From assembly GCA_963682055.1 (NCBI GenBank), contig OY821742.1:16089752-16153751 (forward strand): a stretch of DNA of 64,000 nucleotides. The letters are read 5' to 3'. Position numbers and translations under genes: made by a program. This DNA comes from Primula veris. Taxonomy: Eukaryota; Streptophyta; Magnoliopsida; Ericales; Primulaceae. The notes beneath the pieces are model-generated. The model was not told the origin of the DNA, did not search any database, and saw nothing but the letters and a program-made list of their open reading frames with translations. This document shows positions 1 to 64,000 of the stretch, in pieces (position 1 is the first letter of the stretch; the number at the start of each line of letters is the position of its first letter).

Positions 1-1174
1 GTTCGGTCGGTTTTTATTGAGTTGTAAGAATTTTTTTTAAAGTAATTTTTTAATGTTTCATACCGTGTTACTTAAAACTTAAGTTAAAAATTGTGTTATA
101 CAGGGACGGAACCAGGATGATTTTTTTAGGAGGGTCGTGGTGTAAAAAAATATGTCGAATATATGATAAAATAAATAAGATATAATAAAAAAATAAAGAA
201 TTTTTTATATATTTAACATAGCATAAAATAAATATGAAGTTAAGACAAACGGTATTGGACAATAAAATATTTTTTTTAGTAATCTTTGTTTCGGAAAATA
301 GAATGGTCATTTACGAAATTTGGTAATTTCAAGTTAAAAAACAGAAATTTTTAGAAAAAAACAACTAACATGATTTGAACTTCTAACGTTTCACTACCTT
401 AAAGTCAATTTTACCACTACATCAACAATTATTTTGTTTAATTAGGAGGGACCATCAATGTATATATCTTAAAAAAATTTAAATTACACATGCAAAAAAA
501 AAAAATGAAAATCACCGTCGGACACAAACCGATTTAATGGTATCATACAAAATAGCTGTGTTAACCACCACCTGCATTGATATTGTTCAAAGTTTGAAAT
601 TTTGCATAATTTTCTTATTTTCCTCAATAAGTCGTACGATAATGAAACCTTTGGAAATTCTACTACTTTCAGTTTTTTTTTCCTATGAAAACTTATGATT
701 TGTGAAACTAGAAATCTCTTTATATAACCAAGTTACCAAACAATACTCATCTTACCAAAACGATAATGTAATATCTTCTGACTTATACTCAATTTATAGA
801 ATGAATAGTATACATGACCAAAAAATTGCGGTAGTGTAATGTAATTTTCGTTTGCATATATTTACATAAGTAATAAATATACTACATAGAGCGACTTGGT
901 TGGAATGGTCGAGTATATAATTAGAGGGTCATGCTATTTACATAATTGGGACACTACATACCATATTTCTTTAGGTGGGTCCCTCCAGAAAATGGTGGGT
1001 TCCTATATTTGATTGGAGTATCATTTTCCTTAAAATATGGGTGATGCTAGACACACAAGTTGCACACAACTTCCACACTTCCTAGTTAATGAAAGTCCCT
1101 CCAAATGTACATAAAACACAATCTATAATTTGATAAACCAAAATATAAATATTCAACATAATAAAAACCCAACA
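1..1174. other. non-coding AT-rich flank
   Basis: No credible coding region is seen. The short open frames have low-complexity translations. Position 102 begins with CAGGGACGGAACCAGG, which resembles a hAT-type terminus, but no certain partner end or 8 bp duplication was found. Confidence 0.4.
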
Positions 1175-1400
1175 TACTAAAAATCCAAATAAAAATATAG
1201 TAGAACCCTAGTTGAGACTACCCTAAATTTAAATATTAATTAAAAATAAGAAAAATTATTAAATATGTTATTACTAATATATATATATATATAACTCAAT
1301 CTACTAAAAATCTAAATAAAAATATAATACAACTCTAGTTGAAACTAACCTAAATTTAAATATTAATTAAAAATAAAAAAAATTATTAAATCTGGTATTA

Positions 1401-1437
<37 letters not shown>

Positions 1438-1440
1438 CTC
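1175..1440. repeat. tandem duplication of ~127 bp with AT run
   Basis: Two diverged head-to-tail copies begin with TACTAAAAATCCAAATAAA (1175) and TACTAAAAATCTAAATAAA (1302). Each ends in an (AT)n run; the second run is at about 1403-1436. The copies differ by scattered substitutions and by AT-run length. Confidence 0.65.
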
Positions 1441-1811
1441 ACACACTGCATACATGTATATTTGGAGGAATAAAAATGTATTTTTTAACAAAAATATATT
1501 ATTATATATGTAAGAGAGTGTGCAATACATGTAAGTGAATGTGTAAGGAAGTGACAAATTAATAAATCAAAAGTAAAGCAACTCAAATTACAAATTATTC
1601 TCTCCTTCAATTTATTCCCACCATTTTTTTCAATTTAATGAAATTGTCACATCACTTGCCATCTAAGTGAGTCTAAGTGAGTGTGGTCTGGAGTTCAGGA
1701 ATTATGTGAGTATCATTTTACATAATTAGAGTACCTAGAAAAATAGTATGTGTCTACCCACTTCATTCTGTTTTTTTAAAAAAATTTCCATAGAAATAGG
1801 AAAAGAAAAAT

Positions 1812-1862
1812 AGGCAAAGGATTCAAACACCAGATCTAAACGCACTGCCAACTAAGCTAAGA
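1812..1862 (-). other. tRNA-like pol III box A/box B pair (possible SINE head)
   Basis: Read on the minus strand, TTAGCTTAGTTGGCAGTG resembles a tRNA A box. About 25 bases on, GGTGTTTGAATCC resembles a B box. No full cloverleaf with a matching acceptor stem is seen, so this is a decayed tRNA or the head of a tRNA-derived SINE. No poly(A) tail or target duplication was established. Confidence 0.3.
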
Positions 1863-1968
1863 GAGATTTGTGATCATCTTTGCGCTTAATATTTTTAAGT
1901 AGTTTTAAAAATCAAAAATTTCAATTTCCCTAAAAATTGCAACTTAGGCGCTGTAACCATAGGGCCGC

Positions 1969-2536
1969 CACTGCCGGTGCTAGAAATAAAACTAAGGTCC
2001 CTCCAAAAGGACTAAATTATTTCTCCTCAAGTATACGAATGTTTTTTTTTTTTTTTAGTTTCTCGAAAATTAAAGAAACCCAATAAATACCCAAAAATTG
2101 TAGTAGTTTATAACATTAAACATTTATTATAATTTGCTAGTTATAGTTTTTAAAGAACGGAAATATTGAATAGGTATTAACTATTCAATAATAGTGGTAA
2201 ATTTATGTAGCTTATAGTTATAGTACAATTAAGATGATTATTTAATTAATATAAGAAATAAATTTGCAACCTGTTGATAAATATTGCAAAAAAAAAAATG
2301 GAATAAAAGTACGAGCAACAAGGCTCGAAGTTCGGACCTTTTTTATGCAATAGAGGTGTCTAACACATTATGGCACCTCTACAACTTAATTTATATAATC
2401 GTTAAAAAACTATATATAAGTAAATACTGTATTTATCTATTTATGTATATAACTACTCATTTTCAAACTATTGGACCCCTTATTTCCTGAGGTTCCGTGT
2501 CGTAGCATAGCTCGCACTGGCCCAGAACCGGCCCTG
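1969..2536. mobile_element. possible non-autonomous hAT-like element
   Basis: The left edge reads CACTGCCGGTGCTAG and the inverted right edge CAGGGCCGGTTCTGG, matching at roughly 11 of 15 positions. Inner flanks are also mirrored (AAGGTCCCTCC and GGACCCCTT). The outer 8 bp do not match, so the boundaries are tentative. No coding capacity is seen. Confidence 0.35.
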
Positions 2537-2633
2537 ATCGTATATATTATATAAATATTCTACAATGGACTGTATATTTCTTATATAAACAAATATACTA
2601 TTACTAAGTCTTATGTTGGATCCACCCGTAATT

Positions 2634-3330
2634 GTTGAGACATTCGAAAGTTGTTACCCTCACAAAGTCACAGTGATAAGAAAAAATTATGATAATGCAG
2701 TGTAGCAAAACGAAACGAATAACAATTTACATGTTCATGTTTAATTAAAAGGTTTAGGTTATACGTTTGGGGGTTTAGTATTATATCAAAATAGTAAACT
2801 TATTTATATATAAAAATCAATATAAACAACTATATAGTAGTTTGTTATTATTTTACAAAACCAATATTATTTCAAAGGTTACATGTAATTCACCCTTATA
2901 TAATGGAAATTTGGTTTGAAAAATTGTATTAGTATACGAATCTAATTTTTAATGTATTATTTACTGACTAAACAAACTGAAATTTTTCGTAATCGTAGAG
3001 ACATTCGAAAGTTGTTACACCCTCACAATGATAAAAATAAATTATGAAAATGCAGTGTAGCAAACGAAACGAAAAAGAATATACATGTTTCATGTTTATT
3101 TGAAAGGTTTAGGGGTTAGTATCACATCAAAATAATAAACTTATTTATATTTAAAAATCAATATAAACAACTACTGTAGTTTGTTATTATATTACAAAAT
3201 CAATATTATTCCAAAGATTACATGTAATTCACCATTATAAAATAAAAACTTGGTTTAAAATTATTGTATAAGTATACAAATCTAATTATATATGTATTAA
3301 TATTTACTGACTAAACAAATTGAATTTTTT
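2634..3330. repeat. tandem duplication, period ~361 bp
   Basis: Unit 1 begins at 2634 (GTTGAGACATTCGAAAGTTG) and unit 2 at 2995 (GTAGAGACATTCGAAAGTTG). They stay alignable to the shared TTACTGACTAAACAAA near each end, with many substitutions and short indels. There is no coding capacity. The full-length Copia starts about 140 bp downstream. Confidence 0.85.
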
Positions 3331-3472
3331 TGAATTGGAAGACCTTTGCTCGTATCGTCTTGTTTACTAAACTAGTTATACATTCTTTATTCATTTAGAA
3401 ACTTAACGAACATGAAGTTATTATGTTACGATGTGAATGCGACACGTTTGACTAAAAAGGTGAGGCATTAGT

Positions 3473-3788
3473 TGTAGAAACTGTGTAAACTGTTTGTATT
3501 ACGATCATCAAGGAAACTTGATGATCGTGTTTATATATAAAAGAGCATCTCGTATTTATATATATATAGAGAGAGAATATAGAAAAGGTAAAAGTTATGT
3601 TCTATTTAGTCCCCTTGACCTTATATAGTAATAGTTTACATTAATTACAAATTACCCTTGTACATTATGTAAATTGACACATTGAGTCCAAGATTCACAA
3701 GCTGTCTTATAGTTTACTGAATACTTCAATTAAGTCCCTGTATTCCTGAAACATTACAAATAACACTACAAAACACACAATGTTAATA
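3473..3788 (-). repeat. Copia 3' LTR (left copy)
   Basis: 316 bp direct repeat of 8421-8736, starting TGTAGAAACTGTGTAAACTG on the plus strand and ending at AATGTTAATA. It is the 3' LTR because the element reads leftward. Confidence 0.93.
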
Positions 3789-3800
3789 TACCTCCCTCAA
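3789..3800 (-). promoter_or_regulatory. polypurine tract of the Copia element
   Basis: On the minus strand TTGAGGGAGGTA lies immediately upstream of the 3' LTR, where plus-strand DNA synthesis is primed. Confidence 0.8.
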
Positions 3801-4160
3801 TATGGATTGTGCAAAGAAAGCACACCCATCTTGAGGAATAAACTGTTAAACATAGGAGCTTCAAGAGCCTTTGTGAACAAATCAGCAAGATTATTGTTTG
3901 AATAAACATGCATTGGATGAACTATTTTCTGTAAAATTTTCTCCCTTATAAAATGGCAATCTACCTCTATATGCTTACTTCTTTCATGGTGTACCGGATT
4001 ATTAGCTAATGCTATCTGTGTAAAGAATGGCAGGTTTATCATGATTTACACCAAAATCCTTAAGTAAACTTGTTAACCATACAATTTCACAACTTGTTGT
4101 TGCCATAGCCCTATATTCTGCTTCTGCAGAACTCCTAGATACAATTTGCTGTTTTTACTC
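3797..4160 (-). pseudogene. RNase H C-terminal part of Copia pol, frameshifted
   Basis: The pol reading frame is lost near 4155 at an A-run after the SWKSK motif of RNase H. The neighbouring frame from there encodes the expected continuation (SRSSAEAEYRAMA-type motif). The original frame returns near 4025 with IALANNPVHHERSKHIE, the conserved end of Copia RNase H, and closes at 3797. Two compensating frameshifts, with a small loss at the second, therefore break the last domain. The polyprotein as read stops at 4073, so RNase H should be inactive unless a frameshift is bypassed. Confidence 0.85.
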
Positions 4161-7100
4161 TTCCATGAAATAAGAGAATCTCCTAAATAGACACAAAAAC
4201 CAGTCACTGACCTTCTACTATCTAAACATGCAGCCCAATCAGAATCAGTAAAAGCTTTCAAACTAAGTTCTGAGGTGGAGGAAAAGAAAATACCCAGTGA
4301 TGGATTGTTCTTAATATATTTTAAAATTCTAATTGCTGCATTATAATGATCAATACTAGGAGCAGATAAAAATTGACTTAAAACATGTACAACATAACTA
4401 ATATCAGGTCTTGTTATGGTTAGATATAACAATCTTCCTATTAACCTTCTATATTTAGTAATATCATCTAACAGATTAGTATTATAAGAAGTAAACTTAA
4501 TCTTAGTATCCATGGGAAATAAAGATGGCTTAACAGCCAACTGTCCTGTATCTTCTAACAATTCTAAAGCATATTTTCTTTGGCAAACATGTATTCCTAA
4601 ACTACTTCTAGCTACCTCAAGTCCAAGAAAATACCTGAGTGGACCCAAGTCTTTTAGCTGGAACTTAGTATTGAGACGAATCTTTACCTGTTCAATCAAA
4701 GAAGAAGAAGCACTTCCTAACAAAATATCATCTACATAAACAAGTAAAACCAAAAAATCTCCATTTTTATTATAGGTAAACAAAGAATGATCAGCTACTG
4801 ACTGTTCAAACCCAAAAGATATCAAAGCCATATTTAATTTTGAAAACCATTGTCTTGAAGCCTGTTTTAAACCATATAAGGACTTTTGTAATTTACAAAC
4901 CAAAGATGGTGACTCATTTTTCTGAAAACCAGGTGGAACCATCATATAAACCTCTTCATCTAATTCACCATGTAAAAAAGTATTATTTACATCAACTTGT
5001 GACAAAAACCAACTTTTAGATGCTGCAACAGCCAAAAAAGTCCTAACAGTAGTCATTTTTGCAACAGGTGAAAAATTAGCATCATAATCTATTCCTTCTA
5101 ACTGAGTATAACCTTTTGCAACTAATCTAGCCTTATATCTTTCTATAGTTCCATCAGATTTATGTTTAATCTTATAAACCCACTTACACCCTATAAGTTG
5201 TTTTTCTTCTGGTAACTTAATTAAAACCCATGTCTTATTAGCCTCTAAGGCTTCTATTTCTTTCTTCATAGCTTCTAACCATAAATGATTAGTCTGAGCC
5301 TGCTTATAAGTTTTAGGTTCTATATTAGCAGAAATAGAGAGACAAAAAGACTTATAATTCTTTGAAATATTATTATAAGACAAAAAAGAAGATAAAGGAT
5401 ATGTAAGTGTACTGCTATGACTTAAAACATTGTTCATTTGAACATGAAAATTCTGCAAATAACCTGGAGTTTTATGTGCCCTCTTTGTTCTCCTTTGTAC
5501 CTGTGCATCTATATCATCACTAATAATATTACTAGTTCTATTTTTAGCATTATTGTGACTATTATCTTGATTAACACCACTAATACCACTATTATCATTT
5601 GTATTATGGACTTCATCTTTCTGAAAAATAGATAAACCATCAACATTTATATCTTTAGAATATAGAAATATATGCTCATAAAAAACTACATCTCTACTAA
5701 GAAAAAAAAAATGTGTATCACAGTCATATAGTTTATAACCTTTAGTACTAGTCCCATAACCAACCATAACACACTTTCTTGTTCTTTTATCAAACTTAGT
5801 TCTATTTCTGGACAAAGTACTGGCAAAACACAAACTTCCAAAAACTCTAAGATGATTATAAGTAGGTTTCTTATTATACAACATCTCATATGGTGACTTA
5901 TTACCTAACAAAGGAGTTGGCAATCTATTTATTAAATAAATCGCTGTTAAAACACACTCTCCCCAAAAAATAAGAGGCAAAGAAGATTGAAACCTAAGAG
6001 TTGTGGCAACATTAAGAATATGTTGATGTTTTCTTTCAACAACACCATTCTGATGTGGAGTATCCATACAGCTAGTCTGGTGAATAATACCATTGTTAGC
6101 ATAAAAACAAGACAAATTAAACTCACTACCATTATCAGATCTTAATACTTTAATCTTTAAACCAAATTGTGTTAAAACCATTTGATGAAACATAGGCAAG
6201 ATTGTAGCAGTTTCAGACTTATGTTTTAACAAGAAAATCCAAGTACACCTAGTATAATCATCAACTATAGTTAAAAAATATTGTTCTGCAACATGAGTAG
6301 CAACAGTATATGGACCCCATAGATCACAATGAATAATATCAAAAGCACAAGTAGTTACAGTATTACTAACAGGAAAAGAAGACCTGTGATGTTTAGAAAA
6401 ATGACAAAACTCACAAACTACATCATTATTATCCATACAAATAGTATCATTGATTTCAACTGAAACAAGTCTAAGAATAGACTGAGAAGGATGTCCTAAC
6501 CTAAAATGCCACACACTTAGCTTATTCTGAATAGCAACATTATTACAAGAAAGAATAGAATCAAAAGAAGACTTTATAACAACTGGATTTTTAAAAATGT
6601 AAAGACCATGCTGCTCTTCTGCACTACCAATCATCTTCAAGGAGCCCTGGTCCTGTATTGAACATATTTTATCTCTAAAAATTAAAGAGCAAGTTGAATC
6701 TCTTGCTAACTTACTAACTGAAACAAGATTAAAACTAAAAGAAGGTACACACAACACATTATGTAACACCAAACCTGACTGAAAAAATATTGTTCCTATA
6801 TGAGTTACTAAAGTAGTGTTCCCATTAGGTAAATTCACATGTGGTATACAAGAAGCTTTAACTTCTGAAAAATAATTAGAGCTATTAACCATGTGTTCAA
6901 TAGCACCACTATCTAAAATCCAATTTGCATTTAATTTGGTTTTACTAACAAAACTATTACTGTAAGTAGATAAAGAGGTAAAAGCAAAGGATATAGGTAT
7001 ACCTGACATTCCTGTGTATGTCAAATTAGAAAAAGGTGTGGCTTGCTGAGAATCAGAAAAAGATGTTGTTTGATGAACCATATGATCAGAAACACTAGAA

Positions 7101-8194
7101 GTCTGATCAGAAACACTAGAAGACATATTCTGATGAGATGGTACTGGATAAGGTGAATGAAACAACTGCTGTTGTGGTTGAAAAACTAACTGAGATTGAG
7201 CATAAGCTTGATGAGCTTGAGGTTGTGTACCACTAAACCTAGACACACCAAAACTAGCCCTTGGCCTAGGCCTCCACCCTGGTGGATAACCATGAACCCT
7301 ATAACACCTATCTTTGGTGTGTCTATCAGAACCACAGTGAGAACACCTCATGATACCTTTTCCAGAATTATAACTTGGTCTAAAACTACCAGAATTTGGC
7401 CTAAAATTGTATGAACCTGGCCTATACTTACTATTATCCTGAGAAGACTGGGCAATCAAAGCCATATTATGTACTGGTACATTCTTACCAATACTATTTT
7501 GTTTTTCATCCTGAGTAATCATGACATAAATGTCATTCATAGTGGGCATTGGTTTCATTAGAAGAATTTGCCCCCTTGCCATGGAATAACTCTCATTTAG
7601 ACCCATCAAGAATGTCATCTTAAAAACTCTATTTTCTCTAATAATAACAGCACTCATGAAATTACAGGTACAACTTCCTATAGTCCCACAACTACACCTA
7701 GGAAGTGGACTTAGAATATTTAAAGAATTCCAATAAGTTTCCAGTTTAGTAAAATAAGAAGCAACACTCATATCTCCTTGAATAGTACTATGTAATTCTT
7801 GATGCAACTCATAAATTCTTGCTTCATTTCCTTGAGAAAACCTTTCTGTTAACTCTCTCCACATGTTATTAGCAGTATCAACATATAAAATAGATTGAGC
7901 AATCTCATCATTTATTGAATTTATTATCCAACTCATTACAATCAAGTTACACTGCATCCAAGCACCATACGAGACATCTCCCTCTACTGGGCATATTAAA
8001 GAACCATTAATAAACCCTAATTTGAATTTTGCCCCTATTGAAATTTCCATAGCCCTTTTCCAAGAATGAAAATTAGACCCTGCTAATTTAGGGTTTACTA
8101 AACTAGTACTGATATTCTCATTAGTACTAATGAAATAAGGATTCATGGTATTAATAGGCTGATTAGAAACCGAATCTAGATTAACTCCAGACAT
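4073..8194 (-). CDS. Copia Gag-Pol polyprotein (1373 aa, RNase H truncated)
   Basis: This encodes the capsid, protease, integrase and reverse transcriptase needed for retrotransposition through a cytoplasmic particle. Visible domains in order: an N-terminal gag region (LAGSNFHSWKRAMEI near 38-52); a CCHC zinc knuckle at 284-297; an aspartic protease with DSGA at 428-431; an HHCC GAG-pre-integrase zinc finger at about 563-597; and an integrase core with CDLWGPY (about 623), RSDNG (about 686) and E near 720. Reverse transcriptase spans about 985-1230 with the YVDD box at 1153-1156, followed by the start of RNase H (TDSDW near 1316). Gag and Pol share one frame, as is usual for Copia. The start lies about 225 bp inside the 5' LTR. 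The only clear break is the frameshift at the RNase H end. Protease reads DSGAIEHM where DSGATDHM is common. I see no internal stop. Confidence 0.95.
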   Translation of the reverse strand: MSGVNLDSVSNQPINTMNPYFISTNENISTSLVNPKLAGSNFHSWKRAMEISIGAKFKLGFINGSLICPVEGDVSYGAWMQCNLIVMSWIINSINDEIAQSILYVDTANNMWRELTERFSQGNEARIYELHQELHSTIQGDMSVASYFTKLETYWNSLNILSPLPRCSCGTIGSCTCNFMSAVIIRENRVFKMTFLMGLNESYSMARGQILLMKPMPTMNDIYVMITQDEKQNSIGKNVPVHNMALIAQSSQDNSKYRPGSYNFRPNSGSFRPSYNSGKGIMRCSHCGSDRHTKDRCYRVHGYPPGWRPRPRASFGVSRFSGTQPQAHQAYAQSQLVFQPQQQLFHSPYPVPSHQNMSSSVSDQTSSVSDHMVHQTTSFSDSQQATPFSNLTYTGMSGIPISFAFTSLSTYSNSFVSKTKLNANWILDSGAIEHMVNSSNYFSEVKASCIPHVNLPNGNTTLVTHIGTIFFQSGLVLHNVLCVPSFSFNLVSVSKLARDSTCSLIFRDKICSIQDQGSLKMIGSAEEQHGLYIFKNPVVIKSSFDSILSCNNVAIQNKLSVWHFRLGHPSQSILRLVSVEINDTICMDNNDVVCEFCHFSKHHRSSFPVSNTVTTCAFDIIHCDLWGPYTVATHVAEQYFLTIVDDYTRCTWIFLLKHKSETATILPMFHQMVLTQFGLKIKVLRSDNGSEFNLSCFYANNGIIHQTSCMDTPHQNGVVERKHQHILNVATTLRFQSSLPLIFWGECVLTAIYLINRLPTPLLGNKSPYEMLYNKKPTYNHLRVFGSLCFASTLSRNRTKFDKRTRKCVMVGYGTSTKGYKLYDCDTHFFFLSRDVVFYEHIFLYSKDINVDGLSIFQKDEVHNTNDNSGISGVNQDNSHNNAKNRTSNIISDDIDAQVQRRTKRAHKTPGYLQNFHVQMNNVLSHSSTLTYPLSSFLSYNNISKNYKSFCLSISANIEPKTYKQAQTNHLWLEAMKKEIEALEANKTWVLIKLPEEKQLIGCKWVYKIKHKSDGTIERYKARLVAKGYTQLEGIDYDANFSPVAKMTTVRTFLAVAASKSWFLSQVDVNNTFLHGELDEEVYMMVPPGFQKNESPSLVCKLQKSLYGLKQASRQWFSKLNMALISFGFEQSVADHSLFTYNKNGDFLVLLVYVDDILLGSASSSLIEQVKIRLNTKFQLKDLGPLRYFLGLEVARSSLGIHVCQRKYALELLEDTGQLAVKPSLFPMDTKIKFTSYNTNLLDDITKYRRLIGRLLYLTITRPDISYVVHVLSQFLSAPSIDHYNAAIRILKYIKNNPSLGIFFSSTSELSLKAFTDSDWAACLDSRRSVTGFCVYLGDSLISWKSKNSKLYLGVLQKQNIGLWQQQVVKLYG

Positions 8195-8408
8195 AACCCA
8201 AAAACAGAACCAAGAACCCTAATTTCAAACAAAACTAGGTTTGAGAAACGAAGAAATAAAAGAAGACTTGAGTATAGATATTACCCGATTTTCTGAGAAA
8301 TAAAACCCCTTTTAAAGAAGTATGAAACAGGCTAATCTTCCAATTCTGTGGAAAAAAAGCCCTAATTCTGTGAGAATTGAAAACAGCGGAACAACGAGCT
8401 TATAAACT

Positions 8409-8420
8409 GCTCTTATACCA
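8409..8420 (-). promoter_or_regulatory. primer binding site, initiator tRNA-Met type
   Basis: On the minus strand TGGTATAAGAGC directly follows the 5' LTR. It matches the plant initiator tRNA-Met PBS (TGGTATCAGAGC) with one mismatch. First-strand cDNA synthesis would start here. Confidence 0.9.
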
Positions 8421-8736
8421 TGTAGAAACTGTGTAAACTGTTTGTATTACGATCATCAAAGAAACTTGATGATCGTGTTTATATATAAAAGAACATCTCG
8501 TATTTATATATAGAGAGAGAAAGAATATAGAAAAGGTAAAATTTATGTTCTATTTAGTCCCCTGGACCTTATATAGTAATAGTTTACATTAATTACAAAT
8601 TTCCTTTGTACATTCTGTAAATTGACACATTGAGTCCAAGATTCACAAGCTGTCTTATAGTTTACTGAATACTTCAATTAAGTCTTTGTATTTCTGAAAC
8701 ATCACAAATAACACTACAAAACACACAATGTTAATA
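8421..8736 (-). repeat. Copia 5' LTR (right copy)
   Basis: 316 bp, the same length as 3473-3788. Differences include several C/T changes near the right end and a shifted short TA/GA run. Confidence 0.93.
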
Positions 8737-8741
8737 TTAGT

Positions 8742-10575
8742 ATCCCTATTTCCGCTTTATAATTATTTCAACATTTAACTGATTTTAAACAACCATATAA
8801 TCTAATTATAGAATAAAAGCAAATTTCAATACACATTTTAAGTTCACAAAATTTTGGATTTCAAGTTGAAAAGATCACTTTAATACTAAGGTAAGATGGT
8901 TTTAGGAGGAAGGTGGATAAGTTTAAGTTTTAAGATAAATATATTATATTTTTTCACATATTACTGGTTTTTCTTTTCTTTTCTTTTTCTGCCGCTTCTT
9001 TCACATATCACACACACGTCTCCTATATTCCCACGAACTGCTTCCCTCAATTCTCTCTTTTTCTGCAACTGATAAGTAGCACTGCGACTCCAAAGTGGAC
9101 ACTTGACAAGTTCATTGGTTATAAATTGTTTTCCTTTCTTTTTTTCTTTCAAATTTTTTATGTGTCTCGTCTCATTGCAGGATATTTACTGAATGCAGCG
9201 AGGCTATATCAAGATTTGTTAACTGATAAGGTTACTAATTTCCAAAATAAAATGAGTTTTGTAATGGTTGATTATCTTAATTTTAGTAATTTTTACAAGA
9301 AAAAAAATTTATCGGTAGTTTAGAAACCAAAATTCAGGTTGATGATAGAAATTTGTTGCGTTCGGTATTTTTGTGCAATTGAGATACGACGTTTGTGTTT
9401 GATGTTGGTTTCTACTTGGTTCTCGATTTAATTTTTCTTATTATGTGAATCAATTTGGAAGTTTTGATTGGAATAGGCTGTTTAAGTTGGCTTTACTTCA
9501 TTTTCCAATATGTGGTCTTTCATATGTTGATAAATTAATTTTCGTCCAACCCCATTGGGCCAATTCAATGTTAATAGACATTCTGTTTCTAGTTATGGGT
9601 TTCTTTTGTTGCATAATGTTTTATCTTATTTTTTTTATAATCAAAATTTTATTAAAACTCGGAACCAAAATAGAAGCGAGAGAAGTATTAGAGTTTGACT
9701 AAAAAAAAATATAAGAAAGCAAAACCAATACGAGAGAATGTAAAAGGAAGAAAAAAAAAAGGTGAACTCCGAGCTATTCTATAAGCGCTTGCTCCCAAAT
9801 CATATTTTATCTTGTGATGCATTAACTTTCATTAGATATTTCAAATAACCAACTCAATCCCTCTAATTTTTATGTATTTACCTCCAGTAATAACCTAAAG
9901 CCATCTATTAAAGATTACATATTATTTCATATGGGCTTAGAAGTTGCAGATTTTTAGCCAAAAAATGAGCTTATTTGAAGATATGTAAAACATTTATCTT
10001 AAATCTTTAACCTTTTCACAATTGATAAGAAATAAAAAGTAATGGGCAATCAAACAAGGCCATATATTTACTTTTCTTTTGTGTTTTTGTAAAGTCAGCT
10101 GCATACCTTATACAAAATGTTGCTTGTGTTCTTAAAGAACCTGTATAGGTTGTTAGAACCGCAACCTTTAACTAAATGAGCTGCCTTATTTGAATATGTG
10201 AAAATACTGGTTCATTTAGCTTAAACTTTTAACCTTCCCATAGCACAAATAAGAGAAGCTCAGATCAACAAAGAAACGAGCTACAAAGCCACAACTAAGC
10301 AAGCTCTATACGTACTTCTTTTAGTAAAAAAACTGTGTTTCTGAAATATCAGTTGTTTATTGTCGGTGTTCTTATTGATTGAGTTTTATCAAAAATTAAA
10401 AAAAGCTATTTTACTAGTATTGTCAGTTTATGATAACTTTTTTCATAGCTACTGAACTAGTATTGTACTAGTATTGCAGACATCAATTGGCCGAATTGCA
10501 GAAGCGACACGCTTTGAATCTTTATCTTCCGAATCTAGGATCGTAATCGGTCGTCATGGTTGACCAGAAGGTGCA
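8742..10575. other. non-coding region left of the CACTA gene remnant
   Basis: No recognisable coding region. The open frames at 9126-9323 and 9445-9702 have low-complexity, hydrophobic translations without known motifs. I looked for a CACTACAAG left terminus of the CACTA element here and did not find one. Confidence 0.4.
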
Positions 10576-11476
10576 ATCTCTCCTATATTTTCACTTTGTT
10601 GAAGTTCTTGCTTTATTTAAACATATCTCCATTTACCAAAATTTTAAACAACACAACTGGACTTATATAAAATGATAATCCTGAGGAACTCTCAACTTAA
10701 TCATGTTTATTTTTAATAAGGGGAAACCAAACTTATATGACATGTTTTTTTAATAATTTTTTGGTTTTATCTTTGTTCATCAGACTTCCACAATTTCATC
10801 AAAAAACCGTAAATCTTCATCAAACGTTTCTCCTCACCTCTCAGAGACAACGCCCAATGGCACACGAGGTGGAGGCAAGACTAATCTGGCCAGTATTTAA
10901 AAAAATAAAAAATATTAACCGACCTATTTCTGATGATGTTGCCGGTGGGTCTGCAATCCGAAGCCATGGACGCGAGACAAAATTTACTCCTACCACAAAT
11001 AAGCATGATCCACATATTTCCAATGAGGTCAAACACAATTATGTCATTCTACGTATCTCTCCTATATTTTTGCTTTGTTGAAGTTCTTGCTTTTATTTAA
11101 ACGTATCTTCATTTATGGAAATTTGAAACAACACAACTGGACTTATATAAAATAGTAATACTCGGGATCTCTCAACTTCATCATGTTTATTTTTAATAAT
11201 AGGCAATCAAACTTATATGACATGTTTTTTAATCATTTTTTGATTTTATTTTTATTCATCAGACTTCTACAATTTCATCTAAAAAACATAGATCTCCTCA
11301 CCTCTCAGAGGCAACGCCCAATGGCACACGAGGTGGAGACAATATTACAATTGATCTGACCAGTATTCTCAACAAAAAAATATTGATCAACCTATTTCGA
11401 ATGATGTTTCCGGTGGGTCTGCAATCATGATCCACATATTTCGAATGAGGTCGAACACAACTCTGCCATTTTACGT
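10576..11476 (+). repeat. tandem duplication (~479 bp period) carrying an exon-like segment
   Basis: Both units begin ATCTCTCCTATATTTT (10576 and 11055) and share TTGAAGTTCTTGCTTT, CAACACAACTGGACTTATAT and CAACGCCCAATGGCACACGA. Unit 2 is shorter, ending near 11476. The unit joins intron-like AT-rich DNA to a short exon-like stretch (MAHEVEAR motif), so one exon and its upstream intron seem to have been duplicated head to tail. Confidence 0.85.
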
Positions 11477-12150
11477 CATAAAAAAAAAAACCGTCATTGG
11501 CTCAAGCATGAATGATGGTTCCACCTTTGAAAATGTGGATATTAATGGTGTCCTTGCACCTGGATTTGGTGGTAAAAAATTCTTTATATAAAATTACTTA
11601 GAACTAGATAATGGTTCAAGCATGTGTAGTTTATATTCATTTTTAACAGACTTTTTTGTTAAGTAGATAAGTTTGCGGCTACTGTTTATTTTTCTACAGG
11701 AAACGATCGTAAGAAACGACGTGGAGTTTACAATGGTTCAACGGTTTTGCAAATGACACGAGCCACAGGAAGGTTAATTCAAGTTCGGCTTGATCCTGTT
11801 CACGGACAGCCAACAGGGAAAGGCATCTCCATTTTACTTTCACAAGCAATTGGAGGTGAAATATTGGTATCAAAATTTTAGATCACTTACTTATTAGGTT
11901 AATTTAAATTTTTTTTCCGATTTTAGAATTATTTACATTAAAAGTGTGCTTTTACAGTCGTACTTTGAATTTCAAACAAACGAGAACTTCCAACTATGTG
12001 GAATATCTATTCGCAAATGCTTTTCGCGAATTCAAAAATGAGTTGCACAAATATTTCAAAACATTCAGTCCGGAGGATGCAAAGTGTCACCCGATAGAAA
12101 ATCAGTTTGCACAACGGAAAAAAAACGTGCCCGGATTCTTAGTTTTAGTA
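10841..12150 (+). pseudogene. 5' part of a Transposase_24 (CACTA TNPA-like) gene, broken
   Basis: Exon-like blocks are separated by intron-like AT-rich DNA: the duplicated MAHEVEAR exon; 11505-11574 with a GTAAAA donor; 11700 to about 11866 after a TTCTACAG acceptor; and 11958 onward after TTTTACAG. The third block translates to KKRRGVYNGSTVLQMTRATG followed by HGQPTGKGISILLSQAIGG. This is characteristic of plant En/Spm-type Transposase_24 proteins. The fourth gives YLFANAFREFKNELHKYF, the helical region after it. The exons do not splice into one frame by eye, so the gene is decayed. It ends abruptly at a Copia LTR at about 12151, and its 3' part is found near 26024-28195. Confidence 0.6.
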
Positions 12151-13353
12151 TGCACGTATATTATAAAAGTAAATCATGTTTTACCTATAGGTTTAGATCA
12201 TACCGAATAACAAAAGGGAACAGATAGCGGTTGTGATGGAACAGATTTGCCTCAACTCTTCTACGTTATTCCTGAACTAGCACCTTGCTCCTTGAAAGAT
12301 GCTAGGCTCTTTGACTCTCTAGGCAATCTCGAAAATATAGTTATGAAAAACTTATTCTGCCAAGAAAAGGTGCGTGCTATATGTAGGCTAAGGTAGGGAC
12401 TTATAGGCTGATTAGGATAGAGCTCCTTAAAAAAAATTTGTGCTATCATATCTCCTTAAAACCCGAGATATACACAATCAATTTAAATCGTGATTTATTC
12501 CACTAAAGATCACGCTGAACTCTCTACCATAATCCGAATATCTAATTCGTTCCAATTGTCAAACATGTTCATTATCTCCCCACGTAAAAATTAATCAGAT
12601 ACTCATTTATTAAATTAAATCACTGACTGATTTCTTATTTAATAAACGTATTATCCATAAGCCTGTCCGCTTAACTTATTTGTCGTGTCGGATTATAAAT
12701 CCACCTGCATAGTTTACACGAACAAAACTTATAAGATTCCTCAAGGGAGTATCATCAATCCCTTACGGGACGTGCATTTATTTTATTACTAATAAACACT
12801 TATACGAATAATGCTGCCATCCAACTCGTTAAATTTATTGACTCGTGACGAATCTCACCATGTATGAATCAAAATGACAAACACATCCATACATGTCTAA
12901 ATAGAAATATAGGAATTAATAGCATAAACAATAAGCATGACCACGAGTTATAAATCATTATCTAGTCAGTTACCAAATGATTATTTCGTAACAAGCATGT
13001 TTAATACACACAAAGTGCTCTAGTAAATGGAGTTGGAATTTATCCGTTCCCTGTAGTCAAGACAGGCCTACTAAAACCACGTACTACAATTCTACTGATG
13101 GTGTGTCCATTTCGATCTAAAGTTGTAAACATATAACTTATATTCTATTAGAAACGACAGTCTAAACTTTCGTATGTAAGATGTACTCTACACACTAGAC
13201 CATCTACTAAATAGAATAATAAACATTTATTTAGTCATTTAAACATTGATGATAAATAACAATTACTCATATTATTCTCATTAAATAGATCAATTCAAAA
13301 CATTGTCAAATATAAATTCAAAAATAAGCATGTCTTTTAGTATATTTCTAACA
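12151..13353 (-). repeat. 3' LTR of the degenerate Copia element
   Basis: The right edge reads ...TTCTAACA followed by ATCTCCCATTA. In element orientation this is a TAATGGGAGAT polypurine tract followed by an LTR starting TGTTAGAAATATAC. The left edge is set at TGCACGTATATTA so that the LTR ends in TGCA. That edge is inferred, because the matching 5' LTR is missing. The length would be about 1.2 kb. Confidence 0.6.
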
Positions 13354-15390
13354 ATCTCCCATTATAGACTTAAAGCCTTGCTGACATACATCTCACTCAC
13401 ATGTTCTCCACATGCCTACTAAAAGTATTCGTCGGAAGACTTTTAGTGAATGGATCGGCTAGGTTGTTTGTCGATGCAATCTTAGTCACTACCACATCTC
13501 TTCTTTCTACGATCTCTCGTATAACGTGATACTTCTTCTGGATGTGCTTAGCCTTCTTGTGTGTTCTAGGTTCCTTCGTATTCGCAACGGCCCCACTATT
13601 ATCGTAATAAAGTGTAACAGGCGATTGTGCAGAACGTACCACACCAAGATCCAAAAGAAAGTTTCGGAGCCACACAGCCTCTCTAGCTGCCTCATTGGCA
13701 GCCACATACTCAGCTTCCATAGTTGAATCAGGAACGCAATCTTATTTGATGCTTCTCCAACTAATGACTCCACCTCCTAATGTGAACACCTTTCCAGAGG
13801 TTGATTTTCTGGAATCCATATCTGACTGAAAATCTGAGTCTGTATACCTAGTAGGCACTAGACTATCCGCATCGTAAACCAACATGTAATCTTTAGTTCT
13901 TTTCAGATACTTGATTATATGTTTTACTGCAGTCCAATGTTCCTACCCGGGATTAGACTGAAATCTGCTACCCATACCAACAGCAAAGCAGATATCAGGT
14001 CTAGTACACAGCATTGCGTACATCAGGCTTCCTACTGCCGAATCATAAATAACTGCCTTCATCTTATTTATCTCAATCTGAGTTGTAGGACACTGATTGA
14101 TTGATAAATGTATTCCATGCCGAAAAAGTAAGAAATCTTTCTTGGAATCCTGTATGCTGTAACGGGCGACACTATCATTGATATAGGATGCCTGAGATAA
14201 ACCCAACATTCTACATTTCCGATCACGTATAAGTTTGATCCCGAGAATGTGATCGGATTCTCCCAAATCCTTCATATCGAATTGTCCAGATAACCATACT
14301 TTGACCACCGATAATACTCCTACATCGTTTCCGATTAGTAGTATATCATCAACATATAGTATTAAAAACACATTAACGCCTCAATCATGCTTCATGTAAA
14401 CACATGACTCGTCATAACTCTGATTAAAACCGTAAGATTTAATGGCTTGGTCAAAGCGATTATTCCAAGACCCCGATGCTTGTTTAAGCCCATAAATGGA
14501 CCTTTTAAGCTTGCACACTAAATGATTTTGGTCCTTTGCTATGAATCCATCTGGTTGCACCATATAGATGCATTCCTCAAGACTTCCGTTAAGAAAAGAT
14601 GTCTTGACATCCATTTGCCAAATTTCGTAATCGAAATGATCCCCAATAGACAAGAGAATTCGGATAGACTTTTGCATGGCTACCAGCGAAAAGGTTTTCT
14701 CATAACCGATCTCTTCTTTCTGAGTAAACCCTTTCACAACAAGCCTTGCTTTAAAGGTTTCCACCTTACAGTCTGATCCTCTGTTTATCTTATAGATCCA
14801 CTTATATTCAATGGGTTTTATCCCCTCGGGTGGTTCTATAAGCTCCCAGACCTGATTAGAGTACACAGACCCCATCTCAGCATTCATTGCCTTTTGCCAG
14901 AGTTCTGCATTTTTGTCCTGAAGTGAATCTTTGTAGTTAACTAGTTCGGTATCTAACCCTTCCGGGATCCTCTCGAAAGATTCTCCCAAGAGTGTGTACC
15001 TTACCGGAGGGTTTATAGTCCTTCCACTATGACGAGATATTCTAGCATTATCTAATGGTATTGGCTCTGTGTCTTGTATTATTTCTTATTCTGTGGGTAA
15101 CTTAGAAATCTGTTCACGCAAGTTCACTCTCATCTCCTCTAAAACAATCCTACTTGTGGGTTTGTGGTTCATAATAAAGTCCTCTTCTAAGAATCAGACA
15201 TCAGTGCTAACCATGACCTTCTGATCCTTAGGACAATAGAATAAACCATCTTTCGTTCCTTTAGGGTACCCAACAAATAAACAAACATCTGTTCTAGACT
15301 CTAACTTGTCAGTCTTTACCTTAAGTACATGTGTCGGACTACCCCACACTCGAATATGTCTTAGACTAGGCTTACTCTACAATTCGTTTC
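13354..15390 (-). pseudogene. degenerate Copia pol (integrase end, RT, RNase H)
   Basis: Minus-strand blocks follow Copia pol order. 15370-15000 encodes the integrase C-terminal region (RVWGSPTHVLKVKTDKLE and VGYPKGTKDGLFYC-like motifs) with an in-frame stop. 14989-14381 encodes RT (KWIYKINRGSD, FKARLVVKGFTQ, QMDVKTSFLNG, YGLKQASGSW). 14371-13943 has the YVDD box (LYVDDILLIGND) and LGIKLIRDR. 13773-13397 is RNase H (EAEYVAANEAAREAVWLR and YYDNSGAVANTKEPRTH with KHIQKKYHVIREI). Frames change between blocks and stops are present. Gag, protease and the integrase core are absent: the element stops at the Gypsy LTR junction near 15391. Confidence 0.88.
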
Positions 15391-15391
15391 C

Positions 15392-16085
15392 TTAGTATTA
15401 TGTTAACTTAATATTAATAAAAGGTTTAGGGAGTAATGCCCTGCTTTTTGTTAAAACGTTTGTATTAATGATGACTACGTGCTTTTTACATATTGATTAG
15501 AAGGAATTCTATCAATAATAATGATTATTTATTATGAAGAAAATTTTGTTGTTATTGTGAGGTTATCAATTTTTGACTAATTGTCAACTTTTGGCACATT
15601 TAATACTTAGTAAGAAAACTCTCTAACTTTCAAGCTAGTTTAACATAATTATATAATAACCATAGCTCATGTTCTACTAAGTATTATCATCCGTTTGTAA
15701 AGATTCTACTATTTTTTACAAATGTGGAGCTTTTGAATAAGTTATCATTAATATAAATATTTTAATACAAGTGGTGGTTAATACTTTTCCGAAAACCTTT
15801 ATCTCATAAAATTAAAAATAAAACACTTCGAATCATTAATAAAAATATTTGTTTTGTCCTCTAAATTTAAGCTTCGAATAATATAAAGGCCTTCTAAGTT
15901 ATAAAAATTATTAAAAGGTTCCTAATTGTGAGATTGTTACACTTTACCTCGTTAATATTTTATTTTCTTTCGCAGCAATTTCGTTTTGAAGTATCTTAAG
16001 TAAATTCATTGTGTACGATATAATTGGGTTATCCCGAGAAGATAATACTCAACTACCACCTAAACTTGGGTGTGTTTTTAGAAGA
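15392..16085 (+). repeat. 5' LTR of Gypsy, probably 5'-truncated
   Basis: This matches 25268-25968 from TTAGTATTATGT to GGGTGTGTTTTTAGAAGA with scattered differences and small indels. It does not begin with TG at the similarity edge and abuts truncated Copia pol. Together with the polypurine tract at 24291 this suggests that it is only the last ~690 bp of a longer LTR. Confidence 0.85.
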
Positions 16086-16092
16086 GACAAGT

Positions 16093-16113
16093 TTTCCGGC
16101 ACCGCTGCCGGGG
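16093..16113 (+). promoter_or_regulatory. primer binding site, tRNA-Asp type
   Basis: TCCGGCACCGCTGCCGGGGA lies a few bases after the LTR end. It resembles TGGCGCCGTTGCCGGGGA, the complement of plant tRNA-Asp 3' ends used by many Athila/Tat elements, with about three mismatches. Confidence 0.7.
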
Positions 16114-16527
16114 AATTCTACATTAAGGTCTTCAAGTACTGTAAGTATGTTTTTAGTTAATTAATATGTGAAAAAAAAATTATAAAAATAAAATAAAATG
16201 AAACCAAATATTAATCGTACTCTTAGAGAATTAGAATATTTATTAGCCTTGATACTCGTCATATATCTTGTTACATACCTAATTTTTCTGTTTATAATAA
16301 TGTTGAGATATAATTATTTCTAGTTTTTCTTTAAATAATAGTAATACTAAAATACTATAGTAAGTAGAATTTTATATTAGTTTCAACCTAAAAATATAAA
16401 TAAATAATAATAATAACTATATATATATATATATATATATTAATAGTATAATATCTAAGTATTTGAGTTTTCTTACTTCAAGGCATAGTGAAATACAATA
16501 ATAGTTGTCTTTTAATTTAAATAGTCT

Positions 16528-17935
16528 ATGTCATCTTGGACTCGTAGTCAAACAGACCGACTAATTAGAGAACACGTAGAACTTGATAGTATCACTCTTT
16601 TACCACGTAATTTTACACTTAATAATTTAATGGACCAAAATCAACAAAACGAACATAATTTCGAATCTGAAATGGAACAAAATGAACATGATAGGAGAAG
16701 TAATGCCGGAGATAATGTTATAAATGAAGAACCTAGAACATTACGACAATATCTTGTGCCCGAATGCGAACCAACTCCATGTATTATTTTGCCTCAAAAC
16801 GCAAACCAATTTAATTTTAGACCAGGCATAATCCAACTCTTGCCAACTTTTCATGGAATGGACTCTGAAAGTCCATACTTATTTATTAAAGATTTTGAGG
16901 ACTTGTGGTAACAATAGAAGATAGAAATTGCCAAATAGAAATAACAAAACTTAAATTTTTTCCATTTGCACTTAAAGATAGAGCAAAAGAATGGTTAAAT
17001 GGTTTAAAACATTTTTCTATCTGAACATGGCGTTACATGACAATAGAATTTTTTAAGAAATATCTTCCCGTTCATCGAACAAACACTGTAAAAAGACATA
17101 TTATGAGTTTTTCTCAAAACAAAAAAGAAAATTTTTATAAGTGTTGGGAACGTTACAAAGATCTTATAAATACATGTCCACACCATGGTTTTGAAAAATG
17201 GCGCATTATAAGTTTTTTTTATGATGGTCTAAATTCTTAAACACGACAATTTGTTGATATGATGTGTCAATGCCAATTTTTAAACAAACAACCAGACGAA
17301 ACATTCGATTATTTAAATGCTCTTCTGAAAATGCACAAGCATGGGAATCGTTAGGTCCATTAAAAAAAGATTCTAAAAATACATCTCTTGGTCGAGAAAT
17401 GTATCAACTTAGTGAACAAGACGCCTTAAATGCTAAAATTACAGCTTTATCTAGAAAAGTAGAGAAATTAATAATAAAGAAACCAAACTCTAACTCTACC
17501 CAAATAGCAGAAGTATGCAGAATATGCGCCATAGTAGGTCATACAACAATGGAATGTAGTCTTATGCCAATACTTGATAATAAGGAAGAACAAGTAAATG
17601 TTATAGGACAATATAAAATAAATGAAAATGGCCCTTACTCAAACATTTATAATCCCGGTTGCAGAAATCATCCTAATTTAAGATGGGAAAATAATTTCAC
17701 TGAAAATCCTTCTCAAAATGTACAAGGACCTATCGGATACCCACCGTATCAACGACAGAGTAACCCTGTTAAACAATCTTATCAAGCTCCACCTCCTAAT
17801 TATCAAAGAGATAAAATTTTAGAGGATACATTAAAAGAGTTTATGCAATTTTCTATGAATATTCAAAATGCCCAAGCGATTAAGGACTTAAGAACGAGTG
17901 TTTCCCAATTAACTAATTCACTTCAAGTATAATAA
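16528..17935 (+). pseudogene. Gypsy gag, broken by stops and frameshifts
   Basis: Gag builds the particle that packages element RNA. Blocks: 16528-16911 (gag N-terminus, ending in LLPTFHGMDSESPYLFIKDF); a frame shift, then LKFFPFALKDRAKEWLNGL near 16950; 17037-17240 (FFKKYLP, SFSQNKKENFYKCWERYKD, CPHHGFEKW), the retrotransposon gag core; and 17264-17932. The last block has a CCHC knuckle CRICAIVGHTTMEC (about 17516-17557) and a Q/N/P-rich tail. At least three stops or frameshifts divide it, so no full Gag can be made. Confidence 0.85.
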
Positions 17936-18144
17936 AAAGGAAAATTTCCTGCCCAAACCAGGACTAATCCACAAGGGCAATTTCAAGTTACTAATATTCC
18001 TTCATTGTTAGGAGAATCCACTCTCCATGAACAAGTGCAATCAATAACAATTCTAAGAAGTGGTAAGGAAATTGATAAGACTATTCCTTCCACTGTTTCA
18101 GAACCTCTTGACAAATCGTCTCAAGAAATTCTGAACGGAATTTC

Positions 18145-18408
18145 TTGACTGACCTTCCAGTTTTAAATGAAAGCGATAAAACTAATTCTATAAAAGTAAC
18201 TGAAAATGCAAAAGATCAATCTAAAGAAATGGAAATAGACACGACACCAACAATAGAAATAAATTCTCAATATAAGGTCGCTGCACCTTTTCCACAAAGA
18301 CTCCAAAAACCTATATCGTCAAGTAATAATGATGATATTTATGAGATATTTAAACAAGTCAAGATAAACATTCCTTTTCTTTATGCAATTAAACAAGTCC
18401 CTTCATAA
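18145..18408 (+). pseudogene. gag-protease linker of the Gypsy polyprotein
   Basis: 87 aa rich in K, E, N and S, with PPFPQRL-like and FKQVKINIPFLYAIKQVPS motifs. The latter is the segment just upstream of the protease in Athila/Tat polyproteins. A stop near 18407 separates it from the protease block that begins 20 bases later. Confidence 0.7.
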
Positions 18409-18426
18409 GCCAAATTTTTAAAAGAC

Positions 18427-18966
18427 TTGTGTACTATTAAAAAACATCATCATGTTAAGAAGAAAGCTTTTCTTATGGAACAAGTAAGTGCAATTCTTCA
18501 AAATAAAACACCTCCTAAATATAAGGATCCAGGTTGTCCAACAATCTCTTGTATTATTGGAAACAATAAAATTGAAAAAGCTTTGCTGGACCTAGGTGCT
18601 AGTGTTAACCTGCTACCATACACCATGTATGAGCAACTAGGATTAGGAGAATTACAACCAACCCATGCCACATTACAATTAGTTGATAGATCTATAAAAT
18701 TTCTAAGAGGAATCATAGAGGATGTATTGGTCCAAGTTGAAAATTTCTACTTTCATGTAGACTTCATTGTTCTAGACACGCATCCTGAGTACGACCCTAA
18801 ATCAAATATTCCTGTTATCTTAGGACGACCATTCTTGGCAACATCTAATGCATTAATTAATTGTCAAAATGGAATAATGAACTTATCGTTTGGAAATATG
18901 ACTTCCGAATTAAATATTTTTAATGTGTTAAAACAACCCTGGGAAGAGAAACTGTCCATGAGGTAA
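18427..18966 (+). pseudogene. Gypsy aspartic protease region
   Basis: Contains ALLDLGASVNLLPYTMYEQL with LGLGELQPT, and IPVILGRPFLATSNALINC further on. These are hallmarks of the retropepsin-like protease in this lineage, which has DLGAS rather than DSGA. This 179 aa frame covers the domain but is cut off from gag and RT by stops. Confidence 0.85.
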
Positions 18967-19462
18967 CTCGTGTAGATACTCTAATCCAAAACACATTTGA
19001 TAAAACAATCATAGAAGTTCTTTTACAATGTGAGTTGGAAAGTAATAATGAGAAAGTTGAAATAAATTTCGAGAATGATATTATCGGATGTCAACCATGC
19101 TTAGACAATTGTGAATTATTTACCATTGGAAATTGGAGACCACGTTTTGAAGAACTTCCACCAAGTGAATCAAAACCATCACCTTCTAGTGAATTCCACC
19201 AAACTTAGAGTTAAAACAATTACCATCTACACTTAAGCACGATTTTTTAGGAGAAAACAAAACTTACCATGTCGTAATTTCTTCATCTTTAGAGCCAATT
19301 CAGGAGGAAAATTTGCTAAATATATTAAAAAGTCATAAGTCAGCCATATGTTGGTCAATTGCAGATCTTAAGGGTATAAGCCCTTTAATATGTACACATA
19401 GAATATTATTAGAAGAAGAAGCAAAACCAACTAGGTAACCTCAGCGTAGACTAAATCCTAAC

Positions 19463-20857
19463 ATGAAGCAAGTGGTCCGATCAGAAGTTCTTAAAATGCT
19501 AGACGTTGGAATTATCTACCCAATTTCAGACAGCCAATGGGTTAGTCTAACACAGGTAGTTCCTAAAAAATCAGGTTTCACTGTTGTAACTAATGAAAAA
19601 GATGAACTACTTCCAACACGTGTCACCACTGGATGGCGCGTGTTCATTGACTACCAAAAGTTAAATGTTGTAACTCGTAAAGATCATTTTCCACTCCCAT
19701 TCCTTGACCAAGTACTTGAAAGAGTAGCTGGTCCTTCTTATTACTGTTTTCTTGATGGTTATTCGGGATATAATCAAATTGAAATTGCCCTAGAAGACCA
19801 AGAAAAAACTACTTTTACTTGTCCATTTTGTATTTTTGCATATCGAATAATGCCTTTTGGTCTATGTAATGCCCCTGCCACCTTCCAAAGGTGCATAATG
19901 TCACTATTTAGTTACATGGTCGAAAACTTTTTAGAGGTATTTATGAACGACTTTACAATTTTTGGTGATAATTTCGATCAATGTTTAGCCAATCTTGAAA
20001 AGGTTCTTATTCATTGTGAAGAAACAAACTTAGTGCTTAATTGGGAAAAGTGTCACTTTATGGTAGATCAAGTTATCGTACTAGGTCACGTAATATCCTC
20101 TAATGGTATGGAAGTAGATAAAGTAAAAGTATAATTAATTGAAAAATTACCTCCACCACGAACTGTAAAAGATATTAGATCATTTCTTGGACATGCTGGT
20201 TTCTATAGGAGATTTATAAAAGATTTCAGTACTATTTCACGTCCTCTATGTCATCTCCTAGGCAATGATATACCTTTTATTTCGAACGAGGCATGCCAAA
20301 AGGCATTTGATATTTTAAAAAGTATGTTAACCTCTTCGCCCATAATGAAACCTCCTGATTGGAGTCTTCTGTTTGATATTATGTGTGATGCTAGTGATTA
20401 TGGAATAGGAGATGTGTTAGGACAACGCAAAGATAAAAAACCATATGTTATTTCCTATGCAAGTAAAACTCTTGACAGTGCCCAAATGAATTATTCAACA
20501 ACAGAAAAAGAAATGCTAGAAGTAGTATTTGCCTTAGACAAATTTCGTTCATATTTGGTAGGATCTTCAGTTGTAGTATTTATAGACCATGCTGCTCTTA
20601 AATACTTTATGTCAAAGTTAGATGCTAAGCCTAGACTATTACGTTGGATACTTTTATTACAAGAATTTAATGTATCAGTAAAAGATAAAAAAGGGGTAGA
20701 AAATGTAGTTGCCAACCATCTATCTAGACTCACTTATGATTTTAGAGATGATGGAAAATCAATAGGAGACACTTTTCCTGATGAACGATTATTTAGTGTT
20801 TCACAACTAACATGGTTTGCAGATATTGCTTTCTTGTCACAAACACACTACCTTTAG
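19463..20857 (+). pseudogene. Gypsy reverse transcriptase and RNase H, catalytically damaged
   Basis: RT motifs in order: WRVFIDYQKLN, FLDGYSGYNQI (first catalytic Asp), RIMPFGLCNAPATFQRCIM, then FMNDFTIFGD where the family has FMDD or YMDD. The aac codon replaces the first Asp of the catalytic pair. A stop at about 20132 interrupts the frame, which resumes with RSFLGHAGFYRRFIKDFS. RNase H follows (FDIMCDASDYGIG, EKEMLEVVFALDKFRSYL, FIDHAALKY). Its last motif reads VANHLSRL where ADHLSRL is usual. Both enzymes are likely dead. Confidence 0.9.
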
Positions 20858-22026
20858 ATTTCACTGCACACGATCGTAAAAAATTCTTGCATGAAGTTAA
20901 AAAGTTTTATTGGGATGATCCCTATCTTTTTAAATATTGTGCTGGCCAAATTTATAGAAAATGTGTACCAGATAGTGAATTTGATAGTATCATTAAATTT
21001 TGTCATAGTGAAGCATATGGTTGTCATTTTTCATTTAAGAAAACTACGGTAAAAAATTTAGAAAGTGGATTTTACTGGCCGTCAATGTTTAAAGACACTT
21101 ACGAATTTTGGAAAGCTTGTGATAAATGCCAAAAATTAGGAGGAATGTCTAGAAGACATATGATGCCCTTAACACCAATTTTAATTATCGAAATTTTTTA
21201 TTGTTGGGGTATAGATTTCATGGGACCTTTTTCTAATTCTTTTGGTAATCTTTACATACTTGTTGCTGTTAATTATGTGAGTAAGTGGGTAGAAGCAATT
21301 GCTTGTAAAAATGATGATGCCAAAACTGTAGTAAACTTTTTAAAGGAAAATATTATTTCTCGATGTGGAGTTCCAAAAGTTTTAATTAGTGATAATGGCA
21401 CACATTTTTGCAATCGAATGCTTGAAAGGATTTTAATAAAATATGGTGTTACTCATAAAATTGCTACAACTTACCACCCTCAAACAAATGGACAAGCTGA
21501 ATTAGCAAACAGAGAGATAAAACGAGTTCTAAAAAAAACAGTAAATCCTGATAGGAAAGATTGGTCTAATCGATTAAAAGATACACTTTGGGCATATCGT
21601 ACAGCATACAAAACAATTTTAGGAATGTCTCTTTATCGTCTAGTATTTGGAAAACCATGTCATCTCCCTGTAGAATTAGAGCATAAAGCGTTTTGGGCAA
21701 TTGAAAATCTTAATTTTGAAAAAGATGATGCAGGAAACCTACGTAAGCTACAATTAAATGAATTAGAAGAAATAAGAAATGATGCTTACGAGAATTCTAA
21801 AACTGAAAGAGCACGTCAGAAATTATTTCACGATAAATCAATTCTCCGTAAAGAATTTCAACCATTAGACAAAGTTTTACTTTACAACTCAAGACTTCAT
21901 TTGTTTCCTTGTAAACTTAGAACAAAGTGGAGCGGTCCTTATATTGTAATAAAAGTATTTCCTTATGGTGCGGTAGAAATTGAGAATCCAAAAAATGGAA
22001 ACAAATTCACTGTTAATGGCCAATGA
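20812..22026 (+). CDS. Gypsy integrase domain (404 aa open frame)
   Basis: Integrase joins the cDNA to the host chromosome. An HHCC zinc-binding region is seen (HSEAYGCHF ... CDKCQKLG, about residues 65-110). The DDE core follows with [18 protein letters not shown] and [12 protein letters not shown], and then the conserved [13 protein letters not shown] and [13 protein letters not shown] motifs. No chromodomain follows. The frame overlaps the RNase H frame by about 45 bases, so it arose by a frameshift in the original polyprotein and not as a separate gene; the first methionine is arbitrary. It is the only pol domain of this element without a visible lesion. Confidence 0.88.
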
Positions 22027-22297
22027 TTAAAACCATTTTTCACTTATCCGAAAATGGAAGTTACAACAGACTGTTTGGCTGATCCAATTTATAAAAATTA
22101 AAATTTTTACTAGCAATTATAGTCCGGTATAGCCACATATTGTTTGGACTATGTACATTTACCTTCAAACGTAGGAAGAAAAGTAGTACTTGTGTTTTCG
22201 CGTGAAGATATGTCCTTACCCAACATATATAATTGGTAAGATATTGAGGGCAATGTTGATTTTAGTTGTGGGTGGAGGGAAGTAGTAGTAGTTTAAG

Positions 22298-22335
<38 letters not shown>

Positions 22336-24290
22336 TGATAATAATAATAATAATAATGTACTTGTTTTCTATTTTCTCTTTAGTTCTAATGACAGATGGT
22401 CCGAGAAATAAACATATAGATGGTCGGTTATTGGTGTTTTTGATGTGCATACGATGTTTGCTCCCAAAGGATGTTAGTACTGTAATCCAGTTCAAGGCTA
22501 AAGAGGTGAGGAAGAAGGAATTACAAGGAAAGTCATATAGCGGTAAAAGTGGATATGCTCGAAGAAGAAGAGCTAGCTTTTTGTATGTATGCGACAAATG
22601 TTCTAGGACAAATTGCAGAGACGGTTTTAGGTTAGTCGACAATGGATACAATGCGAAAAAATGCGACAAAGGTGTTTTTTTTAACATGCAATATATTTCT
22701 AAAGTGGGAATTTATTAGAGGTAGAGTAAGCGAAGATGCTGAGACACTCCGCAAAATGTATTCCTGCTCAAGATGTCATGTCTGTATATGTATATATGTA
22801 TGTATATATTTTTATGTATGTATAAAACTAGTACTTTCGTGATCAAATAATATTAGATAAAAAAAAATCATCATTCATGAAAATAAAAATAACTTAATGT
22901 GGCCGACCCCATAATGTGTAGGATGGAAGCTTCTGATGATGTGTTACTACGATTTCTAAGCTTCATAGGAGGTAGAGTAAGCAAAAGCTGAGACACTCCT
23001 GCTTGATAAATGCATATGAAACTATATAAAAATAATAAGAGATTTTGTATGAATGAAGTAAACCACCTTTCATGGGACCGAACTCGTGACCTGAAGGTAG
23101 AGTAAGCGAATGCTGAGACACCCAGAAGTTAGTTCTTCATAACGATGATATCTAAGAGTTTTGATAGTCTGTCTCGACAAATTTATTTTTTTCAGAATAA
23201 ATTGAGCCTTTCAAATCAAATAAATTTAAAAATAAAAGAATTGTAGGTAAATGATTAATCTTATATGAACCGAACATGTACTAGTTCCTTTTTAAAGTTA
23301 TCAGGGACAAGCTAATGAGAGTATAAAATATTATGACCGGTTATGTAGAATTGTTTGACGATACATTTTATGTGTATTTTAATGAATAATCATATATTTT
23401 TTAGAAACAATTAGCAATTGTATAAAAGTTTACTAATTTTTGATATAAGTTTTACCCTAGAATTGTACACTAATTGAACTATCATGTTTGATTTATTGAG
23501 TTATCATGTATAGAAAGGGGGTAATAGAAAAAAATGAGCTAAGGAGAAACCTTGAACGTGGAATCCAACATTGGGTGTGACGGTATAGTGGTAAAGTTGA
23601 TGAATTGAGTGCCTCCAGCGATGCAAAAATCTAGGTAAACGGGGGTGTAATAATAATTCACTTCGCATGCACTCCGGTATACAGAAATGCTTTATAAAAT
23701 GCAAACACATGTAGTCAAAAAGCGGGAAAAAAAAAATAATAAGAAGAATAACTTGTTGGAGGATTGGCAAAGTTGAAAATAAAAAGAGAAAAAAAAATAT
23801 AAAGTCGCTAATTTACATTATTGTTGCTATTATTGTCCCAACAATTAATCAAGGTCAATGCTAGTTGTGCAATGTCTATTTATTAAAAAAAAACTTGTGC
23901 ACGTTAAAGTGGCGTTTATACGGTTGTTAATTATTTATCGACTTGAATATATGATTATTCGAGATTCGAATGGAGATGAGTCATAAAATATTTTCAAGTT
24001 TTTCTACATAATTAGTCTTTTTATTCTAAACTTTTGCATTAGATAAGCTTTGATAACTAATAGATTAAGTATGGCATATTTTTTTGAAACCAAAGGAACT
24101 AGTTTATGATGTTTGTGGGTGTCTTTTTAGTAAACCCTCACGAGACAAAACTCGTCCTCTTACACTTTAGAGGTTTAACGACTTGTTGCATACGCTAAAT
24201 GCAACCATGATTCCTAGAAAAATGAGTTAGGAGTAGTTAACTAAGAAATTAAACTTAATCTTGCAAAACTTGGGACGAGTATTGAGTTAG
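22027..24290 (+). other. long non-coding 3' region of the Gypsy element
   Basis: After pol comes the lineage-typical transition with GATATTGAGGGCAATGTTGA at about 22240. The rest is AT-rich and contains an (AT)n run near 22300-22331. The frames at 22266-22718 lack known motifs; no env-like ORF with a signal and membrane segment could be supported. Confidence 0.6.
22717..23125 (+). repeat. three dispersed copies of a ~30 bp motif
   Basis: GGTAGAGTAAGCGAAGATGC followed by TGAGACACTCC occurs at 22720-22752. Diverged copies lie at about 22970-23002 and 23095-23125. Spacing is 250 and 125 bp. The intervening sequences are partly alike (coding-free, ATGAA-rich). Confidence 0.75.
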
Positions 24291-24300
24291 TTGGGGGGAG
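24291..24300 (+). promoter_or_regulatory. candidate polypurine tract of the Gypsy element
   Basis: TTGGGGGGAG is followed at once by TGATTAGTTG. It is the only strong purine tract I see between pol and the right-hand repeat, and TG is the usual LTR start. Confidence 0.55.
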
Positions 24301-25968
24301 TGATTAGTTGTAAATATTGTATTATTTTTTTACTATTATTATGTAATGTTTTAAGAACAAATCTATAATAATATGTGCAAGTTAACTATTATTATGTAAA
24401 TTATTGTTTTGTACCATTTTACTTGTTTTTATAGTATAATTGCAGAAATAAAGAGACCGGCGCTATGGGACAATATTGAACGGGGTGTTATAAATTCAGA
24501 TAAAAAAAATGGGCTCAGTTTAGTATTTTTTTTTAGATTAAAGAAGCTACGGAAGGCAGAAAATTACGATATTTATATTTTCGAAAAATTTGAAGAATTT
24601 CCTACAAATTTCAATTACAAAGTTTTTGCAAATTCTATCATCTTAAGAACGTGAATTGAGATATAAAAATTCAGGGAAAAAAAGGAATGGATAATAAAAG
24701 TGCAATTTGTCAACATCACTAATTGAATAATTTGAAACTTTGCGCATGTAACTGTATACTCTATCACGCAGCGAAGAAAAAAAAAGAAAAATTCGGTGGG
24801 ATGTCATACGCATGCAGCGTGCTATAAATAGAAAAGAAAATAAATAAAAAGGAAATTAATTTAACAAACTCCACAGAAATCAAGCATGCATTCAATACAT
24901 GTTGTAAGGATCAAAAAATGGATGGAGCTTTCGATACATGTTTTTAATGAATTTCTTATATCTTATCACGCGAATAAGAAGAAAAAGCAGCTGCTAAACT
25001 ATTGATCTACAGTTTTATTGAAAATTTTGTGGATTTCTCATGCCGTACTTGTATATAAATAGATATCACAACAAATGAAGAAGACGAGGAGAAAAACAGA
25101 AAAGAAAAAAAAACAGAGAGAAGAAAAAAATCAGTAGTTGAGAAATGTAATAGTTTCATGATTTGAATTAATGCACGGTTCCTCCATCCGATATTTGTAA
25201 TATTTTGTATCAACGTTCTATCCCTCTTTAATTAATATGTTTAAATTTTATTATTTTGTATTGTTCTTTAGTATTATGTCAACTTAATATTAATAAAAGG
25301 TTTAGGGAGTAATGCCCCATTTTTTGTTAAAACGTTTGTATTAATGATGACTACGTGCTTTTTACATATTGATTAGAAGAAATTCTATCAATAATAATGA
25401 TTATTTATTATGAAGAAAAGTTTGTTGTTATTGTGAGTTTATCAAGTTTTGACTAATTATGGACAAAATTACTTTTGGCACATTTACTACTTAGTAAGAA
25501 AACTCTCTAACTTTCAAGCTAGTTTAACATAATTATATAATAACCATAGCTCATGTTCTACTAAATATTATCATCCGTTTGTAAAGATTCGACTATTTTT
25601 ATAAATGTGGAGCTTTTGAAAAAATTATCATTAATATAAATATTTTAATAGAAGTAAAGGTTAATAATTTCCCGAAAACTTTTATCTCATAAAATTAAAA
25701 ATAAAACACTTCGAATCATTAATAAAAATATATGTTTTGTTCTCTAAATTTAAGGTTCGAATATTATAAAGGCCTTCTAAATTACAAAAATTATTAAAAG
25801 GTTCCTAATTGTGAAATTGTTACAATTTACCCCGTTAATATTTTATTTTTTTTCGCAACACTTTCGTTTTGAAGTATTTTAAGTAAATTCCTTATGTACG
25901 ATATAATTGGGTTATCCCGAGAAGATAATACTCAACTAACACCTAAATTTGGGTGTGTTTTTAGAAGA
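24301..25968 (+). repeat. 3' LTR of Gypsy (full length inferred, ~1.67 kb)
   Basis: Only 25268-25968 has a partner at the 5' end of the element; 24301-25267 is assigned from the preceding polypurine tract, the TG start and an internal TATA-like box (CTATAAATA at 24822). The alternative is a ~0.7 kb LTR starting at about 25268, but then no polypurine tract adjoins it. Confidence 0.55.
24822..24830 (+). promoter_or_regulatory. TATA-like box in the inferred Gypsy 3' LTR
   Basis: CTATAAATA in a GC-containing context (GCAGCGTGCTATAAATAG), as expected for an LTR U3 promoter. Transcription from it was not tested. Confidence 0.4.
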
Positions 25969-26023
25969 TAATAGAATACAATGCTTAAATGTCGATTTAA
26001 TAAAAAATTGTTTACCTTTTTAG

Positions 26024-28195
26024 AATCAAAGTAGAGAAAACAAGGAAAATCAAGGACAAAAGCTATATGAGCATCATGGTTGCTCAAAATTTATGTCTTT
26101 ACGATATGAGAATTATGTCGAGGCATCACAAAGCCAGAGAATACTTCTTTCATTTAATATAATACTTATCATTGTTTATTCTACTTAATTAAATTTGTGT
26201 TAATGTGCAGAAAGGTTCGCAATATCCCCATATTGATAGACTTATACAAAATCTGGTGAATGGAAAAACGACGTGGTTAAAAAGCAATATGTAAGTTCGT
26301 GAACCCTCAAAATTATAATTTTGCTGTTGATATAACTATTTGCTTAAACAACACTACAAACATTAACTGTGGGTACGTGGCTGACATGTTGTATATATCG
26401 AATCTAAGTAGAATCATTTGTGAACCCAATGCAATGTATGCCTTGTACAAGTTGATTCTTCAAGTGAGAAGTTTCTATTAGTAGTATATTATATATAGAC
26501 AAACACCAACTGGTTGGTGAATATTTACGCCTATTGGAGCATTAGTAATTGGTTTTAGGAGCAGAAGGACTCCGAGTTTTATTTCTATTGCCCTTTGGAC
26601 TATAAGCCGTTTTAGACGATGAAAGCTAGTTGTGTTTATGAATATCAGAATATGTTTTAGTTGGTCTTGATTTGTCTAAGCTTTTGAAACAAGCTAGAAC
26701 TGGTAGCCTGAAGTTCTTATGCTTTGGGATTTGTTGTAGACCTTTTGTTCTCATGCTTATTGTGTAGGCTTTCTTATGATTGTACTGGCATCCTAGTGCT
26801 GTTTTTTAAGTTTTGATAGCTTCGTTTTTTAAGATAAAAGATAGATTCACCTGGATTTTGGTATTGTGTTTGCTTATATAGTGTTATATTGCCATTTCTC
26901 TAGACTCCTCCTAGATTAGCAGTTCTATGACATATTTGCAGGTATATCTATTGGCTAGTTGTAGCTCTTTGCTCAAATAATTGGTGAGTGATTAAGACGA
27001 TCTCCAGGAATCTGTTGCCATTTTTCCGTATTTTGGCTTTTAGAAAGCTTTCACTAAGTTTTTTTCATCTACCTTTCAAGCTAGCACTATTAATTCTTTT
27101 GTCGTATTACGTTCCCGTTTGTCAATTTGGTTGTCATTTAGAACCTAACGAAAACTTAAGTTTTAATTTCTATTGAGAATTGGTTAAAGTAACATTAAAA
27201 AAATAGGTAAACTTGTACTTTTAACTTTACTGATTCTGAATTATTTTGTAAACAAGCTATAATTTGGTTGTGGAGAAGCAGAATTTATTCTCTCTAATAT
27301 TTTAAAAAATAGAAATTCTATCTATTCTCTTTTATATGGTTTGCTTTCTCTCTTCCGGGTCTTGTTATTATGTTGCTAAGAAAAATCTGATGGTTAAAAT
27401 TGGAGTTTTCAGGTTTAGGTTTTGACTTGTAGTCGTTATTCAATTAATATATCCTATTTGTTTAGAAAAAAAAATGTCAGTTTCTTTTTTTTTTACTTTA
27501 ATAAACATATTAGTTTTGAAGTAGATAACACAATACATATTTTCATTCTTGGGTTCAAATTATCTATATTAGTTACTTAAAAATGATAAGCCAACTAAGC
27601 CGATTAGATTTATATATGCAGCGTTATCATTTGTGTATTAGCGTTGGACTTTGAATGATGAAATTACTGATTTTTGTTTTGGTGTTGGACTATAACTTTT
27701 TTCATTACAATTAATATTTTATCTTTTTTTTACATACTGTTATGATTTTGTCACTTGCTAGTAACTATTGCGTATTTTTCATGTGTTTAGAAGGAGATGG
27801 TATCTCAATCAAAGATATTACTCGAGGAATTGGCTACAGGATATCCCGAAGGCACAGATGTTGATGAAATTATTGTTCCTCCAGATGCTGGTCAAAAAAT
27901 AATTATGAAAACACTAGGTATAAAGCCTGTAAAGGAGATTCGCGGATTAGGTTTCGGCAGATTTCGAGACCTTGGATTGTCTACAACCACACAAGGTGTT
28001 GCATCGTCAAGTCGTATAAAGGAGTTGGGGCGACAAGAGGTTGATGAGAAGTCAGCTAGGCAGGTCCTAGAACGACGTCTGCATGTGTCGGAGGAAAGGA
28101 CGAACTCGTTAATAAAAGCTTTCTTTGATCAGGGATATCCACTTCCTGAAGAGTTTGATGAATTTGAAGAAGATGAGGACATTACTCCTCCATAA
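26024..28195 (+). pseudogene. 3' part of the Transposase_24 (CACTA TNPA-like) gene
   Basis: An exon-like block after a CCTTTTTAG acceptor (about 26026) gives SRENKENQGQKLYEHHGCSK and RYENYVEASQ. This matches the conserved end of the Transposase_24 domain, where NK.NR...H..GS.SF is usual. A second block follows TGTGCAG at about 26213. The last exon (about 27792-28195, after GTTTAG) contains EMVSQSK, the GLGFGRFRDLGL motif (similar to RGLGLGP-type motifs) and an acidic C-terminus (EEFDEFEEDEDITPP). It probably continues the fragment at 10841-12150; the Copia and Gypsy insertions lie between. The last exon is open for 133 codons. Confidence 0.6.
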
Positions 28196-28437
28196 TAGAT
28201 GGTTCCTATTTTATGATTTAGAATTCATGTTAGAATTATTTAATTTATTAAAATCTGTTTATTGAATGGTTTGACATTGTGAATTCTTTTATTGAATGTT
28301 TATATCGTTTATTCAAATGTTATTTTGTTTACTGATTAGATAAAGATATAATTTGTCGACTGGGATTCAAATTATCAAAATAAATTATATAGATTAGACT
28401 AAAACATATAAAGACAAATTATTGTTCCTAATGGTAG

Positions 28438-28837
28438 TTCTGCAGACAAACCACTTTGTCGCTAATCTCATCTGCTGACAAATCTTTCGTCGGCTGTTAG
28501 TATCATTTTTGTCGTCTCCTGGGTTTTCACAGACGAAATATTCGTCGGGAGAAGTTATCTTAGTGAACCTGGCCATGTCTAGCGACGCAGATTTTCGTCG
28601 AGTAAAATATTTACCGACAAAATCTTTTCGTCGAGTAAAACATCTACCGACAATATTTGCGTCGGCATATCAAACTGTGCTGACAAATTTATGTTTTCGT
28701 CGCATCTGACCTATTCCAACAGTGCTGACCCGTCGAATCTTTGCTGACGAAATGTTCGTCGCCATAACATTGAGCCGACGAAATACAGACTGTCGCGATG
28801 TTTTTTTTTGTCGGCTTAGCTAGTTTTTCTTGTAGTG
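28438..28837 (-). repeat. CACTA terminus with subterminal repeats
   Basis: Read from the right, position 28837 starts CACTACAAGAAAAACTAGC, the classic CACTA terminal inverted repeat. The next ~400 bp hold many short copies of GACGAAA/TTTCGTC and GACAAAT-type motifs in both orientations (for example near 28487, 28540, 28596, 28627, 28698 and 28754), as expected for TNPA binding sites. The other terminus was not found in the window. Confidence 0.85.
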
Positions 28838-29371
28838 ACCAATACAGTCGGTTTGGTCCAATTTCATCCTCGCTTCTTGGTCCGCACGACTTTAAAAATA
28901 CTTGGTGATAAGGAGGATACTTTCGTAGCTTATATATCATATAGGTACTTAAATATCTAGGTCATGTGAGATAGCAATTCCTTCTCTTTACCACGGAATT
29001 TCCCTACGAAAATTTCGGTTATTACATTATTCCCCACTTCAGGCACGACGTACTCGTCGGGCACTCCGTCCTTCCAGGGTTCAATTACTCGTACTAGTTT
29101 CGACATCGGCTAGATAGTGGCTCTGATACCAATTGTAACGATCTGGTCCTCCGACCAGACCGTCACCATCTTCTTTCTACCACCAATACTGTCTGATTTG
29201 GCCCAAACTCGTACTCGCTTCTTGGGCCGCATGACTTTAAAAGGTCTTGGTGATAAGAAGTGTGATACTCCTAGCTTATTTACCATATAATTACTCACAT
29301 ATCTAGGTGATATGGTATAACAATTCCTTCTCTTTACCACGATATTTTCCTACGAAATTCGGGTTATTACA
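28838..29371 (-). mobile_element. TRIM-like miniature LTR retrotransposon, one LTR truncated
   Basis: A complete 238 bp LTR (29134-29371, TGTAACGATC...TTATTACA on plus) and a partial LTR (28838-29036) flank an interior of only 97 bp. In element orientation the interior starts with TGGTATCAGAGCC, an exact initiator tRNA-Met PBS, and ends with GAAGTGGGGAATAA, a polypurine tract. There is no coding capacity. The outer ~50 bp of the partial LTR is missing exactly at the CACTA terminus, suggesting that the CACTA element landed inside this LTR. Confidence 0.85.
29119..29131 (-). promoter_or_regulatory. PBS of the miniature LTR element
   Basis: TGGTATCAGAGCC on the minus strand, two bases from the LTR end. 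It matches the plant initiator tRNA-Met PBS without mismatch. Confidence 0.85.
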
Positions 29372-29655
29372 TTAAAATCCCATTGCATTTTCTAATTAAT
29401 GTTTGCAGGCTCAAATATATTTTGAAAGTATCAAAATTATATATGTATATATTGAATTGTAAGTGACAAGTTACAAAAAGGAAAAGTTATTTGGTGAACG
29501 TCGATGAACATAGAGAAAAGTAAAATGTTTATATGCGACAATGAATGTATACGTTTTAAAGAAAGTTTATATTTTAAAGTGATCTTTATGGTATTATAAT
29601 TGTGATTTGAGTTTATATAATGAGTTATAAAAATACTTGGGAAGTTCAAGTTCAA

Positions 29656-29796
29656 GAATAAAAGAGATTCAAGAAGTCTGACATTCACCGAGAATTGGGA
29701 AGTCCAATCATAGAAAAAAAATTCAGAAAGTCTGAATCTAACAAATAAAAGAGGTACAAGAAGTCTGAACCCAACTATGATTGGGAAGTCCAATCA
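29656..29796. repeat. two imperfect copies of a ~55 bp segment
   Basis: AATAAAAGAG, CAAGAAGTCTGA and ATTGGGAAGTCCAATCA recur in the same order at about 29656-29714 and 29744-29796. The second half is itself a small palindrome. There is no coding sense. Confidence 0.5.
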
Positions 29797-30038
29797 AGTT
29801 TAATATCTAACTTATATTATTGTATTAATCACACCACTAAAACGTTTGAAATAGATATATTTGTTCAATTTATTAAAGTATGCTTTGGAAATTTTTGGTT
29901 AAAGTAAAACGTTATCGTTTTCGAAAGAAAAGGAAATTAAATGATAAAATTTATTTTCGTCCCTACTATTATATTGCAAGATTTATCACTCAATAAATTC
30001 ATTTAATTTACCCCTCGTTTTTAAAATGTTTTCAGTAT

Positions 30039-30276
30039 TGTAACGATCCGGCCCTCCGACCAGACCACGACCATCTGCTTCCTACCACCAATACTGTCCG
30101 ATTTGGCCCAATTTCTTACTCGCTTCTTGGGCCGCACGGTTTCAAAATGTCTTATTGATAAGAATGAAGATACTCGTAGCTTATATACCATATATGTCTT
30201 TACATTTCTAGAAGATGTTGGATAATCGATGCTTTTCTTTACCACGAATTTCCCTACGAAAATCCGACTTATTACA
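30039..30276 (-). repeat. solo LTR related to the miniature element
   Basis: 238 bp starting TGTAACGATCCGGCCCTCCG and ending ATTACA on plus, the same length and layout as 29134-29371. No PBS or polypurine tract adjoins it, so it is a solo LTR. The 5 bp flanks do not match clearly. Confidence 0.85.
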
Positions 30277-30509
30277 AAAGTTACTCTTTAAAGAAATTTT
30301 TTTATTGTGTCTAGAGAATTGTCCCTAAAATTGAGGTTTTTGGTAGTGATATAACAACAAAAGAGAAAACATATAGTTTTATGGGCAATTTATTATGTAT
30401 TATGTTTGTGTAATCAAAAATTAAATATTTACCATGACTAATTTCTTAATCTGAACAAAATAATAAATTAATTAAACTTAGCAAATAATGTTAATTAGCT
30501 ATAGAATAC

Positions 30510-31195
30510 GAGCCTGGATTTTTCTACCACACTTTTTCTGAAAAAACGCACAAACCGTAAATTTTTTGTCCAAACTGTATATTTTAATTTGTTTATGGTT
30601 TGTGTTTTTAGTGAAAACCGTACAAAAAATATACAGACCATAGATTAAATTTACGGTTTACACTGCTGTCAATTTAACAAACTAAAAACAGAATTCGCTC
30701 TCTCTCTTTCACAAAAAACACAGAGAAGCTTTAAAAAAAACCCAAAAAAACCCCAAATCATCACTAATCAATCAAAATAAAAATCATATCCATCCAAATT
30801 CGTCCGATTAAACCACGTTTACATTTAATTCACCAAATTAGATATCCTAATTCAAGATATTTCTTTATTCCCTAATTTATTATTTATTTTATATAGTTTC
30901 AATTTATAAAATAGGGAAAAAGATATAAAATATGCCCAATGGTTATTCAATTGGTTATTATAATTTCTTGTTATTAGTTGAATATTAATTAAAATAAGCT
31001 GTTTTTTAAGCTGTTTTAAAACAGCTTAGAAGCTGTTTAATTAAACAGCTTTTAAGCTGTTTTTACAAGCTGTTTTTAAAACAGCTTAAAAGCTGTTATT
31101 TACACAGCTATTACGGGGTTTTTTTAAACAGCTTACAAGCTGTTTAATTAAACATATTTTAAGTTGTTTTTAAACAGGTTTTAAGCTGCTTTTCA
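30510..31195 (+). repeat. left inverted repeat arm of the MULE
   Basis: The outer 200 bp repeat ACAAACCGTA-type decamers; the middle shares CTAATTCAAG and AATAGGGAAAAAGATATAAA with the right arm. The inner part (31005-31195) is an array of short palindromes of the form AAACAGCTTNNAAGCTGTTT. Confidence 0.85.
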
Positions 31196-31199
31196 CTGA

Positions 31200-32650
31200 T
31201 TTTGAGGGAAAAATTATGGGATTAGATCTTTATCGCAATGAGGTTTTTGAATTCCATGTTTCTTCTGTGATAGTCGTTACTCTTTAATGATTTCTTCTTG
31301 CATGTCAGTTTTATCCGTCTCCATTATAACATTGAATTGGGCCTTATAATATGAATGAACATGTCACAAACACATTTTCTTTCTTCCTAAACAGTTCGGA
31401 AGCATTTGTCTCTGGTATTTATGTTGGCTATATTACTCAGATAAAATAAAGGGTAATTGCGTAATGTGATCCTGTCATCCCAATTTGGTGATGCTCATGT
31501 ATTTTGCCTTTTCACATTTCAGGACCCCAAATCATTCTCCTCATTTGTGTTGGAGTTCTTTCAAGGTGATTTAAGTTCTGTGTTCCACAACTCTCTCAGT
31601 TTTCTTGTTTTTGTCTGATTTAATTCTTTTTTGATTGAAGCTTGCATCATGAATCGCTGAAAGCTCAGAAGGCAATTAATGAGGTAAGGTTATTAGTCTA
31701 TAGCGCCTACTTGTTTGGTTTCCAAGCATTCACTAGCTTTTACATCTGGCAGCTTTTTGTCAAATTCAACATTTACTTTGCTGGTGTTTCTAAAAGCATT
31801 CTACATCAAATGCCAATATAGATGGAACGGATTTTGCTAGTTTGGTTTCTCAGATCAGTTCTATGAGTTTTGAAACGTCCAACTTACATTGGCGGTAAAA
31901 TATTTCCTCTTTGAACTCATTTGTATATTCTTATTGTTGCATTGATTATTATGCATCAAGTTTGTTTGTTTAATTTTTCTTTCATTGATGTCTACCTTGC
32001 AGGTCCTTGCTGATACATCATCTTTATCGTCATACTTTGCTTGATAAATGAATACATGCATCAAAGAGAAACTATACTTCAGAATAGGACCGGTCAGAGG
32101 AATGATAGAAACTCCTATTGTATTTTAGCGTTAGCAAGCATCAGGAAATACCCATAAAAACTGTAGAAAGTAATTTTTTGTTACTTTTTTCTTCAGGTAC
32201 TCTAAATTTGTATTTATACAATAAGAGTTGCCCAATATTTTTATTTATATAAGCATGAGCAACATTTCTCTGTTACTTTTCCTTTCTTCCTCTTCTCGTT
32301 AGTAGAAATGAAATATGTATGTAGTGTTCTTTGCACAGTAATGCTGAACTGCAATGAATGGAAATGTACATTTACTGAGGAATGGAAGTTTCACGGGTGT
32401 AGATTAATTATTCATTTCATACACATTCTCCGCATTTTAACATGTCATAAACTTTGCTACTTCCAACTTTATCCAACAGGGTCATCAAACTGAAAGAAAA
32501 AGATGTCTATCTACCTAGCTAGGCTATTAATTTGAGACAAAAATACATTCAATATACATATGATTTAGTAGTATAATTTACAAGAATTTTCTGGTAAGGA
32601 CCACATTTTAATTATTTATTTGAAGAAGTGATCTTGCCTAGAAGTTGAAA
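31200..32650 (+). other. MULE interior: exon-like sequence of unknown origin
   Basis: Candidate exon-intron signals are present. A stretch with HHESLKAQKAINE is followed by a GTAAGG donor near 31684. Another with TDFASLVSQISSMSFETSNL ends before GTAAAA near 31896. TACCTTGCAG precedes a short stretch near 32003 that ends at a stop. These could be captured pieces of a host gene, but I do not recognise the protein. No long open frame exists. Confidence 0.35.
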
Positions 32651-32683
32651 ACTCAAAGCCAATCTGGGTGAGAAAACGACATT

Positions 32684-33303
32684 TTATCTAATCTTGGCTT
32701 TGATTTGCCCTTCAATTGATCCTGCAAAAGCAAACAATGAGACGAACAAGCAAACAGTGACGTAAATACGAAGAATTATCCACTTCCTTGTCCAAGATCC
32801 AACTTTCTTTTGTGTTATATACATTTCCGTTGGGAAGTATATAACCAAGGGCCAAAACTTTAAGGAGCCTGCAAATCCTACAACTTGGTTGAAGTAAGGG
32901 AACCTAATTGCAATCCATGTGATTAGCGTCACGTATAGTCCGAAAACACAGTCGTAGGAGATCACCTTAATTCCGGAAACAATGGGATATTTAAAATGTA
33001 ATCATGATTTACGAATCGTGCAAAAGCAAACAATCAGGGTTTTTTTTTTTTTTTTTTTTATAGTTTTTATAAGTTGGGTGTTCCCAGGATACTTCTCCAA
33101 AAACTGTTTCTACGAGTTAAGATGATAAACACATTTCTGCAATCAATTTAATCAAAACCGACATAAATAAACCGACAAAACCGACATTTCCCTGAAATCC
33201 TCCAATTAAATGGACAACAATGCATGCATTGGCAAAAGCAATAAGCCAATAGGGCTCGTAAAATCCAAATCCTGTTAATAGATTCCCAGGTGCCGAATCC
33301 TGT
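32684..33303 (-). pseudogene. captured amino acid permease (AAP) gene fragment
   Basis: AAPs are plasma-membrane proton/amino acid symporters with about 11 membrane spans. Two minus-strand blocks match their C-terminal half. 33303-33188 encodes PGNLLTGFGFYEPYWLIAFA then NACIVVHLIGGFQ. 32965-32684 encodes FPYFNQVVGFAGSLKFWPLV, IYFPTEMYITQKKVGSWTRK and SIEGQIKAKIR with a natural stop. The last two are the conserved penultimate loop and C-terminus of plant AAPs. The usual sequence between these blocks is missing, replaced by a poly(T) run and short filler, and everything N-terminal is absent. The fragment therefore cannot make a transporter. It lies inside the MULE, antisense to the exon-like sequence on its left. 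Confidence 0.85.
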
Positions 33304-33434
33304 TATTCAGTAATCTTTTTAAGACAATTCTCACATTTGCTTCTAAGCACAAAACTTTCTGGCTAGTTTGCTGAATATTCAAAATTTTTAGTTTAAGGCA
33401 AAAACTTAATATCATCCAACGTCTTCGTTCAGGC

Positions 33435-34455
33435 TTTTTAAACAGCTATTAAGTTGTTTTTTACACAGCTATTACGCTGCTTTTTAAACAGCTTAAAAGC
33501 TGCTTAAAAAACAGTTTAAAAAATCTTAAAAAACATCTTAAAAGCTGTGTAAAAACCAACTTTTAAGCTGTGGTAAAAATAGCTTAATGACGACCAAACA
33601 ATTAGTAATAAATATCTAAATAAACAAATTTGAATAAAAACCCTATTTTTTTATAAAACGGGAAAAATATCAACAACCCTAAGTTTTTTTAATTAATATA
33701 CAACTAATATTTATGCAAACAAAGTAATTAACATAAAAATCAACAATTTTTTTTAAAAAAAACCTAATTTTCAAAACGGATAAATATTAATAAACTCTAA
33801 CTATTTTTATTTTTTACAATCAAAACAAGATAAGGAAACCAAACAATTAGTAATAAATATCTAAATAAACAAATTTGAATAAAAACCCTATTTTTTTTAT
33901 AAAAAGGAACAGATATCAACAACCCTAATTTTTTTTAATTAATATAAACAAACAACAAGTAGTTATAATCGCTAAGTGAATAATCAATTAATCAATTGAC
34001 ATATTTTATATCTTTTTCCCTATTTTACAAATTGAAACTACAAAAAATAAATAATAAACTAGGGAATAAAGAAAAACCTTGAATTAGGGTATCTTTTTTT
34101 GATTGGTGATTTGGGGGTTTTTTTGATGAAATTTGATTGGTGATTTGGGATTATTTTTTTGAGAAATTTGATGGTTATGGTTTCTATTTTGGCTGATTTG
34201 GGTTTTTTTTTGGACTCAAGGAAAGATAATGAGAAAGAGAACGCAGGAACTGTAATTTGACACAGGGACTGACTGTGTAATTTTTCAGTACAAACCGTAG
34301 ATTTTATCTACGGTCTGTAGATTTTTTTTACGGTTTGTATTGCATCACAAACCGTACATTTTTTCTACGGTTTGTACTTAAAATGTACGGTTTGTACAAA
34401 AAATATACGATTTGTGCGTTTTTTCAGAAAAAGTATAGTAGAAAAATTCAGCCTC
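33435..34455 (-). repeat. right inverted repeat arm of the MULE
   Basis: Mirror of 30510-31195, expanded by an internal direct duplication: CCAAACAATTAGTAATAAAT recurs at about 33595 and 33839. The outer 200 bp contain at least five copies of the TACGGTTTGT-type decamer. The AGCTGTTT palindrome array reappears near 33435-33600. Confidence 0.85.
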
Positions 34456-34822
34456 ATAGAATAACTGTGATTGTATAAAAGGAAGTGTGATAAAAAAAAT
34501 GTTGAAAAAAAATGTTACTGGTGAGTCTCGAACTCAAGACAATGTCCCATATTGGAACCACTTTTGTTTTACAATAATAGATTTTGAGCCAATTTGCATT
34601 AGTAAAAAAGAACAAAAGTTATAGTTGATCTGGAATTTTTAAGAATCATAAGCACACTAATACAACGCACACTTAAATATTTTATTTAAAACTCACATTC
34701 AACATATTGAACACCACTTCACAACATGCCTTATTCGTACTAAGAACTCACATGAAAACAAATGTAGTTCAGTTTACTGATCCTGAAACGTTTAACAACC
34801 CTAAATGGGCCGCCAGAATCAT

Positions 34823-34828
34823 TTATTC
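34823..34828 (-). terminator. polyadenylation signal of the glycine-rich protein gene
   Basis: AATAAA on the minus strand, about 35 bases after the stop codon. Confidence 0.55.
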
Positions 34829-34862
34829 AAACGTATAATATGATCTTTCAAGGTGACAACAT

Positions 34863-36199
34863 TTAGTTTTTTGTTGTCTCAACGACATCAGTTTTGCACG
34901 GAGGGTGATAGCAATAATGTCCGTGTCCGCCATGTCCACCGTGTCCATATCCACCACCGTGCCCATATCCACCTCCGCCGTGCCCATATCCACCTCCACC
35001 GTGTCCATATCCACCTCCGCCGTGTCCATATCCACCGTGTCCATAGCCATGACCCTCTACATGATCTAATTATAGAAACAAGAAAAGTGTGTTATAACAT
35101 AAAACCAAAATCAGGCCAGGAAGCTTTGATGAGTACTAAGCAATTCATGCATACAATAGTTCTGTAATGAAACGCATATTGGTTGAAGCTTTTAAGCTCA
35201 TCAATTTTTTATAACGTTAGTGATGTAATGACTAATGAGACTTACATTTGTTCTTTGAAGTTATCTTTTTGATTAGTTAAATTATTCATAGATTATTTGC
35301 ATTAATCTCTTGTTTGTAACTCATTAAATGCAAAATTTGGCATCAATGTCATGTCTAGATTTTTAAAAAGCCTCATTTTTTTGGGAACTTAATGTTGAGT
35401 ACATATACCTTCGGACTAAAAAACAGAATTTGTATTTTTTGTTTAAGAATTAGTATATATCAATGTATCATCCTTGAACATTGAAATTGAATAAGGACAT
35501 CACTTTGAATAAGACTATAAAAACACACAAAAAATGCAGCGTCATTGAGAACTTGTACTAAATCTTGAAAGAAATTTTATCCCCTTTATTTTGACAAAAT
35601 AGCAATATTTCCTGATATCTTAATTATATTTCCATTACATCGTTCCCAAATGTTCATACCATCACAAAATAGAGCAACATTATAACGATAGATTCGTCAA
35701 CAAATAAAAAACTGGTTTTAATACATACTTGTTAGCTACTATCATTCTATTATAATAAGTCAATTCAAATCAAATGAGTCTGCTCAATTTAGCCACTTTT
35801 TTTTCAAAAATACCCCTACACTTTTTTATTAATTACAATAATATCATATTCTCATAAAAATATGAAAAGTAAAAAACTAATAAAATTATTTATCGTTTTT
35901 TAACAACCAAATATTCTTTTAAATGTTAAACTATATTTTTTTTTGTATTATCCACATATTTATATCATAACTATACATATTTTTTATATTTTTATTGCAT
36001 TACGCGCCGCATACGCAACGCATGGGGGACGATTACTAGTATATATATATATACAAAACATCTGTTTTGTGTGCACATATATGTATAACGATGGAAAATA
36101 CTCACTTTCACTTAGCTCTCTAGCTGCAACCTGAGAGGAAATAACCAGAAATAGAGCTAAAACAAGCCCTAGAACCAGAAATTTTTTGGAGTATGCCAT
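34863..36199 (-). CDS. glycine-rich secreted protein (GRP3-like), two exons
   Basis: Exon 1 (36199-36106) encodes MAYSKKFLVLGLVLALFLVI then SSQVAARELSE: a signal peptide of about 27 residues with the VAARELSE motif typical of small plant glycine-rich cell-wall proteins. It ends at a consensus GTGAGTA donor. Exon 2 starts after an ATTAG acceptor at 35065 and runs to a TAA at 34863-34865. Joining them keeps frame through a split Asn codon (SENHVEGHGYGH) and gives about 98 aa. The mature part is a run of GYGHGG/GGGYGHGG repeats ending in HYCYHPPCKTDVVETTKN, with two Cys in the tail. The class is usually apoplastic; GRP3 relatives bind wall-associated kinases, and that role is inference here. The ~1 kb AT-rich intron is long for such a gene. 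A TATA box and AATAAA flank the gene. No lesion is seen. Confidence 0.88.
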
Positions 36200-36274
36200 T
36201 TCTTTAAAACTTTTGTGAAATATATATAAGAGGCTTTATGTATATGCTGATGAATAATAAAGAGGGATCTTCCC

Positions 36275-36283
36275 TATTTATAG
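36275..36283 (-). promoter_or_regulatory. TATA box of the glycine-rich protein gene
   Basis: CTATAAATA on the minus strand, about 76 bases upstream of the start codon, a normal distance allowing a ~45 base 5' leader. Confidence 0.7.
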
Positions 36284-36483
36284 GTGACATGTAAACACAA
36301 GATGGCCCAGTGGTTCACTAAAAAAACATTAATTTTTGTTGAGTATGAATTAAAGCAGAAAGGGGACTAGACTCCACGCAATAGGAGTCCTCAAACTCTT
36401 TTATTTAGTAGCCGTTGGATATATTTAAAAAACATCTAATGGTAAATATTTAATAACCTATGAATAATTTAACTAAGTTATCT

Positions 36484-36880
36484 TATAATTGTACTTTCTC
36501 GGATAATCAGATATCAGTTGGCAAGGAGACCCCGGCGTGGGCTTCTCGCCTGACTTTCAATCTTGCAGTTGGATATACTTTCCTTTGTGCTTAAAGAACG
36601 TAACTTTACGTGATTTACCTTTTATTTATGATATATGTCATATAGATCGGATGTATCCCTTCCTTTGTGGAGTATCTGATTGATTATTTTAGATACACGA
36701 GTATCTTTTAGAGGATATCTTGCTGATAAGATCATTGGCAAATGAGGCGGGTTCAAAACCCTATCTACTCCTCTCAACAGAGCCATTAAATGCTCATTAA
36801 CTTCGCATTCACTGCTAGGTTTCAGATCGCATACGTGGCCCTTGCCGTAAAATCTTAACCCTAATTTTTAACCTCCATCA
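36484..36880 (-). repeat. 3' LTR of the Tat-like element, truncated
   Basis: Matches the right ~400 bp of the complete LTR, from TGTACTTTCTCGGATA to CTAATTTTTAACCTCCATCA. The outer ~500 bp (equivalent to 42615-43117) is missing and replaced by unrelated AT-rich DNA. Confidence 0.85.
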
Positions 36881-37718
36881 ACAGCTCCACAACTGTATGA
36901 GTGCGAGGATCGGACTCTCACAGCTTGAAGTATTCGTTCTTGTGCTTGGAGCTTTTGTTTTATTCTTCTTCTTGAGAGATCCTTGGTTTATAGAGCCCCT
37001 AGTCTGACCCTGAATCATACTCCCCTTCGCGTTATTGCTCAATAGACGGTAGAAGCTTTGGATCTCATGGGGCATCCATTTTCCACGTTCATTGCCCTTG
37101 AATTTATTGCGAGAGGCCAAGCAGATATCTTGGTCTCGGCTTAGATTTCTAACTTAACTGAGATCCTCCTTGTCGAAGGATATAACAATTGCCCTAGGGA
37201 TAAGAAATGAGGAGGGGCCATGGGCCACCGACGTATATGATGACGTTCTCTTCCTTATCGAGACATATTCGCTTTGCTGACAAGGGGAAGAGTCTATCTT
37301 CTGGTTATCGTGGGGATTTGATATTACCTATTCGTTTTCATGATGGCTGCACCTCTCAGGAGTTATTTGACGGCATAGTGGGGAGATGGAGAGTTCATCG
37401 CCTATGGCATCCTGACATGTGGCTACGCATCCAAAAGATGTTGTGCCTTTCACTGCTTTTTTTGGAAATGGTGGGCCCTTTGGCGGTTTGTACACTTTTC
37501 CACCTTTCCCACTTCTTGCAAAAACCCCGAAACTTGGGGAATACTTTCCCATCATTGCAGAGATCTCTTCCTTATGGGAGTTTGTGACTGCCTTTTTGTC
37601 CCATACAAATATTAGACCATTGGTGATTTTTTTTCACACCGCTTTTCCAGAAATCTTCTCTCTAAGAATCTCAATTCTCTCTCTGCAAAAAATACTCAGA
37701 AGAACCTCCAACTCTTCC

Positions 37719-39650
37719 CATGGCTTCTCCAGCTCACTCTTCATCTTTCCACCCCCTTGACCTTTTTCCTGATGAGTCTACCTCTCACATGGAGGCGGAT
37801 TCTTCTTCTGCCATAGTCCTACCCTCTGATGGGCGTTCTAATCAGGAAGAGCCCCTTGCTCAATATGAGCCTCACATCATGGAGTAAGTTGTTCCTCGGG
37901 GGGAGGACGTTGTCCCTCTTGCTGATATTGATGGGGCCACCAAAGGGGGTCAAAAACATGTCCCTGCCTAGGAGTTCCCTATCCCTGAGGGCCCCTTCTT
38001 TCTTGCTGCCTATAGGACCAGCCTTGTTGCGGCTTGTGCTTTAACAATCTCTGTCTCTCTCTTCAACACTATGGAAGAGGATGACTTCAAGACAACTTAC
38101 TGGATTCCATCATGGATCCGGGTTCGTAAGCTGGTCAACGATGTTGAGGTGTTAGGAGACACCTCTAACTCTGAGCCAAGGGCTCTAGCTTTCTCTACAT
38201 CCATCTTCACGCACTACGGCATGAGGCTCCCTATGGAGGACTTCTTGGTAGACTTCCTGGTTTGGATGGGGATTCTCCCCTTCCAGCTGAGCCTAAATTC
38301 TTGACGTATTTTCTTGGAAAGCCTTCGCATTGCGGAGGAGGTTAGGCTTCCCCTTACTATCAAGGACATCACGGCGTGTTACATGTACAACTGGGCAGCT
38401 CCGAATACCCCTAGCACCACAAAGTTGAAGTTCTCTCCTCGCCCTCCACAGAATTTGCTTGTCATGGGGATTCCCTCAGCCAACAAGACCATCCTTCACG
38501 ACACGCTAATCATGATTGGTCTATGGGTGCGAGCCCTTCGCTCCACCACTTTTTTCCTCAGTCGTTGCTCACGATAGAAGAGCGACATGTTGTTTCTTTT
38601 GCAAAGGGTAATAAGCATACCCTTCATTGATTTCTCAACTGCTATGGGCCTCGTGATGTGCCCCGTATAGATGTGAGAGTCTACTGTCGCGTGCTGAACT
38701 TTCCTCTGACCACCAAAACTTGGCTTCGGATATCTACCCTTTTTGGGTCACGAAGGTGACCTATAACCTTGGGGCCTTCAATCGCAACAATAGGTCCAAC
38801 AAGGACATGCTGAAGGGCCCAAATATGCTTCAGACCCTCGACGGTCCTGATAATAGGGTCATTCGGGTCAAGCTCCCCTTGGACCTGTCTGTGCCGTTGC
38901 TAGATCTTTAGGCAGAGGTCAGCTTTGTATCTGTAAGTCTTCTTTCATTTTTATTACTGTCTTTTAATTTGATCTTCATGCCGTGTGGAGGGTATTTTTT
39001 TTTTCTTTCTCTTTTGTTAATCCACTCTCGCTTTTGACTATTTGTAGTCCCCACTGGCCTCTATCTCTCAGACGAGGGTAAGGACCCCATCCGTATCTGA
39101 TATGGGCGAGGAAGAACCTTCCCTGACACCGGTTCCTCCTACCGATCCCTCTACCCTGCTAGGGACCATGGCAGGTCATCGCCGCCATCACCTTCGTTCG
39201 GTGGTGAGGGAAGGGTGGGAGGCTTCTACCATTGGTGTGGGGTCTATGTCAATTGACCCTATCGATTTCGACAGGGGGAGGAAGAAGATTCCCCTCAGGT
39301 TTTCACATGTCTCCCCCATGTCTAAGCCTTTTCCTCCTTCGCAAACTCCCCCACGGCTCGGAGGCCCCTTCTGGCAGGGAGGACGGTGAGCGCGAATTTT
39401 CGATGATGATTCTCCCCCCGTCCAGGAGTCGCTCCAATCGCTGAGCTATGTGCCTGTGAGGCAGCTTGAGCATGGCCAGAATCATCACTGGCGAGGGTGT
39501 CCCTCTTGGAGAAGGAGGTGCGCCTTGGAAAAGAGGAGCTTACTGCTAGGGAGAAGGTACCTTCGAGGCCTTGGCTTCTCAGAATGATGCTCACCTTTAG
39601 CCTCTCGAAGAATAACGCACCTTGGGTGCACAAAGCTGTTGAAGAAAGCC
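37719..39650 (+). pseudogene. opposite-strand ORF of the Tat-like element (gypsy-type transposon family), broken
   Basis: Several plus-strand frames join into one decayed protein. 37719-38044 has an acidic, Ser/Pro-rich N-terminus. 38071-38304 has MEEDDFKTTYWIPSWIRV and HYGMRLPMEDFLVDFLVWMG followed by ILPFQLSLNS. 38314-38577 has EEVRLPLTIKDITACYMYNW. 38720-38911 has YPFWVTKVTYNLGAFNRNN. The motif with a small hydrophobic patch, then a G-x-x-P-x-Q-L-x-x-N core, is typical of the plant putative gypsy-type transposon (PF04195-like) family, whose function is unknown. Stops and frameshifts divide it. The strand is opposite to gag, so it would need its own promoter. Confidence 0.6.
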
Positions 39651-40390
39651 TAGGCTAAGGCGAGGGCTGATGCCGTTAGCCTGCTAGAGCTCGAGGTGAA
39701 CAAGGAGGTTTTTCTGCCCCATGCCCAGTGGCTAATTTGGACGCGGACCCCTCAGGAGAGCCCTTGATTCCTTGACGTGTCATTTCCCTATGAGAGTGAT
39801 CCCCCTACTCTTGAGGAAATGCTCGCGGCGAATGAGTCTGTTTTAACCCCCTCTTCTCCTGGCGAATCCAGCTAGTTATCTTAGAGAAAGGAATTTTTAT
39901 TGATTTTTGAATAAGTTACAACTTTCTATTTTTCTTCTCCTAACACAAAAGGTGCCCGAGTGGCACAAACTCTCCTACTTGAAAACAAAACTAACACTTT
40001 TGAAGAGAAAAAAAATAAAAAATAAACACTCTAAGCTTATTGACGGAATTTTAGCATGTGGCCCCAGACCCGAACTAGTCGTTTATCGGGTTTACTCTTT
40101 GGAGATCTCGTCCAGACTTCACTTACCCGAAGGGGTAATCTTTTGCTCAGCATGTTGACGAGTCTCCTTGATCTTCTCTCCTTCCTTGATGTCTGGCAGG
40201 TACCTTGCTTCTGTTGCATATTTTCCTCTCCTTCCTCCAATCTTCTCTTTTCTTGATAGGGGCTTCGCCCCCCCATATTATCTATATCTTTCATTCGTTG
40301 TAGAACTTGATCTGATGGTGGTATGTCGAGGCTACTACCCCCATTGCGTGGAGCCATAGGGGATGCATCAGAAATCATAAGATCCTCTTC
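39651..40390. other. spacer between the antisense ORF and gag-protease
   Basis: In a complete Tat element pol would lie here. I see no RT, RNase H or integrase motif on either strand. The minus-strand frame at 40037-40378 is lysine/arginine-rich with no recognised domain. Confidence 0.55.
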
Positions 40391-40855
40391 TTAAATCTTG
40401 AGCCTTCTGAACAGGCTCCCATACATTACGTTTACCACACTTCCCTGGTCTATGAGTATCCTCTTGACATCATAATCGTCGATCCTGGCTTTGATGATTA
40501 GAAGTTCGGTGTGTGACAAGTTTAACCCATCCAAGTCCTTGTCAGAGAAGACTATATGAGGTCTTTCTGATACTCGATGAGTGGCTAACAGTCTTCTTCC
40601 ATGAGTCACCACTTCTCCCCGCATTGCGACTTGTCCCTGATGACCTTCTCTTTGAAGGGTGATCATTTTACTCTTTCGCGTCTTTGGGGAAAAATGGTGT
40701 ATTACCTGTATGAGCCCTTTGATCATTTCTTCTTTCTCAATGTCGGCTATCTCTTGGACTTGCTTCGGATCCTTCTTTTGGATATACTCATTTAGGTATC
40801 CCTTCTTGCCCCACTCCTCGAGCCTGCTTAAGTAGCTCTTGCAATGACCCGTCAT
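40391..40855 (-). pseudogene. Tat-like gag end and aspartic protease
   Basis: Reads GHCKSYLSRLEEWGKKGYLN, then SERPHIVFSDKDLDGLNLSH, TELLIIKARIDDYDVKRILI and DQGSVVNVMYGSLFRRL. These are the conserved linker and retropepsin region of Tat/Ogre-type Gag-Pro, with DQGS in place of DSG/DTG. The frame ends where pol should start. Confidence 0.82.
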
Positions 40856-41158
40856 GTGACCCTTCGCCCAATGGAAGGCGCAATACCTAGTTTCGCTGAG
40901 AGGGCACGTGTTTCTAATGAATGGTGGCCATTCAAACCATTCCTCATCATTAATGTCTCTTAGTAGTAACTAGACTTCCATGTGTAGCTCGAACGACAGT
41001 AGTCTGGGCATGTCTTCTCTTGCTCCGGGGCGGGACTCCTTGGAAACTTGATTTACCCTTTGATTGTCCTTAGCTCTCGAATAAGATCATGTCACTTTGG
41101 CTTTCTTGGCCGGGGCTGTGGCTTTCCTTTCCAAGGTCATGATATCCAATTCTTCCTC

Positions 41159-41650
41159 TCAGTTCTCTTGCTCTTCGACCTTACATTCTACCTCTGTCAA
41201 GGTTCTCGGATGAGTGGAAGCAATGCTTAGCCGGGTGGGATGCTCCAAAGGAAGACCCTGTATGAAGGCTGAGATTAAAATGTTGGTCGGGCAGCTTTCG
41301 ATCTGATGATACAGGTCTTGGAACATTTTGTAGTATGAGCTCATATGCTCCCCCTCCTTCATACGGATATGAAGGAGCTGGTCGGCCTCCAGCCTCTTCC
41401 TTTTGCTAAGATATAATCGGTCGTGGAAGGCCTTCATCATGCCATTTCAACACCAGATGTATTCATTAGGCAAGGTTCAGATCCAGTCCGTTTCGACTTC
41501 TCCCAGAGTGGTGGGAAATACCTTAGCGAGGCAGTCTCGGCCTTCTGACCACTCAACCATAACTCCTCAGAAGTGCTCGAGGTGTGCGATAGGGTTTGAT
41601 GTTCCACCATAGATGTTGAGGACAGGCCTTCTATATCCTCTCAGGCGATA
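41159..41650 (-). pseudogene. Tat-like gag core domain
   Basis: Contains AFHDRLYLSKRKRLEADQLL, HIRMKEGEHMSSYYKMFQDL, CPTNILISAFIQGLPLEHPT and EVECKVEEQEN, the retrotransposon gag core of Tat elements. Just upstream, RLRGYRRPVLNIYGGTSNPI with AHLEHF appears in the same direction across stops. The domain is recognisable but split by stops near 41440-41550 and 41156. Confidence 0.85.
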
Positions 41651-41699
41651 AGCATCCTGGATCCTTCTTGACAAAGGGGAAATGAGTTTGTTCTCAGGT

Positions 41700-42496
41700 A
41701 GTCTCTAATGTTTGAGCCCCTTTAGGGCCTGGAGGTCTCTCTCTGATTTCTTCAGCGTAACTGACGATAGTCCTTCTTTCTTGAGGAGAGGGTGTCCCCT
41801 TGAGAGCTCTTCTTCTCTAGGGAGAGGGTATCTCCTCGCGATATTTCTTGGATCGCCTTGTCCTCGCATCTTTTGGGCTCCATCTTTCCCCTTGAGGGAC
41901 TCCGTCTTTGTCTTCTCTACGGTTCTTTCGGTGATGAGGGGGTTGCCTCTCGTCATCGCTTATAGACGATATGTCATAGCTCCTCTTTGGTATTTCATCC
42001 TTGGGGCACTCTCCCTTCCTTGCCGGTCTTTCGCGCTTCTGCTTTGGCGTGGAAGAGGTTTCTGGTACATGTCGTCAAATACCTCGGCTACTTTGTTGAA
42101 GTCTTTTTTAAGGTTGCGGATATCTTCTCGTGTGATAACCAACCGCAGTTTGAGGTTTGTTCTTTTTCTCTCCAAACTGAACCTTAGATCCTCGATGTGC
42201 CTACCGACGGATTCCGCTACAAACCTTCTATTGCGCTTAATCTTCCTGGGAGTACAACGACTTCATGAGGAGGCCTATGTGGATTCGATGGGTCTCTTTC
42301 ATGCTCTCGCTTTGAGCTCTTCGTAGTGCACACATTCGGTGCGTCCAATGGACTTGGTTTTGGAGGAGGAAGCGGTCAGCCCCTCGGCAGGGGTGGAAAA
42401 TATTAGTGCGGCAGTGAGAGCCTTTGTTCCCATGACGGGCATGATTTGCTCCTCGGGTTGGTTCTTTTCCGTTTGACTTGGTGTTTTTCTGGTCAT
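41700..42496 (-). pseudogene. N-terminal part of Tat-like gag
   Basis: A likely gag start at 42496 (MTRKTPSQTEKNQPEEQIMP) lies about 115 bases inside the PBS. The frame continues through stops into a charged, coiled-coil-like region (RKRTNLKLRLVITREDIRNL) and an Arg/Glu-rich region. This variable N-terminus cannot be placed in a family by sequence alone; its position defines it. Confidence 0.6.
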
Positions 42497-42602
42497 CTGG
42501 GAAGGGTCAACAAGTCAATTATTTGGTCGTGCTTAACTTCGTATCTGCCGATTATTTATTCAGGGTAAAGCTTAAAACTTTCAGGTTCGATTTTTTTTCA
42601 GG

Positions 42603-42612
42603 GACGGCGCCA
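42603..42612 (-). promoter_or_regulatory. PBS of the Tat-like element
   Basis: TGGCGCCGTC on the minus strand, two bases from the TATATCA end of the 5' LTR. TGGCGCCGTC is the start of the PBS in many Tat elements. Confidence 0.65.
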
Positions 42613-42614
42613 TA

Positions 42615-43515
42615 TGATATACCTTGAAAATTAGGTCTAGTGCATGAACCTCAAAAATTGTGAGTCGGTGAGGGAGCCAAAAGTAGCTAGAATCAAGTGC
42701 GACTTGGTGCCTTGGCCACCATTTGATCTACTCTGCTTTAAAGGAGCAATGAGAAGCCTAAACCTTTTTAGGATTTTGGATATGAATATATGTCAGTAGG
42801 GTTTAGTAGTACCCGAATAATAAGTGTATGTCTGAGTTTGTATGGGTTCAGATAATCTTCTCATTGGATTATGAGTCCCTTATATATGTGGTGGAAGCAA
42901 TCTCAGGCATATCTCTTGTGATTGATATGATATTATCAATCACATCTTCTCCATATATTTTGCTTCCCTTATGTCGTGTTGAGATACATTCCGCTATATC
43001 TCCCATATCTCTCCACCGACTTGGCTAGCCCGAAGGGTCAACACCTCCTTTCCTCGCATGCGAGGAGAGCTCTTTCAAGTGACCATGTCTCATTCATTAG
43101 CCTTCGGAGGCATTTATCTTGTAAATGTACTTTCTCGGATAGTCAGGTATCCTTTGGCGAGGAGACCCCGGCGTGGGCTCTTTGCCTGGCTTTCAGTCTT
43201 GCAGTTGGAGATACTTTCCTTTATGTTTAATGAATGTATCTTTAAGTGATTGACCTATTTTTATGAGATCTGTTCGCATAGATCTGAAGTCTCCCTTCCT
43301 TTATGGAGAATCTGATTGATTATTTTAGATACACGAGTATCGTTTATAGGATATCTTGCTGATAAGCTCCTCGACGAGGGAAGCGAGTCAGAACCCTATA
43401 TGCTTCCCTCGATGTAGCCATTAAATGCTCATTAACTCCAGCTTTACTGCTAGGATTCAAACCGCATATGGGGCAGTTGTCGAAAGGTGCTAACCCTAAT
43501 TTTTAACCTCCATCA
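42615..43515 (-). repeat. 5' LTR of the Tat-like element, complete
   Basis: Plus strand runs TGATATACC...CTCCATCA, so both ends show TG/CA. It matches 36484-36880 over its right ~400 bp. Confidence 0.82.
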
Positions 43516-43517
43516 GA

Positions 43518-43795
43518 TATTATTCCTTCCGTTCAATTAAAAACGGTATAATTAATTTGAGTTTTTAGAAATTTTAATAAATGTTTGCTAGAGTTAGGTT
43601 GTAAGTATGTATGTTCATTCCAATTAAGTATATCATAAAATAGTAATGGTATTCATAAGTTGCAAAAAACAATTTTCATAAATTGTGGGTGTATGAGGAA
43701 CTAGATTTTTTAAAATACAAATGGGATTATTAGTTTCAAACTAAGTCAAAAACATGTTGAATTATTGTGTTATTGTGTTGTGACGGGATGAGTAT
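43518..43795. mobile_element. candidate Stowaway-like MITE
   Basis: The left edge ATTATTCCTTCCGTTCAATT and inverted right edge AATACTCATCCCGTCACAAC share a TC-TCCGT core resembling the CTCCCTCCGTCCC ends of Stowaway elements. The possible TA target duplication is weak evidence, and the left edge sits directly against the Tat-like LTR. Confidence 0.35.
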
Positions 43796-44040
43796 TTTTT
43801 AATATAGAGGGGTAGTCTAAACGAAAATAAGAGTCTCCTAAGTAAACGTTAACCTACTATTTTCACTTTTACATAATGCTTCTTTTTGTTCTACTTTTTA
43901 TAAGACCATTTGTTACTTGTATTATTTGAAAAATTTATAAGATTTGATGTTTTGTTATCTTTTGTTATTTAGTACTTAGTTTGTATTTCTAGAGTGAAAT
44001 ATTGATTTACAAAATAATTAAGAACAGTTTTGTTATCTTT

Positions 44041-44130
44041 GATGTTTTGTTATCTTTTGTTATAAGATTTGATGTTTTGTTATCTTTTGTTATAAGATTT
44101 GATGTTTTGTTATCTTTTGTTATAAGAGTT
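44041..44130. repeat. minisatellite, 3 x 30 bp
   Basis: Three contiguous 30 bp units beginning GATGTTTTGTTATCTTTTGT; the first two are identical and the third differs near its end. A further partial copy lies near 43945. Confidence 0.92.
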
Positions 44131-45281
44131 GAAAAATTTATAAGAACAGTTTCAAAGATGTCAATAAGTAATAAGTAATGAAATATTGATTTACAAAATA
44201 ATTAAATAAAAATTAAAACTCGGCTCTTTCGGTTGCCATGCATGCACTTATCTAGATCTGCATGGGACCCCAAGATTAAATATTTTTGGGAGGTTACGTA
44301 AACAACCAACCAATTGTAAGTCAAATAAACTCCTAGTTGATCGATGCATGTGAATAATTGTTTATTAATTTCGCAAATTTGTTCTGTTGTGAAAGTCAGT
44401 AGTAGTGAATTGGAGTCTCAAAATGAGTAATGGTAAGAGGAAAAAAGCTCCCACTTATCTTGTTATATTGACTAACCGACGAGTGAGCATGTATACATTA
44501 TTGTATACATTATTGTTCCTAATGACAATGACCGAATAACATAAAAAGTAATCAAGAAAATTGTTTTGCCGAACACTGTATTCATCTCTTTCTTTTTATA
44601 AGTTATAAGACTTTGTGGTGTCATGCATGATCCGAGCCTGATCGTGAACGTTATATAGTAGGATATTATACCATCGGACTAATTACCTTGCTCGGTTTTC
44701 AGTATAAACGGTCCAAATTGAATCAGAATTAGTTATTAGTCAATTCCTATTCTTGAGGAATTTCATAATTTATGGACAATATATTGATTAAAATATAGAA
44801 TTTTAAGATTTATAATTTTATTGTTTTCTATAAATTTAAATATGCATGATTTATATAAATGTTTTGTAATAAATATATAATATCTAGTCTTCAATTTTAT
44901 TTATGCTAATAGTAGTCAATAAGACCTTCATAGTTAGTTGTTATTGTAATTAGAGTCACTACAATCACTTTTCAATTTTATTTTCTCCTTTTTTTTTAGA
45001 TTTTTGGTAAACAATTTATAATTTTGAAAGGGGTTGCCATAAATAAAATTTAAAGAGTTGCTAAAATGTTTATTTACAAATTATTCTGAAAAACACCATA
45101 TAAAAAATCAAATTGCTAAAAATTGTGGGGTTGTCGTGTTAACTTCTGGTTATATATAAGTGCCACTAGGCTTAGATATATATGGTTGGGTTCGAATTGG
45201 GTTATGGTTCGAATTATGCTCAAATTGGGAAGTATTCAGATAGGATTAGAGAGATGTGATGCAAATCACTATTTACATCCT

Positions 45282-45283
<2 letters not shown>
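44131..45283. other. non-coding AT-rich region
   Basis: No gene, RNA or element boundary could be supported here. Confidence 0.45.

Positions 45284-45373
<90 letters not shown>
45284..45373. repeat. AT microsatellite, about 45 repeats
   Basis: An uninterrupted TA/AT run of about 90 bases. The apparent reading frame through it is low-complexity. Confidence 0.97.
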
Positions 45374-45374
<1 letters not shown>

Positions 45375-47194
45375 CATTATGACAAAAAGTGAAACATAAA
45401 ATGCATTGTCATGGTATTTAACACATACACAAATAAAATAAAATTTAATTAAAAAAAATCACACCATCAATATATACCCCTAGGAAAAGTCACTATTTAA
45501 TACTACTTTGGCACTTAATTTAAAAATTCTGAATTTATGTTTGTTGTTTAAAAATTGGTACATATCAATGTGTTGTCATTAAGTATGGTCCATTAACAAA
45601 AATAGTAAAAATATGAAAATTTTGATTACGGCACCGGAATGGTAGTCAATAAAAATAACATTCATTTTTATATATATGATTTAAGTTACGAATTGCAATA
45701 TTGCTATAACTGTATTAACAGCCTTAATGAATAATTTAGGCATTAGTACTACGACTGTTTTTGCTTCATGTTATTTAGATTTTCTAGTATGTAAAATATA
45801 TTTTATTAACTTCAACATATTAGTAAATTATAATAAATTCACATTCTTATATTTATAAGCTTATATATTAATTATTTTTCATAAAAGTAATAAAAATTAA
45901 ATTTTCCAGTTGTAATGAAAGAGTCAATGATACTTACCATACCATACAGCTTATATGGTATGGTACTCATACAGCTTATACTCTAGAAAACAAAAAATTG
46001 TTTCTATTCTCTCTTTTTTTCGTCGTAAGGCCCGTAATATAAATGCATGTTAGGCGTGTGCGGTGATGTCACCGAGACACTGCCACGCTGCAAGCTCCCC
46101 AAAAGCCCAGTGTTATATTTGTTATTGTGTTAATTAAGATATCTTGTAGTTGTGAACATGCACAAATTTAGAAAATCACCTCCCAAAATTATATTCCGTG
46201 ACTTTTTCATAGCATTATAATAATATGATGTGGTTAATGTAAAAAAAAAAAGCATCTACGCAACTTCTTCTTGACTAAGTCGAGACTACCCACCATGCAT
46301 GCTTGTTCAAATTTTAAACAATGATAATAATAGAAAATAATGACTTGACTTACCGAATTCAAATTAACAATGATAAGAGAAAGCCTGAGAGGGAACTATT
46401 TTAATTATTTACTTATAACTCTTCTTTTGTCTTCGAAAGTAAGTATTCAATCACTTACCCCCTTGCTTAAATAAAAATAAATCCGATAGATACTCGATCG
46501 AGTACTGCACGGACTATAGCCTTTCTTTCATCTATATGAACATTGTGTTATGGACCTGTGGCTCATAGTCTAATTGTATGAACTAAAGATGATTTCTTTT
46601 CTGATAAAAGAAAAAGAATAAAATACGAAGTTTCAAGAATTGACAGTGGCACTGCCATTTTTTTCTCTTACAATTATTTTTACTTTACCCTTTCTTTCTA
46701 CATTCTGCCATATTGTATCCGACTTTGGTATTTTATTTTCTAGTGTATTAATTTATTAACTGTGGGTCTTACTAGTTAAAAAAATCTTACATAGAGGAAA
46801 AAATAATAATGAAAAACATAATCTTTTTTCTTAAAAAAGATATTTGCCCTGATTGGGGTTGCTATTGAACTTCACCGTATCGTTTCAAAGTTAAAACAAA
46901 GTGACCTATTCTGCAGATAGCTATTTTCAAGAATTACATAATTTTTCTGAATGTATAAAAACTGATTTTGGGAATTATATAAGTGAGTAATAATCATGCA
47001 TAAATACACTATTTTAGGACGTTGCGTCATAAACCTGAACGGTGTAAATACTGTCACTCCGAAAGTTATTTACCACCCAAATGCAACGGTGACAATTATT
47101 TCCCTCCAAATATACCACATAGACAACGTTTAAATTAATCGCTACCACACGGAGTCAATTAATTAACGCGTCACATAAATATTAATTAAACATA
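45374..47194. other. non-coding region
   Basis: I see no gene or element. A short inverted repeat, ATACCATACAGC...TATGGTATGG, lies near 45938-45964. Confidence 0.45.
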
Positions 47195-47597
47195 CACTAC
47201 AAACAACTAAAGTTTTAGAGACAAAAACAATCAAATTTTGTCTCCAAATAGTAACTTTTAGAGACAAAAATAATTTTTTTGTCCCCAAATCTAATCTTTA
47301 GGCACATAATTTGATTTTTTTTTTGTCTCCAAAAATAATTCTATACGAACATAAGGAGACAGTAAAAATTTTATCCAAATATTTTTTGAAACGAAATTAA
47401 ATTTTATACTTATGTCCGTATAAGATTGTGTTTGGAGACAAAAAAAATTCAATATTTCTCCCTAAAAGTTTGATTTGGGGAAAAAAAGATTATTTTTGTG
47501 TTTAAAATATTATTTTTGTCTATAAAAGTTATCATTTAAAAATAAATTTTAATTGTGTCTAAAGAAATTGTCCCTAATCCTCAAGTTTGTTGTGGTG
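47195..47597. mobile_element. CACTA-ended MITE
   Basis: The ends are CACTACAAACAACTAAAG and, inverted, CACCACAACAAACTTGAGG. AGAGACAAAAA/TTTTTGTCTC motifs are repeated inside both arms. The 3 bp flanks ATA and ACA are near matches. No coding sequence is seen. Confidence 0.65.
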
Positions 47598-47884
47598 ACA
47601 TAATTGACAGAAATGTAAAAAATATTTATTTACACTTAATTAGATCTAGCTTAGTGCTACTACATTAACCATCCAACCATCGCCAAAACCAGTTCCACCG
47701 AAACCCTCTCGCCTCTGAAAAAAATCCCCCGTGTTGGAAGGAGTCTCCATTATCTCTTATTCCCTTTCAAAATCTCATTCCTCCCTTCCCTTCTCACGCC
47801 CTAACCGTCACTAACCGCTTTGCATCCCAAATAACCGTTGGTGAAGAAATCTCGTCCCCTCCCTCCATGCCTTTAACGGGATAG

Positions 47885-48094
47885 TTGTGTATCGACTTAT
47901 CAAAGTTCGGAGATGCCCAATCTTGGGAGGTTGTTCACTTTGGAAGTCACGTGGAGGATCGTCTTGAGGTGAAATCCGCGTATTTCCTTGAAGTTACTAC
48001 TAGGTCCGGATCAAATGGCAAAAAAAAAGTTGTGAACGCGAGTACTCCGAAGAAGGAGATTAGGGCGCACAGGAGTACCCAAGGTAACCGTTAA
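47885..48094 (+). pseudogene. LINE ORF1 C-terminal remnant
   Basis: A 69 aa frame rich in K, S and T (NGKKKVVNASTPKKEIRAHR) sits just upstream of the endonuclease, where plant L1 ORF1 ends in a similar basic, polar tail. No CCHC knuckle is visible. The assignment is mainly positional. Confidence 0.45.
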
Positions 48095-48119
48095 TCTCCA
48101 TCGTTTTTATGAATAATAT

Positions 48120-48790
48120 ATCTTGATGGAATATTCGGGGTCTCGACGGAACTGAAAAACAAGTTGAGGTAAAAAAAATAATTGTTGAAAATAATGTCTC
48201 ATGTTTGGCATTACTTGAAAATGAGCTCTCCGTTGTTAATAAAGATAGGATTTGCTCCTTTTTGGCTCCGAATTGGGAGTTCGTAGACAACTTTGATTTA
48301 GCTCCAATGGGTCGTGTGTTAGTTGGTTGGGATCCGAATGTATGGAATTATCAAAATTGTCAAAAAATAACCAAAGCATATCTTGTTTTCTTAAGGCCAT
48401 TGCTTCGCCGGAAGAGGCAAATATTACGTTTGTGTATGGTGGGACTGTAGTAGAGAAACGATGTTTATTATGGAATTATATTACATCTCATAGTGGGATT
48501 CTATGATTGAAACTTTCGCTAGTTGTGGAGGATTTTAACGCTCTTAGAGTTTCATTTGATGGTTTGGGCGGACGAAACTCATGGGGCCCTTCTCACGACG
48601 AATTCCCAAATTACATAGAAAATGCGAATCTTGACAACCTTCACTTTCGGAGAATCTTTTACACGTGGAGCAATAATAGCCCCGACAATCTTATTCAAAG
48701 GAAACTTGATAGAGCACTAGTGAACGATAGATGGTTTTCGGTATTTTTGGATTCGTAAGCCAAATTCCTTCCACTCGGGATTTCCGACCA
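48120..48790 (+). pseudogene. LINE AP-endonuclease domain, broken
   Basis: Reads LDGTEKQVEVKKIIVENNVS, LALLENELSVVNKDRICSFL, MGRVLVGWDPNVWN; then after a frame change VVEDFNALRVSFDGLGG and FRRIFYTWSNNSPDNLIQRK with LDRALVND. These match the plant L1 endonuclease, which nicks target DNA. GDFN is altered to EDFN and stops split the domain. Confidence 0.85.
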
Positions 48791-49016
48791 CTCTCCTATG
48801 TTCGTTAAAATTTCTTCCATCTTTGCTAGTGAACCAAAACCATTTAAGTTCTACAATCATTGGGTAGACTATGATGAATTTCTTCCTACCACCGAAACGA
48901 CTTGGGCTACCTAATTCGTTGCTTCTAGGGTTTTCGTGGTTTATAAGAAGCTTTTTTTGGTCAAGCAAGCCCTAAAATCTCTTGCCCACTCTTAAAAAGA
49001 GGAAGGCACGGATAGG

Positions 49017-49370
49017 GTGAAGGAAATAAGGACTAAACTCTTTACCCTTCAAGAGGAAATGGACTTGCGTGGACCCGAAACTCTTCTCAACGACATTATT
49101 GATTGCAAGTACGATCTTACAAATATTCATCATGACGACGAATGTGAAAAACGTCAAAAGAGATGGATCCAATGGCTTATGGAGGGAGACCATAATACGG
49201 ATTATTTCCACCATTGTGTGAATAAGAGTGCTAATCGAAATAGGATCACAATCTTACAAGTTAGTGATTCTGTTACGTTAACCGAGGGTTCGGCTATAGC
49301 CTTGCCTGTAGTGAAGTACTATAAATCAATATTCGGTCGTCGTCCTTCCGATGCTTACCCATGGTCATGA
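49017..49370 (+). pseudogene. LINE segment before the RT core
   Basis: Contains KRQKRWIQWLMEGDHNTDYF with HHCVNKSANRNRI, matching the WLKEGDRNTKFFH...RNRI region that precedes RT in plant L1. It ends with VVKYYKSIFGR, just before where the RT fingers should begin. Confidence 0.85.
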
Positions 49371-49419
49371 GGCTCTTCGATGTTTGGTTGATAAAGTAGG
49401 TCCCCTCTCCATGGTCAAT

Positions 49420-50340
49420 CGCCTATATGTTTCAGTGGTGACCTCGACTCCGCCTCGTCCCTATCATTGACAATCAAGGATTTCTCTAGCTTTTTCGGTC
49501 TTGCACCCAATAGTGACAAGAGTGATGTGTTTTTGGCGGGCGTGAATAATCTTCTGTAATAGGCGCTTTCAGGTAGCAGTTTTTTTTTTACGATTCCAAT
49601 TTAAGTATTAAATAGCTTCGCCTCCCCTTTTCTTTTTCGAAGTCTAGTACTTATGGTGAAAATCGGCCTGAAGCAATTATAGGGAATTCGGGTTTAAGGT
49701 AAGCATTTTGACTATGTTAGGTTTTAAAGTTGGAAAGCTCCCCGTTCGTTATCTTGGCGTCTCCTTAATTTCCACTAGTCTCAAGTCGGGTGATTGCGCC
49801 TCCCTTGTAGCGAGCAGTACCAATCGGGTTTCCTCTTACACGGGGAGGTTTTTGTTGTTTACAGTTGGATTGCAACTTATAACCTCGGTTCTTTTGAGCA
49901 TACAGTCGTATTGGTGTAAGCATTTTATCCTTCCGGTGGCGGTTACAAATAATATCGAGTAAATTATTCAGGATTTCCTTTGTTCAGGTCTGTCTTTGAA
50001 AACACACTCCGAGAAGGTGTCTTGGGATGTTGTCACCCGTCCTAAAGTTGAGGGAAGTCTAGACATTAAAATGATTAAAGATTGGGATGAAGCGTTTGTG
50101 GGTAAACATCTTTGGTTTATTGTGGACCCGTCTCACTCATCTATTTGGAAGCGTTGGGTGGCTGTTAAAACTTTTCGAGGTCGGTATTTTTGGACTATTC
50201 CCTTCCCGTCCAATAGCTCTTGGTCATGGCGCAATATTCTCAATCTCCGTGAGGTTTTTCGAGACGATATTGTGCATGCCCACCCTTCTATCCCTCCGAC
50301 CTCTATGGACCCCTTTCCGGCTCTGGCTCCAGTTATTTGA
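49420..50340 (+). pseudogene. LINE RT C-terminal region; catalytic core missing
   Basis: After a jump, the sequence GDLDSASSLSLTIKDFSSFF with GLAPNSDKSDVFLAG marks the region just past the YADD box. 49708-49962 has LGFKVGKLPVRYLGVSLIST and the ITSVLLSIQSYWCKHFILP thumb region. 49996-50340 has KVSWDVVTRPKVEGSLDIKM and IWKRWVAVKTF. The fingers, palm and YADD box that should lie between 49370 and 49420 are absent. Confidence 0.85.
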
Positions 50341-50369
50341 TGGAGACTAAATCCAATCTCTTCCTGTTA

Positions 50370-51290
50370 GGTCCTAGATCTGAGATTGTAGTGACTTATT
50401 GTTTGTCATCATATTGGAAATATAGTTTTATATATTCATAATAAACTCTCAATATACATACATGCATTGTGTAACGATTAAGTTCAAGTTGTTCATTCAG
50501 TTGCAACCTCAGTTGTAACTGACTATGTTGTACAGATTCTGTAATATTCGGTCAAATATATTCTAAAAGACCTACAACGTGTTGAGCAAGTTTAGATGAT
50601 TTGAATCCATCTCTAAATGATAGAAAGAATATATTGAAAATCTTTGCTTATTGGAATAGAATACTTAAAAGGAAGACTCCTTATCAAGTAAGGAAATATC
50701 AAAGAAGAAAAGATTTTTTGGAGATAAAAAAATATATATATTGAAGACAATTAAATTAAATATCTTTATAATTTCGAATTAAACAAGATTTGATTTATTA
50801 GAAGTCAAAGACTAATTAACTAGAAGATTTATATTTGAAGATCTCCAAGTCGAGTAAGAAAATAAGATAAAGGAAATATTTTCCTTAATGATCAAGTTAG
50901 TATCTTTTGTAAAGTCTATATATAAAGCCTATTACCCTTTAATATTTCGTGTGTTGAATACAATGTAGATATACTGATATTATAGATCAATAACGCCAGT
51001 TGTAATTGAGAGTTAAAAAAATAGTGGCGGGATACCATTAGATATTGATAGTTGTGAGTTAGAGATGGTAAAATATGCATATACGTGAGGGAGTCATGGT
51101 ATTTTAAGTCTCGAGTTTTATCATTCTTCCTTTTAATATCAATAAAACTGGGTAAGGGCTCCGGAAATGTAGACAAGGTGATCATGTGGAACTCCGTTTA
51201 AAAACGTCTCATGTTCAACGTTTATTTAATAACTTTATTATATTCGTCAGTTGCAGTTGTGGTTACAATTATAGTTGCAACTGAAAACGC
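50370..51290. repeat. probable solo LTR inserted in the LINE
   Basis: LINE coding similarity stops at about 50345 and resumes at about 51330. The intervening ~0.9 kb begins near TGTTAGGTCCTAG, has a TATA-like box (TATATATAAAG at about 50918) and near its end has GGAAATGTAGACAAGG followed by a GTGGAACTCCG stretch, like the U5 of many Copia LTRs. No coding sequence is present. Edges and target duplication were not resolved. Confidence 0.45.
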
Positions 51291-51335
51291 ATAACTGGAC
51301 TCGGAACTACGGACATATGTTTTTTCACTGGTTTT

Positions 51336-51566
51336 TTGGTTAGAACCGTGTGGGACATAGTCCGTATGAGAGATGTGACGTTACCTTGGGCTCGTGTGGT
51401 TTGGGCACGATACACTCCACCGAGGTGTAGTTTAATACTTTGGCTAGCTATTCGAAATAGATTATCCACGTTGGACCGGTTGCAAAGGATGAACCTCATC
51501 AGGGTTAATGGATGCCTTCTTTGTTTGAGTAGTGCGGAGAGTACGGACCATTTATTCTTCGATTAG
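51336..51566 (+). pseudogene. LINE zinc-binding region (zf-RVT)
   Basis: Reads VWARYTPPRCSLILWLAIRN, RLSTLDRLQRMN, CLLCLSSAESTDHLFFD, the zf-RVT domain following plant L1 RT. The C-x2-C...ES..H pattern is preserved. A stop follows at once (GATTAG). Confidence 0.9.
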
Positions 51567-51594
51567 GGGTTCTCGAGACAGGTATGAAGAATTG

Positions 51595-51795
51595 CACTAC
51601 AAAAAAAAGTTCATTTAACATCATAAAACTTTTTGAGTTATTTTGCTAAAGTGGTTGTAGCTAAATTTTAGCAAGAGTTTAGCAACAAATAGCAACATAA
51701 TTTATTGCTAAACTCTTGCTAAAATTTAGCTACAACCACTTTAGCAACATAATCGAAAAAAATATATAATGCTAAATGAACTTTTTCTTTTAGTG
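51595..51795. mobile_element. MITE with a perfect 41 bp hairpin
   Basis: The ends are CACTACAAAAAAAAGTTCAT and inverted CACTAAAAGAAAAAGTTCAT. Inside, arms 51645-51685 and 51705-51745 are exact reverse complements (41 of 41) around a 19 base loop. It interrupts the LINE between zf-RVT and the C-terminal region. It has no coding capacity. Confidence 0.85.
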
Positions 51796-51796
51796 T

Positions 51797-52110
51797 TAGT
51801 TGTTCGCGCTCGGGTTTCCGGGGCTCATATTCGTCATGGGCGGGTTTGATTTCTTGGGCTACTAATGTTTTTAAGGGTAATTCCTGGGCCGGACTCTTGG
51901 GGAAATACCTATTGGCCTCCACGGTCTATTGTATTTAGCGTGAAAGCAATTCTCGGCTTCATGGCAGTATCGCTTCATGGCGTGATAAACAACGTGGAAT
52001 TTTTTGTTAGAATTAGTTTAAACAAGTTTTGCAATATAAGTAATAGTCCTATGAATCGATTTATCCAGCGGAATTGGAGAATAAGTCCCGAATTTGTCGG
52101 TGACTAGTTC
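51797..52110 (+). pseudogene. LINE ORF2 C-terminal region
   Basis: A decayed frame with ISWATNVFKGNSWAGLLGKY, LLASTVYCI, RESNSRLHG matches the W...KLALAA.VYHIWRERN.R end of plant L1 ORF2, with in-frame stops (CI*RE for CIWRE). Confidence 0.75.
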
Positions 52111-52348
52111 CGGGTTTTTTCCATGCCGACTGATCGGCCGATTGATCTTTTCCTTCCCCGACTGGTCGTCCAGCATTGCAAATTACTTTTGAACTGGTCC
52201 CTGTCGCCGACTAGCCGGCCCATACCCGACCAGTCGGCCTATGGGTCAGTTTTCTACTTTAGTTTTTTTCCTTGCTCTTTGTTCGGTGTACTATTTAGGA
52301 GACTTGGTCTCTTTTTTATATATACGATGGTTTACCTTTAAAAAAAAG

Positions 52349-53539
52349 TTAATATATTATGCGATATTATAAATACGCCATGGTCCATGGATGTTACGCA
52401 TCATTATATAGTATACCGGGTTCTCCACATAATATTATTAGCAGACAACATTGATATGATGGAAAATAATATGATTTATCGATCTAATGATCTACCGACT
52501 GCTGTGGGCTGTGGTGTGATTGTTTGACCAATTCTCACAAACGTGTATATTTCAAAAACTAATTTGATAATTCAACAACCACTGGTGTTTTTTTCCATAA
52601 AAAATTATCATATTGCGACATTGCAACAACCATTAATTTGGTACGTGACAACTGGCAACTTATCCAAATCCGTATTTCAGATTGTTTCGAAAGAAATCTG
52701 TGTAGGGACCTGACAAAAGTAATAAAGTAATATTTAGTCGGTTAATATTCTGATATTGATCTCTCTTAATTACTTCAAGAATATTTTGAGACATAAATAT
52801 GGTTAATATTCTAACCTCAATTACACGAATTAGGGTTGTTAGTCCATCGTTTTATTTATCAATCCAATCAATAACAACTATTTTCATTTTCTTTCTACTT
52901 ATCTCTCTACATTCTATATACTCCAAATGGGGTATAAACTCGAAGATTGGAGTAGTTAATAGTAATACACACGGGATTGGGGTATAAACTCGAAGATTGG
53001 AGTTCTATAAATACACCAAATGTTTTATTGTTCTTGGTTTTATATCTTGTATTCTTTAGAATGCGAGAAGTACCATACACAATTTCTTTTATAATTTCAA
53101 ACACCATGCTATTTTATGTGTAATTAACTACTTCATCTTAATCCCAGTGTAGATAACACCATGCATAACAAGTGTCTTGGAACATTGTTTAAGATAATTT
53201 GATTCCTTACATGTTGTAATTTCAATGTATAAACTTACACATAAAGACAATAAATTGTAAAATATTGAATTAGATCTTACTAATGTACTTGGTAAAATTA
53301 ATGATATTACTATGAATAAAAATCATTTAAAAGACTAGTTAGGTCTTTCTAGTATAAATTGTTATGATTTGACACTAATTAGTAAATAACAGAAATAGTA
53401 ACATTTATATATCTAATCACTATTTGTATATGACTTAAAATTTTGTAAAATCATATATATTCACATTAAGTCCGGATAAAAAATATGAATGTTCAGTGAA
53501 TCATATACGATCGGGTCCGAATAACAAAATTTAAGTAAT
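52349..53539. other. non-coding region with a 25 bp direct repeat
   Basis: GGGGTATAAACTCGAAGATT followed by GGAGT occurs at 52929-52953 and 52979-53003 (period 50). A TATA-like CTATAAATA follows at about 53005. No open frame of interest follows, so it may be a decayed LTR or promoter. Nothing else is recognisable. Confidence 0.45.
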
Positions 53540-53611
53540 GGGGCATTTCAAGAATCGAACTCGGGACCTCTCACACCCAAAGCAAGAATCATACCACTAG
53601 ACCAAATGCCC
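53540..53611 (-). tRNA. tRNA-Pro (UGG)
   Basis: On the minus strand GGGCATTTGGTCTAGTGGTA starts a cloverleaf. The 7 bp acceptor stem (GGGCATT/AATGCCC) is perfect and the D arm is normal. The anticodon loop TTTGGGT gives TGG. The anticodon stem pairs with two G-T wobbles. The T loop is TTCGATT, but the T stem has one C-A mismatch and a wobble. Four T residues follow a few bases downstream. It may be a functional gene or a recent pseudogene; plant tRNA-Pro(UGG) normally has a perfect T stem. Confidence 0.75.
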
Positions 53612-54809
53612 CTAATATGAAAATTATTTCTTTGATATATAGAATATTCAACACTACACAGAGGTAACCATCTACCCGACTACACATAAATAACGACTAG
53701 CGGACCAGCCCACCCGATGGGTGTGAGTCCAATAAAAAATCTGTAATCCGTTATGATAGAATTTTCGATGAAGGGAGAGACAATTATGGTTGAGCGAGAG
53801 AGAGAGACAATTTGATGGCAGTTATTTTTATTTTAATTCATGTGTAAAAGTGTTTACTACTATTTTGTAATTTTATAAATTAATATGATTTTTTTATAAA
53901 TAATTGTTTTAATGCTTCATAAGCCTTATTCACATAAATAATAGTATGATGTCTTATGTGCACCATAAAAGTTGAAACATATAACTGGAATATTTAACAA
54001 CATTCTGATTTTACTATCGATAAGTACACGCCAATTGTTATTTTTAATGAAAACCAGAAATCCATCCTCAAAATGACCAAAATTACATAGGGCTAGAATT
54101 CCCCGATACTTGGATACGCCAAGCAAAATATTGAATATATAACGAGTTGAGTCCTATGGATATCCCAAACCCGATCACTGACAATATCATTATCGAATAT
54201 ACTGCTTGCAAATGCGGATGCAATCCAAAGTTTAGAGTAAACGACTGCGTAAAATAAAACAAAGGAGTAACTTGTAAGAGAGTAAAAACTAAAAGGGACA
54301 AATCGCTCACAAAAGTATAGGACACGTAAAGAGTGACAGCTACACGTGAAAACTCCAGGGCCGCGTAAGTCCATTATCCATATGTACTCTTTAATAGCTG
54401 TACAAGAAAAATGTCATTACTATAATACAAAATGGGAATCCTGGATACCAAACAAGCCCTGAGCAACTTCTAGTAGAAGTTATCTAGAGAAATGTATATG
54501 GTCAAGGAAATTTACGGACCACTGGTAATATAATTAGCTAATGAAGTCTAATTAAGAACATTATTAAATTTGAGAGAAATGGGTAGATGACCAAGGAGAA
54601 CCGCAAATATAGAAGCCAAAAGGCCTAATCTAAAAGCAAAAGGCGCAGCAATCACAGTGGCTTCAGTCTTCCATCTTTTGAATCTATAAAAATGAGTGAA
54701 TGTAAATAAAAGTACTTTGCTATAATTCCATATTTTTTTATGTTTGGCAAAAAGAAAAGAAAATTCCAACAGTCAAGAACATGGAAAAATTTCACAAGTG
54801 AAATCTTTA
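53612..54809. other. non-coding region
   Basis: The overlapping open frames at 53926-54374 (minus) have no recognised motif and look like chance frames. No other feature was supported. Confidence 0.4.
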
Positions 54810-55156
54810 TTGGTTGCAGCTTTTAAGTCGATAAGAAGGATCGTTTAGGTTGTGATAATATTATTTAATCCAGTTGTTTTTTTGCTCTTTAAGTCCCAAA
54901 AGCAAAAATGCTCCGCTTTTAAGCCCAAAACCTAAAAGATCTCTTAGTTTGGGATAATAAGAAGGATCTTGGTTGCTTGCAGCTTTTTAACCAATAAGAA
55001 GGATTTTTTAGGTTGCGATAAAATTAGTTAATCTGGTAGATTTTTTTTTGCTCTTTAAGGCCGGCCCAAAACTAGAAAATCTCAGCTTAAGGTGATCAAC
55101 CAAATAAATAACCTTTTGAGCACAAAAAACTGATTTTTAAAAGCTTCAACCAAACA
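54810..55156. mobile_element. MITE with an internal tandem duplication
   Basis: The ends TTGGTTGCAGCTTTTAAG and inverted TTGGTTGAAGCTTTTAAA mirror each other. Inside, TAAGAAGGAT...TTTAGGTTG(T/C)GATAA and TTTTTGCTCTTTAAG occur twice with a ~165 bp period. The flanking duplication is unclear, so the superfamily is not assigned. Confidence 0.6.
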
Positions 55157-56100
55157 GAACCAATATGGCATGTCACATACCAAAAGTTGCTCGAGAAAGA
55201 AGAAATAACATATCAAGCTGACTAAACAGTGTAGTTGTTAGACGTGGGAAATGAACCGTTTGTTTTATTATCGCTTGTACTAAACGTAGTCGTGTGCGCT
55301 AATTAAGCTAACCTAACATGTACAACAGTACATCTCACCCGGTCACATTTCGCCGCGCAGAATATATAGTTATAGATAAGCAGCGTATTTTAAGCGCACG
55401 TGGTCCTTTAGGATTCCCAATGCACATGGAAGATTATAATCAAACATCCCTATGCAAAACGAATATCATTAAAGAGTGTTGTTGAATGCAAGTTACCTTT
55501 GATGTCGAATTAAATCAATTTAAGTTCATCGTATGATTATGAACAAAATATAAACACATGAGCTTAGACTAACATAACGACGTAGATTTCAAGCACTGCA
55601 AATGCAAACATAACTTCAAATATTCAGATGAACAAGAAGGCGTTATATTATTTAACAAATAAAGAGAAATCTTTTAATTTGACTATTACTTTTTTGTTTT
55701 CACGGTAGATGGCGGCTCCTTAACCATTACTTTCTCAAAGTATATGGCTCCTCATTGTTTACTTGGTGTATAAAGAATTAAATATGCATATACAGCTATG
55801 AGGATCTATATGAATGATAAAAGAAGGTCTTTGATACGACCGGTCTAAATATATTTTTTTAGTGTCTAAAATTTAGGACAAAAAATAATAGCTATGCTTC
55901 TTTTGAGTTTCTAATTATTGCAGGGTTTCTTTCAATTCTTAAAGCTTGTAACATATGGTAATTCTTTCTGAAGGGCTGTGGTCGGTGTTCAGAAACTAAT
56001 TTTATGCACATAAAAAATCATTTGTTTATTCAATTTAAGCACTGATGATGAAGGATAGAGGGGTTGTTTTGGCTGTATTCTCACCATTCAACGATGTGAT
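55157..56100. other. non-coding region
   Basis: No coding, RNA or element signature found. Confidence 0.4.
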
Positions 56101-56496
56101 TGGTGATGGCAATTTCATGGGTTTCAACCCGATCCGACCCGAGAACAAACTTGCACTTTTACCTATTTGATCCGATCCGACACATTTGACCCGTTTTTAA
56201 AAAATATTTTTTTTCTTTTTAAAAAATAAATATTATAAATGTCAAAAATTTTAAATAAAATTTGTGAGTTAGATTAAAAAATCATTTGATTTAGAAGTAT
56301 AATATAAAAATAACATAAAATAGAGAGTTTAATGTATATGAGAGAGATGAGAGAGAGAATTTAAGTTACACTTTTTTAAATTGCACTTTTTTAAGTTGCA
56401 TTTTTAGCCATTTAAACCCGACCCGAATAGAATTGCACTTTTACCCGACCCGGATCGGGTCGGATCGGATTGAAACCCGCGTAATTGCCATCCCTA
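56101..56496. mobile_element. hAT-like MITE
   Basis: The left end TGGTGATGGCAATTTCATGG and inverted right end TAGGGATGGCAATTACGCGG continue as GGGTTTCAA(C/T)CCGATCCGAC on both sides. Flanks share ATGTGA (56094-56099 and 56498-56503), consistent with an 8 bp hAT duplication with edge mutations. There is no coding sequence. Confidence 0.75.
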
Positions 56497-57282
56497 AATG
56501 TGACCAAAATGAACAGCTAATCGATTAAAGACCCAGTTCAAATGCTTGGGACTAAGTTCTAATTACCAAACCAGAATAAAAACCACATTAATCCACATAA
56601 TGATGTTAGAGACCCGGATAAGAATAGTGCGTTAAGGGAATGAAAAAGCAAATTGAACCAACTTCTCCATTCATTTGCTGTGCAAATCATTTCTTACATA
56701 AGGTGACACAAGTATCCTCCACGCATACCCTAAAGAAAGCCAAAAATACAAATTTAAATCACCAAAAAGTCTAAAATTGCTTTCCGGGTAAGCGTTTGAG
56801 ATGCCAATCCTGCAAAATTGAATTGCCCAAGTCTTAAATCAGTTTTCTTAAATAACTAAACTCAAGCATGAACTAAAGGCATGCTGGCATCAATAAATTG
56901 TTAAAGACTATAACTTCCATAGAGAAAAATAGGAATTTCTTTGTTTTTTAGTTTGAAGAGAAAGACCATATGATCATCAAGTACAATTTACAAGCCACGC
57001 CCAGCAACAACATATTGTTATTCAGTTCACTAATCATCGTTATAAGCCTATAACATCATAATTCTATATTCAAATCAAGACTTCTGTCGAAAAAATTAGC
57101 ACCGACTACTGCAACAGTTTCCTTGTCTCATAATTTATGAAATGGTTGCCTCTTAAACTAAACTTTGGCCTTAATGGTACCTCTCTTTAAGAATACAATA
57201 CCCAAGGCAAAAATCCCACTTGGGTAATAATATTGTGTCCGAAGATGACCAAATAATTACACAAACTCCATGTATACCCCCA
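56497..57282. other. non-coding region
   Basis: Nothing recognised. It could hold the 3' UTR of the minus-strand ORF at 57283-57621. Confidence 0.4.
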
Positions 57283-57621
57283 TCACGACTCCGGGGTTTT
57301 GACTACATCAGCTCTCATCAATCCTGGACTAGACATCTTACGCTCCATTACCCCGTTTTCTTCACCACTCGAAGGATTTGAAGATTCCCTCTCCAAATTA
57401 AATCCATTTTCCTTGACCACTGCTACACAGACTGAAGTCTTAACAGGATCAGAGAAATTACCATCAGGAATTTCAGAAGCAACATTAAGAGAAAAATAGG
57501 AATTAAATAACTTCAAAACCTCATTCTTTACCATGATAATAACACATTGCAAATACAACTTGATATATTCATCATGGTTCATAGTACCCCCATTAGGCGT
57601 CACTGAAATAGTGAAATTCAC
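57283..57621 (-). CDS. unrecognised ORF, possibly a terminal exon
   Basis: 112 codons on the minus strand, preceded by TTTTTGGTAG, a plausible splice acceptor; the true exon may start there and not at the methionine. Composition is ordinary for a protein (TPNGGTMNHDEYIKLYLQCV, VKNEVLKLFNSYFSLNVASE), with a Ser/Glu-rich tail (SSNPSSGEENGVMERK). The N-terminal half could form helices. I do not recognise the family. It may be the last exon of a host gene whose upstream exons were displaced by the insertions at 58006-63651, or a gene fragment. No promoter or poly(A) signal was identified with confidence. Confidence 0.35.
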   Translation of the reverse strand: MNFTISVTPNGGTMNHDEYIKLYLQCVIIMVKNEVLKLFNSYFSLNVASEIPDGNFSDPVKTSVCVAVVKENGFNLERESSNPSSGEENGVMERKMSSPGLMRADVVKTPES

Positions 57622-57988
57622 CTACCAAAAATCTCTCCGTAAAATTGGTTTTGCAATCATTATTTGTGACCACTTTAACCAATTCCACGTCCTTATCAGT
57701 TTCGTACTTTCATATTCATATACTTCTACTCCATCTATTTCATTCTGTTTACAATTAGAAAGGCTTACAATATGTCAGGACTCATAATATTCAAAGAAAT
57801 GAAAATGGAGACTACAAAATATATGCGTGTAAAGACTTGCATATAAGCCCCAGTCTGTCTTTGGTATTCTTTTACCTCTTGAATTTTTATCTTTAATTGC
57901 AATAAAAAAACACTATTGAGCTTACTTCACACAATTTCGAAGGAATGTTTTGAAAGGATTAAGATACCCAAAGTGAAGCAAAGAATCC

Positions 57989-58118
57989 TACATAAACTAG
58001 ATGTTTTTTTTTTTAAAGGAAATTTTTATTAACCGGAGAAGAAAAATGTCAAATACATGAGACAATACTCCCCACGATGATAATCAAATAAACCGATTAC
58101 ATACATAAACTAGATGTT
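57989..58118 (-). mobile_element. 5'-truncated LINE 3' end with 17 bp target duplication
   Basis: TACATAAACTAGATGTT occurs at 57989-58005 and 58102-58118. The 96 bp between starts with a poly(T) run on plus, that is, a poly(A) tail on minus preceded by TTAATAAAAATTTCCTTT. This is the signature of target-primed reverse transcription by a LINE that copied only its last ~85 bases. Confidence 0.85.
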
Positions 58119-58129
58119 AATCAACATCA

Positions 58130-58335
58130 AATTCTATTAGGTCAAATGGTTTCAAGTTGGCGATTAATGATGCGAGGATATATCTTTTCAAAGGTGGCTT
58201 TGAAGATGAAATTTCTTTGGACGGGGTCGGAGTTATAAGTAAAGGGGAGAAGGTTACGAAACTATTTATTTAAGGGGGCTTGAGCATTAAAAAGATTAAG
58301 GAGTGGAATAAAATGTTGGTGTTCAAACATATTTG
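58130..58335 (+). pseudogene. LINE ORF2 fragment, left part (split by PIF/Harbinger)
   Basis: Frames give MKFLWTGSEL, KGEKV, GGLSIKKIKEWNKMLVFKHI and W, matching the FLW.G....KVSW...P..EGGLG.K.LKEWN.AL..KHIW region of plant L1. It is cut at the TTG duplicated by the Harbinger element and continues at 63652. Confidence 0.85.
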
Positions 58336-58485
58336 GGCCTTGTTTGTTTACCAAATAAAACACTGGGATTGGATTTAAAATAGTGATGGTCCCATTAATA
58401 TGGTGTTTGGTTGGTTTTATTGACACGGTATTTCTAATACAGATGGATAACAAATGATACAATCTGCATGTATATAGAATCTCAC

Positions 58486-60285
58486 CCACACAATGGTATT
58501 ACAAATACCAACTGCGATCATTCAATGAAAATATATCAGCTTACCTTTTATTTTACAGCTGTCTTCATCTTTCTCCTCCTTTATTTTATTTTCTCAAGAG
58601 ACCAACTACAGAGGATAAATAAATACATATATACACACATTCAATATCAACCACCATGGCAGATCGCAATAGATTTTTCAATAAAATTAAATTCACGTCC
58701 CTTTTATTTTAACTCATATTCATATGCACAACCACCTTGAGATCTCTCTTCAATTCGTTTGAAACTTTTCTCTATATAAAGATCAAAAGTATGGGCATTA
58801 TATATCCAACAAAATACAGCATTGAAGTATTTTTCTTTCTCATTATTTGAATATGGTCTATTTTAAGTATAAATAATCGGTCTTTTTTCATCTTTTACTC
58901 ATCTCTAATTGATAATAAAATTAGGAACAAGTTTAAAATTGTTGCTTTTTTACTGGTTTATTTATTACAAAATTGAGGACAATTTTGATTTTTAATTACC
59001 TGATTTTATTTCATTGTTGTAGTTATTATCAATTCTTTCTCTTTTCTAGTTCAAAAAAAAATTGGGGGCAACTTTTTTTAACTTATATCCTCAATAATAA
59101 CATTTTTTTTATGTCTGATTAGGCTTTTGAAGTTTTATTTTTTTTGTTGATTTTTCAACTTTTGTTAGTGAAACAATTATATATTTTTTATGGTACTTTT
59201 GTAGGTGATCGGAAACAAATGGGACGTGTTATGTGATCTTCTTCAGCTTGTTTAAACAAAAAGGTTAGCTCACTCATTAACTATTTTTAAATATATTTTT
59301 TATATTTGTATTTAGTAATGCATGTTTTGAGTAGAATAATAAAATTATTGAGACTTTTTTCTAAACTTTTTGAGTTTTCTGTAATTCTTAGCTTCAATTA
59401 AGCTAGCTTTCCTTTCTTTGATTTTTTTTGCTAATAAGTTGTTTGAATTTAGATTCGGTCTTAGGTCTGTAAATAGAGCTTTTAATCTGAATGAATCACT
59501 TTTTTTATTATATATCTTAACTTCGAATAAACTAGCCTCTTTTCAATTTTTGCTTATAAGTTATACGTTATTAGTTTTGACAGCTTATAACTAAGCTTGT
59601 TTTGTTTTAAGGTCTTTGAGTAGGGCTTTTCAGCTGAAAGAACCCATTTTTATCTTAGATTTGTATAAACTGACATCTTTTATTTGAACAAACTAGCTTT
59701 TTTCTTACTCATAAGCTGTATGACATTTGTATTTTCTTCTGTCTTTAGTCCCATCACTAATGAGATCTCTCAGGAGTAGAAAAAGGTATTGTTGAAGTTT
59801 GAAAGACGACATCAACTTGTAGCAGGTTAAACCTAAGTTTTTCTTTTGTTTAAAGGTCTTTAGCTAAGGGCTTTAAGTTGAATATCTAAAATTCAAATTA
59901 GCTGAATGAGTCCAATTTGGTTATTCCTTCTAAGTTGCATATCATTTATTTGCTGGCGTAGTAACGTAATACTTGTAAGTTGATTTAGCTCTTTGTTTGG
60001 TCTGAAGAAGCTAGCTTGTTTGCTTGGAATTTATCCAAACAGACCCTTTAGTTTCATTGCTTCAAACTTTTTTGTTAATGTCTGGATTTATCCCCATCAT
60101 ATAATTAAAGGGATGTAATTCAATTTCCATATCAGAATTTACATTAAATACTTGTGCTAGCGGACTGTTGGAAACAATAAATGTTATTGCTTGGAGTCTC
60201 TAATAATGCAAGATATGTAAAAAAAAATTATGTTGATTAGCATCTTTATGTTGTGGCAAAATAGTTGTTGATTGTTTCTTTATAG
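58486..60285 (+). other. 5' region of the PIF/Harbinger element
   Basis: No coding frame is seen. A TATA-like box is at 58772-58780. From about 59390 to 59900 short motifs such as AACTAGCTTT and CTTATAAGCTGT recur irregularly. It probably contains the promoter and leader, possibly with a leader intron. Confidence 0.45.
58772..58780 (+). promoter_or_regulatory. candidate TATA box in the PIF/Harbinger element
   Basis: CTATATAAA preceded by TTTCT and followed by GATC, about 440 bp inside the left end and 1.5 kb upstream of the transposase ATG. The gap would need a long or spliced leader. Confidence 0.35.
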
Positions 60286-61533
60286 ATGAAAAAAAAGGCA
60301 CTGCTATTCGAAGCGTATGTGGGCTTTCAACAAATAGTAAATACGGTCATTCATTCTTGTGATGTTTTCAATTTTCATTCGGTACTCGATGGATGTACTG
60401 ATGGTAGTGATGTCGTACCTAGAGGGCCGAATCCTTTCCAGTTGCAAATAGAGCATATCAATTGTTTGGTAAGAGGTAATGACACTCATTGCATATCTCA
60501 GTTACGTATGGATAGACGTACTTTTTTACAATTATGTATACGACTTCAAAATGAGGGGGGGTTGACCAATTCTAGGCACGTGTCATTGGAAGAGAAAACG
60601 GCAATATTTTTAAGAATTTTGACACATCATACTAAAAATCGTACCGTGTGGTTTGAGTTTAGACGGTCCGGTCAAACTATTAGTAAGCATTTCAATGATG
60701 TTTTACGTGCTATTATAAGACTTCAAGGTGAACTACTAGCAACACCGGAGCCTGTCTCAGCTGATAGTACAGATCATGTTTGGAAATATTTTGAGGTAAA
60801 AAGTTATTGATTTTTGATAAGCTAAACATTAATTTATAGTTTCTCAGACTAGAATTGTCTTGGTGCTCTTGATGGAACATATGTTAGGGTCCATGTACAT
60901 ACAAAGGATGCACCTAAGTTTAGGAATCGAAAAGGTCAGCTAGCAACAAATGTATTAGGGGTTTGTAATCAAAATATGCAGTTTATATATGTACTATCCG
61001 GTTGGGAAGGATCGGCCGCCGACTCCCGTGTGTTGCGAGATGCGGTATCACGTGAAAACGGGTTACGGGTGCCTAATGGTTGCTACTTTCTCGTAGACGC
61101 TGGCTACACAAACGGCAATGGGTTTCTTGCACCTTATAGGGAGACACGGTACCACTTGAATCTATGGAGAGAAGATCGCTTTCCAAGATCTAAGGAAGAG
61201 TTTTCTAATCTTAAGCACTCGTCTGCTAGGAATTGTATTGAGCGCTGTTTTGGGTTGTTGAAACTACGTTGGTCTATCTTGCGTAGTCCGTCTTTCTATC
61301 CAATTAAAACTCAAGTCCGGATTATAACAGCGTGTTGCCTGCTGCATAATCATATAAGAAAGTCAATGAACATTGATCCCATGGAAGCTGAATTCGATGA
61401 ACAAGGGCCAGAATTGCCAGATGGAGATCCAATAGACACAATAGAGCCCTCAAATCAATTGACGAATTGGATAGATGAACTCGCAGCGAATATGTATAAC
61501 AATTGGTTGGCTATTAGGGGGAGTGGACATTAG
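60286..61533 (+). CDS. PIF/Harbinger (HARBI1-like) DDE transposase, two exons
   Basis: This cuts and reinserts the element, acting in the nucleus with the Myb/SANT partner. Exon 1 (60286-60795) ends FE before a GTAAAA donor. Exon 2 (60853-61533) begins NCLGALDGTYVRV after a GACTAG acceptor. The 57 bp intron leaves the frame in phase 0 and joining gives 396 aa, normal for the family. The N-terminal half has the helix-turn-helix-like LRMDRRTFLQLCIRLQN and LEEKTAIFLRIL motifs. The catalytic triad is visible: D177 in GALDGT, D227 in GWEGSAADSRVL and E300 in CIERCFGLLKLRWSIL, with VDAGYTN near 252. I see no stop, frameshift or missing catalytic residue. The start is the first ATG of the open frame, and a few upstream residues could be missing. 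Confidence 0.93.
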
Positions 61534-61991
61534 AAAACTTGTAACAGAAGCACACTTACCATTTTTTGAATGATCTGACTATGATTACTATGTATGTGTT
61601 AATATATTTGAACCATGCGGTGAATGTGTTGCTTCTTTGTGGTGAACTGGAAAGTTGTTTGTATTTTGTTTTGAGTTTTTTGTTAAAAATTGAGCTTGTG
61701 CTCCATGTTCAATTATAAAAAGTGGTGTTTAATAGTTTATTTCTTATGTAGTTTTAGTTTGGTAATTGTTACAAGTTGTTACTGATGAAAACTTATTACT
61801 ACTTAAATTCGCTTCTATAGTATTACAGTCTTAATATTGTTACAACTTGTTGCTAATATAACTAATATAATGGGTATGCTATAATTCATTACTGATGAAA
61901 ACTCGTTACTGCGCAATTCGATTGTGTTGTTTCAAAATTGTTATTGTTAGAACTTCTTACTAATATAATATTTTTTTGACATAATATAGGG

Positions 61992-63168
61992 ATGGAGAAC
62001 ACTCATGGCAGCCGGCAAGGAAGCAAACGAGGTAGGGAAAAAACAACTCCGTCACTTCTCATCGAGTTTGGCAGAAGATTGAGAATGATTTTTTAATGGC
62101 AACAATGGTGGAACTTATTACTCAACAATGGCATCAAGAAAATGGAGGATTTAAACCTGGGTTTTACGGGCAATTGGAGCTAAAGCTTAAAGAACAATTT
62201 CCAGGAACAGATTTGGTCGTTAATACTCATATCGAGTCCAAAGTGAAGTTGTAGAAACGCCAATACTATTCAGTTTTGGTTATGTTGCAAACAAGTGGTT
62301 TTGGATGGAATGATATGGATAAAACGATAAATGTTGAAAGCGATGAAGTATGGAAAAATTACGTAAAGGTAATAATTTTTTATTAGATAAATTGTGCTAC
62401 TATCATTAGCTGTTATGGGCTTGTTTGTTGAAAGTGAATGAACTTGACATTTGCTTTGTTTGTTTGTTTGATCATAATTGTTATAGGTTTGTTTGTTGAA
62501 TTTTTCGACATGTGTTTATTTTTGGTTTTCTATATTTACTATAGCATTTGCCCCTATGTGGCAGTTTTATTCTATTCTTTGCAATGACAATCTTGCACTT
62601 TTTACAGAAAGATAAAAGTGTCAAAGCTTATCGTAACAAGCCATTTCCAGATTACAACAATTGGTGTCATTTTTTCAGTAAAGATCGAGCTACTGGAGAA
62701 TTAGCCGAGGGTTCTGAGGAAACTTTAAATGCTATGAATGAGGAAGAAATACAAACAGAAGATGATGGTTCATATGTTCCACATTCACCCGCTGACTTTT
62801 CGGCCAATGCGCAGCCTCCCATGCAAACAGGATGTAGTAGCGGGAGCGGGAAGAAGAGGAGTCGAAGCGAAATAAATCGCAATGAGGGTCTAGCAGTAGT
62901 TGCGGATCGATTTGGTAATTTTTTTGAACAAACGGTTTGTAGTATGAATGTGATGTCACAACGCATCGGCTACGATCAAGATCTCTCAGAGGCAAGGAAA
63001 AAAGTTCACAGCGAGTTGTTGGACCTTCCACTTGACCGTACTAGTAGACTCAAAACGGGAAACTTGATTAGCAAAGATACGGCCAAGGTAGATCACTTTT
63101 CTAGCTTGCCGAATCTCGACGAATGCCTCGAATGGGTATACTTATTACTTAGTGGCGGCATTGTTTGA
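61992..63168 (+). pseudogene. PIF/Harbinger Myb/SANT-like ORF, broken
   Basis: The second gene of the superfamily binds the element ends and helps carry transposase to the nucleus. It starts MENTHGSRQGSKRGREK, then a frameshift in an A-run (about 62038-62043) moves SHRVWQKIENDFLMATMVEL into the next frame. A TAG at 62252-62254 interrupts between SKVKL and KRQYYSVLVMLQTSGFGWN. Exon 1 ends NYVK at 62368. An intron (GTAATA donor, TTTTTACAG acceptor) leads to exon 2 at 62608-63168: KSVKAYRNKPFPDYNNWCHF, an acidic linker, GSGKKRSRSE, and LPNLDECLEWVYLLLSGGIV. With two lesions it probably gives no full protein. The C-terminal exon is intact. Confidence 0.85.
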
Positions 63169-63651
63169 CTAGAGTAAAATGTGGTTGTTTGTACTCTTTT
63201 TTTTATGTTTTGCTCGGATCCAATCGTTCATGGTTAAAAAGTTTACCATCAAATGCATTTGTTATGACTTATGCCAATTTTGTTTATCTCAGATTGATGG
63301 TTAGTTTGATCATGATTTATGATGTAATGAATTTTATTTTATAAAAGTGTATTTTGTTTTGAAAACGAGTTTAATTTGATTTAATTGCTATTTTTTCTTA
63401 TTAAACAAACACATAAATAAATATGGTTAAAGGGTAGAATAGTAATTGATTACATATTAGTACAACGAAAATATAGTTAACCAAACAAACGTGACATTGG
63501 CCTACAAATACTATAGACATTAGTTCTATCAAACAAACACACAATCGGACTTGTCAATATCATTCATAGTCCAACATTAATCCTACCTTCTTTTCAAATA
63601 CTCATTGGACTTCATGTCCCGGGACTAATAATCCCACTACCAAACGAGGCC

Positions 63652-64000
63652 TTGGTTTCTTTTAAATCCGGCGTCCTCTTCTATTTGGAAAACTTGGGTG
63701 GTTATCTACAGGACCCCATCTTTCTAATATTGAGCCCCTGCATAATTAACATAACACCCAATGACAACCCCAAATTCCTCTACAATCATCCTCTCTCCTG
63801 CATATACCGATCCTATCCCCACTCATACCCCAATCCAACATATCCCCTTACCCGGCCCTTGTTCGGCTCCGTCTGTTGTGTGGTCTCCGGATCTCTTAGT
63901 AATGGTTTTTCCGTCAAATCCGCTTGGGACTCAATTCGTTGATCAGCAAGTCCCAAGGTGGGTTGGTCTCGTATTCTGTGTCAAGGGACATCTCCTCGAA
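63652..64000 (+). pseudogene. LINE ORF2 fragment, right part
   Basis: Resumes directly after the Harbinger element. It gives ALVSFKSG then, after a frame change, SIWKTWVVIYR, matching the S.LWVKWV..YR region; and near the end NGFSVKSAWDSIR, matching G.FSVK.AW..IR before zf-RVT. It continues past the window edge. Confidence 0.8.

Follow-up and report, generated by a model that had tools for sequence, protein, structure and literature searches.

Gene pieces enclosed by the inverted arms of a transposable element raise the questions from which locus they were taken, how they were joined, and whether they still encode or regulate anything. In this study, we analyzed such a case in Primula veris within a window, i.e. 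the whole stretch of 64,000 nucleotides considered here (contig C3, 16089752-16153751; window position = contig position - 16089751), and searched the plant's own 436.5-Mb assembly. The stretch 30510-34455 had been predicted from its letters to be a Pack-MULE that captured amino acid permease (AAP) exons in antisense. Arms, duplications, the source locus, a common capture junction and relatives with transposase pieces were observed directly. The element is delimited by the following features:

30501-30509, no strand assigned: left target-site duplication, ATAGAATAC, with 8 of 9 bases matching the right flank
30510-34455: Mutator-like element
30510-31190, plus strand: left arm with the terminus GAGCCTGGATTTTTCTAC and subterminal repeats of the AGCTGTTTAA type
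33440-34455, minus strand: right arm with subterminal repeats and, read inward, the terminus GAGGCTGAATTTTTCTAC
34456-34464, no strand assigned: right target-site duplication, ATAGAATAA

Start and end of the element had been predicted exactly, and the 9-bp duplication was recovered with its single mismatch (8 of 9 bases equal at 30501-30509 and 34456-34464). In a simulation with 200,000 random 9-mer pairs drawn from the window, 66 pairs matched at 8 of 9 bases or better. Inverted arms of about 450 bp are likewise present as predicted, but strongly diverged: element positions 1-488 and the inverted positions 3421-3946 are 68% alike over 539 aligned columns, with 88% complementarity in the outermost 81 nt. 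Arm-like homology with other copies continues past the left arm to approximately 31314. The predicted lack of a transposase agrees with a Pfam scan of six ORFs of the element, of which two matched Aa_trans and four matched no family; one of the two also gave a PsbI match at 0.035, which is below the cut-off. The longest stop-to-stop frame comprises 105 aa. Near the right edge of the element, a 21-bp tandem repeat with five copies is located at 34935-35036, which by eye reads as a Gly/His/Tyr-rich repeat on the minus strand.

The genome search with 32500-33430 as query gave 17 matching pieces from 10 first-look candidates, all 10 of which were scored. Long matches were obtained with the window, with four other arm-bearing copies and with C7:8205848-8207493; the other 5 of the 17 pieces were short matches elsewhere (33-155 bp). 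The match at C7:8205848-8207493 is without arms, unlike the other five, and is the source. A search for the parent gene and for other copies had been proposed, and it thus delivered an arm-free parent on C7 and four further copies beside family arms. No arm match was detected in C7:8202600-8213500, and a short-word comparison over C7:8202600-8216500 gave no arm match beyond a 13-bp chance match. The source locus (C7:8205830-8213130) consists of two convergent genes, an AAP gene on the plus strand and a gene for a proteasome activator of the PSME4/PA200/BLM10 type on the minus strand. The AAP gene looks intact, with five exon frames matching Aa_trans at 3-94, 101-167, 166-216, 212-297 and 289-409 of 410 (the frame at 166-216 below the cut-off). 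On the minus strand, a 333-aa frame matched HEAT_PSME4 at 8.5e-5, above its cut-off, and the last two PSME4 exons, when joined, gave a match with E 9.7e-10 to residues 1780-1843 of human PSME4, the very end of this 1843-residue protein, the C-terminal ends being YFA in the source and YYA in the human protein. The middle PSME4 exon, compared with the PDB, had no match at the default cut-off; with a lax cut-off, non-significant matches were obtained (E 0.16), the top four all being PSME4.

The cargo of the element is composed of four colinear pieces (S1-S4) of this one locus:

31315-31378, no strand assigned: stretch of 64 bases directly preceding S1
31379-31943, plus strand: captured piece S1, from C7:8213130-8212549 (minus strand there), 91% identical
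31941-33017, no strand assigned: captured piece S2, from C7:8208054-8206946
32003-32044, plus strand: last PSME4 exon, VLADTSSLSSYFA followed by a stop codon, sense to the left arm
32684-33017, minus strand: fragment of the AAP last exon, Aa_trans 330-407 of 410, antisense to the left arm
33050-33299, minus strand: captured piece S3, from C7:8206496-8206199, AAP intron and the exon with PGNLLTGFGFYEPYW
33301-33439, minus strand: captured piece S4, from C7:8205972-8205830, AAP intronic sequence

Both predicted minus-strand AAP blocks were confirmed: 32684-33001 matched PF01490 (Aa_trans) with an E-value of 8.5e-13, above the curated cut-off, and 33117-33302 reached 1.9e-4, below the cut-off, but its source exon matched at 2.5e-22. 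A protein database search gave two AAP relatives (67% and 59% identity) and no more, and a PDB search with the AAP exon gave no match. The plus-strand part belonging to the second gene, 31379-32044, had been overlooked by the original prediction. In S2, the last exons of PSME4 and AAP are accompanied by the 3′ flanks of both genes. S1 probably represents PSME4 exons and introns, an assignment by position alone, since the HEAT_PSME4 exon follows downstream of it in the same orientation; two source frames of the S1 region gave no convincing match in a Pfam scan. Inside S3, about 50 bp of intron are missing in comparison to the source. For 31315-31378, no match was found at the parental locus (C7:8202600-8216500). 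Because the cargo represents adjoining 3′ parts of two convergent genes, transcription from the left arm would yield RNA antisense to AAP, as had been stated, and also sense to PSME4, which makes the earlier description correct but incomplete. The reverse applies to the right-arm strand, which is antisense to PSME4 and sense to AAP.

At least five copies with the AAP/PSME4 cargo are present in the assembly, i.e. the window copy on C3 and copies at C11:22084430-22085500, C2:7609463-7610536, C12:4495545-4496321 and C7:4900303-4901076. This count refers to copies found with the AAP-block query (32500-33430), and further ones with the PSME4 part alone may exist. The five loci have arms and cargo in common and differ in their flanks. 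The S1/S2 joint is found at identical source positions in all five, and the borders of the S2/S3 gap are identical in C11, C2, C12 and C7; in the window copy, the right border is the same and the left border falls inside a private deletion. The S3/S4 gap is present in the three copies reaching it (C3, C11 and C2). Since all five copies have the internal capture junction in common, a single capture preceded the transpositions. Nothing supports the alternative that would have refuted the original prediction, namely a cargo older than the arms: in each of the five copies it is enclosed by arms, and only the source holds it arm-free.

For two of the three gaps, the direction of change can also be read. 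The S1/S2 gap corresponds to 4494 bp of the source, and the S3/S4 gap to 226 bp. Since the former includes PSME4 exons and the latter AAP coding sequence, both gaps are losses in the element and not gains at the source. The S2/S3 gap is intronic and comprises 250 bp in the four copies showing both of its borders. At the S1/S2 joint, three bases (ATT) are shared, the S2/S3 joint lies within a run of T, and one or two extra bases are found at the S3/S4 joint. Intron sequence was retained, and therefore the capture was from DNA; we infer copying at the DNA level, either by template switching or in the course of gap repair. The available part of PMC8277862 considers models of both kinds, and colinear skips with short shared bases fit them.

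Target-site duplications with 8 of 9 matching bases flank the copies on C3, C12 and C11, and none is visible at C2 and C7, each of which has a damaged end. Over S2, the K2P distances are 0.045-0.055 between source and copies and 0.026-0.052 among copies. A tree with the source as outgroup separates the window copy from all others with a support of 87 and groups the latter as C11/C2 (76) and C12/C7 (99); the window copy branches deepest of the five. It carries private losses of 4 bp in S1, of 2 bp in the AAP last-exon fragment and of about 155 bp at the 5′ end of this fragment (at 33017). The C12 and C7 copies lack 33130-33573, and in both 31315-31788 is replaced by about 800 bp of other sequence, for which no origin was found at the source locus. 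In the same two copies (L009, C12:4492200-4498500; L010, C7:4898200-4908000), the outer right arm has given way to an inverted left arm, which adjoins the original inner part of the right arm at a run of A, and the two arms of the C12 copy are 92.6% alike over 689 columns. The C7 copy is interrupted by approximately 7.7 kb (L010/L011, C7:4902587-4910270) with long frames that we take to be retroelement-like; an edge comparison showed no direct repeat, and about 230 bp of the copy are present on both sides of the interruption. An inverted repeat of about 680 bp marks the point at which the C2 copy has lost its left end.

With the left arm as query, relatives were found across the assembly (1155 first-look candidates, 40 of them scored), and 20 family regions, two of which overlap, were fetched for study. 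Pieces resembling a FAR1-like frame, a MULE transposase and a plant mobile domain (PMD) occur in four of these 20 loci (L015, L016, L018 and L024), and a 30-residue piece of a plant mobile domain in L026. Pfam matches comprised PMD in L015 and L016 and MULE (PF10551; 7.8e-27) in L018; the frames that presumably are FAR1-like had no Pfam match. In several loci these pieces are spread over more than one frame, and no intact transposase gene was shown. The left arms of the transposase-bearing relatives are 75-77% identical to that of the window copy. Given this value and the 68% likeness of the window arms to each other, no autonomous partner with matching ends was identified. Perfect 9-bp duplications flank L015 and L024 (ATAATAATA and GCAACTTAA) as well as L019 and L021, L019 having C and not G as first element base; at L012, L018 and L020, no target-site duplication was seen. 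The arms of L019, L020 and L021 are more than 99% alike over about 1 kb, which suggests recent movement of part of the family. L020, L021 and L022 have in common a frame of 156 aa, identical in all three and without Pfam match. An EF-hand frame in L027 (4740-5141) was rejected as cargo, as it lies outside the arm-bearing stretch (7254-9467).

Other repeats of the window were also recorded. On the minus strand, 4076-8218 forms a single retroelement-like frame of 1381 aa between direct repeats at 3473-3772 and 8421-8720 (95% alike), which may be of the Ty1/copia type. An LTR element is probably delimited by long direct repeats at 15388-16012 and 25264-25895 (92-98% alike, ~9.88 kb apart), which enclose retroelement-like frames; inside this pair, at 17083-17191, lies a match to plant snoR71, by which the window is recognized as plant nuclear DNA. 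The repeats at 36478-36880 and 43114-43515 (79-86% alike, 6.6 kb apart), which surround a GC-richer stretch, probably belong to an older LTR element. Frames at 60286-61530 (plus strand) resemble, in our judgement, a PIF/Harbinger-type transposase.

Whether the cargo is still of use was judged from its decay. A chimeric PSME4-AAP protein kept by selection might be imagined, since the hybrid PSME4 intron retains exact splice-site motifs in 4 of 5 copies (C3, C11, C2 and C12) and a 105-aa AAP frame is open in the window copy. However, PSME4 and AAP exons lie on opposite strands, the hybrid intron joins out of frame according to our reading of the exon phases, a frameshifting 2-bp deletion in the AAP last exon is common to all five copies, and the AAP exon contains stop codons in C11, C2, C12 and C7. 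The ratio of nonsynonymous to synonymous changes is 7:2 for those common to all copies and 16:9 for private ones, compared with 3.5:1 expected without selection; private changes thus lean slightly toward synonymous, at small numbers. In most pairs, the exon has diverged about as much as the non-coding sequence or more. These small numbers give no clear sign of purifying selection, and the cargo is most likely devoid of protein function and subject to neutral decay; opposite strands, common frameshift and stops led us to reject the coding chimera as highly improbable. A second use would be regulation in trans, in which left-arm RNA pairs with AAP mRNA, or right-arm RNA with PSME4 mRNA, and small RNAs silence the parents. 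The orientation permits pairing for both genes, and the AAP last exon of the copies is 94-96% identical to the source. Against this, the substitutions fit neutral decay and the copies keep losing AAP sequence, the second AAP exon being absent from C12 and C7, so that we consider such regulation unlikely. A two-way version, with left-arm RNA antisense to AAP, right-arm RNA antisense to PSME4 and double-stranded RNA over the junction, would tie an amino acid importer to a proteasome activator and appears distinctly less probable still. For other elements, antisense or siRNA effects are reported or proposed in the available parts of PMC8277862 and PMC13317346.

The nature of the element itself might also be read differently. 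The mere 68% likeness of the window-copy arms could suggest two separate arm-like elements flanking an older AAP/PSME4 pseudogene by chance, but four other loci show the same arms together with the same cargo, and three of the five copies are bordered on the outside by 8/9 duplications; this recurring arm-cargo-arm structure refutes chance flanking, to which we assign almost no probability. Helitrons, CACTA and other Pack-TYPE elements capture gene pieces as well, so that another class could in principle be responsible. Compared with the features of these classes, the long inverted arms, the 9-bp duplications and the relative with PF10551 instead fit MULEs, and the other classes were rejected as extremely improbable. 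For Helitrons, gene capture is described in the portion of PMC13317346 at hand.

By every feature testable here, the element is a Pack-MULE. The arm-free parent, the five copies with the same cargo, the 8/9 duplications at three of them and the transposase-bearing relatives support the original prediction, and it is very probable that this Pack-MULE copied four stretches of the AAP/PSME4 locus and then transposed to at least five places. An ancestral element would have copied four colinear stretches of the tail-to-tail locus, thereby jumping between them at short shared or homopolymer sequence. The loaded element would then have transposed, creating 9-bp target duplications, and probably depended for its movement on a transposase supplied in trans by larger relatives whose arms are related. 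It is an ordinary multicopy Pack-MULE family with a two-gene cargo, unusually well documented, and with five copies, an arm-free source and readable junctions it provides a clean case of host-DNA copying by MULEs. One source locus accounts for colinear skips of 4.5 kb and ~0.25 kb and for joins at a 3-bp match or a homopolymer, with a later arm replacement at another homopolymer. Also, describing an element as antisense to one gene can overlook half of the cargo where the convergent neighbor was captured too.

Among the papers available to us, none joined a Pack-MULE with an amino acid permease, and looking there for cargo from several genes yielded no useful result. The larger MULEs with PMD (PF10536) of the same genome resemble the window element in their GAGGCTGGATTTTTCTAC-like termini and, in L015 and L024, in 9-bp duplications, but differ in size (8.4-8.5 kb in L015 and L024), in their PMD, FAR1-like and MULE pieces, and in arms of about 165 bp. 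According to the available text of PMC8277862, one third of the rice Pack-MULEs are multicopy and 40% are transcribed. As far as the accessible parts of PMC8277862 and PMC13317346 describe them, rice Pack-MULEs share with the Primula family the gene pieces between MULE arms, the arm-free source on another chromosome and the presence of several copies that arose by repeated transposition. In contrast to the GC-rich preference given for rice in the available parts of PMC3310237 and PMC8277862, the GC content of the Primula cargo is 0.33-0.36 compared with 0.34 in the window, and this cargo spans the adjoining tails of two convergent genes. The tomato PM-ZIBP family of tandem-TIR Pack-MULEs, as described in the part of PMC3310237 at hand, is also multicopy with one gene fragment, and its longest-branched copy has single, poorly matching arms while other copies have a rearranged arm. 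It differs in having tandem TIRs at both ends, whereas in Primula an inverted left arm replaces the outer right arm in the C12 and C7 copies, and the arms of the C11 and C2 copies match poorly as well.
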